A stretch of 38,677 nucleotides of DNA, from the NCBI GenBank assembly GCA_947448495.1, contig CANFNX010000007.1, forward strand, positions 1 through 38,677. Direction: 5' to 3'. The notes under the pieces are model-generated. The model had not been told where the DNA came from and ran no database searches. It worked only from the letters and a program-made list of their open reading frames with translations. Positions within the stretch are counted from its first letter, which is position 1. Each line of letters starts with the position of its first letter. Source of the stretch: Bacteriovoracaceae bacterium (lineage in GTDB: Bacteria; Bdellovibrionota; Bacteriovoracia; Bacteriovoracales; Bacteriovoracaceae). Below, piece after piece: positions 1 through 38,677 of this stretch. A program made the position numbers and the translations under genes.

Positions 1-281
1 GCGATTTCTTGAGGAACATCCCCAGATACCGATTCCATCAGGTTGGCCACGTTTTCAGCTTCGGCTGCTGGCTTAAGCTGGAGGACGTTACTCTGATCAA
101 TAGGGCCTTGAGGATTGAGATTATAAAATTGTTTGATGTCATCGATGTAGAGGGGAACACCGGCTGCTTCACATTCTTTCATGCGACGACCGATCGCCGC
201 TTCAATTTCATCCCGTATAGACCAAATGCGGATAGAGATTTTTTTCACTTCAACTGGATGGCCGCTTTTGTTGTAAATCAT
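1..281 (-). CDS. Unknown protein, N-terminal part (gene runs off the left edge)
   Basis: An uninterrupted reading frame runs from an ATG at 281 off the left edge, giving 93 residues. I chose this start because AAGGAG lies just upstream of it; an in-frame ATG at 299 lacks such a site. The protein begins MIYNKSGHPVEVKK, has no signal peptide, and has a charged, helical composition (IRDEIEAAIGRRMKECE) followed by a stretch that looks like a linker. I do not recognise the family. It points away from the peptidase gene at 453, so the 171 bp between them should hold two divergent promoters; I see no clear box there. Function unknown; coding status likely. Confidence 0.7.
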   Translation of the reverse strand, partial: MIYNKSGHPVEVKKISIRIWSIRDEIEAAIGRRMKECEAAGVPLYIDDIKQFYNLNPQGPIDQSNVLQLKPAAEAENVANLMESVSGDVPQEI

Positions 282-452
282 GTGAGCTCCTTGACTCATA
301 TTTTCTCTGATTTTTAAAAAAAAGAAACCTCGGCAATAAAAAACCGACTTCTTTTGTTTGAATAGCTGACTGCGTTAGCCATTTTTACCCCCGAGAGAAA
401 AGGCGCAAGTCCCATTATGATGGTTCTATAAGTTCATATTTTAGGAGAGCTA

Positions 453-2111
453 ATGAAAAAACTGATTGTGCCTGCCGTTTTAAGTCTTGGGGTCGTCGCT
501 GGAGCTCACGCCAGAACTCTTTCCACTGAATTTCCTCATGTGCCTGGTGAAGTTGTGGTGAAAGTAAAAAAAGGTTTTCTTGGTAAGTTCCTTGGCAAAA
601 AAGCTTTTTTAGGTGCTGAGGTTTCTCGCAGTATGAATCTTATTGCTGGTGATTTTGTGGTTTTAAAATCGGAGTCAAAATCAGCTCTCTCACTTGCCTC
701 TCAATTAAATCAATTGCCAGAAGTGGCCTATGCTGAACCAAATTTCATTTATAAGGCTATTGGCCAGAAAACATCTGACCCTCTCTTTGGTAAACTTTGG
801 GGTCTTTCAAATTCAGGAAATAATGAACCAGATAGAAACGGCGGCATGTCTGGGACACCAGGAATTGCTGGTGCTGATATCAGTGCTGAGAAGGCCTGGG
901 GAATCACCAAAGGTTCTAAGAATGTTGTGATCGCTGTGATTGATACAGGGATTGATTACAACCACCAAGATCTAAAAGATAATATTTGGACCAACTCAAA
1001 AGAAATTGCTGGCAACAATAAAGATGATGACGGCAATGGTTATATTGATGATATTCACGGGTGGAATGCCAATGCAAAAAACGGCAACCCTATGGATGGT
1101 AACTCTCACGGTACACATTGTTCTGGGACCATTGCGGCCAAACACGGAAACGGAGTAGGAGTTGCTGGGGTGATGGATGAAGTCTCTCTGATGGCGGTGA
1201 AGTTTCTTTCTGATGAAGGCTCAGGAAACCTTGCTGATGCTGTGACAGCAATTGATTATGCCACCAAAATGAATGTTGATTTGATGAGCAATTCTTGGGG
1301 GGGTGGTGGCTACTCGCAAGCTTTAGAAGATGCGATTAAGGCCGCTAATGCCAAAGGTATCTTGTTTGTTGCTGCTGCCGGAAATGATGGAACTAACAAT
1401 GATTCGGCTCCTCATTATCCATCTAACTACCAAGTCGATAACGTTGTTTCTGTTGCTGCTCACACAGCGCAAGACTCTCTCGCTTCATTTAGCTGTTTTG
1501 GAAAACGCACTGTTCATGTTGCGGCACCTGGACACAATATTCTTTCCTCGACTCCTGGGAACAACTATAAAGTTTTCTCTGGGACATCAATGGCAACTCC
1601 CCACGTTTCAGGTGTTCTAGGTCTCTACCTTTCTCAATTCGGACGTCAAGATGTGAAGGTGGTGAAAGAGCGTTTGATGGCAACAACTGTTCCAGGTGGC
1701 GCCTATAGAAGAACAACGATCGCTGGTGGACGTGTTGATGCTTATAATTTCCTAACTGATACGCGTATTCCTCGTCAGGGACCCGATGAGAATGCTTGGA
1801 GAACAGAAGGTCTTGCTGAAATTTTTGAGACAACTCACCCTTATGCCAATAATGCCAAGATCACCAAGACCTATACGTTCCCTGGTGCGAAGTACGTTAA
1901 GCTTGTGGTTGAAAAGTATGAAACTGAGGCCAACTATGACTTCTTAGTCCTTAAAGACGGGAAAGGTTCTGTGATTGAAAAACTCTCGGGAGCTGGCCAG
2001 AATTATGAAACAGACTATGCTGAGACGGAATCAGTAACAGTTGAATTTACATCAGATTCTTCTGAAGCTCGTTTTGGTGCTGTGATTAAAAACGCCAAAG
2101 TCATTTACTAA
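453..2111 (+). CDS. Secreted subtilisin-like serine peptidase (family S8)
   Basis: A 552-residue exported protease. A Sec signal peptide occupies residues 1-20 (cleavage after AHA). An N-terminal prodomain at about 30-100 ends in VAYAEPN, typical of an I9/fervidolysin-type propeptide. The S8 catalytic domain spans about 140-440. Its triad is visible: Asp164 (AVIDTGID), His219 (SHGTHC) and Ser379 (GTSMATPHVSG), with oxyanion Asn311 (AAAGND). A DDDGNGYIDD stretch at 191-200 resembles the Ca-binding loop seen in many S8 enzymes. The last 90 residues look like a beta-sandwich (CUB/P-like) accessory domain. An AGGAGAG site precedes the ATG. It stands alone and is followed by a strong terminator. 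Likely an extracellular or periplasmic degradative enzyme; the substrate is unknown. Confidence 0.95.
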   Translation: MKKLIVPAVLSLGVVAGAHARTLSTEFPHVPGEVVVKVKKGFLGKFLGKKAFLGAEVSRSMNLIAGDFVVLKSESKSALSLASQLNQLPEVAYAEPNFIYKAIGQKTSDPLFGKLWGLSNSGNNEPDRNGGMSGTPGIAGADISAEKAWGITKGSKNVVIAVIDTGIDYNHQDLKDNIWTNSKEIAGNNKDDDGNGYIDDIHGWNANAKNGNPMDGNSHGTHCSGTIAAKHGNGVGVAGVMDEVSLMAVKFLSDEGSGNLADAVTAIDYATKMNVDLMSNSWGGGGYSQALEDAIKAANAKGILFVAAAGNDGTNNDSAPHYPSNYQVDNVVSVAAHTAQDSLASFSCFGKRTVHVAAPGHNILSSTPGNNYKVFSGTSMATPHVSGVLGLYLSQFGRQDVKVVKERLMATTVPGGAYRRTTIAGGRVDAYNFLTDTRIPRQGPDENAWRTEGLAEIFETTHPYANNAKITKTYTFPGAKYVKLVVEKYETEANYDFLVLKDGKGSVIEKLSGAGQNYETDYAETESVTVEFTSDSSEARFGAVIKNAKVIY

Positions 2112-2125
2112 AAAAGCAAAAAAAA

Positions 2126-2145
2126 GAGCCCCCATTCGGGGGCTC
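2126..2145. terminator. Bidirectional rho-independent terminator between the S8 peptidase and rpmB
   Basis: A perfect 8-bp stem (GAGCCCCC / GGGGGCTC) with a 4-nt loop, flanked by an A-rich run on the left and a T-rich run on the right. It can therefore terminate both convergent genes: the peptidase ending at 2111 and rpmB ending at 2176. Confidence 0.9.
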
Positions 2146-2175
2146 GAAGCTTTTTATTGTGAAAGTTTACTACAA

Positions 2176-2397
2176 TTATTTGTAGTATTTACGTAAAAAT
2201 TTAGAAAGACCCATCTTATCCAAAGTCTTGATTGTAGAAGTTGCAAGTTTCAAACGGATTGTTTGACCAGATTCAGGATCAAAAACTTTTTTAGTTTTAA
2301 GGTTTGGTTGCTTAAAAGTACGTGTCTTGATGTTTGAGTGAGACACTTTATGGTTAGCTTGACGGCTTTTACCAGTAAGATCACATTGACGTGCCAT
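2176..2397 (-). CDS. rpmB: 50S ribosomal protein L28
   Basis: A 73-residue protein beginning MARQCDLTGKSRQANHKVSHS, a clear L28 N-terminus (CDLTGK, then the N-x-VSHS region). The downstream part, with RTFKQPNL and IRLKLATSTIKTLDK, also fits L28. It is a structural protein of the large ribosomal subunit. The open frame extends 24 codons further upstream, but AAGGAA sits just before the ATG at 2397 and the family starts with M-A/S-R, so the shorter form is right. Only one cysteine is seen, so it is probably the zinc-free form. It is monocistronic and convergent with the S8 peptidase. Confidence 0.96.
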   Translation of the reverse strand: MARQCDLTGKSRQANHKVSHSNIKTRTFKQPNLKTKKVFDPESGQTIRLKLATSTIKTLDKMGLSKFLRKYYK

Positions 2398-2558
2398 AAA
2401 AATTCCTTCGAAATAATAGTTCCAAAAATTAAGTTCCAAAACTCTATTTAATTTTAAGCACCTTGGCAAGACTAAAAGTCTAAGAATCTAGTGGACTTAA
2501 GCATGCGTGAGTTTCATACTCTTTTCATTCACATTTTCCTCTTCAAAAGGTGGTCTTC

Positions 2559-4535
2559 ATGTCACTTAAACCCTTGAATATTAAATCAAAACTTTTACCC
2601 GCTCCATCAACTTCACCCCTATATACTGTGACGATAAAAGATGCTGAGCAAAAAGATACAAAACTTGCCAACCCTAAGGCGACTCGCTCCCTTATTGCTC
2701 TGATGGATATGGCGGCGGTGAATGGTGGTGCGGCTTGTCACTGGGGCGGACCTTCGGCGATGACGGAAGCTTGGACGGCCGTTCATGTGATTATGTTTAA
2801 AGAAAAAAACTGGTTTGATCACTATAATTTCGTAAATGATATCGGCCACGCTGAAAATGGGATTTATGCTCTTCGCGCGGTTCTAGGTTATGGTGACCTG
2901 ACACTTGAAACACTTAAAGGTTTTCGTTCGATGAGCTCTAAGCTCACGGGCCACGGTGAATCCCATTTGTACCCAGAAGGTGTGCTGCTTTCAAATGGTC
3001 CTTTAGGCTCAGCTTTCCCTCAGGCCCAGGGTCTCGCGTTTGCTGATAAATTAACCGGCAATTCTCGTGTGACGATCGTTTCCCTCTCTGATGGTGCTTC
3101 AATGGAGGGAGAGGCGAAGGAAGCTTTCTCGGCCGTTCCAGGATTAGCTGCCAAAGGGAAGTTGAACCCGTTTGTGATGCTCCTTTCTGATAACAACACT
3201 AAGCTTGGTGGACGCATTGATAAAGATTCTTTCTCTATGCAAGGAACTTTTGAAGCTTTGAATGCTCAAGGCTGGCATGTCATAAAAGTGGAACAGGCTC
3301 ACGATCTCAAAGTGGTTTATCATAAAGTTGAAGAGGCGATTCGTGTGGCCAAAGCTGATCCAACAAAACCAGTGGTCCTTTGGTTAAAAACGATTAAAGG
3401 ACATGGAGTGAAGGCCACAGCTGAGAGTGCTTCTGGTGGTCATGGTTTTCCTCTGAAAGCTCATGATGAAGGGATTCATGCCTTCTTAAAAGAAATCTGG
3501 GGCGAGGAAGCTGTTCCTGCTGAATTAGAAAATTGGGCCAAAGAACTCACGGTGAAGCCGGAGAAGAAAGCTTCTTCTGGCCCAGTGAAAGATAAGATTC
3601 AGGTCGGTGTGGCCAAGGCCCTTATCAAAGCCGCTAAAGATGGCTACCCCGTTTTTTCTATTTCTTCCGATCTGCAAAGCTCAACTGGTGTGAAGGCGTT
3701 CCACACTGAATGCCCGGATCGCTACCTTGATGTGGGAGTGGCCGAATCGAACATGGTCTCAACTGCCATTGGTCTTTCAAAACTTGGTTATATTCCATTC
3801 GTGGATACGTTTGCTGCCTTTGGTGTGACTAAAGGAAATCTCCCTCTCATTATGGCCTCACTTTCTCAGGCCCCAGTGATGGCGATTTTTTCTCATACGG
3901 GATTTCAAGATGCCGCTGATGGAGCAAGCCATCAGTCCCTGACTTATATGAGCGCACTCGCTAGTATTCCTCATCTCAATATCGTGAATGTCGCTTCGGC
4001 CAAAGAAGCTGAAGAGTATATTTATGCCGCCATTAAAAAGACCGCCCAGGAGCGTGAAGCTGGCAAAGATGGAGAGTCTTATATCTTCTTTGTAGGTCGT
4101 GAGAATTTTGCTCTCGAAGTAAAAGAGAATCTTCATTACGATCTTCATCAACCACAAAAATTATCTGAAGGAAAAAAAGCGGCGATTGTTGTTTCTGGAT
4201 CTCTTGTCGCCCATGCTCAAAAAGCGGCTGAGGCCATTGGGGATGTCGCAGTCATCAATCATAGCTTTGTAAATAACTCAAACTTTGCGCAAATTGCTAA
4301 GTGGATTCAAGAGTCGGGCTCGAAAGTGGTCACAGTGGAAGACCATCAATTAATTGGTGGGATGGGCTCACAGTTGATTCATCAACTCAAACTTCTGGGT
4401 CTTGAATTTAAAGTCGAGAGCTTAGCAGTGAAAGGTGAATTTGGTCAGAGTGCGTATAGTGCCGATGAATTGTATGCTAAGCACCATGTGGATTCTTCTG
4501 CTATTATAAAGTCCGTTCAATCACTTCTTAAATAA
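2559..4535 (+). CDS. tkt: Transketolase
   Basis: A 658-residue transketolase, moving two-carbon ketol units between sugar phosphates in the pentose phosphate pathway; cytoplasmic, thiamine diphosphate and Mg dependent. The N-terminal TPP-binding domain carries SDGASMEGEA with a following SDNN (a variant of the usual GDG...N motif). The middle pyrimidine-binding domain has GVAESNM with the catalytic Glu at about residue 396. The C-terminal domain includes VTVEDH and GGMGS. A GTG nine bases upstream is also in frame, but AAAGG spaced 8 nt from the ATG at 2559 favours this start. It opens an operon with a CsbD-like gene 11 bp downstream and cysK after that. SDG instead of GDG is a small divergence; the rest fits the family. 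Confidence 0.93.
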   Translation: MSLKPLNIKSKLLPAPSTSPLYTVTIKDAEQKDTKLANPKATRSLIALMDMAAVNGGAACHWGGPSAMTEAWTAVHVIMFKEKNWFDHYNFVNDIGHAENGIYALRAVLGYGDLTLETLKGFRSMSSKLTGHGESHLYPEGVLLSNGPLGSAFPQAQGLAFADKLTGNSRVTIVSLSDGASMEGEAKEAFSAVPGLAAKGKLNPFVMLLSDNNTKLGGRIDKDSFSMQGTFEALNAQGWHVIKVEQAHDLKVVYHKVEEAIRVAKADPTKPVVLWLKTIKGHGVKATAESASGGHGFPLKAHDEGIHAFLKEIWGEEAVPAELENWAKELTVKPEKKASSGPVKDKIQVGVAKALIKAAKDGYPVFSISSDLQSSTGVKAFHTECPDRYLDVGVAESNMVSTAIGLSKLGYIPFVDTFAAFGVTKGNLPLIMASLSQAPVMAIFSHTGFQDAADGASHQSLTYMSALASIPHLNIVNVASAKEAEEYIYAAIKKTAQEREAGKDGESYIFFVGRENFALEVKENLHYDLHQPQKLSEGKKAAIVVSGSLVAHAQKAAEAIGDVAVINHSFVNNSNFAQIAKWIQESGSKVVTVEDHQLIGGMGSQLIHQLKLLGLEFKVESLAVKGEFGQSAYSADELYAKHHVDSSAIIKSVQSLLK

Positions 4536-4546
4536 GGAATGGATTT

Positions 4547-4858
4547 ATGATGAATTTGGATAAAGAAGCCCTACTTGGCAAATGGAAAGAAGTTTCGGCC
4601 ATGGCCCAAAAAACTTTCAACGAAAAAATCACAGCGGCCGATCTGGAAAAAGTCAAAGGCAACGTTGATATGATGGTGAGTCTGGTTGAAAGTAAACTGG
4701 GTGTCTCTCGTGAAGATGCTCAGAAGAAAGTTGAAGAGCTTCTTGGCAAAATTAATCAGCATGACCTTAAAGGAAAAGCTGAGGCGACTGCTGGAAAAAT
4801 GATCGAAACGGCCAATGTGCTTTTAGATGTTGTAAAAGATAAAATCAAAAAGAAATAA
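4547..4858 (+). CDS. CsbD-like small stress protein
   Basis: A 103-residue, highly charged protein predicted almost wholly helical. Residues 10-68 match the CsbD pattern: LLGKWKE, then [13 protein letters not shown], then [15 protein letters not shown]. CsbD-family proteins are small general-stress proteins of unknown biochemical role. This one has an extra C-terminal helix (about 70-103) ending in a lysine run. No signal peptide or membrane segment. GGAATGG lies before two adjacent ATGs (4547 and 4550), either of which could be used. It sits 11 bp after tkt and 2 bp before cysK, so it is cotranscribed with metabolic genes. Confidence 0.7.
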
Positions 4859-4860
4859 GT

Positions 4861-5778
4861 ATGAAGTTTGATTCTATTCTTGGTGCGATTGGAAATACTC
4901 CCCATGTGAAGCTCAACAAGCTTTTCTCTCATCATCAAGGTGAGATTTGGATAAAGCTTGAAAGGCAAAATCCTGGGGCGAGCATCAAGGATAGAATTGC
5001 GCTGGCGATGATCGAAGAAGCTGAAAAGCGCGGAGATCTTAAAGCAGGCATGACGATTATCGAGCCCACGTCTGGCAACACCGGCATTGGTCTTGCGATG
5101 GTGTGTGCGGTAAAAGGCTACAAACTTATCCTTGTGATGCCTGAATCCATGTCGATTGAAAGACGCAAAATCATGGCCGCTTATGGGGCGAGCTTTGAGC
5201 TCACTCCTCGAGAAAAAGGCATGAAAGGGGCGATCGAGAAGGCCCGTGAATTAGTGGCAGCGACGGCAAGTGCGTGGATGCCGATGCAGTTTGAAAATAA
5301 AGACAACTTAAAGGCCCACGCAGAAACTACTGCACAAGAAATCATTCAAGATTTTCCTCAAGGCTTGGATTACCTTATTACAGGTGTCGGTACTGGTGGA
5401 CACATCACGGCCGTGGGAAAAATTCTTAAAGAAAAATTCGGAACAAAAATAATTGCGGTTGAGCCGGCCGACTCTCCAGTCCTCTCTGGTGGAAATCCCG
5501 GTCCACATCCGATTCAAGGGATTGGGGCAGGATTTGTTCCGGCGATTGTTGATCGCGCTGTGATTGATGAAGTGATCACCGTCACCAAAGATGAAGCTTT
5601 TGAAATGAGTCAGCGTTCGGCGAAAGAAGAGGGGATCTTTATGGGTATCTCTTCAGGTGCGTCTCTTGCCGCTGTTCGAAAGTACCTTGCTCAAACATCT
5701 TCGAATGCAAAAATTTTAACTTTTTGTTACGACACCGGTGAGAGATATCTCTCGATTCCTGGTCTCTTTGAAGCCTAA
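4861..5778 (+). CDS. cysK: Cysteine synthase A (O-acetylserine sulfhydrylase)
   Basis: A 305-residue PLP enzyme of the fold-type II cysteine synthase family. It replaces the acetyl group of O-acetylserine with sulfide to make cysteine in the cytoplasm. The PLP-binding lysine is Lys43 in GASIKDR. PTSGNTG forms the substrate/cofactor loop near residue 70, GVGTGGH binds the PLP phosphate, and SSGAS lies near the C-terminus. Length is normal. The GNTP start and [10 protein letters not shown] segment are typical of CysK. It is the third gene of the tkt operon, 2 bp after the CsbD-like gene. Its stop overlaps the convergent oxygenase gene by 4 bp. CysM is less likely but cannot be excluded by eye. 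Confidence 0.92.
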
Positions 5779-6245
5779 CTACACCAACCAGCAATAATAA
5801 TTCTTCGACCGTGGGTTACTTGATGGATCTTGTGTTCGAATCCATAAATGCCCGTGAGAAAGGTAATGATCCCTCCAAAGCCTGGTGTAGGGATTGGCAA
5901 AAAGTTTTCATCCCCGATTCTTCTCACCCCGAGCCTTCCGCCAGAGATTTCGCTTTCCGTGAGGGAGAGAGAGAAAGCAAAGACCCGTGAGCCATCATCG
6001 TGCCAGATCCCGTCTTCTTCCCATTCATTTTGGGCATCTCGGATACTGATAATAAACTCGATGGATTGAAAATCGTGAAACTGATTGAGGAATTTAAAGA
6101 GTTCTCCCTGAGGCGAGGTGAGGCGCTTGAACTCAGCATCGAGTGCCGGCCAGTTTTCAGCGTGAATAAAGTCCCTCACGATCTCAGGGACTGGGAAGTA
6201 AGTCAGGTGAAAGCCTTGTGAGAAAAGTTCTGGGCGCTTAAGCAT
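5775..6245 (-). CDS. 2-oxoglutarate/Fe(II)-dependent oxygenase, prolyl 4-hydroxylase type
   Basis: A 156-residue protein with the double-stranded beta-helix iron motif in order: WHDDG gives His82 and Asp84, His138 is the distal ligand, and Arg148 in HGRR is placed ten residues later as in P4H-type enzymes to bind 2-oxoglutarate. GGRLGVR and GGIITF fit the connecting strands. Such enzymes hydroxylate proteins or small molecules with O2; the substrate is unknown here. The start ATG overlaps the stop of the upstream radical SAM gene by 8 bp, with GGAAG inside that gene as ribosome site, so the two are translationally coupled. It is the last gene of a three-gene minus-strand operon. N-terminal residues 1-60 match nothing I know. 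Confidence 0.82.
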
Positions 6246-7242
6246 GGTCTTCCATACAGAGATAAATCGCTTCAGCGCCGACTCCCGCTTGTAACGCCAG
6301 CTCCTTGACGGAATTCATGATCCACATCCGCATCGGATGATGATAGCGAACTTTGTTATCAAAGCTTTTGATCATCGGTGTGGAGTGAATAGGAGAGTCA
6401 GGATAATTACGCTCCACTTCGCGGTAGACATCTTTCGTGAATCGAACCACTCCGAGTGAGAGATAGAGAAGTTTTTGAGTCAGCTTCAGATCTTGTAGGG
6501 TTTTTAAAAGCTCAAAGTATTGTTGCTTGAAATCTTCTTGGTAAATAATAGGATCAAAATGGGCCGCGAGGCTGAAGCCTTTTTGGTTGAGCTCATCCAT
6601 AACCTTCATACGAGCAGCTGTAGACGGAGTTTTGAGATCAATGGTTTTGCCCATCTTCTGTGGCGAGAGAGAAAAGCTCACGATGAAGTTTGAAAGAGGC
6701 GCAAGCTTAAGAAGCTCCTTGGTGTTGACGGACTTAGTTCGCAGCTCAATCATGGCCCGAGGATTTCTTTGGCAAAACTCATGATAAAGCTCAAGCTCTC
6801 CCGTCAAGTGAGTCAAAGCAAGAGAATCTGAGAACTCTCCAGCATGAAACCATACGCGACCCTCGGGATGAGCATCCAGGGTCTCTTGCATCTTTTGAAT
6901 AATTTCTTCATGGTTCACAAAAAGAACAATATCCGGAGAGTTGAAGTAACCCTGGAGGTAGCAGTACTGGCACTCATAAATGCAATTGTAGGCATGAATA
7001 AAATAGTAGTGGGGCTCACCCTGAGTGCCATAGGCATCGGGAGCAAGTTTTAAGAGTTGCCCTTTTTTGTGGGCGAGAAATAAATTAAGGGAGTCTCGTT
7101 TATGCAGATAAGGCTTTTTACTTTTTCCCCAGATGTCATCAAAGTTTTTAATCAGGATTGGGGATTGATTCAATTTGCCGAGTATGCTTTGAACTCGAGG
7201 AGACTCGATGAGATCCTCTTCCACATAGATTTTATTCCACAT
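6238..7242 (-). CDS. SPL-family radical SAM protein (spore photoproduct lyase-like)
   Basis: A 334-residue protein with the radical SAM iron-sulfur motif C-x3-C-x2-C at Cys87, Cys91 and Cys94 (NCIYECQYCYLQ). CYLQ and the general layout match the spore photoproduct lyase (SPL) family, which uses SAM to repair a UV thymine dimer in spore DNA. The neighbourhood of the Bacillus SPL hydrogen-donor cysteine (a CTSD-type motif) reads GEFSD here, so that cysteine seems absent; this alignment is by eye. The organism is not an endospore former on this evidence, so the substrate is probably different. I prefer the ATG at 7242 (GGTGAG before it) over the GTG at 7251. It overlaps the upstream nucleosidase gene by 11 bp and the downstream oxygenase by 8 bp. 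Confidence 0.85.
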   Translation of the reverse strand: MWNKIYVEEDLIESPRVQSILGKLNQSPILIKNFDDIWGKSKKPYLHKRDSLNLFLAHKKGQLLKLAPDAYGTQGEPHYYFIHAYNCIYECQYCYLQGYFNSPDIVLFVNHEEIIQKMQETLDAHPEGRVWFHAGEFSDSLALTHLTGELELYHEFCQRNPRAMIELRTKSVNTKELLKLAPLSNFIVSFSLSPQKMGKTIDLKTPSTAARMKVMDELNQKGFSLAAHFDPIIYQEDFKQQYFELLKTLQDLKLTQKLLYLSLGVVRFTKDVYREVERNYPDSPIHSTPMIKSFDNKVRYHHPMRMWIMNSVKELALQAGVGAEAIYLCMEDHA

Positions 7243-8239
7243 GGATCTCACCGTTTCGAAGAGAGAAAAACGGGGCGAGTTTGAGCTCGCTTAGCGCTTT
7301 TAGTTTTTCTTCGAGCTCATTTTGAGTGCTTACCTGAAGATTAATTTTTATTTTGGGATCTTCCCAAGTGGGATCTGTCGTTATCTGAATTCCCTTGGAG
7401 CTAAAGGGCTTTTTCCATTTTTCGAGCCCCTGCTCGAGTTCTTTTTTGAGGGGATCAAGGCGCTCTTCCATTATTTTAATCAGTTTTTGTGCGCGCTCTT
7501 TAGGGAGAAGCTTTAATTCTTGAATTGAGGTCAGAGGAAGTGATTTTAAAATGTCTTCTTTGGGCATGTCTTCGCGCAAGGCGAGCTTTGAGAGCATGCC
7601 TTCAAATTGGTGGCGCATGGTGAAGGTAAAGTAGAATCCTTCAATTTCTAATTCTGGATTCTCGCTGGTCTTGATCTCCAGTTTATGAGTCAGAAACTGA
7701 GCAAGTTTTTGAGCATAGACTTGCGCCTCTTCACGGACGAGCTCGCAGGCCCCCAACGTGCCGGCGACATCGGAGATGAGTTTATAAGAAGTGAACTCTA
7801 CTCCCTGGCCTTTGGCCGCCATGGCCACACCCCATGCCTCTCTATCCACGATCTCGCCCACACCTAAAAGGGGAGCTGCTTTTTCGGGAGACAAAATGCG
7901 CTCAAAGCTTGTGAGGCAGTCGACCCCAGTACTTGAAGAGATAAAAGATTTAAACTGCGGTTTGCCTTCGATCACTAGATAAAGAGAGCGAATTTCATAG
8001 ACCGTGCCGACTTTTAAATCAGTATTTAAGGCCCCTGCGATTCCCAGATTTATGACCTGGTGGAACTTTTTTTGACCTAAGATCGCTGCCGTTTGAGTGG
8101 CCGCCTCAAAGGGGCCTTCACCTGTGATAAGACAAGCCATTTGATCCCCCTCAAAATACTGGGGAGTGACTCTTTTAAGCTCGAAATTTTCGATGACAGC
8201 TTGGGCTTCTCCCAAGTGGGCCATTGTGATAAGATGCAT
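7232..8239 (-). CDS. PNP/MTAN-type nucleosidase fused to a C-terminal domain of unknown function
   Basis: A 335-residue two-part protein. Residues 1-190 are a nucleoside hydrolase/phosphorylase domain of the MTA/SAH nucleosidase superfamily. The catalytic glutamate fits Glu11 (LGEAQAV). GEGPFEAA and INLGIAGAL form the phosphate/ribose side. VDREAWG (Glu134) and LISDVAG (Asp157, the general acid) match the ends of the active site. Residues 205-335 are an extra domain with a charged, probably coiled helix (about 245-285) and a beta-rich end; I do not recognise it. It is first in an operon with a radical SAM enzyme, which suggests it could remove 5'-deoxyadenosine, a known MTAN substrate. Futalosine hydrolase is unlikely because a classical men operon is present. 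The ribosome site is weak. Confidence 0.8.
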   Translation of the reverse strand: MHLITMAHLGEAQAVIENFELKRVTPQYFEGDQMACLITGEGPFEAATQTAAILGQKKFHQVINLGIAGALNTDLKVGTVYEIRSLYLVIEGKPQFKSFISSSTGVDCLTSFERILSPEKAAPLLGVGEIVDREAWGVAMAAKGQGVEFTSYKLISDVAGTLGACELVREEAQVYAQKLAQFLTHKLEIKTSENPELEIEGFYFTFTMRHQFEGMLSKLALREDMPKEDILKSLPLTSIQELKLLPKERAQKLIKIMEERLDPLKKELEQGLEKWKKPFSSKGIQITTDPTWEDPKIKINLQVSTQNELEEKLKALSELKLAPFFSLRNGEIHVE

Positions 8240-8294
8240 CTCTGAAATGTGCTTTCTCAGGTCTTAAATGTCAATTTGAAAGGATTTTTGCCTC

Positions 8295-9224
8295 ATGCTT
8301 TATCGAGATAATACAGTCTTAGGCCGACCCGTTTCCGTGATCACTTTTGGTGGGGCCGCTCTGAGTGGTGAAGGTGGCGGTTATGGCTTTGGGGACATGG
8401 ATGAAGCCGGTGCTGAGAAGCTCTTAAAGTTTGCATGGGAAAAGGGAGTGAATCTTTTTGATACCGCCCCTATTTATGGATTTGGTTTATCAGAAGAGCG
8501 CATGGGTAAATACCTTCCAAAAGAAGCGATGATCATTTCCAAGGCGGGAGTGGATTGGCACTCCACTCGTCGTGTGAATATGAGTAATGATCCTAAGATC
8601 GTTGAGAAGATGCTCTTAGAGAGTCTTAAGCGCCTGAAGCGTGAGCGCCTTGATCTTTATATGATTCACTGGCCTGATAAAAATGTGGATATCAGACGGG
8701 CAATTGAAGTGCTGGTGAAGTATCAGGAGAAATCAGCGATTCATCACCTGGGGCTTTGTAATACGAACCTTGAGGATCTCAAAAAAGCCCAGGAAGTTGG
8801 TGTCATAACAAGTCTGCAGTCGGAACTGAATGTCTTAAACACTAAGCCGTTTGATGATCTTGGGGAGACTTGGAAAAACTTTTTGTCCATGGGGTGGGGA
8901 ACTTTTGATAAAGGCATCCTTACGGGCCGAGTAGTCGAAGGGCGTAAGTATGAGGCCAGTGATGCTCGCTCCTGGGCCCCGTGGTGGAATAAAAAAGACG
9001 TTCAAATCAAGATAGAAAAAGTTCAAAAACTAAAATTGATTCTAGATGACTACCATCTTTCCCTCAGTGAGTTTTGCCTGATTCATAATCTTCATCACAA
9101 AGGGATTTCGACCTGTTTAGTGGGAGCTAAAACTCCTGAAGATCTCTCTCAAGTCCTACAGGCCGCTCAAAAAACGCTCCCTTTAGAATCACTTCAGGAA
9201 ATCCTGAAGCGATTTCACTCGTGA
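8295..9224 (+). CDS. Aldo/keto reductase
   Basis: A 309-residue NADPH-type oxidoreductase with the full AKR catalytic tetrad: Asp56 and Tyr61 (NLFDTAPIYG), Lys83 (ISKAG) and His125 (MIHWPD). The (beta/alpha)8 barrel order is intact, from ITFGGAAL near the start to CLVGAKTPEDL near the end, which forms the cofactor pocket. The length is typical. The substrate cannot be told. AAGGA lies 9 nt before the ATG. It is divergent from the nucleosidase operon (about 55 bp apart) and overlaps the convergent 5'-nucleotidase gene by 10 bp. Confidence 0.92.
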   Translation: MLYRDNTVLGRPVSVITFGGAALSGEGGGYGFGDMDEAGAEKLLKFAWEKGVNLFDTAPIYGFGLSEERMGKYLPKEAMIISKAGVDWHSTRRVNMSNDPKIVEKMLLESLKRLKRERLDLYMIHWPDKNVDIRRAIEVLVKYQEKSAIHHLGLCNTNLEDLKKAQEVGVITSLQSELNVLNTKPFDDLGETWKNFLSMGWGTFDKGILTGRVVEGRKYEASDARSWAPWWNKKDVQIKIEKVQKLKLILDDYHLSLSEFCLIHNLHHKGISTCLVGAKTPEDLSQVLQAAQKTLPLESLQEILKRFHS

Positions 9225-10582
9225 GGGAGGATTTTCTTTTTTGGTCTAAAATAAGTGCGTGGGGAGTAGTCTACAAAGTCTGAGACCTTGGCCATATAGA
9301 TACAAGCATACTTTTCAATCTGACCGGCCAGACGACTCGGCTCAACTCCCGCTCTCATGGTTTCACCCCAGTGGGTGTTGAAATTCTGAGTGTGAGCGCG
9401 GATGAGTTTTCCGATCTTTTTATCGACCTTCTCAATTTTCTGGAAGTGGTCTTGGATTTTGGCCTTGTCGGGCTTTTTGCCTTTTTCAATTTCTTTATCA
9501 AAGAGCTCATCGAGCTTGTGTTCAAGCTCAATTTTTTGCTTCATCAGTTCATTGATCTCTTCTGAAAGAGGCAGAGATTTTTGAATTGCCTCCGTCTCGT
9601 GGAGAAGCTCATCAATCACGAGGGCGGTTCTCCAGTTGCAGGTCTTTTTGATTTGGAGAACGTCACCATAGATGTGGTCTCCTAAGTAAAGGATTTGCTC
9701 TCCTGAAAGACCAGAGCTCTTCTGAACGGTTTGCGCGCATCCGCCTTGGTAAATGCCATCCTCAATCAGGCCGTGGTGATTTCTCATCAGCCCAGTCTTG
9801 GGATCAACTTTTAAAAGCGGCAATTTATCAGTGAAGAATTTAGGTTTGCTGGCAGCGGTGATGACGATATTAAAAAGTTCATCCCAGCCCTTGTGTTCCT
9901 TTAAAAAAGGAGTGATCGCATAGTCTAAGAGTAATTTGGAATATTCAAAATCAGAGTTGGTGATCACCCATAATTTTTTTCCATGGCGCTTAAAGCGCTC
10001 GAGGGCCTCAACGGTTTGGGCATCCTGGACGATATATTTTTTTACATTCTTTTTGACTTCACTCTTAAGACTTCCGTCTCTGTGAGAGATATCGAGAGCA
10101 TCAATGAGATGGGCCTCGATGGTTTTATAATCTGGAAGATTGAGCTCCGGGTGCTTATTTTTTAAATCCACGATCTGCATGTAGAGCACACAGTAAGCAA
10201 TGGAGAACGTCGTATCCACAATGGCAAAGCGATCTGAATCATTGAGATCAATGGTGAGACCCTGATAAATCTTTTGCTGATTCCTAAAATCCATTTCCGA
10301 AAGACCATGGTAGGCCTGCTTCACTTTACTATAAGTGGAGAGTTTCAGAACGTTGCCGTGGGGTTTATCAATCACAAGTCCGCGGATTGCAAGATCGATT
10401 TGAAATTTAAGATCATTAATGACTTTAGGGTAACCACGCACATCGAGAAGCTTCTTTTTAATCTCTTTATAGGTCATCACCTCAAAGGCTTCAGAGTCGT
10501 AACGGACGAGGGTGTAGTCCATATCAAAGCCGATGGCGGCGATTTGTTTCATATTCAATGTGCGGTTAACGTAAATTCCCAT
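9215..10582 (-). CDS. HAD-IG family purine 5'-nucleotidase
   Basis: A 455-residue protein of the HAD superfamily, subfamily IG (cytosolic IMP/GMP-specific 5'-nucleotidase type, related to eukaryotic cN-II). Motif I is GFDMDYTL with nucleophile Asp20 and acid/base Asp22; motif II is VITNSD; motif III includes the lysine of SKPKFF; motif IV is YLGDHIYGDV. It should release phosphate from purine nucleoside monophosphates in the cytoplasm. The region around 350-410 is very rich in Lys and Glu and probably a coiled-coil insertion. AAAGGAAG precedes the ATG at 10582. For a predator, a role in recycling prey nucleotides is a reasonable inference, not shown by the sequence. Confidence 0.9.
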   Translation of the reverse strand: MGIYVNRTLNMKQIAAIGFDMDYTLVRYDSEAFEVMTYKEIKKKLLDVRGYPKVINDLKFQIDLAIRGLVIDKPHGNVLKLSTYSKVKQAYHGLSEMDFRNQQKIYQGLTIDLNDSDRFAIVDTTFSIAYCVLYMQIVDLKNKHPELNLPDYKTIEAHLIDALDISHRDGSLKSEVKKNVKKYIVQDAQTVEALERFKRHGKKLWVITNSDFEYSKLLLDYAITPFLKEHKGWDELFNIVITAASKPKFFTDKLPLLKVDPKTGLMRNHHGLIEDGIYQGGCAQTVQKSSGLSGEQILYLGDHIYGDVLQIKKTCNWRTALVIDELLHETEAIQKSLPLSEEINELMKQKIELEHKLDELFDKEIEKGKKPDKAKIQDHFQKIEKVDKKIGKLIRAHTQNFNTHWGETMRAGVEPSRLAGQIEKYACIYMAKVSDFVDYSPRTYFRPKKKILPHE

Positions 10583-10726
10583 AATCTTCCTTTAAAATTG
10601 GCACTTAAAGTCTGCCTTTTTAATAACTTACAGTCAATTATTGTGATTTTTACACATCGCGTCAGTTTTGCGCCATCTCCCTTTGGATTCGCGATATAAG
10701 AGGGCATCAATTTTTAGGAGCTGTTT

Positions 10727-12184
10727 ATGAAGCGTGTTCTTCAACTTGCGGTTTTGTCCACCGTTCTAACTTCAGTGGCCCATGCGGGGATTGAGGTTAT
10801 CTATGGTGAGGATAATAGAGTTGAAGTTTTTGAAGCGACATCGGCCCAACAGCTATTGGCCAAATCCACGGCCTCCATGATTTCTGAAGCTGAGATGACC
10901 AGAGATTCCGCCCGTCCAGGATTTATCCAACTGGGTCAGCATACACTTCGAGACTGGCTCGAAGGTTCTCAGAAGAGTGCTTCAAAAAATCTTTTTTCTT
11001 CTGAAGGTGATGATCAGGCTGCGACGAAAGTGTCATTTTGCGATGGCACTCGGTTTACGGAACAACCGAATCCGGCCATGTGTTCTGGATTCCTGATCGC
11101 CCCAGACCTTATCGTAACGGCCGGACATTGTGTTGAAGTGGAAAACTTTTGTGAGAACTACCGTTGGGTTTTTGATTTTCATATGGATAAGGAAAGCAAC
11201 ACTGCAGGAATGAACGTCAAAGAGGAAAATGTCTATAAGTGTAAGCGAGTGGTTTCTAATATTTTAAGTACAACTCTGAATCTTGATTACGGTGTGGTTC
11301 AATTGGATCGACCTGTTTTAGATCGTGAGCCGCTTGAGATTCGCAACGATGCTCAGATTGCTGATGGTCAGGCCCTTCTTGTGATTGGAAACCCATCTGG
11401 TTTACCGACGAAAGTTGCCCCAGGTGCGAATGTTCGCACTAATCTTCACCCTAACTTTTTTTCGGCTAATCTAGATACATTCCAAGGTAATTCAGGCTCG
11501 GCGGTTTTTAATGCTGAGACAGGAGTGGTTGAAGGTATTTTGGTGAGAGGAGAGGAAGATTTCGTTCCTAATTATGAATTGAGATGTGTAGAGACCAAGC
11601 GCTGTGCAAGTGGAGAGTGTCGAGGTGAGGATGTGACTCGTATGACGGCCATTCCTGAAGTCGGCATGCAGAAAGCTCTCAATGATGCTGCATTGGCCGG
11701 TGATATTGACCAAGTTCGCTCAATTTTAGAAACAAATCTATGGATAGATTTTTATACTAAGGATGGTCAGAGTGCCTTGATTAAGGCCTCTAGTGCTGCG
11801 CAGACGGCAGTGATGAAAGAGCTAATCGCTCGAGGGGCCGAGGTGAACCTACAGGACGCCAAGGGAAATTCATCACTGCACGTTTTGGCAGTCAGTTTAA
11901 ATGAATTGAACGCTGATGCCCTAACGACACTCACTCAAGCTGGTGCGAATTTAGAATTAAGAAATTCTGCCGGAGAGACTGCTCTTCTGGTGGCGGCCAA
12001 GGCGTTAAACCTAGCAGGGGTTAAGCTTTTAATTGCTGCCGGTGCGGATAAAGAAGCTTTAGATCATAATGGGGAAGGAGTTCTTGCGATTTTTGAGCGC
12101 CTAGGTGATCAAAACGCCCTAAAAGAGCTGGCCGATCTAGGAATAAAGGCGGCTCCACCGATCGAGCGAATTGTTGAAATTTAA
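10727..12184 (+). CDS. Secreted trypsin-like serine protease with C-terminal ankyrin repeats
   Basis: A 485-residue protein. A Sec signal peptide spans 1-20 (cleavage after AHA). The chymotrypsin-fold domain covers about 100-300, with His134 (VTAGHCVE), Asp187 (NLDYGVVQLD) and Ser256 (QGNSGSAVF); the glycine after the serine is followed by Ser, as in V8/glutamyl-endopeptidase-like enzymes. Cysteines at 105, 119, 135, 142 and 172 fit disulfides in the exported form. From about 315 to 480 come roughly four or five ankyrin repeats (DAKGNSSLH, NSAGETALLVAAK, LLIAAGADKE). Ankyrin repeats bind proteins and are rarely joined to a secreted protease. AGGAG precedes the ATG, and a terminator follows directly. 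Function: probable exported protease whose targets are chosen by the ankyrin part (inference). Confidence 0.9.
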   Translation: MKRVLQLAVLSTVLTSVAHAGIEVIYGEDNRVEVFEATSAQQLLAKSTASMISEAEMTRDSARPGFIQLGQHTLRDWLEGSQKSASKNLFSSEGDDQAATKVSFCDGTRFTEQPNPAMCSGFLIAPDLIVTAGHCVEVENFCENYRWVFDFHMDKESNTAGMNVKEENVYKCKRVVSNILSTTLNLDYGVVQLDRPVLDREPLEIRNDAQIADGQALLVIGNPSGLPTKVAPGANVRTNLHPNFFSANLDTFQGNSGSAVFNAETGVVEGILVRGEEDFVPNYELRCVETKRCASGECRGEDVTRMTAIPEVGMQKALNDAALAGDIDQVRSILETNLWIDFYTKDGQSALIKASSAAQTAVMKELIARGAEVNLQDAKGNSSLHVLAVSLNELNADALTTLTQAGANLELRNSAGETALLVAAKALNLAGVKLLIAAGADKEALDHNGEGVLAIFERLGDQNALKELADLGIKAAPPIERIVEI

Positions 12185-12194
12185 TTGGTTATAT

Positions 12195-12216
12195 GGCCCC
12201 TTTGGGGGCTTTTTTA
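12195..12216 (+). terminator. Rho-independent terminator after the protease-ankyrin gene
   Basis: A GGCCCC / GGGGCT hairpin with a TTTG loop, directly followed by seven T residues. It lies 11 bp after the stop codon. Confidence 0.9.
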
Positions 12217-12312
12217 TTTAAAAATAACTTCGAATCACCAATTTTCTATTAGAACCTCTTGCCGAAGCGGCCTGTTTTTATTAAATTTTTAAGCACTTAA
12301 GATTTCAGTTTT

Positions 12313-12388
<76 letters not shown>

Positions 12389-12399
12389 AATATCTCATA

Positions 12400-12428
12400 A
12401 AAAAAGCCGGACATGTTCCGGCTTTTTT
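12400..12428. terminator. Bidirectional terminator after tRNA-Ala
   Basis: GCCGGA/TCCGGC with a 5-nt loop, extended by an A run on the left and a T run on the right. It ends tRNA-Ala on the plus strand and can also serve the caspase-like operon ending at 12462 on the minus strand. Confidence 0.9.
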
Positions 12429-12461
12429 TATGTCTTCAAGCCAACTTTCATTATCTATAAG

Positions 12462-13916
12462 CTAAAGAACAAAATCCCTGCATGGATTAGGGCCTAAAGC
12501 AGCGGATTTTTTATAGAGAATTGAATAAACCTTTTGCAAGGACCGAGAGACAGCATAGCCAAAAAGTAGAGTTTTGTTTTGTCGTTCTGGGTAATCTTGC
12601 CAAAACTTTTCTATATTCGCCAAATTGGGATGGGCCTTGAGCAGATCAGATTTGGCGATTTTTGCCTTTTCTAAAAATAGTAGAATCGCTTTGTATTGAG
12701 CTTTTTCATATGGAAGTTTTGTCTCTTTAAGGGATTCACTGAAGCTTGCCACAATGTTATCGAAATTTATCGTGAGCAGTTCTTTATTAGAATAGGTCAT
12801 GCACTCTTGAGACTTTCCAAGTCTTTTGATGTATTCCTTCGGAATGTCTGCGCAGAATTTTGATTTGTTATTCAAAATAGGAAATCCCGCCTTTTCCATG
12901 TCCTTTTGAAGTTGTCGTAAATAACTTTCGTAGTCATTAGTTGCTTTTTTAAATCCTTCGATCGCCTTCGAAACTTCTGCCATCGTTGAGATTTTTAAAA
13001 GTGATTCAACCTGATTCACAAACTTTTGGTGATTCTCGTCAATGTGACAGTACTGCTCACCGGCGACAGTTTTTTCTAGCCAGGGAGTGAGCTTATCATG
13101 CTTGGGATCGTAGCTATAGAGATAGGGGGTTACTTCGTCATAAAGTAATTTTTGGACATCCATACCATGAGGGGTGGAGATCATAGGGAAAGACAAGTCA
13201 GTAAAGTCACTTCTAGCATCAAGATAAACGTCTTCAAGACTTTTACCTTTCTTGAGTTTGGAATTAAATTGAGCTGCAAAAGTTTGAGAGCTTCCATTGT
13301 AGCCATAATGATTTGGACCTGTTCCACTTATGACACAGGTATTTTTGTTAGCAAGATTCTGTGTGTTGCCTGAGTGACAGGACAAATCAATAATGGCGAG
13401 TTTGATACCTTTTTGTGCGGCAAGATCTGTGAGCTTTTTTAGGCGATCAAGACTTACCGTATGTCCACCCAGGGTATCGTAATTTTGAAGAGTTCCTTCG
13501 GCCGTTGAGACGTTATGAGACTTCTCATTCTCTGGCGATCTGGTTGCCCCATGGGTATTGATGTGAATCAATAATTGGTCACCTGACTTCATTTCACCAC
13601 TTATAATTTTTTTTTCATAGGATGAAATTATCTCTTCAAAAGATTTTTTGGTAAATCCTTTGAGCTCCTCGGGTTTCGTTCCAGTTTCTTCCATTAAGAT
13701 TTGTTCTGTTTTTGTATGCCCACCATTGAATGAAATGGTCTTTTTCCAATTTGGAGAATCTTTTGCAAAGCGAGTGAGCTGCTTTAAGTCTCCATCAAAG
13801 ATTGTTGATTCACCTTTGGGTTCACCACCACCGCCGAGTATCGCTATATAATTAGATTGCGCCTGTGTGGTCACTGAAAGAACAAGCAACAAACTTCCAA
13901 GAAATACTAGATGCAT
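12462..13916 (-). CDS. Secreted caspase/metacaspase-like cysteine peptidase (clan CD)
   Basis: A 484-residue protein with a Sec signal peptide (1-19, ending TQA). The catalytic dyad of clan CD is visible: a hydrophobic strand, then Thr-His122-Gly (HINTHGA), and a second strand leading to LSC180HSG (AIIDLSCHSG), very close to the metacaspase DSCHSG motif. An early AILGGGGEPKG strand-loop and a DGDLKQL helix resemble the start of the caspase fold. Residues 280-484 form a mostly helical C-terminal region I do not recognise. Clan CD enzymes usually cut after a fixed residue (Asp, Asn, Arg or Lys); specificity cannot be read here. AAAGG precedes the ATG. Its start overlaps the stop of a small exported protein by 10 bp, so the two are coupled. 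It is probably periplasmic or secreted. Confidence 0.85.
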   Translation of the reverse strand: MHLVFLGSLLLVLSVTTQAQSNYIAILGGGGEPKGESTIFDGDLKQLTRFAKDSPNWKKTISFNGGHTKTEQILMEETGTKPEELKGFTKKSFEEIISSYEKKIISGEMKSGDQLLIHINTHGATRSPENEKSHNVSTAEGTLQNYDTLGGHTVSLDRLKKLTDLAAQKGIKLAIIDLSCHSGNTQNLANKNTCVISGTGPNHYGYNGSSQTFAAQFNSKLKKGKSLEDVYLDARSDFTDLSFPMISTPHGMDVQKLLYDEVTPYLYSYDPKHDKLTPWLEKTVAGEQYCHIDENHQKFVNQVESLLKISTMAEVSKAIEGFKKATNDYESYLRQLQKDMEKAGFPILNNKSKFCADIPKEYIKRLGKSQECMTYSNKELLTINFDNIVASFSESLKETKLPYEKAQYKAILLFLEKAKIAKSDLLKAHPNLANIEKFWQDYPERQNKTLLFGYAVSRSLQKVYSILYKKSAALGPNPCRDFVL

Positions 13917-14275
13917 TTTATGGCCTTTTTTTGGCGCAAAAATGTGTGCTTGGTGAGTTTGAGTGGATCCGATTCCGCGTGGCCTATCGATTTGAAGTCT
14001 TCGATCTCTGCGCTATTTGGGCCAGTTATTTTTTGGATGCTTAGTTCACCATTGGCGATTAAACCCACATAAGGAGCGAGTTTGGCCTCATCACTAATGG
14101 ATGGGGTTAGAATGATTTGTGAATTTGATTTTTCGTTTACAATCAGAAGAATTTTGCCTTTCTGAATCCGTGGGATCCCTTGAAACTCATAAAGACCGCA
14201 TCCAGCAAGGCCTAGCTCAAAAGCGAAGCATGTTGTAGATAGAGATGTTAATAATAAAAATAGATACTTTCGCAC
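13907..14275 (-). CDS. Small exported protein coupled to the caspase-like peptidase
   Basis: A 122-residue protein with a signal peptide (1-18, ending CFA). The mature part is about 104 residues, predicted beta-rich (KILLIVNEK, QIILTPS, ELSIQKI), with Cys26 and Cys121 that could form a disulfide tying both ends. The start is GTG with a poor ribosome site. No family recognised. It is cotranscribed with, and overlaps by 10 bp, the caspase-like peptidase, so it may be an inhibitor, chaperone or activator of that enzyme; this is inference from position. The promoter should lie in the 83 bp between this gene and the divergent exported-protein gene at 14359. Confidence 0.75.
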   Translation of the reverse strand: MRKYLFLLLTSLSTTCFAFELGLAGCGLYEFQGIPRIQKGKILLIVNEKSNSQIILTPSISDEAKLAPYVGLIANGELSIQKITGPNSAEIEDFKSIGHAESDPLKLTKHTFLRQKKAIKCI

Positions 14276-14358
14276 TGTTGGGGACCCCAGGGGTTTTGGA
14301 ACTTATCGGTTTAGGGTGGTAAAACTAAAGTAGTCAGGGATTGTGCCGATAGGGGAAT

Positions 14359-14874
14359 ATGATTAGGCTTATCCTCATTATTCTTCTCCTTACACCACAA
14401 ATGATTCATGCTCAGGTCGTGGGCCATCCCGGCGGTGGAGTAGAGATCCTGGGTTATAATTCTAGCTCGGGAATGACTAAAGAGCAGTGGCTGTGTTTAA
14501 TGCAGTCAAGTAAGGCGAAGGTTCTAGAGGGTGATTTCTTGAAGGCGTGGGGACGTAAGTATGTTTCTGAAACAGACACATTCAATCTCATCGATTTAAT
14601 TTTGTTCAGTGTCTCTTTTAGAGAGATCGGTCTTTTTTTAACCCCTCAACCGCCTCAGCAGTACGGATGCGAAAAGGTTGAAAGAAGTGATATCTTTGAT
14701 TTGAAAAAAAGAAAAGATCATGACAACGAGCTCGCCCTTCTTAAAGACATTCTCAAAATTTGGGAAGAAGGCATGAAAGGAATTCAAGAGAAAAATACTT
14801 GTGATCAAAGCTTCGGTCCCCGTAAAAAATACGTCGAACACCTCAAGCAGCTTATTAAGATGTATGAAGAGTGA
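14359..14874 (+). CDS. Exported HPGGG-motif protein, module copy 1
   Basis: A 171-residue protein with a signal peptide (1-18, ending HAQ). Right after it comes the short motif GHPGGG, also found in the same place in the protein at 32933-33421. The rest is helical, with four cysteines in the mature part (residues 47, 104, 148 and a neighbouring region) and no known domain. GGGGAAT precedes the ATG. Its last 11 bases (14864-14874) overlap the start of the downstream TPR protein. An inverted repeat (TTATCGG ... CCGATAG) lies at about 14304-14351, just upstream. Function unknown; the context suggests it acts together with the TPR regulator. Confidence 0.8.
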   Translation: MIRLILIILLLTPQMIHAQVVGHPGGGVEILGYNSSSGMTKEQWLCLMQSSKAKVLEGDFLKAWGRKYVSETDTFNLIDLILFSVSFREIGLFLTPQPPQQYGCEKVERSDIFDLKKRKDHDNELALLKDILKIWEEGMKGIQEKNTCDQSFGPRKKYVEHLKQLIKMYEE

Positions 14875-16057
14875 ACATAATGCAAAAGATCATCTGAAAT
14901 TCATTGAGATTTGGGGACTTGTCCACAATAACATTCGAATGTTCAAGTATTGGATCGATAAAGGTGAACTATCGATACCTGAGACGCGTCTCCTTCGCGC
15001 TTTTTATCTATTTAAAAAAAATAAAAAACAAGAATGTCTTGAACTGATAAAGTCGAAAATGAGTGATGACCCTTTTTTGGAAGGGGTTCGGTTCTATCTT
15101 ATCGGGTTAACTTACAATCAATTTGGTCACTATCATTATGCTGTCGAAAACCTAGAGAAATCGATTGCGTACTTTGAAGAATCAAGGGAACTCGACTTTA
15201 TTTTAAACCCATTGTCACTTCTTGCTGTCGTTTATTGCAATCGCAGGGAAGAAGTGAAAATGGCCGGCATTCTTGATAAACTTAAGGATCTGGATCCCAA
15301 AACAACTCTAAGGAAGATTCAGATTCAGTATTCAGAATTTAGCTATTTCTATTTGTCTCATCAATTTGAGAAAGCAAAACGACTTTATGCCCAAGTGACA
15401 AAAGAGAATGTACCGGAATTTTCAAGCTTTAAACCCTATTTTATGATTTTGTTGTTCATGTTTCATGTCCGGGAAAAAAACTACAACAAGTGCTACGAGC
15501 TTATGGCGGAATACTCTGAGCTTAATGAGCATGTCGTGAAAGTGAACTACATTTACAATAAGGCGCTCCTTGATCTACTCGTCCATGAAAAACCACTCTA
15601 TGTCTATGCCAGTGACTTTGCCGATTTTCCAGAATTACACCACCAGCTAGAGGTGATTAAAAATTTAAAAGTGGGGGACCTTGAAGGGGCAAAAAACTTC
15701 TGGGACAGACTTTCAAAGCATAATCCCGATTTGTATCAGGCGAACTTTGAATACATGGGGGAGGAATCACTTTTTCTTCAGTCTCTTCAGCGCTATCATC
15801 CAAGTTCGGGTAAACTGCAGATTCAAGCTGAGGAATTAGCGAAGTTTTCGACTAATCTTCTGAAGCTTGATTATATTTTTACACACGCAACGATTCCGAT
15901 GTCTCAGGGCGATTTAATAAAGCTTATCTGGAAGGAAGAGATCTCTGAGTTAGGCAAAACAAAATTGAGAAGACTCATTGCAGATTATGCAAAAAAATAT
16001 CACAAAAAAATCAAATCCTATCAGTCAACTTATCAGCTTGATAAGAAAGTTTCCTAA
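14864..16057 (+). CDS. TPR-like protein with a C-terminal winged-helix-like domain, module copy 1
   Basis: A 397-residue cytoplasmic protein (no signal peptide). Most of it is made of helical pairs of TPR type, such as EGVRFYLIGLTYNQFGHYHY and DPFLEGV-like units over residues 30-310. The last 60 residues read like an OmpR/SARP-type winged helix: DLIKLIWKEE, then KLRRLIADYAKK, then a hairpin ending STYQL. A start at 14801 would be longer, but the ATG at 14864 overlaps the upstream stop by 11 nt, and the paralogue at 31756-32943 begins in the same way (MKSEH versus MKNEH). It is probably a DNA-binding regulator controlled through its TPR part; this is inference. It ends one base before the convergent ORF6N gene. 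Confidence 0.8.
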   Translation: MKSEHNAKDHLKFIEIWGLVHNNIRMFKYWIDKGELSIPETRLLRAFYLFKKNKKQECLELIKSKMSDDPFLEGVRFYLIGLTYNQFGHYHYAVENLEKSIAYFEESRELDFILNPLSLLAVVYCNRREEVKMAGILDKLKDLDPKTTLRKIQIQYSEFSYFYLSHQFEKAKRLYAQVTKENVPEFSSFKPYFMILLFMFHVREKNYNKCYELMAEYSELNEHVVKVNYIYNKALLDLLVHEKPLYVYASDFADFPELHHQLEVIKNLKVGDLEGAKNFWDRLSKHNPDLYQANFEYMGEESLFLQSLQRYHPSSGKLQIQAEELAKFSTNLLKLDYIFTHATIPMSQGDLIKLIWKEEISELGKTKLRRLIADYAKKYHKKIKSYQSTYQLDKKVS

Positions 16058-16058
16058 A

Positions 16059-16607
16059 TCATGATTGATCATCTTGGTTCGTTGGTAGTCCAATCTTTTT
16101 TCGATTTGACGGTAGCTTTGGTGTAATTTGATCTTCGAGCGAGTCTAGCCGCTCAAAGACAATTTTAAAAATTTTTTGTGTTTCCTCCATTCCTGTTTCA
16201 AGCTCATCGATTCTGTCTTCCATTGAATTGTCCGGCTTAAGAGAACTTCTTAGCTTAGTGAATGTTCGCATAATAGAGATGTTTATCTGGATGGCCGTCT
16301 CACTATTCAAAACTGTTGAAAGCATGGCGACTCCATTTTCGGTGAAAAGCATTGGAGTCGTGCGCCTTTTGTGATTCCAATGAGTTCGATCATTTGCGGT
16401 ACCAAATTGGCGCCGCAAATCTTCTAACTCATTCAAATCTAGCTCGATTAAAAAATCTTTTGGAAAACGGGAGATATTTCGTCTGACTTGTCTATTTAGA
16501 GCTTTTGTTTCAACTCCATATAGTTTTGCCAGGTCACTATCAAGCATAACTCTATGACCCTTAATGGTGAAAATCATCGCCTCTATTGACTCAATCTGGA
16601 ATCGCAC
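16059..16607 (-). CDS. ORF6N-domain phage-type regulator
   Basis: A 182-residue protein. Residues 8-95 match the ORF6N domain: IKGHRVMLDSDLAKLYGVETK, then NRQVRRNISRFPKDF, then LFTENGVAML. ORF6N is a putative DNA-binding domain common in phages and in mobile parts of bacterial chromosomes. The C-terminal half (about 125-170) is a charged coiled coil. The start is GTG with GAGGAG 8 nt upstream. It is convergent with the TPR gene (one base apart) and near a Rha-family gene, so the pair looks like a remnant of phage origin. Confidence 0.88.
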   Translation of the reverse strand: MRFQIESIEAMIFTIKGHRVMLDSDLAKLYGVETKALNRQVRRNISRFPKDFLIELDLNELEDLRRQFGTANDRTHWNHKRRTTPMLFTENGVAMLSTVLNSETAIQINISIMRTFTKLRSSLKPDNSMEDRIDELETGMEETQKIFKIVFERLDSLEDQITPKLPSNRKKIGLPTNQDDQS

Positions 16608-16833
16608 AAGATCTTCTCCTCGTATGAGATAGGAGAACGTAATTGCTTAAGAAATAGTTCAGCAATATTTTTTTAAAACAGTCACTATTAAGTTTATTTT
16701 TGAAAAGAAATTCTGAGTCCCGATCATCAAATCAGCGCTTCAGATTTGAACTTATATGAATCTTTTAATCCCTTAAACAAGAAGAGAAATTCCATCAGGT
16801 CTATTTTCCCCATTTTAAAACAACGGAGAAAAT

Positions 16834-17304
16834 ATGACTGATAACTTTCGAATAGATGTTCCCTTTGAAACCAAACCACCTCGCTTGAAGGATCTCATTA
16901 ACAATCATGTTATGGGTGATGTCTGGGTAAGGGATACTCCCTTTGGGCCTGTTACAGACTCTTTAAAAATTGCTGAGAAATTTGAGATGGAACACAAGCA
17001 TGTATTGAGGGCCATTAAGAAATGTATAGACGAACTTTCTATTCAGCCCAAATTTGGGCTGAATAAAAACCTGATAGAAAACAGCTACTTGGGTGGAGCA
17101 AAAGGAAAAGAACGCCAAAATCTTAAATACGACATCACCGAGTTTGGGCTCGCCCTTTTATTGCTTTATATCAACACTCCAAAGGCCAGAGTCATTTCTG
17201 CAGAAATCCTCTACCGCTTCTTTATTCTTAAAACCTATTTGTCTGATATGAATGAAAATCAAATTTGCGCGATTAAAGGGCATTATCGAAAAAAGTTGAA
17301 ATAG
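16834..17304 (+). CDS. Rha-family phage regulatory protein
   Basis: A 156-residue protein matching the phage Rha family: VTDSLKIAEKFEMEHKHVLRAIKK near residues 46-70 (the usual 'SLKIAE-F-K-H-DV-RAI' start), followed by a loop and DITEFGLALLLL. In phages Rha proteins interfere with infection of hosts lacking integration host factor; the role here is unknown. The final part (about 120-156) is not typical. GGAG precedes the ATG. A strong hairpin follows the stop codon at once. The 226 bp upstream, between this gene and ORF6N, holds no other gene. Confidence 0.85.
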   Translation: MTDNFRIDVPFETKPPRLKDLINNHVMGDVWVRDTPFGPVTDSLKIAEKFEMEHKHVLRAIKKCIDELSIQPKFGLNKNLIENSYLGGAKGKERQNLKYDITEFGLALLLLYINTPKARVISAEILYRFFILKTYLSDMNENQICAIKGHYRKKLK

Positions 17305-17335
17305 AATGTAGGTGAACAATAAGTTCACCTACATT
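17305..17335 (+). terminator. Hairpin directly after the Rha gene
   Basis: A perfect 13-bp stem (AATGTAGGTGAAC / GTTCACCTACATT) with loop AATAA, starting at the base after the stop codon. There is no good T run after it, so it is either a weak terminator or a 3' protective hairpin. Confidence 0.6.
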
Positions 17336-17348
17336 AATTAAGAGCGAC

Positions 17349-17651
17349 TTATTTCCAGATTCCCTGATTGTAGGTACCAGTGGTTTTAATTCCACTAGAC
17401 TTAAATTCGAATTTTGTTTTTACGATGTGATCAGAAGCTTGATCAGTAACCCGAATAATATATTCGGACTTTGCTCCAAGAGCAGCCTCTTTTCGACATT
17501 CTTCCTCAGTGAAATAATCATTAAACGTAATTTTTGCCGTTCTAACTACACCTTGATCTTCCTGGGGTATCCACCACACATCAAAGCGGCAACTGTCAGC
17601 GAAAGCGGAAACAGAGCTCAAAGCAATCAATCCTAAAATTATTATTTTCAT
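17349..17651 (-). CDS. Small exported protein
   Basis: A 100-residue protein with a signal peptide (1-18, ending AFA). The 82-residue mature part has two cysteines (near residues 21 and 52) that could pair, and alternating polar/hydrophobic strands (RTAKITFNDYF, VKTKFEFKSSG). No family recognised. GGAAG lies about 9 nt before the ATG. It is the first of five small exported genes on this strand between 17.3 and 19.6 kb. It has its own hairpin-bearing leader (17677-17694), so it is likely transcribed separately. Confidence 0.75.
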   Translation of the reverse strand: MKIIILGLIALSSVSAFADSCRFDVWWIPQEDQGVVRTAKITFNDYFTEEECRKEAALGAKSEYIIRVTDQASDHIVKTKFEFKSSGIKTTGTYNQGIWK

Positions 17652-17676
17652 AATCGTTAAACTTCCATTTATGCAA

Positions 17677-17694
17677 GAATGACTAAAATCATTC
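17677..17694 (-). promoter_or_regulatory. Leader hairpin, copy 1 of a repeated element
   Basis: A 6-bp stem (GAATGA/TCATTC), placed 26 bp before the start of the exported protein at 17651. On the minus strand it follows TTAACAAC, and the same TTAACAAC-N-AATGRTTTT order appears at 18191-18220. Confidence 0.4.
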
Positions 17695-17736
17695 GTTGTT
17701 AATCTTTAAATTTAAATCCAAAAACCGTTCAGTAAA

Positions 17737-18171
17737 CTAGGGGCAAGAACGTACTAATGAAGATACAAAATCGGGGAAGGTTCCCACTAATTTATTTAAT
17801 TTCTTAAACATACGTTTCCTACCCATCTTCCCTGTTGTTTTTTGAGAGTTGCCACGAACATTTCTATTGTTATCCACAAATGATACAGAAATATATCCTA
17901 TTCCTCTCCCTGGAATTAATCTCGATGCTATTGCAAGATCAATTTCTAATTCTGCAGCTGCAGAAGTATCAGTCACTTCGGATGTATAACCTTTGGCCTT
18001 CAGTGCATGTGCTACTTGGTCTACGATATGAGACTTAACAGTATAACAATTTCGTCCAACAGTAGTTTGGCAGTCATTAATCTTGTGGTCCTGTGTGATT
18101 TTAAAACTACAATCTGCTGCATTCGCTGTAATGCTTGCTGCTGCTAAAAAAATAACGACTAGATTTTTCAT
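17737..18171 (-). CDS. Small exported protein
   Basis: A 144-residue protein with a signal peptide (1-18 or so, ending ANA). The mature part starts ADCSFKITQDHK and has four cysteines (DCS, NDCQ, NCY and a final SCP). The middle part, VDQVAHALKAKGYTSEVTD then ELEIDLAI, resembles alpha/beta periplasmic proteins, and a KRMFKKLNKLV basic stretch follows. Unknown family. The ATG at 18171 is chosen because GGGAG lies before it; a TTG twelve bases upstream is in frame but lies on that ribosome site. A hairpin leader lies at 18191-18215. Confidence 0.75.
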   Translation of the reverse strand: MKNLVVIFLAAASITANAADCSFKITQDHKINDCQTTVGRNCYTVKSHIVDQVAHALKAKGYTSEVTDTSAAAELEIDLAIASRLIPGRGIGYISVSFVDNNRNVRGNSQKTTGKMGRKRMFKKLNKLVGTFPDFVSSLVRSCP

Positions 18172-18190
18172 GAAAACTCCCAAGTGTTTA

Positions 18191-18215
18191 AACTAATGGT
18201 TTAAAACCATTAGTT
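18191..18215 (-). promoter_or_regulatory. Leader hairpin, copy 2 of a repeated element
   Basis: AACTAATGGT / ACCATTAGTT with loop TTAAA, ten perfect pairs, 20 bp before the start of the exported protein at 18171. It resembles the leader at 17677-17694 and, more weakly, the stretch before 19079. It may be an attenuator, an RNA-stability element or an operator. Confidence 0.45.
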
Positions 18216-18230
18216 GTTAATAATTTTTTT

Positions 18231-18255
18231 AGTGAGCAAGAATATCCTGCTCACT
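18231..18255. repeat. Intergenic hairpin (AGTGAGCA/TGCTCACT)
   Basis: An 8-bp inverted repeat, 43 bp after the stop of the exported protein at 18299. Nearly the same arms (GAGCAAGA ... TCTTGCTC) occur at 18690-18708. Probably a 3'-end hairpin; it lacks a good T run on the minus strand. Confidence 0.5.
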
Positions 18256-18298
18256 ACTTGTTAAAATTAACTTCAAGAAATTTTTATTTATCTTGAGA

Positions 18299-18661
18299 TT
18301 AATTTGCTTTACAGTCCAAGCTATGTCTCTTCAAACCTAACTTTAACGATGCTTGTCCATCGCTTCCTTTTGCAAGAAATTGATTCACAAGTAGTTTCTG
18401 GTCTTCACAGTTAAGAATGACAAACATACCTTTGTCAGAATCACGTTGAATCACCATACAATTTGGCCGCTCAACCTGAATGTCTCTTCCGAAGACTCCA
18501 CCCTTAATAATCGTCAGAGTCTCAATCTGGTCAAAGTTTTCATTCGAGCCAACTAAGGCGACATGGATATTCTTGCTTTTTGAGATACATTCAATGCGCT
18601 TTTCAGCAGCTAATGCAGAAAGGGATGCCATGGCCAATAATACAATCAATACTTTTTTCAT
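18299..18661 (-). CDS. Small exported protein
   Basis: A 120-residue protein with a signal peptide (1-18, ending LAA). The mature part has four cysteines (near residues 25, 68, 85 and 117), fitting two disulfides, and a beta-rich pattern (NIHVALVGS, TLTIIKGGV, CMVIQRD, MFVILNCED). No family recognised. GAGGTTAAAG precedes the ATG. It sits in the row of exported genes; the 55 bp before it holds another GAGCAAGA hairpin, so it may have its own promoter there. Confidence 0.75.
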   Translation of the reverse strand: MKKVLIVLLAMASLSALAAEKRIECISKSKNIHVALVGSNENFDQIETLTIIKGGVFGRDIQVERPNCMVIQRDSDKGMFVILNCEDQKLLVNQFLAKGSDGQASLKLGLKRHSLDCKAN

Positions 18662-18689
18662 CTTTAACCTCGTTCCTGTTTATTTAATC

Positions 18690-18708
18690 GAGCAAGACCA
18701 TCTTGCTC
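18690..18708. repeat. Intergenic hairpin (GAGCAAGA/TCTTGCTC)
   Basis: A perfect 8-bp stem with loop CCA, 9 bp after the stop of the exported gene at 18717 (minus strand). It shares arms with the hairpin at 18231-18255. Terminator-like without a strong T run. Confidence 0.55.
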
Positions 18709-18716
18709 ACGATATT

Positions 18717-19079
18717 TTAAAGTTGGCATCCCATTGCGATTGAAGACTCAGTCCCCGTTGCGCCATAAGACAGTAGTGCAAAATTGCGTTCGTCGTTGCT
18801 GTCCTCATTTTTGACTTGGTTTACTTTGTCATTATAGATAGTAAGGTAATTTTTACCGTTCTCATGTTTGAATGAATAGATGGCCACCGCACCACCAGCT
18901 TCAAGCTTTGTCAGTTTCACAGTTTTTGAATATGCTTCACCAAAATTTAATTTAGCGGTACGAGCTTTAGTTGAAATGCTGATGGATAATTCGGCCTGAG
19001 GGCCAAGTTCCGCACAATCAATTGATGCAAAAACTTGTGCTGTTGATGTAAGTAGTAATCCAATGAGTAAACCTTTCAT
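18717..19079 (-). CDS. Small exported protein
   Basis: A 120-residue protein with a signal peptide (1-18, ending VFA). The mature part has Cys22 and a second cysteine two residues from the end (GCQL), which could close a disulfide around a beta-rich core (LSISISTKARTAKLNFG, VAIYSFKHENGKNYLTIY). No family recognised. AAGGAGAATTT precedes the ATG, a strong ribosome site. The sequence CGAATGATTTA in its leader resembles the leaders of the exported genes at 17651 and 18171. Confidence 0.75.
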   Translation of the reverse strand: MKGLLIGLLLTSTAQVFASIDCAELGPQAELSISISTKARTAKLNFGEAYSKTVKLTKLEAGGAVAIYSFKHENGKNYLTIYNDKVNQVKNEDSNDERNFALLSYGATGTESSIAMGCQL

Positions 19080-19135
19080 AAATTCTCCTTAATGTGTATA
19101 AATCATTCGTTTTTTTGTCTTTTAGTTCTCTCAGA

Positions 19136-19615
19136 TTATTTTCGAATCTTAAAAGTACCTTTCAGATTTAATTCCTGGTCATTGATCTTGATGTTTACCT
19201 TGTTGTTCTTCTCAGCAAGGTCATAGGCCTTGGCCAAACACTCAAGAGCATTTAGGTCTGAGCGCTCCGCTTGTACCCATGAAGAAAGAATTCCTGGTTG
19301 TAATTTTAAAAAGGTATCAATTCGACAGGCCTCATGGAGGGCAGGCAAGACTGAGTTTGTTCTGATCTGAAATTTTCCTTTAATATTCAAGTCATCATCT
19401 GCAACGACCGCTTTCACGGTGTCATTTTTTTCAGAGAGACTAACCGCTTCAAGGAGACATTCCACAACATTTTTATCCGATCTTTCTACTTTGACATCTG
19501 TAGAGAAAATCGCAGGGTAGAGTTTCAAGTGGGTATCGATCTGACATTTTGATTGAGTTGCTGCAAAGCTTGTTCCTGCAACAGTCATCAGTAATCCAAC
19601 AAGAATAGTTTTCAT
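19136..19615 (-). CDS. Exported protein made of two tandem repeats
   Basis: A 159-residue protein with a signal peptide (1-18, ending SFA). The mature part is an internal duplication: residues 24-85 and 97-158 share CxIDTxLKLxPxIxSxxVxxERSDxNxxECLxxAxxLxEKNxxV and a final LNxKGxFxIR. Each copy has two cysteines (24 and 53; 97 and 126). The repeat unit is about 73 residues and probably alpha/beta. The family is not known to me. AAAGGAAA precedes the ATG. It is the most upstream gene in the row of small exported proteins; the 494 bp upstream is nearly empty. Confidence 0.78.
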   Translation of the reverse strand: MKTILVGLLMTVAGTSFAATQSKCQIDTHLKLYPAIFSTDVKVERSDKNVVECLLEAVSLSEKNDTVKAVVADDDLNIKGKFQIRTNSVLPALHEACRIDTFLKLQPGILSSWVQAERSDLNALECLAKAYDLAEKNNKVNIKINDQELNLKGTFKIRK

Positions 19616-20109
19616 AAGATTTTCCTTTAGTTATTTGTCTTGGAGATAATTTACTGGTTTGTTGTGTCGATTTTGGGTAAAAGTTGTGAGGTTTGATTCC
19701 CCATAAATACAGCCACTTAAGGTGCTTTGTTGTTCACGCTTTCAGCCGTTTCCGTGATTGTCTGATTTTTTATTTCAACTTTTATGGCCTTATTTTTGCT
19801 CATTTAAATTATGCCTCCCGGATTTTTTATCAAATCGCTTCTTTTGCAAGAATTAATGTTGTTCTTGATCAGAATAAAAATAATTCGGACAGCTAAACAA
19901 ACTATGATCGTCAGGATGACCGGTACGTCGGCGAGAATCAGGAGGCTAAAGCCGTCCCTGCTTATTTCCACTAAACTCATATTCGTTGAACACCGAACAG
20001 CATAAATAAGGGCATTTAAGAGAGTCTAATTCACTATAAAGTTTTCAATTCGTGGTCAATTTTACCGCCTTTATGGCATAGTCAGTTCAAACTTGATCAA
20101 GGATTTTTC
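19616..20109. other. 494-bp stretch with no convincing gene
   Basis: Between two divergent exported-protein genes. Two plus-strand open frames (about 19693-19896 and 19811-20005) have no ribosome site or protein-like composition. One possible 58-residue membrane peptide on the minus strand is listed separately. The promoters for 19615 (minus) and 20110 (plus) must lie here; I see no strong boxes. Confidence 0.5.
19804..19980 (-). CDS. Possible small single-pass membrane protein
   Basis: A 58-residue frame starting MSLVEISRDG, with one hydrophobic segment from about residue 13 to 38 (LLILADVPVILTIIVC then RIIFILI) and a basic tail (NSCKRSDLIKNPGG). The pattern of a short polar start, one membrane span and positive tail is protein-like. 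There is no good ribosome site before the ATG, and the frame overlaps open frames on the other strand, so chance is possible. Confidence 0.3.
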   Translation of the reverse strand: MSLVEISRDGFSLLILADVPVILTIIVCLAVRIIFILIKNNINSCKRSDLIKNPGGII

Positions 20110-20781
20110 ATGAAGTTTAAAGCTTTATCTCTTCTGTGCTTACTTTCATTTCAATCTTTTGCCCAAGTTCATGACAATCAAGAGCCTGAAGTCGTTGTTG
20201 AGGAAAGTTCAACTCTTGAAATTTCAACCATTCGAATTAAAGATGTAAAAGAGCTTATCGCAAATATAGGCGCAGAAAATACATGTATGGACGAATATCT
20301 AAAACGCCGACGCCATCTCGTGACAAAACTCGCTTTGGCCCCAGTCATTTTACCAGTTGGCTTTTATGCCGCTACCATTGGAGCTGGAATTGGTGGGGTT
20401 TATCTTGCCTATACCGTTGGATTTGACCCACTAGGTGGAGTCATTCTTGGGATGTTCACTGGAGCAGTTGGAGGTAGCACTGGTCTCTTAACTGATACAG
20501 GTCTTGGTATTTCGCAATTGATTGAAGTCGATCGAATTGTTAAATCTCTTGCAGAACTTCATCTTAATCAATCTTCTCAAAAGACATCCCGCCTCTATAA
20601 AAAGTATGCTAAAAATAACGACAATGCCGTTGATCAGAAATCATTTGAGCTTCAACTTCTCACCCTCGATCAGGAAGGCAAGCTTTGCGATGGCTCACTT
20701 ACGAAATCCCGCTTTGGCAAAGTCGCTCGTAGGTTAAAAAAGAAAATTGCAAGAACCAAGCATCTTAAAGACGTGATTTAA
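20110..20781 (+). CDS. Exported protein with a glycine-rich hydrophobic centre
   Basis: A 223-residue protein with a signal peptide (1-18, ending FAQ). After an acidic start comes Cys59, then a long hydrophobic, Gly/Ala-rich part (about 72-130: LAPVILPVGFYAATIGAG, VILGMFTGAVGGSTG) that could form two membrane spans. A charged helical region follows, then a late cysteine (KLCDG) and a strongly basic tail (RRLKKKIARTKH). The layout matches the protein at 37604-38167: signal peptide, cysteine, hydrophobic Gly/Ala segment, helix, late cysteine, basic end. Function unknown; perhaps inserted in a membrane. AAGGA precedes the ATG. Confidence 0.75.
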   Translation: MKFKALSLLCLLSFQSFAQVHDNQEPEVVVEESSTLEISTIRIKDVKELIANIGAENTCMDEYLKRRRHLVTKLALAPVILPVGFYAATIGAGIGGVYLAYTVGFDPLGGVILGMFTGAVGGSTGLLTDTGLGISQLIEVDRIVKSLAELHLNQSSQKTSRLYKKYAKNNDNAVDQKSFELQLLTLDQEGKLCDGSLTKSRFGKVARRLKKKIARTKHLKDVI

Positions 20782-20808
20782 TCAGTTGATTGAGGAATTC
20801 TATCGTCC

Positions 20809-21921
20809 CTACAATGAGAAATTTTTACTTCTTATGTTTCGTTTCCCAAGCTCATTTCTTTCAATCGACTGTACTGATTTGATCTCATCTATCTTAAGAG
20901 GGTATATGCTTTGTTGGAAATCTAGAATGACGTCAAATGATACCGAATGTTCATATGCTAATTGCAGGATCTGATTCTTTCTTTCATCGTCTTTTATCAA
21001 CAAGTCAACTTTTCCCCAGCAATCATGATGAAGCATATGAGCTTCTAATTTCTCCTTTAGATCCATAAAGTCAATTAATAGACCTGAACTCTTGATCCTC
21101 CCATCGTATCGACCAAGAGGAGTTAAGTCTCTGTCTTTGATCTGGGCCTTATCAGGCAGTGGATAGTAACCTTGGTAATCAAAAGATGCATTGGCCGGTT
21201 TAAGTATCCAGTTATCTTGGTATTGTATTTCAAATGAGAAGAGTGAGGGCGATTTGATCCATAGTCTTTTTCCCTGATCTGTTTTAAGTTGATGAAGAGA
21301 AAGTATCTTCATTTCTTTTCTGCCAGGACTGCAGGCGGTAGCAAGCTGAGAACCCACTTCACTCATGCCAAAGGTCCTGACAATAGGCCATCCTAGCTCC
21401 ATGGCCTTTTGCTCCAAGCTGTTACTCAGAAAATCCCCACCGGCCAAGACATATTTTAATTTTTCAGGCGCTTGAATCTTTGCCTTCACCAAATCATAAA
21501 TTTGCGTTGGAACGAGTGAAATCACAGTCACATTTTCAGTAGAAATTCTTTGCGCTAATTCAGTCGGATTCCATGGATACAATAAGACAGGGGAGTGATT
21601 TAAAAGCCTGGCCCTGAAAAAGATACTAAGACCTCCCACATGATAAGGGGGAAGAGTTACGCCCCAGCGGTCGTTTTCATCGAGCTGTAGATGCTCATTA
21701 ACTGCTTGAGCATTATTGAACATCGCCTCTTTTGAAATGACATAGCCTTTAGGGTTCGCTGACGTCGTACCTGAAGAAAGAAACGCCACATGCTTTGAGA
21801 TGTTGTTACTTTCAAGAAAACGTACAAGTGAATCTTGAAGATGCGAAAACTTAGCTGAAAGAAGAACGGGATTCTCTGCATCCCTGTTGTCATCAAAAAG
21901 TATATTTAGAGTCTTTTCCAT
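20809..21921 (-). CDS. menE: o-Succinylbenzoate-CoA ligase
   Basis: A 370-residue adenylate-forming enzyme that activates o-succinylbenzoate with ATP and CoA in menaquinone synthesis. The phosphate-binding loop SSGTTSANPKG is at 49-59, GMSEVGSQ follows at mid-protein, GRYDGRIKSSG marks the hinge to the small domain, and the late lysine is Lys360 (NELGKRN). It is shorter than usual (typically over 450 residues), lacking much of the N-terminal part, as seen in some compact MenE proteins. It is the last gene of the ten-gene men operon and overlaps menC by 16 bp, with AAGG before the ATG. Confidence 0.9.
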   Translation of the reverse strand: MEKTLNILFDDNRDAENPVLLSAKFSHLQDSLVRFLESNNISKHVAFLSSGTTSANPKGYVISKEAMFNNAQAVNEHLQLDENDRWGVTLPPYHVGGLSIFFRARLLNHSPVLLYPWNPTELAQRISTENVTVISLVPTQIYDLVKAKIQAPEKLKYVLAGGDFLSNSLEQKAMELGWPIVRTFGMSEVGSQLATACSPGRKEMKILSLHQLKTDQGKRLWIKSPSLFSFEIQYQDNWILKPANASFDYQGYYPLPDKAQIKDRDLTPLGRYDGRIKSSGLLIDFMDLKEKLEAHMLHHDCWGKVDLLIKDDERKNQILQLAYEHSVSFDVILDFQQSIYPLKIDEIKSVQSIERNELGKRNIRSKNFSL

Positions 21922-22742
21922 GGCCTTAACTCTAATTCATGAAAGTAGTGGTTTAATAACTGTGTATTTGGTGCAAAGCCGCCTTGATAGTTACCAGTAA
22001 AAATATTTGCTGAATTTTCATATAGGTTAGGAGTGATGATCCCATGATAGTCTTCTAAATTTCCTTTTTGTAACAGCTCAAGGTAGCCTTGGTAATTTGA
22101 TAATCCATGCCCCATGTTGCCACTGAAAATAACTTTCTTTGTTTCCTCAGGGTAGAATTCTCGGTAGGGCTTATAGATTTTAACCTGGCAAGGGGAACCC
22201 TTAATAAAATCTTGCGCCTTGGGGAGACTCACATCTTCCCAGTTAATGAGACTGAGGGGATCTTCAATGTACTCGATGAGATGATAAAGCTCTTTTGGAA
22301 TCCTCAATTCAAAGTCTCTCCATGTATTGGCATTAAAGAGCCCATTTGCGTCGAGACGGATGTTTTTAATCCCTTCCGGACAATGTTGAAAGAAGAAGTC
22401 TTGATCATTTTTTATCTTATATTTAATCGTTGTGCATTCTAGTCTCTCACCCTCTCGATAGAGTTGGTGATTATAAAATATTTTGCCTGTTTTGACTTGA
22501 GACCATTGGGGATCTAGAAAGTACAAGGCCTTCATTTGAGTTTCATGCATTTGGTCTTTAAATGTATCCAGGAATTCTTCGACGTTCAAATCCCCTAATT
22601 CAGGATGAGGGAAGTACTCACTATAACCAATACCATCTGTACTTTCAGATCTCAGGAAAACACCATCGCGATCACTTAAGCCGGCCAAGTGATTTAGCTT
22701 TTTAAGAGGTCTGAGAGAGAACCGATGGTAGAAGATTTTCAT
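21906..22742 (-). CDS. menC: o-Succinylbenzoate synthase
   Basis: A 278-residue enolase-superfamily protein that dehydrates SHCHC to o-succinylbenzoate. Recognisable points are the lysine pair in IKYKI (Lys107/Lys109), metal ligands Asp131 (RLDANG) and Glu160 (EYIEDP), and a second catalytic lysine Lys188 (VKIYKP). The sequence is quite divergent and short, but its position between menA and menE in a complete men operon makes the call firm. Start and stop overlap the neighbours: ATGA with menA upstream (4 bp) and 16 bp with menE. Confidence 0.85.
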   Translation of the reverse strand: MKIFYHRFSLRPLKKLNHLAGLSDRDGVFLRSESTDGIGYSEYFPHPELGDLNVEEFLDTFKDQMHETQMKALYFLDPQWSQVKTGKIFYNHQLYREGERLECTTIKYKIKNDQDFFFQHCPEGIKNIRLDANGLFNANTWRDFELRIPKELYHLIEYIEDPLSLINWEDVSLPKAQDFIKGSPCQVKIYKPYREFYPEETKKVIFSGNMGHGLSNYQGYLELLQKGNLEDYHGIITPNLYENSANIFTGNYQGGFAPNTQLLNHYFHELELRPWKRL

Positions 22743-23593
22743 AAATGAATGGAAATGAGAAACAACACCGTAAAAACCACCATGTGAATCCCAGAAAATT
22801 TTAACCCCTCATTAAGCTCTTCATTTTTGCTTTTGAGCGTAATTTTCAATAATTTGATGGCGGGGATGATCGCCAAAAACGTTAAGTAGATATAAGAGAA
22901 ATTTTTAAAGTAGTGAAGAATAAGATAAGGAGTAAAAATAGTTGCGATAGTTAGGAACTTATATTGATTTGGACTCATCTTGGTGGCCAAGGTCAGTTTT
23001 CCCACTTTTTGATCTTCATCTCTGTCTCTTAAATTATTAATACAGATAAAGGTTGTTGTGAGGCAACCATAAATGATTGCAAGGGCAATTGTCTGAAGAG
23101 TGATTGTTTCTGAAAAAAGATAAAATGACCCTATCACGGAAAAAAGTCCAAAAAATAGAAAAACAAAAAGTTCACCAAGTCCTTTATAGGCGAGTGGAAC
23201 AGGCCCACCTGTATATCCATATGTAAGGTAGATAGAGATCACACCAAGGATCAAGTAAATAACGCCTCCTTTAAGGATTAAAGGAATGGAGGCAATAATG
23301 GCTATAATGATTGATAAAAGCGCCCACTTGATAGTGGTTTCAGGTTTGACTAGTCCTGAGGCTGTCACTCTTGTCGGCCCTTTTCTCACGTTATCAGCAC
23401 CTTTTTTAAAATCGATCACATCATTGAAAAAATTTGTTGCAACTTGAATACAAAGTGCACTTATCAGACAGCAACAAAGAATCAAGTAAGGTCTTTCAGG
23501 GGAAGTGTTCAAAAAATAAATAAAGGTCGTTAGTGGTGGTATAATACTCGCGAGTAAAGTTTTTGGTCTCATGGCCGTTATAAAATGTCTCAC
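22739..23593 (-). CDS. menA: 1,4-Dihydroxy-2-naphthoate prenyltransferase
   Basis: A 284-residue inner-membrane UbiA-family enzyme that attaches the isoprenoid tail to DHNA, giving demethylmenaquinone. About eight membrane helices are visible. The first Asp-rich motif is NFFNDVIDF (Asn54, Asp58, Asp61) and the second NNLRDRDEDQKVGK. The N-terminal AMRPKTLLAS is typical of MenA. The start is a GTG at 23593 with GAGAGG 7 nt upstream, overlapping the menH stop as GTGA; a later ATG at 23572 would remove part of the conserved start. The tail is made by the prenyl synthase encoded first in this operon. Confidence 0.93.
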   Translation of the reverse strand: MRHFITAMRPKTLLASIIPPLTTFIYFLNTSPERPYLILCCCLISALCIQVATNFFNDVIDFKKGADNVRKGPTRVTASGLVKPETTIKWALLSIIIAIIASIPLILKGGVIYLILGVISIYLTYGYTGGPVPLAYKGLGELFVFLFFGLFSVIGSFYLFSETITLQTIALAIIYGCLTTTFICINNLRDRDEDQKVGKLTLATKMSPNQYKFLTIATIFTPYLILHYFKNFSYIYLTFLAIIPAIKLLKITLKSKNEELNEGLKFSGIHMVVFTVLFLISIHL

Positions 23594-24231
23594 GTTTCGA
23601 CCTCTCTTTGTATAAGCTCGATAATTTTTTTCTTATGTAGATGAACTCTATGATCAGAACTAATTCCAAATGTCTGAATTCCATCTAGGGCAAACTTCCA
23701 AGCAATGTCTGTATATTTTTTGTCTTTATAGCCAAAGACATAAATAATTTTATCTTTGAACTGTTTTATTTCGTCGGTAAAATTAGGCTGATTTGAAAGT
23801 CTATTATTCTCAAAAAGTTGAATGCTTTTTTTGAAAAGAGTCCTATCCAAAGGCCTGTAGTGAATAGATTCGGAAAATAGGGGTAAGGAATTCCAAAAAT
23901 CAAAAAAATCCTTCAACGAGCTTGTCTGTAGTCGAAGGAGAATCTCCTCTTCCCATAACCTTCGTTCCTCAATATCAACTTCATTTAGCCCTGGATGGGA
24001 GCTCAGGAGAATTAGTTTTTTTAATTTAAATTCATTGTTTGAGGCAATCTTAAGTGCGATCCTGCCACCAAGAGAGTATCCTACGAGAATATCCTCGGCA
24101 TTAATTTGGATGTCATTTATCTGTTTTTCTGAAAGCTCGTAGAGATTGTAAGTTTTTGATTGAATGTTTTCAAATCGATAATTATTCCAAATAGACGGAT
24201 GATCAAATTGGCCGTGAAAAAAATGAATCAT
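23590..24231 (-). CDS. menH: SHCHC synthase, alpha/beta hydrolase
   Basis: A 213-residue alpha/beta-hydrolase. It should remove pyruvate from SEPHCHC to give SHCHC, the step after MenD. The early HGQFDHPSIW fits the oxyanion region. The nucleophile is Ser53 in VGYSLGG and the histidine lies near the end (SSDHRVHLH). Assignment to this reaction rests on its position between menD and menA. An in-frame GTG nine bases upstream exists, but GAGGAG spaced 8 nt from the ATG at 24231 and the ATGA overlap with menD support this start. Confidence 0.85.
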   Translation of the reverse strand: MIHFFHGQFDHPSIWNNYRFENIQSKTYNLYELSEKQINDIQINAEDILVGYSLGGRIALKIASNNEFKLKKLILLSSHPGLNEVDIEERRLWEEEILLRLQTSSLKDFFDFWNSLPLFSESIHYRPLDRTLFKKSIQLFENNRLSNQPNFTDEIKQFKDKIIYVFGYKDKKYTDIAWKFALDGIQTFGISSDHRVHLHKKKIIELIQREVET

Positions 24232-25646
24232 TGCTCCCACTCCTCGAGAAACTTCATCGTTTCCGCTGGGTTTGTGAAAAGTTCCAGGATCTTCACATGC
24301 TTGAGCATGTTGTAGTTATTTCTCGCGTAGGAAATATTAAATGCGTTGGAAATGTGCTCAAGATGGTGGTCGTGTTCTAGGATAATCTTTTCATTTAGCT
24401 TTAAAGTCTGAAAGATTCTCCCCCCTGAGTTGTTAATAATGATGAGCTTGAGATTTTCAGGAATGTCACGTATGGCAGAAAGATCATAGATTGTTGTTAG
24501 GTCACCTAAAATACAGTAAACCTGTTTATTTGTAGCATTGGCGAGTCCAATCGCAGTTGATATTTGTCCATCGATTCCGTTCACACCTCGGCTTCCAAAG
24601 AAGCGGTTCTTCTCAGTTGTATTCAGTTGTTCAAAAAAACGAATAACAAGGGAGTTTCCGAGATAAACGAAACTATCTTCCTCAATGTATGGCCGAAGTT
24701 TGGCAATCTTGGCCTGATCTGAGTGGGGATACTTAACGATAAGACTTTCGATTTCATCTTCTTTCGTTGCTCTTATTGAAAAGGGGCGACAATCCTTCAA
24801 TATCTTCCAAAACTCAACTTGGGCCATAAGCTCATTGCTCCCCATGGGGAAAACCGTCCCGTGAGAGAGTCCCAGAAGTCCACGCTCATCGAAGCTAAAT
24901 TGAGGCAATGGGGTTTCCTCAAGGAGGCGCCAGAATTTTGTTAAGGGTGTGTGTCCAAATCGGATGACACTTTTAATTTCACCTGTTCTGAAGGCCTTAA
25001 TGAGGTCTTTTTCGAATCTTAAAGAAGAAAGTGTGTGGGCCTGACTTAGGATCTCGGCGTAAATAGGGAGACCATAGGATTTCATTTTCTCAGTGAAATT
25101 CTTCATAGAAGTGTTTTCATGAGAGATAAGAATAAGTGGGGATGGATTCTCTTTTATAAAATCAGCAAAGCCTCCCCAGCTTGATTCGTAATTTTTCGTA
25201 TGATTTTTTGCGATCTCATTTTTCTTTTCAATCAGTACATTTATATGGGCGGGATATTTTAAGGATGAAAGATCTAGTTTCCCTAGCTCCTCTAGGCCAA
25301 TTTCAATATAGGATTGACGTGCACCAACTGTTATTTTTTCATGATCAATGGTTTGTGGGCATCCCTTACCATGCATTCTTTTGGGACGATCACCCGTGAT
25401 GAGAAGGAGTGGTAAATGGCTATAGTAGGCCTCAAGCATGGCCGAAAGGCACTCTGAAACGGCGGTTCCTGAGGTTGTACAAACTGCGATGGGTTTATTC
25501 GATACTTTAGTTTGCCCAAGGGCCTTAAATGAGGCAATGCGCTCATCAATTTCAAAGCTCAATTTGTCATGATTAAAAAAATCTAGGATTTCTTGATTCC
25601 TGGCCCCTGTACAAAAATAAACATGGTCAAGATTGAATAAGTTCAT
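24228..25646 (-). CDS. menD: SEPHCHC synthase
   Basis: A 472-residue thiamine-diphosphate enzyme joining isochorismate and 2-oxoglutarate with loss of CO2, the first committed step to menaquinone. The conserved MenD motifs are present in order: GARNQEI, DERIASFKALG, CTTSGTAVSE, TGDRPKRMHGKGCPQTIDH, SRGVNGIDGQISTA and the TPP/Mg motif LGDLTTIYDLSA with NNSGGRIF. It is somewhat shorter than the usual 550 residues, mainly in the middle domain. It overlaps menF by 4 bp (ATGA) upstream and menH by 4 bp downstream. Confidence 0.94.
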   Translation of the reverse strand: MNLFNLDHVYFCTGARNQEILDFFNHDKLSFEIDERIASFKALGQTKVSNKPIAVCTTSGTAVSECLSAMLEAYYSHLPLLLITGDRPKRMHGKGCPQTIDHEKITVGARQSYIEIGLEELGKLDLSSLKYPAHINVLIEKKNEIAKNHTKNYESSWGGFADFIKENPSPLILISHENTSMKNFTEKMKSYGLPIYAEILSQAHTLSSLRFEKDLIKAFRTGEIKSVIRFGHTPLTKFWRLLEETPLPQFSFDERGLLGLSHGTVFPMGSNELMAQVEFWKILKDCRPFSIRATKEDEIESLIVKYPHSDQAKIAKLRPYIEEDSFVYLGNSLVIRFFEQLNTTEKNRFFGSRGVNGIDGQISTAIGLANATNKQVYCILGDLTTIYDLSAIRDIPENLKLIIINNSGGRIFQTLKLNEKIILEHDHHLEHISNAFNISYARNNYNMLKHVKILELFTNPAETMKFLEEWEQ

Positions 25647-26695
25647 AGCAACATTTCTTTGACTGTGTTTCTTTTTAGATTGATTTCATTCAATTCATTG
25701 TCAATGTCTGATTCTTGAACGATTCCGGCCCCTGATTCAATAACCATTTCTTTTCCTTGAATCTGAATATTCCTAATCATGACCAGTGCCCGATGTTTCT
25801 CATGATAGTTAATACCAAATACTGATCCGAAGAATCTGTTGGGAAACTTTTTGTAGTACTGAGTGCTTTCAAGGAATTCCTTGGCCTTTTTCTTGGGATG
25901 TCCACCAAGAGCGGCGGTAGGAGAGAGTGTATTGATGAGATCTACTATTTGTGTTTGAGACTTTAAGTATCCTGTAATGTCCGTTTTTAAATGAATCATT
26001 TTTGCATAAGGGGCAATAACGGTTTCTGATTTTAAAATTTCTGAGCAGAATGGTTTTAACTCTTCAAGAATGTTTGCGATGACAAGATTGTGTTCTTTTC
26101 TATCTTTTAGTGATGAGAAAAGTTTATTTTCTTCACCTAGTTTGGCGGTTCCTGCAAGAGCTACGGATTCTAATTTGTTACTTTCTTTGTCGAAAAGGAT
26201 TTCTGGCGTTACACCGATAATGGCGTAATGATCAAACCACAGGCCATAGGGCGTGCCAACCTTTGACAGTATAGCTTTTGCCATAATTTTTTTCTTTAGA
26301 TGGATCGTATTGTCGACTAATGTGTTTTCTGAAGAAATGAGGACTGCTTTTTGAAAGTCATCATTTAATTCTTTTTTGAGCTTACTAAAATCTTGTTCAA
26401 AAATAGCATCAAAGTTTGTTGTTCCTTCAAATTTGATATTGAGTTTCAGAAGGGGATTCAGAAACGGCGCAACGTCCTCTGTTGAAATTTCAAGTATGCT
26501 CTCAGGATAATAATAGTTATATTTAGTGCTATAGAATTCTTTGATATAAAAGAAAACAACACGTTCAGGATTCTTCTCTTCACTGAAATATCCGCCTTTA
26601 CCCATGATGAGGGTTTGATTTTTCAGGACTGCGAAAGTACCCTTTTCAAAGAAAGTACTATCCATCCAATCCTGTATGTTTTGAACGTCTGTCAT
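25643..26695 (-). CDS. menF: Isochorismate synthase
   Basis: A 350-residue chorismate-utilising enzyme that turns chorismate into isochorismate, the entry to the menaquinone branch. Signature elements are LAGTAK, DRKEHNLV, LSPTAALGGHPK and, near residue 320, ESGAGIV, which carries a Mg-binding glutamate. It is shorter than E. coli MenF but has the complete catalytic half. A TTG twelve bases upstream is in frame, but the ATG at 26695 shares its A with the menB stop codon (TGATG), a classic coupled start. Located between menB and menD. Confidence 0.92.
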   Translation of the reverse strand: MTDVQNIQDWMDSTFFEKGTFAVLKNQTLIMGKGGYFSEEKNPERVVFFYIKEFYSTKYNYYYPESILEISTEDVAPFLNPLLKLNIKFEGTTNFDAIFEQDFSKLKKELNDDFQKAVLISSENTLVDNTIHLKKKIMAKAILSKVGTPYGLWFDHYAIIGVTPEILFDKESNKLESVALAGTAKLGEENKLFSSLKDRKEHNLVIANILEELKPFCSEILKSETVIAPYAKMIHLKTDITGYLKSQTQIVDLINTLSPTAALGGHPKKKAKEFLESTQYYKKFPNRFFGSVFGINYHEKHRALVMIRNIQIQGKEMVIESGAGIVQESDIDNELNEINLKRNTVKEMLL

Positions 26696-27576
26696 CAATA
26701 GACCCAAGGAAATTGCTGAAATTCAGGTTCTCTTTTTTCTAAAAATGCAGTTTTCCCCTCCCGCGCCTCTTCTGTTCCGTAAGCAAGTCTGGTGGCCTCA
26801 CCGGCAAAAATCTGTTGACCTACTAGCCCATCATCAATCAGATTAAAACTAAACTTAAGCATTTTCATCGCCGTTGGGGATTTTGAGCATATTAATTTCG
26901 CCCAATGAAGAGCTTCTTTTTCAATATCCTGGTGAGGCACTACCTTGTTGACCATGCCCATTTCAAAGGCTTCTGTTGCACTGTAGGCCTGGCCTAGGAA
27001 GAAAATTTCTCTCGCCCGTTTCTGACCCACTTGTCGTGCCAGATAGGCCGATCCATATCCGCCATCAAAGCTTGCGACATCAGGATCCGTTTGTCGAAAG
27101 AGTGCATGTTCTTTGGAGGCAATGGTTAAATCACAAACACAATGCAGAGAATGACCACCGCCAACCGCCCAACCGGGTACAACCGCGATGACAATTTTTG
27201 GCATAAACCGAATCATCCTCTGAACTTCGAGGATGTGTAGTCGTCCATGCCTGAAATCATTCTTATCTTTATAGTCATAGCCTGTTTGCCCACGAACGTT
27301 CTGATCACCCCCCGCACTAAATGAGTACACCCCATCTTTGGTGGACGGGCCATTGCCGGTGAGGATGATGGCACCTATGTCATTCTGACGATGGGCCCAT
27401 TCAAAAGCGGCAAGAAGTTCATCAACTGTGAGAGGGCGGAAGGCATTTCTTAGATCCGGGCGATTGAAGGCAATCCTGACAGCTCCAGTTCTTATGGCCC
27501 TATGAAAGGTAATGTCTTCAAATTTAAAACCTGGGATCTCTTCCCATTCATTCTTATCAAAAGTTGGAGATATCAT
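26695..27576 (-). CDS. menB: 1,4-Dihydroxy-2-naphthoyl-CoA synthase
   Basis: A 293-residue crotonase-fold enzyme that closes the second ring of the naphthoquinone from o-succinylbenzoyl-CoA. Clear MenB signatures: FSAGGDQ (87-92), QTDPDVASFDGGYGSAYLAR, and GQAYSATEAFEMGMVNKVV. It looks like a bicarbonate-dependent type I MenB by the DGGYGS motif. No thioesterase for the next step is seen nearby. AAAGGTAAATC precedes the ATG, inside the end of ubiE (3-bp gap). Confidence 0.96.
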   Translation of the reverse strand: MISPTFDKNEWEEIPGFKFEDITFHRAIRTGAVRIAFNRPDLRNAFRPLTVDELLAAFEWAHRQNDIGAIILTGNGPSTKDGVYSFSAGGDQNVRGQTGYDYKDKNDFRHGRLHILEVQRMIRFMPKIVIAVVPGWAVGGGHSLHCVCDLTIASKEHALFRQTDPDVASFDGGYGSAYLARQVGQKRAREIFFLGQAYSATEAFEMGMVNKVVPHQDIEKEALHWAKLICSKSPTAMKMLKFSFNLIDDGLVGQQIFAGEATRLAYGTEEAREGKTAFLEKREPEFQQFPWVY

Positions 27577-27579
27577 GAT

Positions 27580-28257
27580 TTACCTTTTCGCCTCATAGAT
27601 GTAGGCGATGCCACAAAATAAGGGTGTGTAGTTAATTTGATTAAATGTTGTATTTTTACTTATAAGATCACAGAATTTTTCACCGCTTGGAAATTGCTCC
27701 GATGATTTTATGAGGTAATCATAGGCATCTGATCTTTTGGTCAGAAGTGAAAGTATGGGAAAGTATAGTTTGAGAGTTGCAAAATAGATTCTCTTCCAAA
27801 TGGGGTTCTTGGGAGATCCGAACTCAAGAATATAAAGGCTTTTTGAAACCCGCGAGAGTTCGTTAAGTGAGGTTTCAAGCTTTTCTACGTTCCTGATACC
27901 AAAAGAAATGGTTGTTGTATCAAACTCTTGATCTTTGAAGGGGAGCTTTGAAACATCGGCCACAAGGAAATTGACACTTGATTTGGTTTTTAACTTTCTC
28001 TTGTTTGCATTTTCAATCATAAGAGGGGAGAAATCACACCCAATAATGGTCTCTATCTTCATGTTATCCATTTTGAAAGCAATATCACCCGTACCAGTAG
28101 CGCAGTCGAGAACGGCCTTGGGAGAATTGGCACAAGCTTTTTTCACAAGGAGGTTCTTCCAGAGTCTGTGAGTCCCCATGGAGAGTAAATCATTCAAAAG
28201 ATCGTATTTTGATGAAATATCATTGAACATAGATTTAATATAATCAGCATTTGGCAT
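27580..28257 (-). CDS. ubiE: Demethylmenaquinone methyltransferase
   Basis: A 225-residue SAM-dependent methyltransferase for the last step of menaquinone synthesis (also called MenG). The N-terminus FNDISSKYDLLNDLLSMGTHRLWK is the UbiE/MenG family signature. The SAM-binding motif I is VLDCATGTGD at 49-58. ISFGIRNVEK and LEFGSPKNP are the later family motifs, and DAYDYLIKSSEQFPSGE fits signature 2. GAGGATTT precedes the ATG, 1 bp after the DAHP synthase stop. Ubiquinone synthesis genes are not seen, so MK is the likely product. Confidence 0.94.
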   Translation of the reverse strand: MPNADYIKSMFNDISSKYDLLNDLLSMGTHRLWKNLLVKKACANSPKAVLDCATGTGDIAFKMDNMKIETIIGCDFSPLMIENANKRKLKTKSSVNFLVADVSKLPFKDQEFDTTTISFGIRNVEKLETSLNELSRVSKSLYILEFGSPKNPIWKRIYFATLKLYFPILSLLTKRSDAYDYLIKSSEQFPSGEKFCDLISKNTTFNQINYTPLFCGIAYIYEAKR

Positions 28258-28258
28258 A

Positions 28259-29017
28259 TTAAATCCTCAACTCTTTCTCAAAAATGGGACAAGCCTTTTG
28301 AAGTTTTTTAATGAGTTCGTTGTATAAATCCAAATCCAAGGCTTGCTCAGGATCTGACAGTGCATGTTTAGGAGTAGGGTGAGTTTCCACCAAAAGACCA
28401 TCAGCACCGGCCGCGAGTGCTGCCAAGGAAGCATCAGTTACATATTTTGAATCACCCATGGCGTGTGATGGATCGACAATGACTTTAAATGGATGGTTAT
28501 TTTTTAGGTAAATGACGGCACCCAAGTCGAGCGTATTTCTTAATTTAGTTTCAAATGTACGAATGCCTCTTTCACAGAGAAAAATATTCTCTTCTCCTAA
28601 ATCATGGAGGTATTCCGTAGCGCCTAACCATTCTTGGATTGTGGCACTAAAGCCTCGCTTAAGAACCACTGGCCTTTTATGATGAGAGAGTTCTTTTAAT
28701 AGTTCATAGTTATACATGTTGCGAGCGCCAACTTGAAAACAGTCTACAATTGGCATGAGAGTCTCAATTTGCCTCGGATCAGTAATTTCTGTAATAAACT
28801 GAAAAGGCATTTTGTCTTTTAGGTCCTTGATGATTTCAATCGCTTCAGCACCAAGCCCTTGAAAGCTTGATTTTTTGGTGCGCATTTTATAAATGCCACC
28901 TCTGATTAAACTCGGTTTGTGTTCCGAATTAAGAATGGCTGTCATTTGATCGTAGCTTTCAATGGCACAGGGGCCAGAGATGACAAAAAAATCAGATTTT
29001 GAAAAAATGGGTCTCAT
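28259..29017 (-). CDS. aroF: DAHP synthase (3-deoxy-7-phosphoheptulonate synthase), type I-beta
   Basis: A 252-residue enzyme joining PEP and erythrose 4-phosphate to start the shikimate pathway. Motifs: SGPCAIES (14-21), RGGIYKMRTKKSSFQGLG, PVVLKRGFSATIQEWLGA, and DPSHAMGDSKYV with the metal-binding His. It has only the catalytic barrel: no N-terminal ferredoxin-like or chorismate-mutase regulatory domain as in Thermotoga or Bacillus enzymes, so it may not be feedback-regulated in the usual way. Its place inside the men operon ties chorismate supply to quinone synthesis. It overlaps the prenyl synthase by 4 bp (ATGA). Confidence 0.92.
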   Translation of the reverse strand: MRPIFSKSDFFVISGPCAIESYDQMTAILNSEHKPSLIRGGIYKMRTKKSSFQGLGAEAIEIIKDLKDKMPFQFITEITDPRQIETLMPIVDCFQVGARNMYNYELLKELSHHKRPVVLKRGFSATIQEWLGATEYLHDLGEENIFLCERGIRTFETKLRNTLDLGAVIYLKNNHPFKVIVDPSHAMGDSKYVTDASLAALAAGADGLLVETHPTPKHALSDPEQALDLDLYNELIKKLQKACPIFEKELRI

Positions 29018-29952
29018 TTTGACCTCTCTTTCATTTGATCGATAAAAGCGAATACCTGTAAAGTTGAATTTATAATGTTTTCATTGGATGTGGTTTGTGA
29101 TTCGGCGATTTCTGAAAATAGTTTTTTTGTCTCATGCAGAATGATATCGACTTCATTTTTTGTCTCATCTTGGGCCGTTTTTATTTGCGTTTCTGACCAA
29201 GGGATAGACTCACAAGTGGTCCCTCTCATTTGATGGACGATATAGAAAAGTTCTGGATAGTTTTTTAAAAGATTGAGAGTGGTAAAATTAATTAAACCAT
29301 CTTTCAGATCCTTGTTTTGATCCTTGCCACTTGTCTCGCTAAAATCTAAATTGTCATCAATCATTTGAAAAGCTACTCCAATTTTTTCACCAAAGAGGTG
29401 ACATTTTTGAACAATCTCTTCTGGTGCTTTAGATATTCTAGCTACTGAAGAACAGCACCAGGCCAAGAGGGCGCCTGTTTTTTTCTTTGATACCTCTATC
29501 AGTTCATCTTTAGAGTTCGTCCCATTCTTTTTTAATTGATCCTGAAGGAACTCTCCCTCAACAATATCCTCAAGTGCCTCAGAAATAGTTTTCAAAATAT
29601 CAAACTCTCCTGCAGCTACGAGTTCGCTTATGACTCTTGCAAGCAGGAAATCTCCGGCCAAAACGGCCAAAGAGTTACTAGTTTTTTTATGAAGAGTTCT
29701 TTCACCTCTCCTTAAGTCTGCTTCATCCACCACATCGTCATGAATCAATGAAGCGGTATGGATGAGTTCTGCTGATCTTGATATTAGGTACTGCTTTTCT
29801 TGCTCAATGTGAAAAAGCTGTGCGAAGAGTTGAATGAGTTTAGGGCGAATCATCTTGCCTGGTGTTGAAAGATGATTGTTTAGGATATCGTGAACTTTGT
29901 AGCCGTAGCTTCTTCCATGAAGGTCTGAGAGTGTCTGCTGTGTGTTGTGCAT
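29014..29952 (-). CDS. ispB: Polyprenyl diphosphate synthase (menaquinone tail)
   Basis: A 312-residue trans-prenyl synthase that builds the isoprenoid side chain. The first Asp-rich motif is DDVVD (72-76), followed by the RRGERTLHKK region; the second is DDNLD (QMIDDNLDFS). GKMIRPKL near residue 32-39 binds isopentenyl diphosphate. The chain length cannot be told by eye. AAAAGGATTT precedes the ATG. It is the first gene of the men operon, so the operon promoter should lie in 29953-30094; no consensus box is obvious. Confidence 0.9.
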   Translation of the reverse strand: MHNTQQTLSDLHGRSYGYKVHDILNNHLSTPGKMIRPKLIQLFAQLFHIEQEKQYLISRSAELIHTASLIHDDVVDEADLRRGERTLHKKTSNSLAVLAGDFLLARVISELVAAGEFDILKTISEALEDIVEGEFLQDQLKKNGTNSKDELIEVSKKKTGALLAWCCSSVARISKAPEEIVQKCHLFGEKIGVAFQMIDDNLDFSETSGKDQNKDLKDGLINFTTLNLLKNYPELFYIVHQMRGTTCESIPWSETQIKTAQDETKNEVDIILHETKKLFSEIAESQTTSNENIINSTLQVFAFIDQMKERSK

Positions 29953-30011
29953 AGCTAAATCCTTTTAGAATTTAATAGTTCTTAAACTCTGCGCGGACCA
30001 GCTCTACTTTT

Positions 30012-30067
30012 TTTGTCGAATTTTTTTTTAATGATTTTCGCTTTTTGGACGGTTGAAGTTTCGACAA
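30012..30067. repeat. Inverted repeat upstream of the men operon
   Basis: Perfect 9-bp inverted arms TTTGTCGAA (30012-30020) and TTCGACAAA (30059-30067), 38 nt apart, between the barrel-protein gene and ispB. They could be paired regulator half-sites or a weak 3' hairpin; I cannot decide. Confidence 0.35.
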
Positions 30068-30094
30068 AGCCTAAACGCGAGACATCTACTGAGG

Positions 30095-31282
30095 CTATAA
30101 TGGTGAGATTTGTGGTTTGCTCTTTTTGCGCTCTTTTAAAGGAATTTTATATCCACCTTGCACGATAAATTGGATGGATCCAATGGGAGTATGACTTAAC
30201 ACTTCGCCTTTAGATTGAACAAGAGCATTGTTGATTTTAATGTAGGTGCCTCTGACGACTGGTTCGATGAAAAAGTTTTTATACCCGAGCTGCACTTTCG
30301 CTTCAGCATGGGCGCCAAATCCTGCAACATGAAACTGATTATCCACACCCTGCCAGTTCCACCAACTGTCTTGATGATACTTAACCGTTGTTTGTGGAAC
30401 CATCATCCCTGCACCAGCTCCGAGACCAGTTCCAATTTTAAAATCACCGTTTCTTGAGGTGAAGAGATTGTTTTTATAAACAGCACCCGCGTGCACATAG
30501 TTGTACCCATTGGTATGCTCAAAGCTTAACCAGCGCACATCTCCGGTTTGCTTCACTTGATCAAAAGTTAATCCCGTCAATAGAGCTGGGTCACCACTTG
30601 CATCCGGTACAAACACAGTATGGTTATAATCTCCAGTGACTTCGTATTTGAGTTGGTTATCAAAGACCCATTTCATATGATCTAGGCCTACGACAATGTC
30701 CCAGTTATCATTAACCTGATATCCAATTCTCAAGTTGTATTGAGGGATAGGGATACGGCTTGGACTGATGTAATCTAGGATATCTTTTGATTGGCGATCG
30801 TGTCCAACCGCATCGTGAATGGTAAATGTCCCATCCTTGGTTTTGAATGTCGCATCTGATTTTGAGTGAAATCCCCGATTATATCCCCATGAAAAATAGA
30901 TCATTCTTTTTTTCGGAGGATCTAACTTAAAAACTCTATCCAGGTCTTGGGTCAGTGTTTGCAGAGGGCTTTTTTGACTTGGAAAACAAAGGGGAGTTGG
31001 ATCATCGAGTAAGTTTGGCTTCTTTGAAACCTCTGAGGAAAGAATGAGGGGGGCCTCCTCAATCACGAGCTCCACATCCACGAGTTCAAGTTCATCTTTG
31101 GTGATTTGATTCTCTGAACTTGTGACGACATGATTTTTAGATAACTCTGAAAGCTGGTCTATTTTTTCATCTGTCAGGTTATAGTCCGATAATTTCTCGT
31201 AAGGAATGATTAGAGGGGAGTTCTCTTGAGCAAAAAGCGTTTGAGGTCCAATCATCGCCATAATCATTAAAAGAATTTTCAT
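30095..31282 (-). CDS. Outer-membrane beta-barrel protein
   Basis: A 395-residue exported protein (signal peptide 1-18, ending FAQ). Residues 19-130 are acidic and polar, without barrel character. From about 132 on, alternating amphipathic strands rich in Gly, Tyr, Trp and Asn appear (MIYFSWGYNRGF, YNLRIGYQVNDNWDIVVGLDH, FKIGTGLGAGAGMM, AEAKVQLGYKNFFIEP, IGSIQFIVQGGYKIPL), the pattern of an outer-membrane barrel of about 10-12 strands. No specific family named. It is preceded by TATAAT only 4 nt before the ATG, with no ribosome site. It lies upstream of the men operon but in the same direction, 142 bp apart. Confidence 0.82.
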   Translation of the reverse strand: MKILLMIMAMIGPQTLFAQENSPLIIPYEKLSDYNLTDEKIDQLSELSKNHVVTSSENQITKDELELVDVELVIEEAPLILSSEVSKKPNLLDDPTPLCFPSQKSPLQTLTQDLDRVFKLDPPKKRMIYFSWGYNRGFHSKSDATFKTKDGTFTIHDAVGHDRQSKDILDYISPSRIPIPQYNLRIGYQVNDNWDIVVGLDHMKWVFDNQLKYEVTGDYNHTVFVPDASGDPALLTGLTFDQVKQTGDVRWLSFEHTNGYNYVHAGAVYKNNLFTSRNGDFKIGTGLGAGAGMMVPQTTVKYHQDSWWNWQGVDNQFHVAGFGAHAEAKVQLGYKNFFIEPVVRGTYIKINNALVQSKGEVLSHTPIGSIQFIVQGGYKIPLKERKKSKPQISPL

Positions 31283-31286
31283 TTTT

Positions 31287-31292
31287 ATTATA
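31287..31292 (-). promoter_or_regulatory. -10 box suggesting a leaderless transcript for the barrel protein
   Basis: A perfect TATAAT sits 4 nt before the ATG at 31282, and no Shine-Dalgarno sequence is present. A start site 5-7 nt after the box would fall at or next to the ATG. The -35 region is poor. Confidence 0.45.
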
Positions 31293-31362
31293 TCGGTTGA
31301 TTGGGGGGCAATGTTAGATTTCCATTAAAAATGTAAATCCAGGGGAGGGCAGTTGAGATTAA

Positions 31363-31664
31363 TTAAGGCACCGTCAGGCGAAATATAATTCCGGACTGGT
31401 TTGCCCCACCACTTTGGGTATTACCGTAAATATATCCCTTATCAATACGCGCACTAGTGCAGCCGGAAAGAGAGTAGTTAAGATTTGTAGATCCGCCCAA
31501 GCTGATGGAGCTCGAGCTAGCAGAAAAGAATTTACCTTGCAATCCGTGTTTGTGGTGACGACACTTCCGCCTGAATTCTTGGTATTGTACTTACTACATG
31601 AACTTAAACAGCTTATAACGATGAGTATAAGTATATGTAGAACTTGAAATGGAGCTATTTTGAG
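31363..31664 (-). pseudogene. Frameshifted lipoprotein remnant
   Basis: Two adjacent frames make one lipoprotein. The first encodes a lipoprotein signal with ILILIVISCLSSC (lipobox LSSC) followed by a Ser/Gly/Thr linker (NSGGSVVTTNTDC). Near 31535 the protein-like reading moves to another frame: FFSASSSSISLGGS, LNYSLSGC, then YIYGNTQSGGANQSG and a final FRLTVP with stop at 31363. One missing base near 31535 would explain this. No ATG lies at the expected start (a CTC or CTG is found there), although a good promoter lies just upstream. It could be a real decayed gene or a sequencing error. It lies downstream of module copy 2. Confidence 0.65.
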
Positions 31665-31676
31665 ACGGATTCCCAG

Positions 31677-31705
31677 AATATATTGATCGGCATTTCTGTG
31701 TGCAA
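31677..31705 (-). promoter_or_regulatory. Sigma-70-like promoter before the lipoprotein remnant
   Basis: TTGCAC (31705-31700), 17-nt spacer, TATATT (31682-31677) on the minus strand. It lies between the TPR gene stop and the lipoprotein remnant and points to the latter. Confidence 0.5.
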
Positions 31706-31755
31706 GGTTAAGATAGATGGACTTGAGTGGTTTAATCTGTTTATTGTGATCTTGT

Positions 31756-32943
31756 TTATACAACTTTCTTGAATTTATAACAGTCCTGAGATGATTTGAG
31801 CTCGCAATGATGCTTCTTCTTATAATCGTTGATGAGTTTTCTAAGACGATTTAGGGATGCTTCTGAAATGTCTTCTGACCACAACCAAAAAATAAGATCA
31901 GATTTTTTTATAATGGATGGCCCATTTTTTAAGATGTAGTGAAGCCTATCCAGACGGTTTGGCATTTTTTTGAGTCTTTGAACGTCAATTTGATTTGATT
32001 TCAAATCAAGCTTGTATTTCTCTAAGGCGCACGAAAATAGTGAGTAAGGTGCTTTAAATTGAAAATCTTCTTGGTAGACCTGTGGATTATGCTTGGCGAG
32101 CCTCGCCCAGATGATTTTGGCCTCGCTTTGATCGTTCTGGGATAAGTGCTTGAGGACTAATAACTGATCCAAGAGTTCCTGAGAATCCTGAAATTCACTG
32201 GGGTAAATATATAAAGGATGATCCTTCACCAGATGATCGAGTAAGATTTTGATGTAAGAGTAATTCGCACTAGAGGTGAAGCCAGAGGATTTCTTATAGG
32301 CCTCAAGGATGGAGTAACATTCCTCATAGTGCTTTAAACTAAATGAATTTTGAAATTTCAGCATGAGTAAGCTTGGCATAAAGAGCTTAATCTCTTTACC
32401 CGTCATCTTGCATGCCTTCTCAAGAACATGATTGGATTTTTTTATCTCACCCATTTTTGATAAATAAGAAGCTTCCGTCAGGTAGACCAAAAGTTGACAG
32501 TAATCATTAGGGGGAGTGTGCTCTTTGAGTTCATCTAGCCAATATGCCATCTCTTTTATGAGTTTCCTGTTGGCGAGATTTAGAATAATGGTGGATATGG
32601 CATAAATGCTAAAGTGTTCATCTTGAGAGACCTTGAATTTTGCAACAGATGCTTCGAGATATTCTTGGGCAAATTGATGTTTGCCGAAAAGATTTTGGGA
32701 GAGTCCTAAAAGATAGAGCCTCACCCCCTCGCCAAAGTCGTCAGGCAGAGGTGGCGTCTTGAGATGTTCAAAAATTTTAGCCTTATTCTTTTTCCGATAG
32801 TAAAAAAATCCCCAGAGAACTTTTTTATAACTGAGACTTAAATCTGATTTTTCAATCTCTTCCTGAAAGCGGGTTGGTTCATACTGGACCATGAAAAACA
32901 GCGTCTTAAATTCTTCTCGTTTTTTTAGATGCTCATTTTTCAT
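31756..32943 (-). CDS. TPR-like protein with a C-terminal winged-helix-like domain, module copy 2
   Basis: A 395-residue cytoplasmic paralogue of the protein at 14864-16057. Shared landmarks: start MKNEH/MKSEH; EGVRLYLLGLSQNLFGKHQ; PLYIYPSEF versus PLYVYASDF; WARLAKHNPQVYQ versus WDRLSKHNPDLYQ; and the end DLIFWLWSEDIS, LRKLINDYKKKHH, SSQDCYKF. Helical TPR-type pairs fill residues 30-310. The last 60 residues follow an OmpR/SARP-type winged helix (helix, LIxxLWxE, LRxLI recognition helix, hairpin ending in Tyr). Its ATG overlaps the upstream exported-protein stop by 11 nt, exactly as in copy 1. Likely a regulator sensing through its TPR part (inference). Confidence 0.8.
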   Translation of the reverse strand: MKNEHLKKREEFKTLFFMVQYEPTRFQEEIEKSDLSLSYKKVLWGFFYYRKKNKAKIFEHLKTPPLPDDFGEGVRLYLLGLSQNLFGKHQFAQEYLEASVAKFKVSQDEHFSIYAISTIILNLANRKLIKEMAYWLDELKEHTPPNDYCQLLVYLTEASYLSKMGEIKKSNHVLEKACKMTGKEIKLFMPSLLMLKFQNSFSLKHYEECYSILEAYKKSSGFTSSANYSYIKILLDHLVKDHPLYIYPSEFQDSQELLDQLLVLKHLSQNDQSEAKIIWARLAKHNPQVYQEDFQFKAPYSLFSCALEKYKLDLKSNQIDVQRLKKMPNRLDRLHYILKNGPSIIKKSDLIFWLWSEDISEASLNRLRKLINDYKKKHHCELKSSQDCYKFKKVV

Positions 32944-33421
32944 AATGATGAATCATGATTTTAATCTTGTCTTGATCAATTCCCAGTTCAAAGTAATTTT
33001 GACAACGCTTGAGCTGCTCATTTTCGGTAGATATTTTCTTGAGTAACTCCAACTGATCACTTTCACTCAGGCAGCTTGGGTATTTGACGATTTCGGCGTG
33101 TGAGTTCTTGAATAAAACCTCCAGCATCACTTCAAGTGATTGCGTTTCAATCAGCTCATAAAACGATCTGGAATTTTGATATGTTTTTCCCACATTTTGG
33201 ACATATTGCTTTTGTAAGCCTTCTAGACCAACAAGAATTGATTCACATTTTTTAGGACTCAACATTTCTGGGTCATTGATTCCATGTGGCTTTTTATTAT
33301 CTTTTGCGATGGTTTTTGGTTGCGGTTCATCTGTCCCACCACCAGGGTGAACTTCAGTTTGAGCAAAGATGTTTTGCACCAATAAGAGAGAGCTGATTAG
33401 GGTTATAACTTTGATATTCAT
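32933..33421 (-). CDS. Exported HPGGG-motif protein, module copy 2
   Basis: A 162-residue protein with a signal peptide (1-20, ending FAQ), followed within five residues by HPGGG, as in the protein at 14359. The rest is charged and helical, with three cysteines in the mature part, and the end (KIKIMIHHYEK) resembles the copy 1 end (LKQLIKMYEE) in pattern. I take the ATG at 33421; a TTG nine bases upstream is in frame, and both have only a modest ribosome site. Both module copies show CCGATAGG just before the gene. It is divergent from the HTH gene at 33596. Function unknown. Confidence 0.78.
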   Translation of the reverse strand: MNIKVITLISSLLLVQNIFAQTEVHPGGGTDEPQPKTIAKDNKKPHGINDPEMLSPKKCESILVGLEGLQKQYVQNVGKTYQNSRSFYELIETQSLEVMLEVLFKNSHAEIVKYPSCLSESDQLELLKKISTENEQLKRCQNYFELGIDQDKIKIMIHHYEK

Positions 33422-33595
33422 CCTTCGCAACCTATCGGAAAGGAGAAGGTAATTCTTGAGTGAACCGCTTGACGCTCAACTAAATAACTGTATTTACATG
33501 GTTTTGCGTAACAATTTTTCCCCCGAATCTGGCGAGGCTTCAATTACCATCTGTGGAGTCCTGAAGAATTTGAACCGAAAACCAGGAATCAACGT

Positions 33596-33844
33596 ATGGA
33601 AGAAACATTAATTGATGGCCAAGACATTCGAATCATTTTGAAGTCTGCCTTTGAGTTGCGCAAAAGTAAAAATGCTTCTTACTCGATCAATGCTTTCGCG
33701 AGAGATCTCTCCATGAACCAAGGCTATCTCTCCAACATCATCAATGGAAAAAGATTACCCACGCCCAAAGTGGCCTATAACTTGGGAGTCTTTCTTGGAT
33801 TAGAAAAAGCCAAAATCCTCGACCTCGTTGCGAGAACTATTTAA
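33596..33844 (+). CDS. Short HTH protein, like the N-terminus of the TIGR02147 family
   Basis: An 82-residue protein with a helix-turn-helix: SINAFARDLSMNQGYLSNIINGKRLPTPKVAYNL (about 30-63). The preceding LKSAFELRKSKNASYS and the HTH match the start of TIGR02147-type proteins, which usually have about 270 residues; here only the DNA-binding part is present and the frame ends cleanly at a stop. It could be a stand-alone repressor or the remaining part of a longer gene. AGGAA precedes the ATG. It is divergent from module copy 2, 174 bp apart, so it could control that module (inference). Confidence 0.78.
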   Translation: MEETLIDGQDIRIILKSAFELRKSKNASYSINAFARDLSMNQGYLSNIINGKRLPTPKVAYNLGVFLGLEKAKILDLVARTI

Positions 33845-33944
33845 ATTGAATGAGACATTCCCCTGGAGTCAGTTTCTTTTCCATCCTCCTTAAAATCTTA
33901 AAAACATGTTGCTATATACACCTCATGAAATTCAAGGGGGTTCT

Positions 33945-34592
33945 ATGAAAAACAAACACAGTCTCTTTTTAATGTTCTCATTGATGTTCGTTTCATTATT
34001 CGTAAGTAGCGCTTTTGCTGCCAACGCTAGACAGACTAGTTCCAAGGATATCAAAAAAATCGTTTCTGCTTTTAACAGGAATCAAGTTTTAAGCTTTGAT
34101 CTTAAGTATGGTCTTGATTCGATTGATCAGGGGACTGATCCTACTTGTCCACCAGTTCCAGGAACTCGCCCGGGTTCGAACTGTATGCAGACAGTATGTA
34201 CCAAGCTAGGCACTTTGGGTTGTGATTCTCAAAGTGAGCTAGCTGAAGTTGCCAAGATCTGTTCAACTCAATTTGATGGAAGTTGTATCAGTGATGCTTG
34301 TACGAAGCGAGGTTCTTCGCTTAATTGCGATGATATGAGAGAGATTCAAGAAATTGGTCTTATTTGTTCAGGTCAGTATGGTTCGGCCTGTATGAACGAA
34401 GTTTGTAAACGCATGGGAAGTAGCCTTGAGTGTGACGATATCCGTGAACTTTCGGAAGTCGGTATAGCTTGCTCTCGAGTCAACTACGCTGCCATTGAAT
34501 GTTTAAAGTTTACTTGTTCACGTATGTGGTCAACTGATTGTGATGATATAGATGAATTGAGTCGTGTTTTAAATTCTTGTAAAGGGAATTAA
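33945..34592 (+). CDS. Exported protein with four Cys-rich tandem repeats
   Basis: A 215-residue protein with a signal peptide (1-25 or so, ending AFAA). After a short linker come four repeats of 34-37 residues (80-212), each with the spacing C-x4-C-x7/8-C-x12-C: cysteines 80/85/93/106, 114/119/128/141, 149/154/163/176 and 186/191/199/212. Conserved parts are CDDxxELxEV in the second half of each repeat. All sixteen cysteines are in register, so two disulfides per repeat are likely in the oxidising periplasm or outside. No known family. The upstream ATG at 33906 is less likely since AGGGGG stands just before the ATG at 33945. Confidence 0.82.
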   Translation: MKNKHSLFLMFSLMFVSLFVSSAFAANARQTSSKDIKKIVSAFNRNQVLSFDLKYGLDSIDQGTDPTCPPVPGTRPGSNCMQTVCTKLGTLGCDSQSELAEVAKICSTQFDGSCISDACTKRGSSLNCDDMREIQEIGLICSGQYGSACMNEVCKRMGSSLECDDIRELSEVGIACSRVNYAAIECLKFTCSRMWSTDCDDIDELSRVLNSCKGN

Positions 34593-34643
34593 GAGGGTCT
34601 CACTTTTAATGTTTAAACTTGAAATTGATAATAGGATTTAAAA

Positions 34644-35018
34644 ATGAAAAAATTTATTTTAGGAATGATTTTTGTAGCAAGTACTGCTCAGGCATCGGAT
34701 ATTTATTTATCATCCGGTCAATCAATTGTTTTGGGTAGCCAGACTATAAGCTGTATGGGGAGTCCTCAGCATGATGGGCAATCTGCATGTACGATTACAA
34801 AAAGACTCTCAAAGATAGAACTCTACAATCGTGCCCGAAATGTCGGTGTGGGTGGTTGCTATATCTTCAATAATGGGTATGCCTTCGGAGTCATGGATTC
34901 TAGAGGGAAGCAAATTAGTATGACCTATATGTGTGATAATCCTGATGGCGAATATTGTGAGGCTCCAGTAAAAGGTCTCATTCAATTGGCCTGTGAGCTA
35001 GGAAAGTGCAGAGATTAA
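34644..35018 (+). CDS. Small exported cysteine-rich protein
   Basis: A 124-residue protein with a signal peptide (1-17, ending AQA). The mature part has seven cysteines (in SCMG, SACT, GGCY, MCDN, YCE, ACEL and KCRD) and a central GVGGCYIFNNGYAFGVM stretch. The N-terminal DIYLSSGQSIVLGSQTI is beta-like. Unknown family. AGGATTT precedes the ATG. It follows the Cys-rich repeat gene by 51 bp on the same strand and may be cotranscribed; both would need disulfide formation in the same compartment. Confidence 0.75.
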   Translation: MKKFILGMIFVASTAQASDIYLSSGQSIVLGSQTISCMGSPQHDGQSACTITKRLSKIELYNRARNVGVGGCYIFNNGYAFGVMDSRGKQISMTYMCDNPDGEYCEAPVKGLIQLACELGKCRD

Positions 35019-35046
35019 TAAATCAATCAAATAAATGGAGGAGTGT

Positions 35047-35106
35047 ATGAAGAAAATTATGTTATGTTTTGTCCTCATACCGGTCGCAAGTCCATTTTTC
35101 ATTTGA
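35047..35106 (+). pseudogene. Truncated exported-protein start (19 codons)
   Basis: A perfect ribosome site (GGAGGAG) leads an ATG and a 19-residue signal-peptide-like frame, MKKIMLCFVLIPVASPFFI, then a stop. A transcription terminator follows within 25 bp. It looks like the start of an exported-protein gene whose body was deleted; a real hydrophobic micropeptide is the other option. Confidence 0.5.
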
Positions 35107-35130
35107 AGTTAATGTTGGTTAGTTTAGATT

Positions 35131-35159
35131 AAAGCACTATCAAGAATGGATAGTGCTTT
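35131..35159 (+). terminator. Terminator after the exported-protein pair and the 19-codon frame
   Basis: A perfect 11-bp stem (AAAGCACTATC / GATAGTGCTTT) with a 7-nt loop, followed by a T-rich stretch. The rest of 35160-35338 holds no gene that I can see. Confidence 0.8.
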
Positions 35160-35338
35160 AATCACTTTCTTTTTATCCTTGCTAGATCTTATTTCTCATC
35201 TTTTATAACTTTACGAATTCACTGCCCCTTCAGGAGAAATCAATTCCACGGGAATTAGTTTCACCTGTCCAAGTGTTTATTAAGAAATTGTTAATTGTTA
35301 TTCTTTAATTTCTGTTTTCATTTAAAAAAGGAGTTTTA

Positions 35339-36493
35339 ATGAAAAAACTGACGATGTCTTTATGCATGCTTGTTGGTCTTTGTGCCCAAGCTGCATCTCA
35401 CGGCAGTCCCCTCCCATCCAAATATGTTGAATCAAGACTTACGACAAAGTCTTTTCTTTCGCTTAATTCCTTCCGTGAAATGAATGTAAGCTCAGAAAAT
35501 GGTACCTTGGTTTTTAAAGATTATGGCCACCTTTCTGATGTCATGAGCAAGTTGTCTGAGCTGTCACAAGAAGAAAGAATAAGATTTGAAGATTCAATTA
35601 ATTTTAGATCTCTCGAATCAATTGAATATTTAGTCAATGAAGCCGAAGTTAATAACTTGGAAATATTCTTCGCTGGAGTTGATCCGAATCTATCAAGAGA
35701 AGAATATGAAAAGATGGGCTATTTTTATGAATATACTTCTTTGTACAAAGATTACCTTGATAAAGGTGTTATTGAACAAATTCTTGAAAAGGATGGTTCA
35801 GAAAGTTTTGAGCTTTTCGTCAAAGTGCCTCACTATTCGACTGTCTTGAATGAAAAAGGGGAACTCAGGGTTGGGGAGGAGACCTTTATTTTTAAAGGCT
35901 TCGAACTAAACGTTTTATCGAAAGATGGTGAAGTTGTTAGAACAATTGATTATAAAAAAAATAGTATGGATGGCAAGAAGATGGCCCACGATTTGAAAGA
36001 GCAAGATGATTGGTGGTGGATCTGGACCTACGATGGGAATGATAAGAGATATCGCATGGGTGTCATTCAATACACACTTCATGAGGATGTTTATTTTTTC
36101 TATATGTCGTCAGAGTTCTATGCCTTTGCGAAAGGGCAAAATAAGAGATTTTTTTCGTGGAAATACAGAAATGGCTACAAACCGGTTTATAGTATAGGTG
36201 GGCATTGGACTACCACGTTTAAAGCTAAGTCCTGTGCTGCCTGTCCTGTCGTCACAAATCCATGGCCTCTTTTAGATCTCAATGATCCATGGGAGGGGAC
36301 GACACCTTATTCATGGTCTGCGGCAACTGACCCTGATGGAATGTCCAATGACTTCAAGGTCTTTTTACAGCCGAATGAGACTTGGCATTTATATAATGGT
36401 TGGATAATTTCAGAAGACATCCATAGCCGTTATACCATGTATTTTAGTTTTTCAGGCGGATCTTCAGGCTACTTCTATACGCTTTCAAATTAA
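35339..36493 (+). CDS. Large exported protein of unknown function
   Basis: A 384-residue protein with a signal peptide (1-19, ending AQAA). The N-terminal part (about 45-110) has GTLVFKDYGHLSDVMSKLSEL followed by charged helices. The middle (190-300) is aromatic-rich with repeated Trp/Tyr strands (DDWWWIWTYDG, YFFYMSSEFYAFAKG, FSWKYRNGYKPVY), and a CAAC pair lies near 299-302. The end (WHLYNGWIISEDIHSRY, GYFYTL) is again beta-rich. Exported proteins with this 'LVFKDYEHL' type of start occur in Bacteroidota to my memory, but I cannot name the family. AAGGAG precedes the ATG; a terminator follows. Confidence 0.8.
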   Translation: MKKLTMSLCMLVGLCAQAASHGSPLPSKYVESRLTTKSFLSLNSFREMNVSSENGTLVFKDYGHLSDVMSKLSELSQEERIRFEDSINFRSLESIEYLVNEAEVNNLEIFFAGVDPNLSREEYEKMGYFYEYTSLYKDYLDKGVIEQILEKDGSESFELFVKVPHYSTVLNEKGELRVGEETFIFKGFELNVLSKDGEVVRTIDYKKNSMDGKKMAHDLKEQDDWWWIWTYDGNDKRYRMGVIQYTLHEDVYFFYMSSEFYAFAKGQNKRFFSWKYRNGYKPVYSIGGHWTTTFKAKSCAACPVVTNPWPLLDLNDPWEGTTPYSWSAATDPDGMSNDFKVFLQPNETWHLYNGWIISEDIHSRYTMYFSFSGGSSGYFYTLSN

Positions 36494-36501
36494 TTGAAAT
36501 G

Positions 36502-36525
36502 GGGAGCTGGTTTAGGCCAGCTCCC
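36502..36525. terminator. Bidirectional terminator
   Basis: GGGAGCTGG / CCAGCTCCC with loop TTTAGG, followed by ATTTTTT on the plus strand. It lies between two convergent exported-protein genes. Confidence 0.9.
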
Positions 36526-36530
36526 ATTTT

Positions 36531-37184
36531 TTATCTAAAATAACTCGGTAAAGATTTCGAAAGTCCATCAAGAGTCTGATGAAACTTTTTATTTGATAGG
36601 ATGAGGATTTCATCATCAATTTGGATGGATTGTACAAGCGATTTTGCCTTCATCCGAGCGCGATTCTCTTGGATAAAGGGAACCGCAAGATCGACTGGTA
36701 GTAAGGCAATGTCAGCGGCGATCGTTGAAGGTAAAAGAACGAGTAGGGCGCATAAGGCCGGATTATAAATACATTGCATTCCCAGATAACCCGTAAAATC
36801 TCCAGGCATTCTTCTGTAACGCATATCATAGTCATAAAAATCTCTTAGAGACTCCAAGTAATTTTTTTCAAGAGCTTCATTCATTCTTTGCAGATCCATG
36901 GTGACTTTTGTTCCTCCAAACGAGTGAACGATGTAGTTCTTTTTCTCAACTCTCAGGATGTAGCCCAGTTTTTGGCAGTCACCTGTACTTGATCTTTTCA
37001 GGCAGTGTCCCTGAAGCGAACTTCCATCTTTCTCATTGATCACATTCCGTCCCATAAGATCGAGCTTTGAATCCGCCATTTGTTCGTCTTGATCAAGGGT
37101 AGAGCGGTAGGTCTCACCAGTGCGAGAAGCGGCCTCAGTGCTCAGGGTGGCGAGGCAAAGTAGTAAAAAGCATAGTGAGCGCAT
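36531..37184 (-). CDS. Exported protein with a hydrophobic segment
   Basis: A 217-residue protein with a signal peptide (1-18, ending EAA). The mature part has cysteines at about 60, 70, 137 and 144 and one hydrophobic stretch (about 142-170: PALCALLVLLPSTIAADIALLPVDLAVPFI) that may span or touch a membrane. The end (SLVQSIQIDDEILILSNKKFHQTLDGLSKSLP) is alpha/beta. No family recognised. AAAGGACATGTC precedes the ATG. It is convergent with the large exported protein at 35339. Confidence 0.75.
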   Translation of the reverse strand: MRSLCFLLLCLATLSTEAASRTGETYRSTLDQDEQMADSKLDLMGRNVINEKDGSSLQGHCLKRSSTGDCQKLGYILRVEKKNYIVHSFGGTKVTMDLQRMNEALEKNYLESLRDFYDYDMRYRRMPGDFTGYLGMQCIYNPALCALLVLLPSTIAADIALLPVDLAVPFIQENRARMKAKSLVQSIQIDDEILILSNKKFHQTLDGLSKSLPSYFR

Positions 37185-37354
37185 GACATGTCCTTTGTTG
37201 TTGGACTCAGTTTAGCTCTTTTGCTTGTCCCATTGTTTGTCTCTAGTAACATATTCAAAGGGTGTAAAAGATTTAGACGCTAACCCGTCATATTTACATT
37301 CCCAGGGAATATGGTCTAATAACGATGCTAGGGCCAACGATGAGGGAGATATTT

Positions 37355-37561
37355 ATGACTGAGCAAAGGCTGATTGATTTGGAGATACGCTTTTCCCATC
37401 AAGATGATTTCTTGATGAAGCTTAATGAGGTTGTGACCGAGCAAGGGATCAAAATTGAGCGCTTGGAAAAAGAGTTGTTGGATTTAAAAAGAACTGCAAA
37501 TACTGGCACAAGTGTTGAGGGGAATCGAAACTTGGCAGATGATAAACCGCCTCATTATTAG
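37355..37561 (+). CDS. slyX: SlyX-family protein
   Basis: A 68-residue coiled-coil protein. The helix from residue 2 to 45 (EQRLIDLEIRFSHQDDFLMKLNEVV, ending LEKEL) and the final DDKPPHY are the signature of the SlyX family, found in many proteobacteria; its biochemical role is not known. An earlier in-frame ATG at 37325 exists, but GGGAG stands before the ATG at 37355, which also gives the usual family length. It is followed by a terminator and is not in an operon. Confidence 0.92.
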   Translation: MTEQRLIDLEIRFSHQDDFLMKLNEVVTEQGIKIERLEKELLDLKRTANTGTSVEGNRNLADDKPPHY

Positions 37562-37570
37562 AGATAAAAA

Positions 37571-37599
37571 AAAGACCCGGCCTATCAGACCGGGTCTTT
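37571..37599. terminator. Bidirectional terminator after slyX
   Basis: AAAGACCCGG / CCGGGTCTTT with a 9-nt loop and A/T runs on both sides. It serves slyX and the convergent exported-protein gene ending at 37604. Confidence 0.9.
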
Positions 37600-37603
37600 G
37601 AAT

Positions 37604-38167
37604 CTATTTTAATTCTTTAATAATATGTTTCACCAGTTTTTTATAGCTATAAATTTTGTAACGACCATTTTCATTCTTTTGACAAAATAGTTTCGATTCA
37701 TTTCCATCATTAATGATATTGACTGCTTCTTTCAGTGCTTCAGAGTGTTCTTCATTTGAAAGCGAGTCGAGGTTGAGCTTTTCATTCAGGTCTTGGATGA
37801 GCTGCTTTGGAAGAGCACCTTCTTTCGCTGCCGTAATTGTTCCAAGGGCCTGGTAGAATGTATTCAAATCATTTGCTCTTGTCTCATCTGCGGCGTCAAT
37901 CAAAGCAAACACACCCTCTGTTCCTGCAAAAGCTGTTGGTGGGATCAGCATCCAGCCTGGTCCTGGCGCAATGACAAATTCTACGGCCATGGTAGCAAGT
38001 GTGGCGGCACTGATAACGACTGCTCCCGAGATCGCCCCAGCTTTTTTGAAGTCTTTAATAAGTTCGGCCCTTGCCTTCGCCTTAACTTTGTAAGCATTTG
38101 AGCAATCAGCAAATGCAGTTGAACAAGTGACTAGGGTTAAAAGTGAAGCGGCGATTAATTTTTTCAT
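37604..38167 (-). CDS. Exported protein with a glycine/alanine-rich hydrophobic centre
   Basis: A 187-residue protein with a signal peptide (1-18, ending AFA). After Cys20 and a charged helix comes a hydrophobic part (about 44-92: AISGAVVISAATLATMAVEFVIAPGPGWMLI) that could form two membrane spans, then a helical region, a late cysteine (LFCQKN) and a basic tail (KKLVKHIIKELK). The layout is that of the protein at 20110-20781. The open frame extends 57 codons further upstream, but AAGGAGATATTT lies directly before the ATG at 38167. Function unknown. Confidence 0.8.
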   Translation of the reverse strand: MKKLIAASLLTLVTCSTAFADCSNAYKVKAKARAELIKDFKKAGAISGAVVISAATLATMAVEFVIAPGPGWMLIPPTAFAGTEGVFALIDAADETRANDLNTFYQALGTITAAKEGALPKQLIQDLNEKLNLDSLSNEEHSEALKEAVNIINDGNESKLFCQKNENGRYKIYSYKKLVKHIIKELK

Positions 38168-38297
38168 AAATATCTCCTTTGAAAATGAATGTGTGGTTCT
38201 TTTGAATTCTAAAGGGCCGTGGAGTCCACTAGGATTAAAAATGTTCTTAAAGTGGTTTGTGGAACTTGAATTGTAGGTTGTTAGGTTTTGTTTAGGT

Positions 38298-38348
38298 TTT
38301 AAACACTTGTTTAAATCAGTGATTTTCAGTAGTCTCAAACAATTGTTT
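38298..38348. promoter_or_regulatory. Two operator-like palindromes in the tolC promoter region
   Basis: Site 1 is TTTAAACA-CT-TGTTTAAA (38298-38315), with arms of 8 bp. Site 2 holds the perfect 12-bp palindrome AAACAATTGTTT (38337-38348). The two cores start 36 bp apart, and site 2 lies 19 bp before the tolC-like ATG. Both fit the consensus AAACANTTGTTTAAAT. Their palindromic form and position suggest a dimeric repressor site. Confidence 0.55.
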
Positions 38349-38367
38349 AAATTTACCAGAGGAAACC

Positions 38368-38677
38368 ATGAAATATCATGTAGTTAAGGCTGCTTTGCCT
38401 ATCGTTTTGTTGGCCAGTGCCCACTTGCACGCCATAACTCTCGAAGATTATCTTGATCAAGTTCGACTTAAAAACGGGGGAGTGAGAAGTACTAAGATCT
38501 CCGCTGAGGCCAAGGGCCTTAGAATGGGTGAAGGATCATTATTCTTTAAACCCTCTTTCTTTTTAAATGGCGAATACTACGATGATCAACGCCCTACCAA
38601 TGCTCCATCCTTTCAAGGGATTCAAACCTTAAGACATACCGTACGCACTGGTTTATCTCAAAATTTGAGAACTGGTA
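38368..38677 (+). CDS. TolC-family outer-membrane efflux protein, N-terminal part
   Basis: The frame runs from an ATG at 38368 off the right edge (103 residues). A signal peptide covers 1-22 or so (ending HLHA). The mature start, ITLEDYLDQVRLKN, then AEAKGLRMGEGSLFFKPSFFLNGEYYDDQ, is typical of TolC-family proteins: a helix beginning with TLEDYL, then a barrel strand (PSFFLNGEY). These proteins form the outer-membrane channel of type I secretion and multidrug efflux. GAGGAAACC precedes the ATG. The upstream region has two operator-like palindromes. Confidence 0.82.
   Translation, partial: MKYHVVKAALPIVLLASAHLHAITLEDYLDQVRLKNGGVRSTKISAEAKGLRMGEGSLFFKPSFFLNGEYYDDQRPTNAPSFQGIQTLRHTVRTGLSQNLRTG

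What the first reader, a model, noticed from the sequence alone, without database searches (positions are those of the whole stretch)
14359..16057. Two-gene module: exported HPGGG protein overlapping a TPR/winged-helix regulator (copy 1)
A secreted protein (signal peptide, then GHPGGG) and a cytoplasmic TPR protein with a winged-helix-like end overlap by 11 nt. An exported protein translated together with a helical-repeat, DNA-binding-type partner recalls peptide-signalling systems in which a TPR receptor senses an exported propeptide (RRNPP type). The order, sizes and domain placement differ from RRNPP, so a new sensing system is possible. The pairing is seen in the sequence; the signalling role is inference.
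Basis: partly seen in the sequence, partly recalled or inferred. Interest (0 to 1): 0.78.

Follow-up and report, generated by a model that had tools for sequence, protein, structure and literature searches.

The report
Exported Gly-peptide protein paired with regulator
Relatives of predatory bacteria carry many copies of a two-gene unit, an exported protein bearing a short glycine-rich peptide plus an intracellular protein that looks built to bind a partner and DNA, which may be an unrecognised way for these bacteria to sense their own secreted proteins or each other.

Summary
In detail: a Sec-type exported 171-aa protein (mature start QVVGHPGGG) overlaps by 11 nt a 397-aa TPR protein ending in a winged helix. 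The genome has eight copies. In this regulator clade 45 of 45 copies with upstream sequence, in four genera, have the exported partner; the reverse search found no orphan partner at E<1e-8. Modules sit behind FliA/sigma-28 attack-phase-type promoters (40 of 44, versus 7 of 214 control genes, one itself a module), so close that mRNAs may be leaderless. Across Bdellovibrionota, related TPR-winged-helix genes neighbour exported trypsin-like proteins; 27 of 43 such neighbours carry tandem Gly-rich peptides of 6-10 (mostly 8) residues, locus-specific, with 255 synonymous to 17 nonsynonymous codon differences between units; other genes there: 1 of 623. Best reading: the regulator senses its partner's glycine-rich peptide, RRNPP-like in logic but not a member (carrier too long; DNA-binding domain C-terminal, OmpR-like; Gram-negative). 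Pairing, promoter pattern, repeats and predicted fold are shown; peptide binding, release, uptake and DNA binding are inference. I saw no description in the listings of seven literature searches.

The parts
14326..14352 (+). sigma-28 (FliA)-type promoter of copy 1, TAAAGTAG-N11-GCCGATAG, 6 nt before the ATG
   Evidence: 13 of 16 positions against the recalled FliA consensus; 0 of 200 shuffles as good; module-wide test against the published attack-phase consensus
14359..14874 (+). exported protein, copy 1 (171 aa)
14359..14412 (+). signal peptide (18 aa, cleavage A|Q by eye; no SignalP available)
   Evidence: Q column invariant in 35 of 35; 43 of 43, but there the site was located by the [ASTG]Q pattern itself
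14413..14445 (+). mature N-terminus QVVGHPGGGVE, the Gly-rich element
   Evidence: GG in the first 14 mature residues in 38 of 43 proteins; shuffles mean 1.6, max 8
14864..16057 (+). TPR-winged-helix protein, copy 1 (397 aa)
15854..16039 (+). C-terminal OmpR-like winged helix (residues 331-392)
32933..33421 (-). exported protein, copy 2 (162 aa from the ATG; 165 aa from an upstream TTG)
31756..32943 (-). TPR-winged-helix protein, copy 2 (395 aa)
33432..33459 (-). sigma-28-type promoter of copy 2, TCAAGAAT-N12-TCCGATAG, 10 nt before the ATG (weak: 11 of 16, shuffle p 0.105)
14303..14329 (-). divergent sigma-28-type promoter TTTAGTTT-N11-ACCGATAA facing the small exported ORF 14275-13907, overlapping the copy 1 promoter region

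Best explanation
The module is a self-sensing regulatory pair of the cell's motile (attack-phase-type) programme. SHOWN by sequence and prediction: a sigma-28-type promoter precedes two overlapping or adjacent genes; the first encodes a Sec-type exported, fast-evolving protein with at least three cysteines whose mature N-terminus is a Gly-rich peptide (typically Q-x(2-6)-GG(G)); the second encodes a cytoplasmic solenoid protein ending in an OmpR-like winged helix; the pairing is obligate in this clade and old, and in related clades the neighbour is an exported trypsin-like protein, often with tandem, selectively maintained Gly-rich peptides of about 8 residues. INFERRED: the solenoid recognises the Gly-rich peptide of its own partner (single copy in the small proteins, repeated in many protease-type ones); the peptide is met in the cytoplasm either as a released fragment re-imported by an Opp-type transporter or as not-yet-exported partner; binding changes DNA binding by the winged helix and so the expression of the operon or of nearby exported-protein genes. 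Several different copies per cell would be parallel channels. In the protease-type relatives the carrier might release its own peptides.
For: Obligate pairing both ways: 45 of 45 forward; reverse search of 26 congeneric genomes, 34 of 34 partner hits at E<1e-8 beside a regulator gene or fragment. Co-divergence: Spearman 0.53 over 43 pairs, 2000 permutations at most 0.253; seven own paralogues 0.68, exact p 0.023. Glycine is confined to the mature N-terminus: 25.6% in residues 1-14 versus 2.5-5.2% later; GGG in 26 of 43 versus at most 2 in shuffles. Related pairs: tandem repeats in 27 of 43 neighbours versus 1 of 623 other genes, period 8 in 18, 7 in 4, 9 in 3, 6 and 10 in one each; 255 synonymous to 17 nonsynonymous codon differences between adjacent units (neutral synonymous share 0.26). 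Paralogous loci in one genome carry different units (G354, G348, G123, G367), congeners share them (PPGNTSI/PPGNTAI; GGPDTAGSS/GGPDSAGS). The small-partner regulators form one clade. Fold: solenoid plus winged helix; among the 50 listed Foldseek rows the highest query TM-score is NprR with its NprX peptide (0.49, 4gpk_A), though no match reaches E 0.001. FliA and four SBP_bac_5 (OppA-type) proteins are encoded in the genome.
Against: No direct evidence of peptide-receptor binding, release, import or DNA binding. Co-variation of repeat unit with regulator is weak (Mantel 0.31, p 0.009; 0.22, p 0.06 without one of each congener pair). 16 of 43 protease-type neighbours have no detected repeat; these include at least one mis-picked ORF (L072) and genes that may be cut or wrong neighbours. 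Three repeat-bearing neighbours are divergent, not co-directional. Five of 43 small proteins lack GG in the first 14 residues. Foldseek's top rows are 26S proteasome chains and Rpn6 (solenoid plus winged helix; that this winged helix, the PCI domain, does not bind DNA is recalled), so a winged helix need not bind DNA. Array detection favours identical residues, which lowers the nonsynonymous count.
Confidence: 0.45

Rival explanations
1. Export-monitoring switch without any released peptide: the TPR protein binds its partner only before export, like the TPR chaperone-coactivators SicA or IpgC of type III secretion or like FlgM with sigma-28 (comparisons recalled), and is freed to act on DNA when export is active.
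For: Gene overlap suggesting translational coupling (11 nt in both window copies; overlap in 18 of 28 further small-partner pairs with script-chosen starts); sigma-28 setting; no import step needed.
Against: Does not by itself explain why short units are repeated and kept identical in the protease-type neighbours or why the Gly-rich element sits directly behind the cleavage site; gene order is reversed in part of the protease-type pairs.
Confidence: 0.25
2. Structural reading: the Gly-rich segments are spacers or surface tethers of exported proteins, and the winged-helix protein is a local regulator with no contact with the partner.
For: The units are mostly Gly- or Pro-rich, as linkers are; in the two-domain neighbours they lie between the trypsin-like and C-terminal parts.
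Against: Spacers should drift in sequence, whereas units stay identical while codons diverge (255 to 17) and differ sharply between paralogues; obligate co-inheritance of the small partner with the regulator.
Confidence: 0.15
3. Effector-partner (toxin-immunity or polymorphic-effector) pair: conserved N-terminal sorting part, variable C-terminal part, cognate cytoplasmic partner.
For: Conserved N-terminus with very variable rest and co-diverging partner, many divergent copies per genome, effector-first gene order. Sub-threshold Pfam/NCBIfam matches of one exported paralogue include SieB (0.029) and an effector model (0.34).
Against: No family above its cut-off in the three exported partners that I scanned (the other partners and PADLOC were not scanned); the cytoplasmic protein is a solenoid with an OmpR-like winged helix, and would not meet a Sec-exported toxin; relatives pair the regulator with trypsin-like proteins.
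Confidence: 0.07
4. The winged helix is a protein-interaction (PCI-like) module and the TPR protein an adaptor or chaperone for the exported partner, not a transcription factor.
For: Foldseek's top rows, over nearly the full length, are proteasome chains including Rpn6 with the same solenoid plus winged-helix order.
Against: The sequence profile of the C-terminus ranks ToxR/RegX3/PhoB-type DNA-binding domains (22 of 23 matches), Trans_reg_C matches 10 of 39 members at E<=1, best 5.2e-5, hhalign 94% to OmpR domains.
Confidence: 0.08

Closest known systems
RRNPP quorum-sensing systems (Rap, Rgg, NprR, PlcR, PrgX; criteria in PMC10075063, passages read)
   Same: Adjacent genes for a Sec-type exported product and a 250-500-aa TPR cytoplasmic protein; short peptides; several divergent copies per genome; NprR-NprX has the best query TM-score among the listed structural matches.
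   Different: Bdellovibrionota, not Firmicutes; exported carrier 140-202 aa or a trypsin-like protein of 526-804 aa instead of a 10-100-aa propeptide; DNA-binding-type domain C-terminal and OmpR-like instead of N-terminal HTH; peptide at the mature N-terminus or in tandem inside a protease-like protein; sigma-28-type promoter.
OmpR/PhoB/ToxR-type winged-helix regulators and SARP/HilA-type TPR regulators (the latter recalled)
   Same: Winged helix with the Trans_reg_C pattern; TPR plus winged helix in one protein.
   Different: No receiver or membrane segment seen; order reversed (TPR first); obligate exported partner.
FliA/sigma-28 attack-phase regulon of Bdellovibrio (PMC3627812, PMC5430801, passages read)
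   Same: TTAAG-N16-CCGATA-like promoter in front of nearly all small-partner modules.
   Different: A regulon, not a sensing pair; no such pair appears in the passages I read.
TPR chaperone-coactivators of type III secretion (SicA, IpgC; recalled)
   Same: TPR protein encoded with an exported partner and tied to transcription.
   Different: Sec-type signal peptide here; the TPR protein carries its own DNA-binding-type domain.

Membership tests
RRNPP | propeptide of 10-100 aa | tested here: not met
   small partners 140-202 aa; 14 complete protease-type partners read are 526-804 aa; criterion from PMC10075063
RRNPP | propeptide exported by Sec and matured to a short peptide | tested here: inconclusive
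   signal-peptide pattern in all 43 (no SignalP); maturation not testable here; tandem 6-10-aa units in 27 of 43 protease-type neighbours
RRNPP | receptor of 250-500 aa | tested here: met
   381-410 aa in 43 pairs
RRNPP | receptor harbours TPRs | tested here: met
   helix-pair solenoid in the model; TPR_1 and TPR_2 each match 12 of 39 members at E<=1, below cut-off for copy 1
RRNPP | genes directly adjacent | tested here: met
   45 of 45
RRNPP | N-terminal HTH (in DNA-binding members) | tested here: not met
   winged helix at residues 331-392; residues 9-286 are solenoid helices
RRNPP | cognate peptide binds the TPR domain after import | not testable with these tools
   four SBP_bac_5 proteins exist in the genome, which shows only that import is possible
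OmpR-type winged-helix DNA-binding domain (PF00486) | fold and sequence pattern | tested here: met
   at family level; copy 1 itself has no PF00486 match at E<=1
OmpR-type winged-helix DNA-binding domain (PF00486) | binds DNA | not testable with these tools
   none
sigma-28 (FliA) regulon | FliA-type promoter in front of the operon | tested here: met
   40 of 44 modules score >=9 of 11 versus 7 of 214 control genes, one of them a module itself, so 6 of 213; FliA gene present; expression not measured
Toxin-immunity pair | recognisable toxin or immunity family | tested here: inconclusive
   three exported partners scanned in Pfam and NCBIfam, none above a cut-off; PADLOC not scanned

The most novel reading that the evidence does not exclude
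Bdellovibrionota possess their own class of peptide communication: exported carriers (small proteins with an N-terminal peptide, or trypsin-like proteins that release their own tandem octapeptides) paired with TPR-OmpR-type receptors, present in many orthogonal copies per cell and switched on with the attack-phase sigma-28 programme; it would be the first genetically encoded peptide signalling with an intracellular TPR receptor that I know of in Gram-negative predators.
Probability: 0.3. Interest if true: 0.93.

Novelty: categorically new. Interest (0 to 1): 0.82.

Why it matters
If the inference holds, a Gram-negative phylum of predators has a genetically encoded peptide-sensing system that evolved apart from Gram-positive RRNPP, with several private channels per cell and a link to the attack phase; how predators sense each other or their own secretion is open. 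Even without the signalling step, an obligate exported-protein/regulator pair behind attack-phase-type promoters, and a set of exported trypsin-like proteins with locus-specific, selection-held octapeptide arrays, had no covering family above cut-off in the proteins scanned and no description in the listings of seven literature searches. It is directly testable with synthetic peptides.

Tried and rejected
Pfam and NCBIfam scans gave only sub-threshold TPR and Trans_reg_C matches for the regulator. One viral-contig scan found no relative. Being next to an exported gene is weak evidence by itself: a crude signal-peptide rule of 330 genes in these loci, far too many to be used as a count, so I relied on homology, the Q/GG pattern and the reverse search. 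A recurrent neighbour family (KKAEAG-type small proteins and ~400-aa exported proteins) has no usable Pfam match and was not pursued. The catalytic-motif scan of the trypsin-like partners (both His and Ser patterns in 27 of 37) is loose and includes spurious His matches. Sigma-28 promoters are not general in protease-type pairs: of 22 first or partner genes scanned only G033 and G025 score above 8 (both 10 of 11). The exported protein was not folded (server busy); the VIA-align 2 structure comparison was not available. Weak matches (about 1e-6) of the profile belong in part to other TPR protein families and were not counted.

Full report
What is there. ORF 14359-14874 (+) encodes 171 aa with a signal peptide and the mature start QVVGHPGGG; the downstream ORF, read from the ATG at 14864, encodes 397 aa to 16057; the overlap is 11 nt. 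Copy 2 (33421-32933 and 32943-31756, minus strand) has the same overlap. The regulator search in the window's own assembly (2.85 Mb, 202 contigs, 87% complete) found eight copies on six contigs; the seven complete ones all have an exported protein directly upstream on the same strand, the eighth is cut by a contig end. One of the seven partners (L007) lacks the TGG/GGG motif.

How general. A profile of the eight regulators matched 25 of 129 genomes of the family at E<=1e-5, a broader one 47 of 368 genomes of the phylum at 1e-6; the weakest matches belong in part to other TPR proteins. I read the neighbourhoods of the strong matches. Taking the matches with E<1e-60 and the eight of genus g139 (four genera, two families), 45 of 46 have upstream sequence, and 45 of 45 have the exported partner, from a 53-nt overlap to a 22-nt gap with script-chosen starts (for 28 of them). 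Genus g42 also holds one regulator of the protease type (G113). Shorter fragments at contig ends were not counted. The reverse search with the partner profile in 26 genomes of the genus gave 34 matches at E<1e-8, all beside a regulator gene or fragment (one is a tandem second partner), and 13 further matches at E 6.5e-5 to 0.009 that cover mainly the first part of the profile. The distribution is patchy: 11 of 26 genomes of the genus had a regulator match, one of them only at 8.6e-6.

The exported protein. In the alignment of 35, Gln at the predicted +1 position is invariant; it is also found in all 43 of the larger set, but there the site was located by the [ASTG]Q pattern. All 43 have at least three cysteines, 34 exactly three (my running note said 33). 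Glycine makes up 25.6% of the first 14 mature residues and 2.5-5.2% of later stretches; GG occurs there in 38 of 43 and GGG in 26 of 43, against shuffle means of 1.6 and 0.08. The rest is highly variable. Three of these proteins were scanned in Pfam and NCBIfam; no family passes its cut-off.

The regulator. AlphaFold2 on six sequences gives mean pLDDT 86.5, pTM 0.71: helix pairs over residues 9-286, then helix, short strand, two helices and a beta hairpin, the winged-helix order, with pLDDT 74-88 for residues 331-390 and 55 for the last seven. Sequence evidence agrees: the C-terminal profile against the PDB gives 22 of 23 matches named response regulators or ToxR/TcpP/CadC activators, best E 0.061; Trans_reg_C in 10 of 39 members at E<=1, best 5.2e-5; hhalign to OmpR domains of the same genome 94%, E 1.4e-7, over 44 columns. 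Foldseek finds no PDB match below E 0.001; the top rows are 26S proteasome chains, Rpn6 among them, and among the 50 listed rows the best query TM-score, 0.49, belongs to NprR with its peptide. Solenoids match each other easily, so this is a lead only.

Promoter. Upstream regions of the modules share a FliA-like element. Against the recalled consensus TAAAGTTT-N11-GCCGATAA, 39 of 45 regions score at least 11 of 16, against 11% of dinucleotide shuffles. Against the published attack-phase consensus TTAAG-N16-CCGATA, found in 92 of 140 attack-phase promoters of Bdellovibrio (PMC3627812, passages read), 40 of 44 score at least 9 of 11, versus 7 of 214 other genes of the same loci, one of which is itself a module (6 of 213; Fisher p 9e-36). 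The CCGATA element ends 7-9 nt before the start codon in 28 of 44, which with the usual FliA spacing (recalled) would put transcription start at the start codon. In the window, copy 1 has a strong site (13 of 16), copy 2 a weak one (11 of 16, p 0.105). FliA is encoded in the genome; in Bdellovibrio it is reported essential and an attack-phase master regulator (PMC5430801, passages read). That the module is an attack-phase unit is a strong prediction, not a measurement.

Protease-type relatives. More distant regulators sit next to larger exported proteins (526-804 aa for the 14 complete ones read). Of ten tested, seven have Pfam trypsin matches at E<=0.05, two above the cut-off. Reading 15 of them showed short tandem repeats in most, between the trypsin-like and C-terminal parts, such as GGNGPTNT, PPGNTSI, GGDWADDG, GSGSGGDG; G052, G113 and G236 have no clear array. 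A new profile of these regulators found 44 matches in 29 of 368 genomes at E<=1e-12; I fetched the 32 places not yet held, leaving out four short fragments, and 15 of the 32 showed a repeat-bearing neighbour, three of these divergent. A uniform scan found arrays in 27 of 43 neighbours that I named as partners and in 1 of 623 other genes of the same loci; that one lies about 2 kb from a regulator gene, with another gene between. The 16 without arrays include a mis-picked ORF (L072). The period is 8 residues in 18 of 27. Between adjacent units 438 codon pairs are identical, 255 differ synonymously and 17 nonsynonymously; random changes would be 26% synonymous. The array finder favours identical residues, but cases such as 15 synonymous and no nonsynonymous differences in 17 pairs (L134) are hard to reconcile with drift. 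Different loci in one genome have different units, and the two congener pairs compared share theirs nearly. Unit similarity follows regulator similarity weakly (25 loci, Mantel 0.31, p 0.009; 0.22, p 0.06 after removing one of each congener pair). A loose scan finds His and Ser protease motifs in 27 of 37 partners.

Evolution. The two regulator profiles align over the solenoid and the winged helix (probability 98.8%, E 1e-16). In a maximum-likelihood tree of 53 regulators (32, 7 and 14 chosen from the three groups) the small-partner group is one clade (100/95) and so are the two protease-type groups; the latter two had been told apart by regulator similarity, so only the first is an independent result. 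With the midpoint root the small Gly-peptide partner thus probably arose once. Partner and regulator co-diverge (Spearman 0.53 over 43 pairs), and the partner's normalised similarities are mostly lower than the regulator's.

Reading. Common to these groups are an exported product, usually with a short Gly-rich peptide element, and a solenoid protein with a DNA-binding-type domain, kept together in either gene order. I take the peptide element to be what the solenoid recognises, and the output to be transcription. That is inference. Whether recognition happens before export or after release and uptake is open; four OppA-type proteins make uptake possible. It is not an RRNPP member: propeptide length and the place of the DNA-binding domain fail the criteria of PMC10075063. 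It may work like one.

Literature. Searches for predator peptide signalling, TPR and winged helix in Bdellovibrio, attack-phase promoters, RRNPP outside Firmicutes, octapeptide repeats and Bacteriovorax repeats returned nothing that describes such a pair among the rows listed; only the top rows of each were shown, and only open-licence PMC papers were searchable. PMC12034629 (passages) concerns other TPR proteins.

Noticed in passing
L150 (own genome C108); L143 3039-4889, L144 2607-777, L078 3262-1423: Another TPR plus OmpR-type winged-helix protein family followed by a small exported protein, in a locus with thrS/ddl-, rimI- and rimP-like genes (names by eye); possibly another regulator-exported partner pair.
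   Followed up: no
L053 4741-5723, L054 215-2446, L058 1943-2401, L126 3-1693, L130 5-2236, L132 4396-6627: Recurrent neighbours of several modules in two families: small proteins with a KKAEAG(I/V)I-like pattern and about 400-aa exported proteins; no usable Pfam match. Candidate target genes of the regulator.
   Followed up: partly
window 10727-12184 (+): Exported trypsin-like protein with ankyrin repeats (Pfam Trypsin_2 4.6e-17, Ank_2 1.5e-10), 2 kb upstream of copy 1.
   Followed up: partly
window 30095-31282 (-): Exported protein downstream of copy 2 whose start codon also lies 8 nt behind an attack-phase-type promoter (9 of 11).
   Followed up: no
L043 1582-2031 and 2122-2577 (+): A module with two tandem exported partner genes before one regulator, both with a Q(V/I)KTGGG start.
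   Followed up: partly
L042 and L053: One genome (G102) has two modules head to head (L042) and two tail to tail (L053).
   Followed up: no
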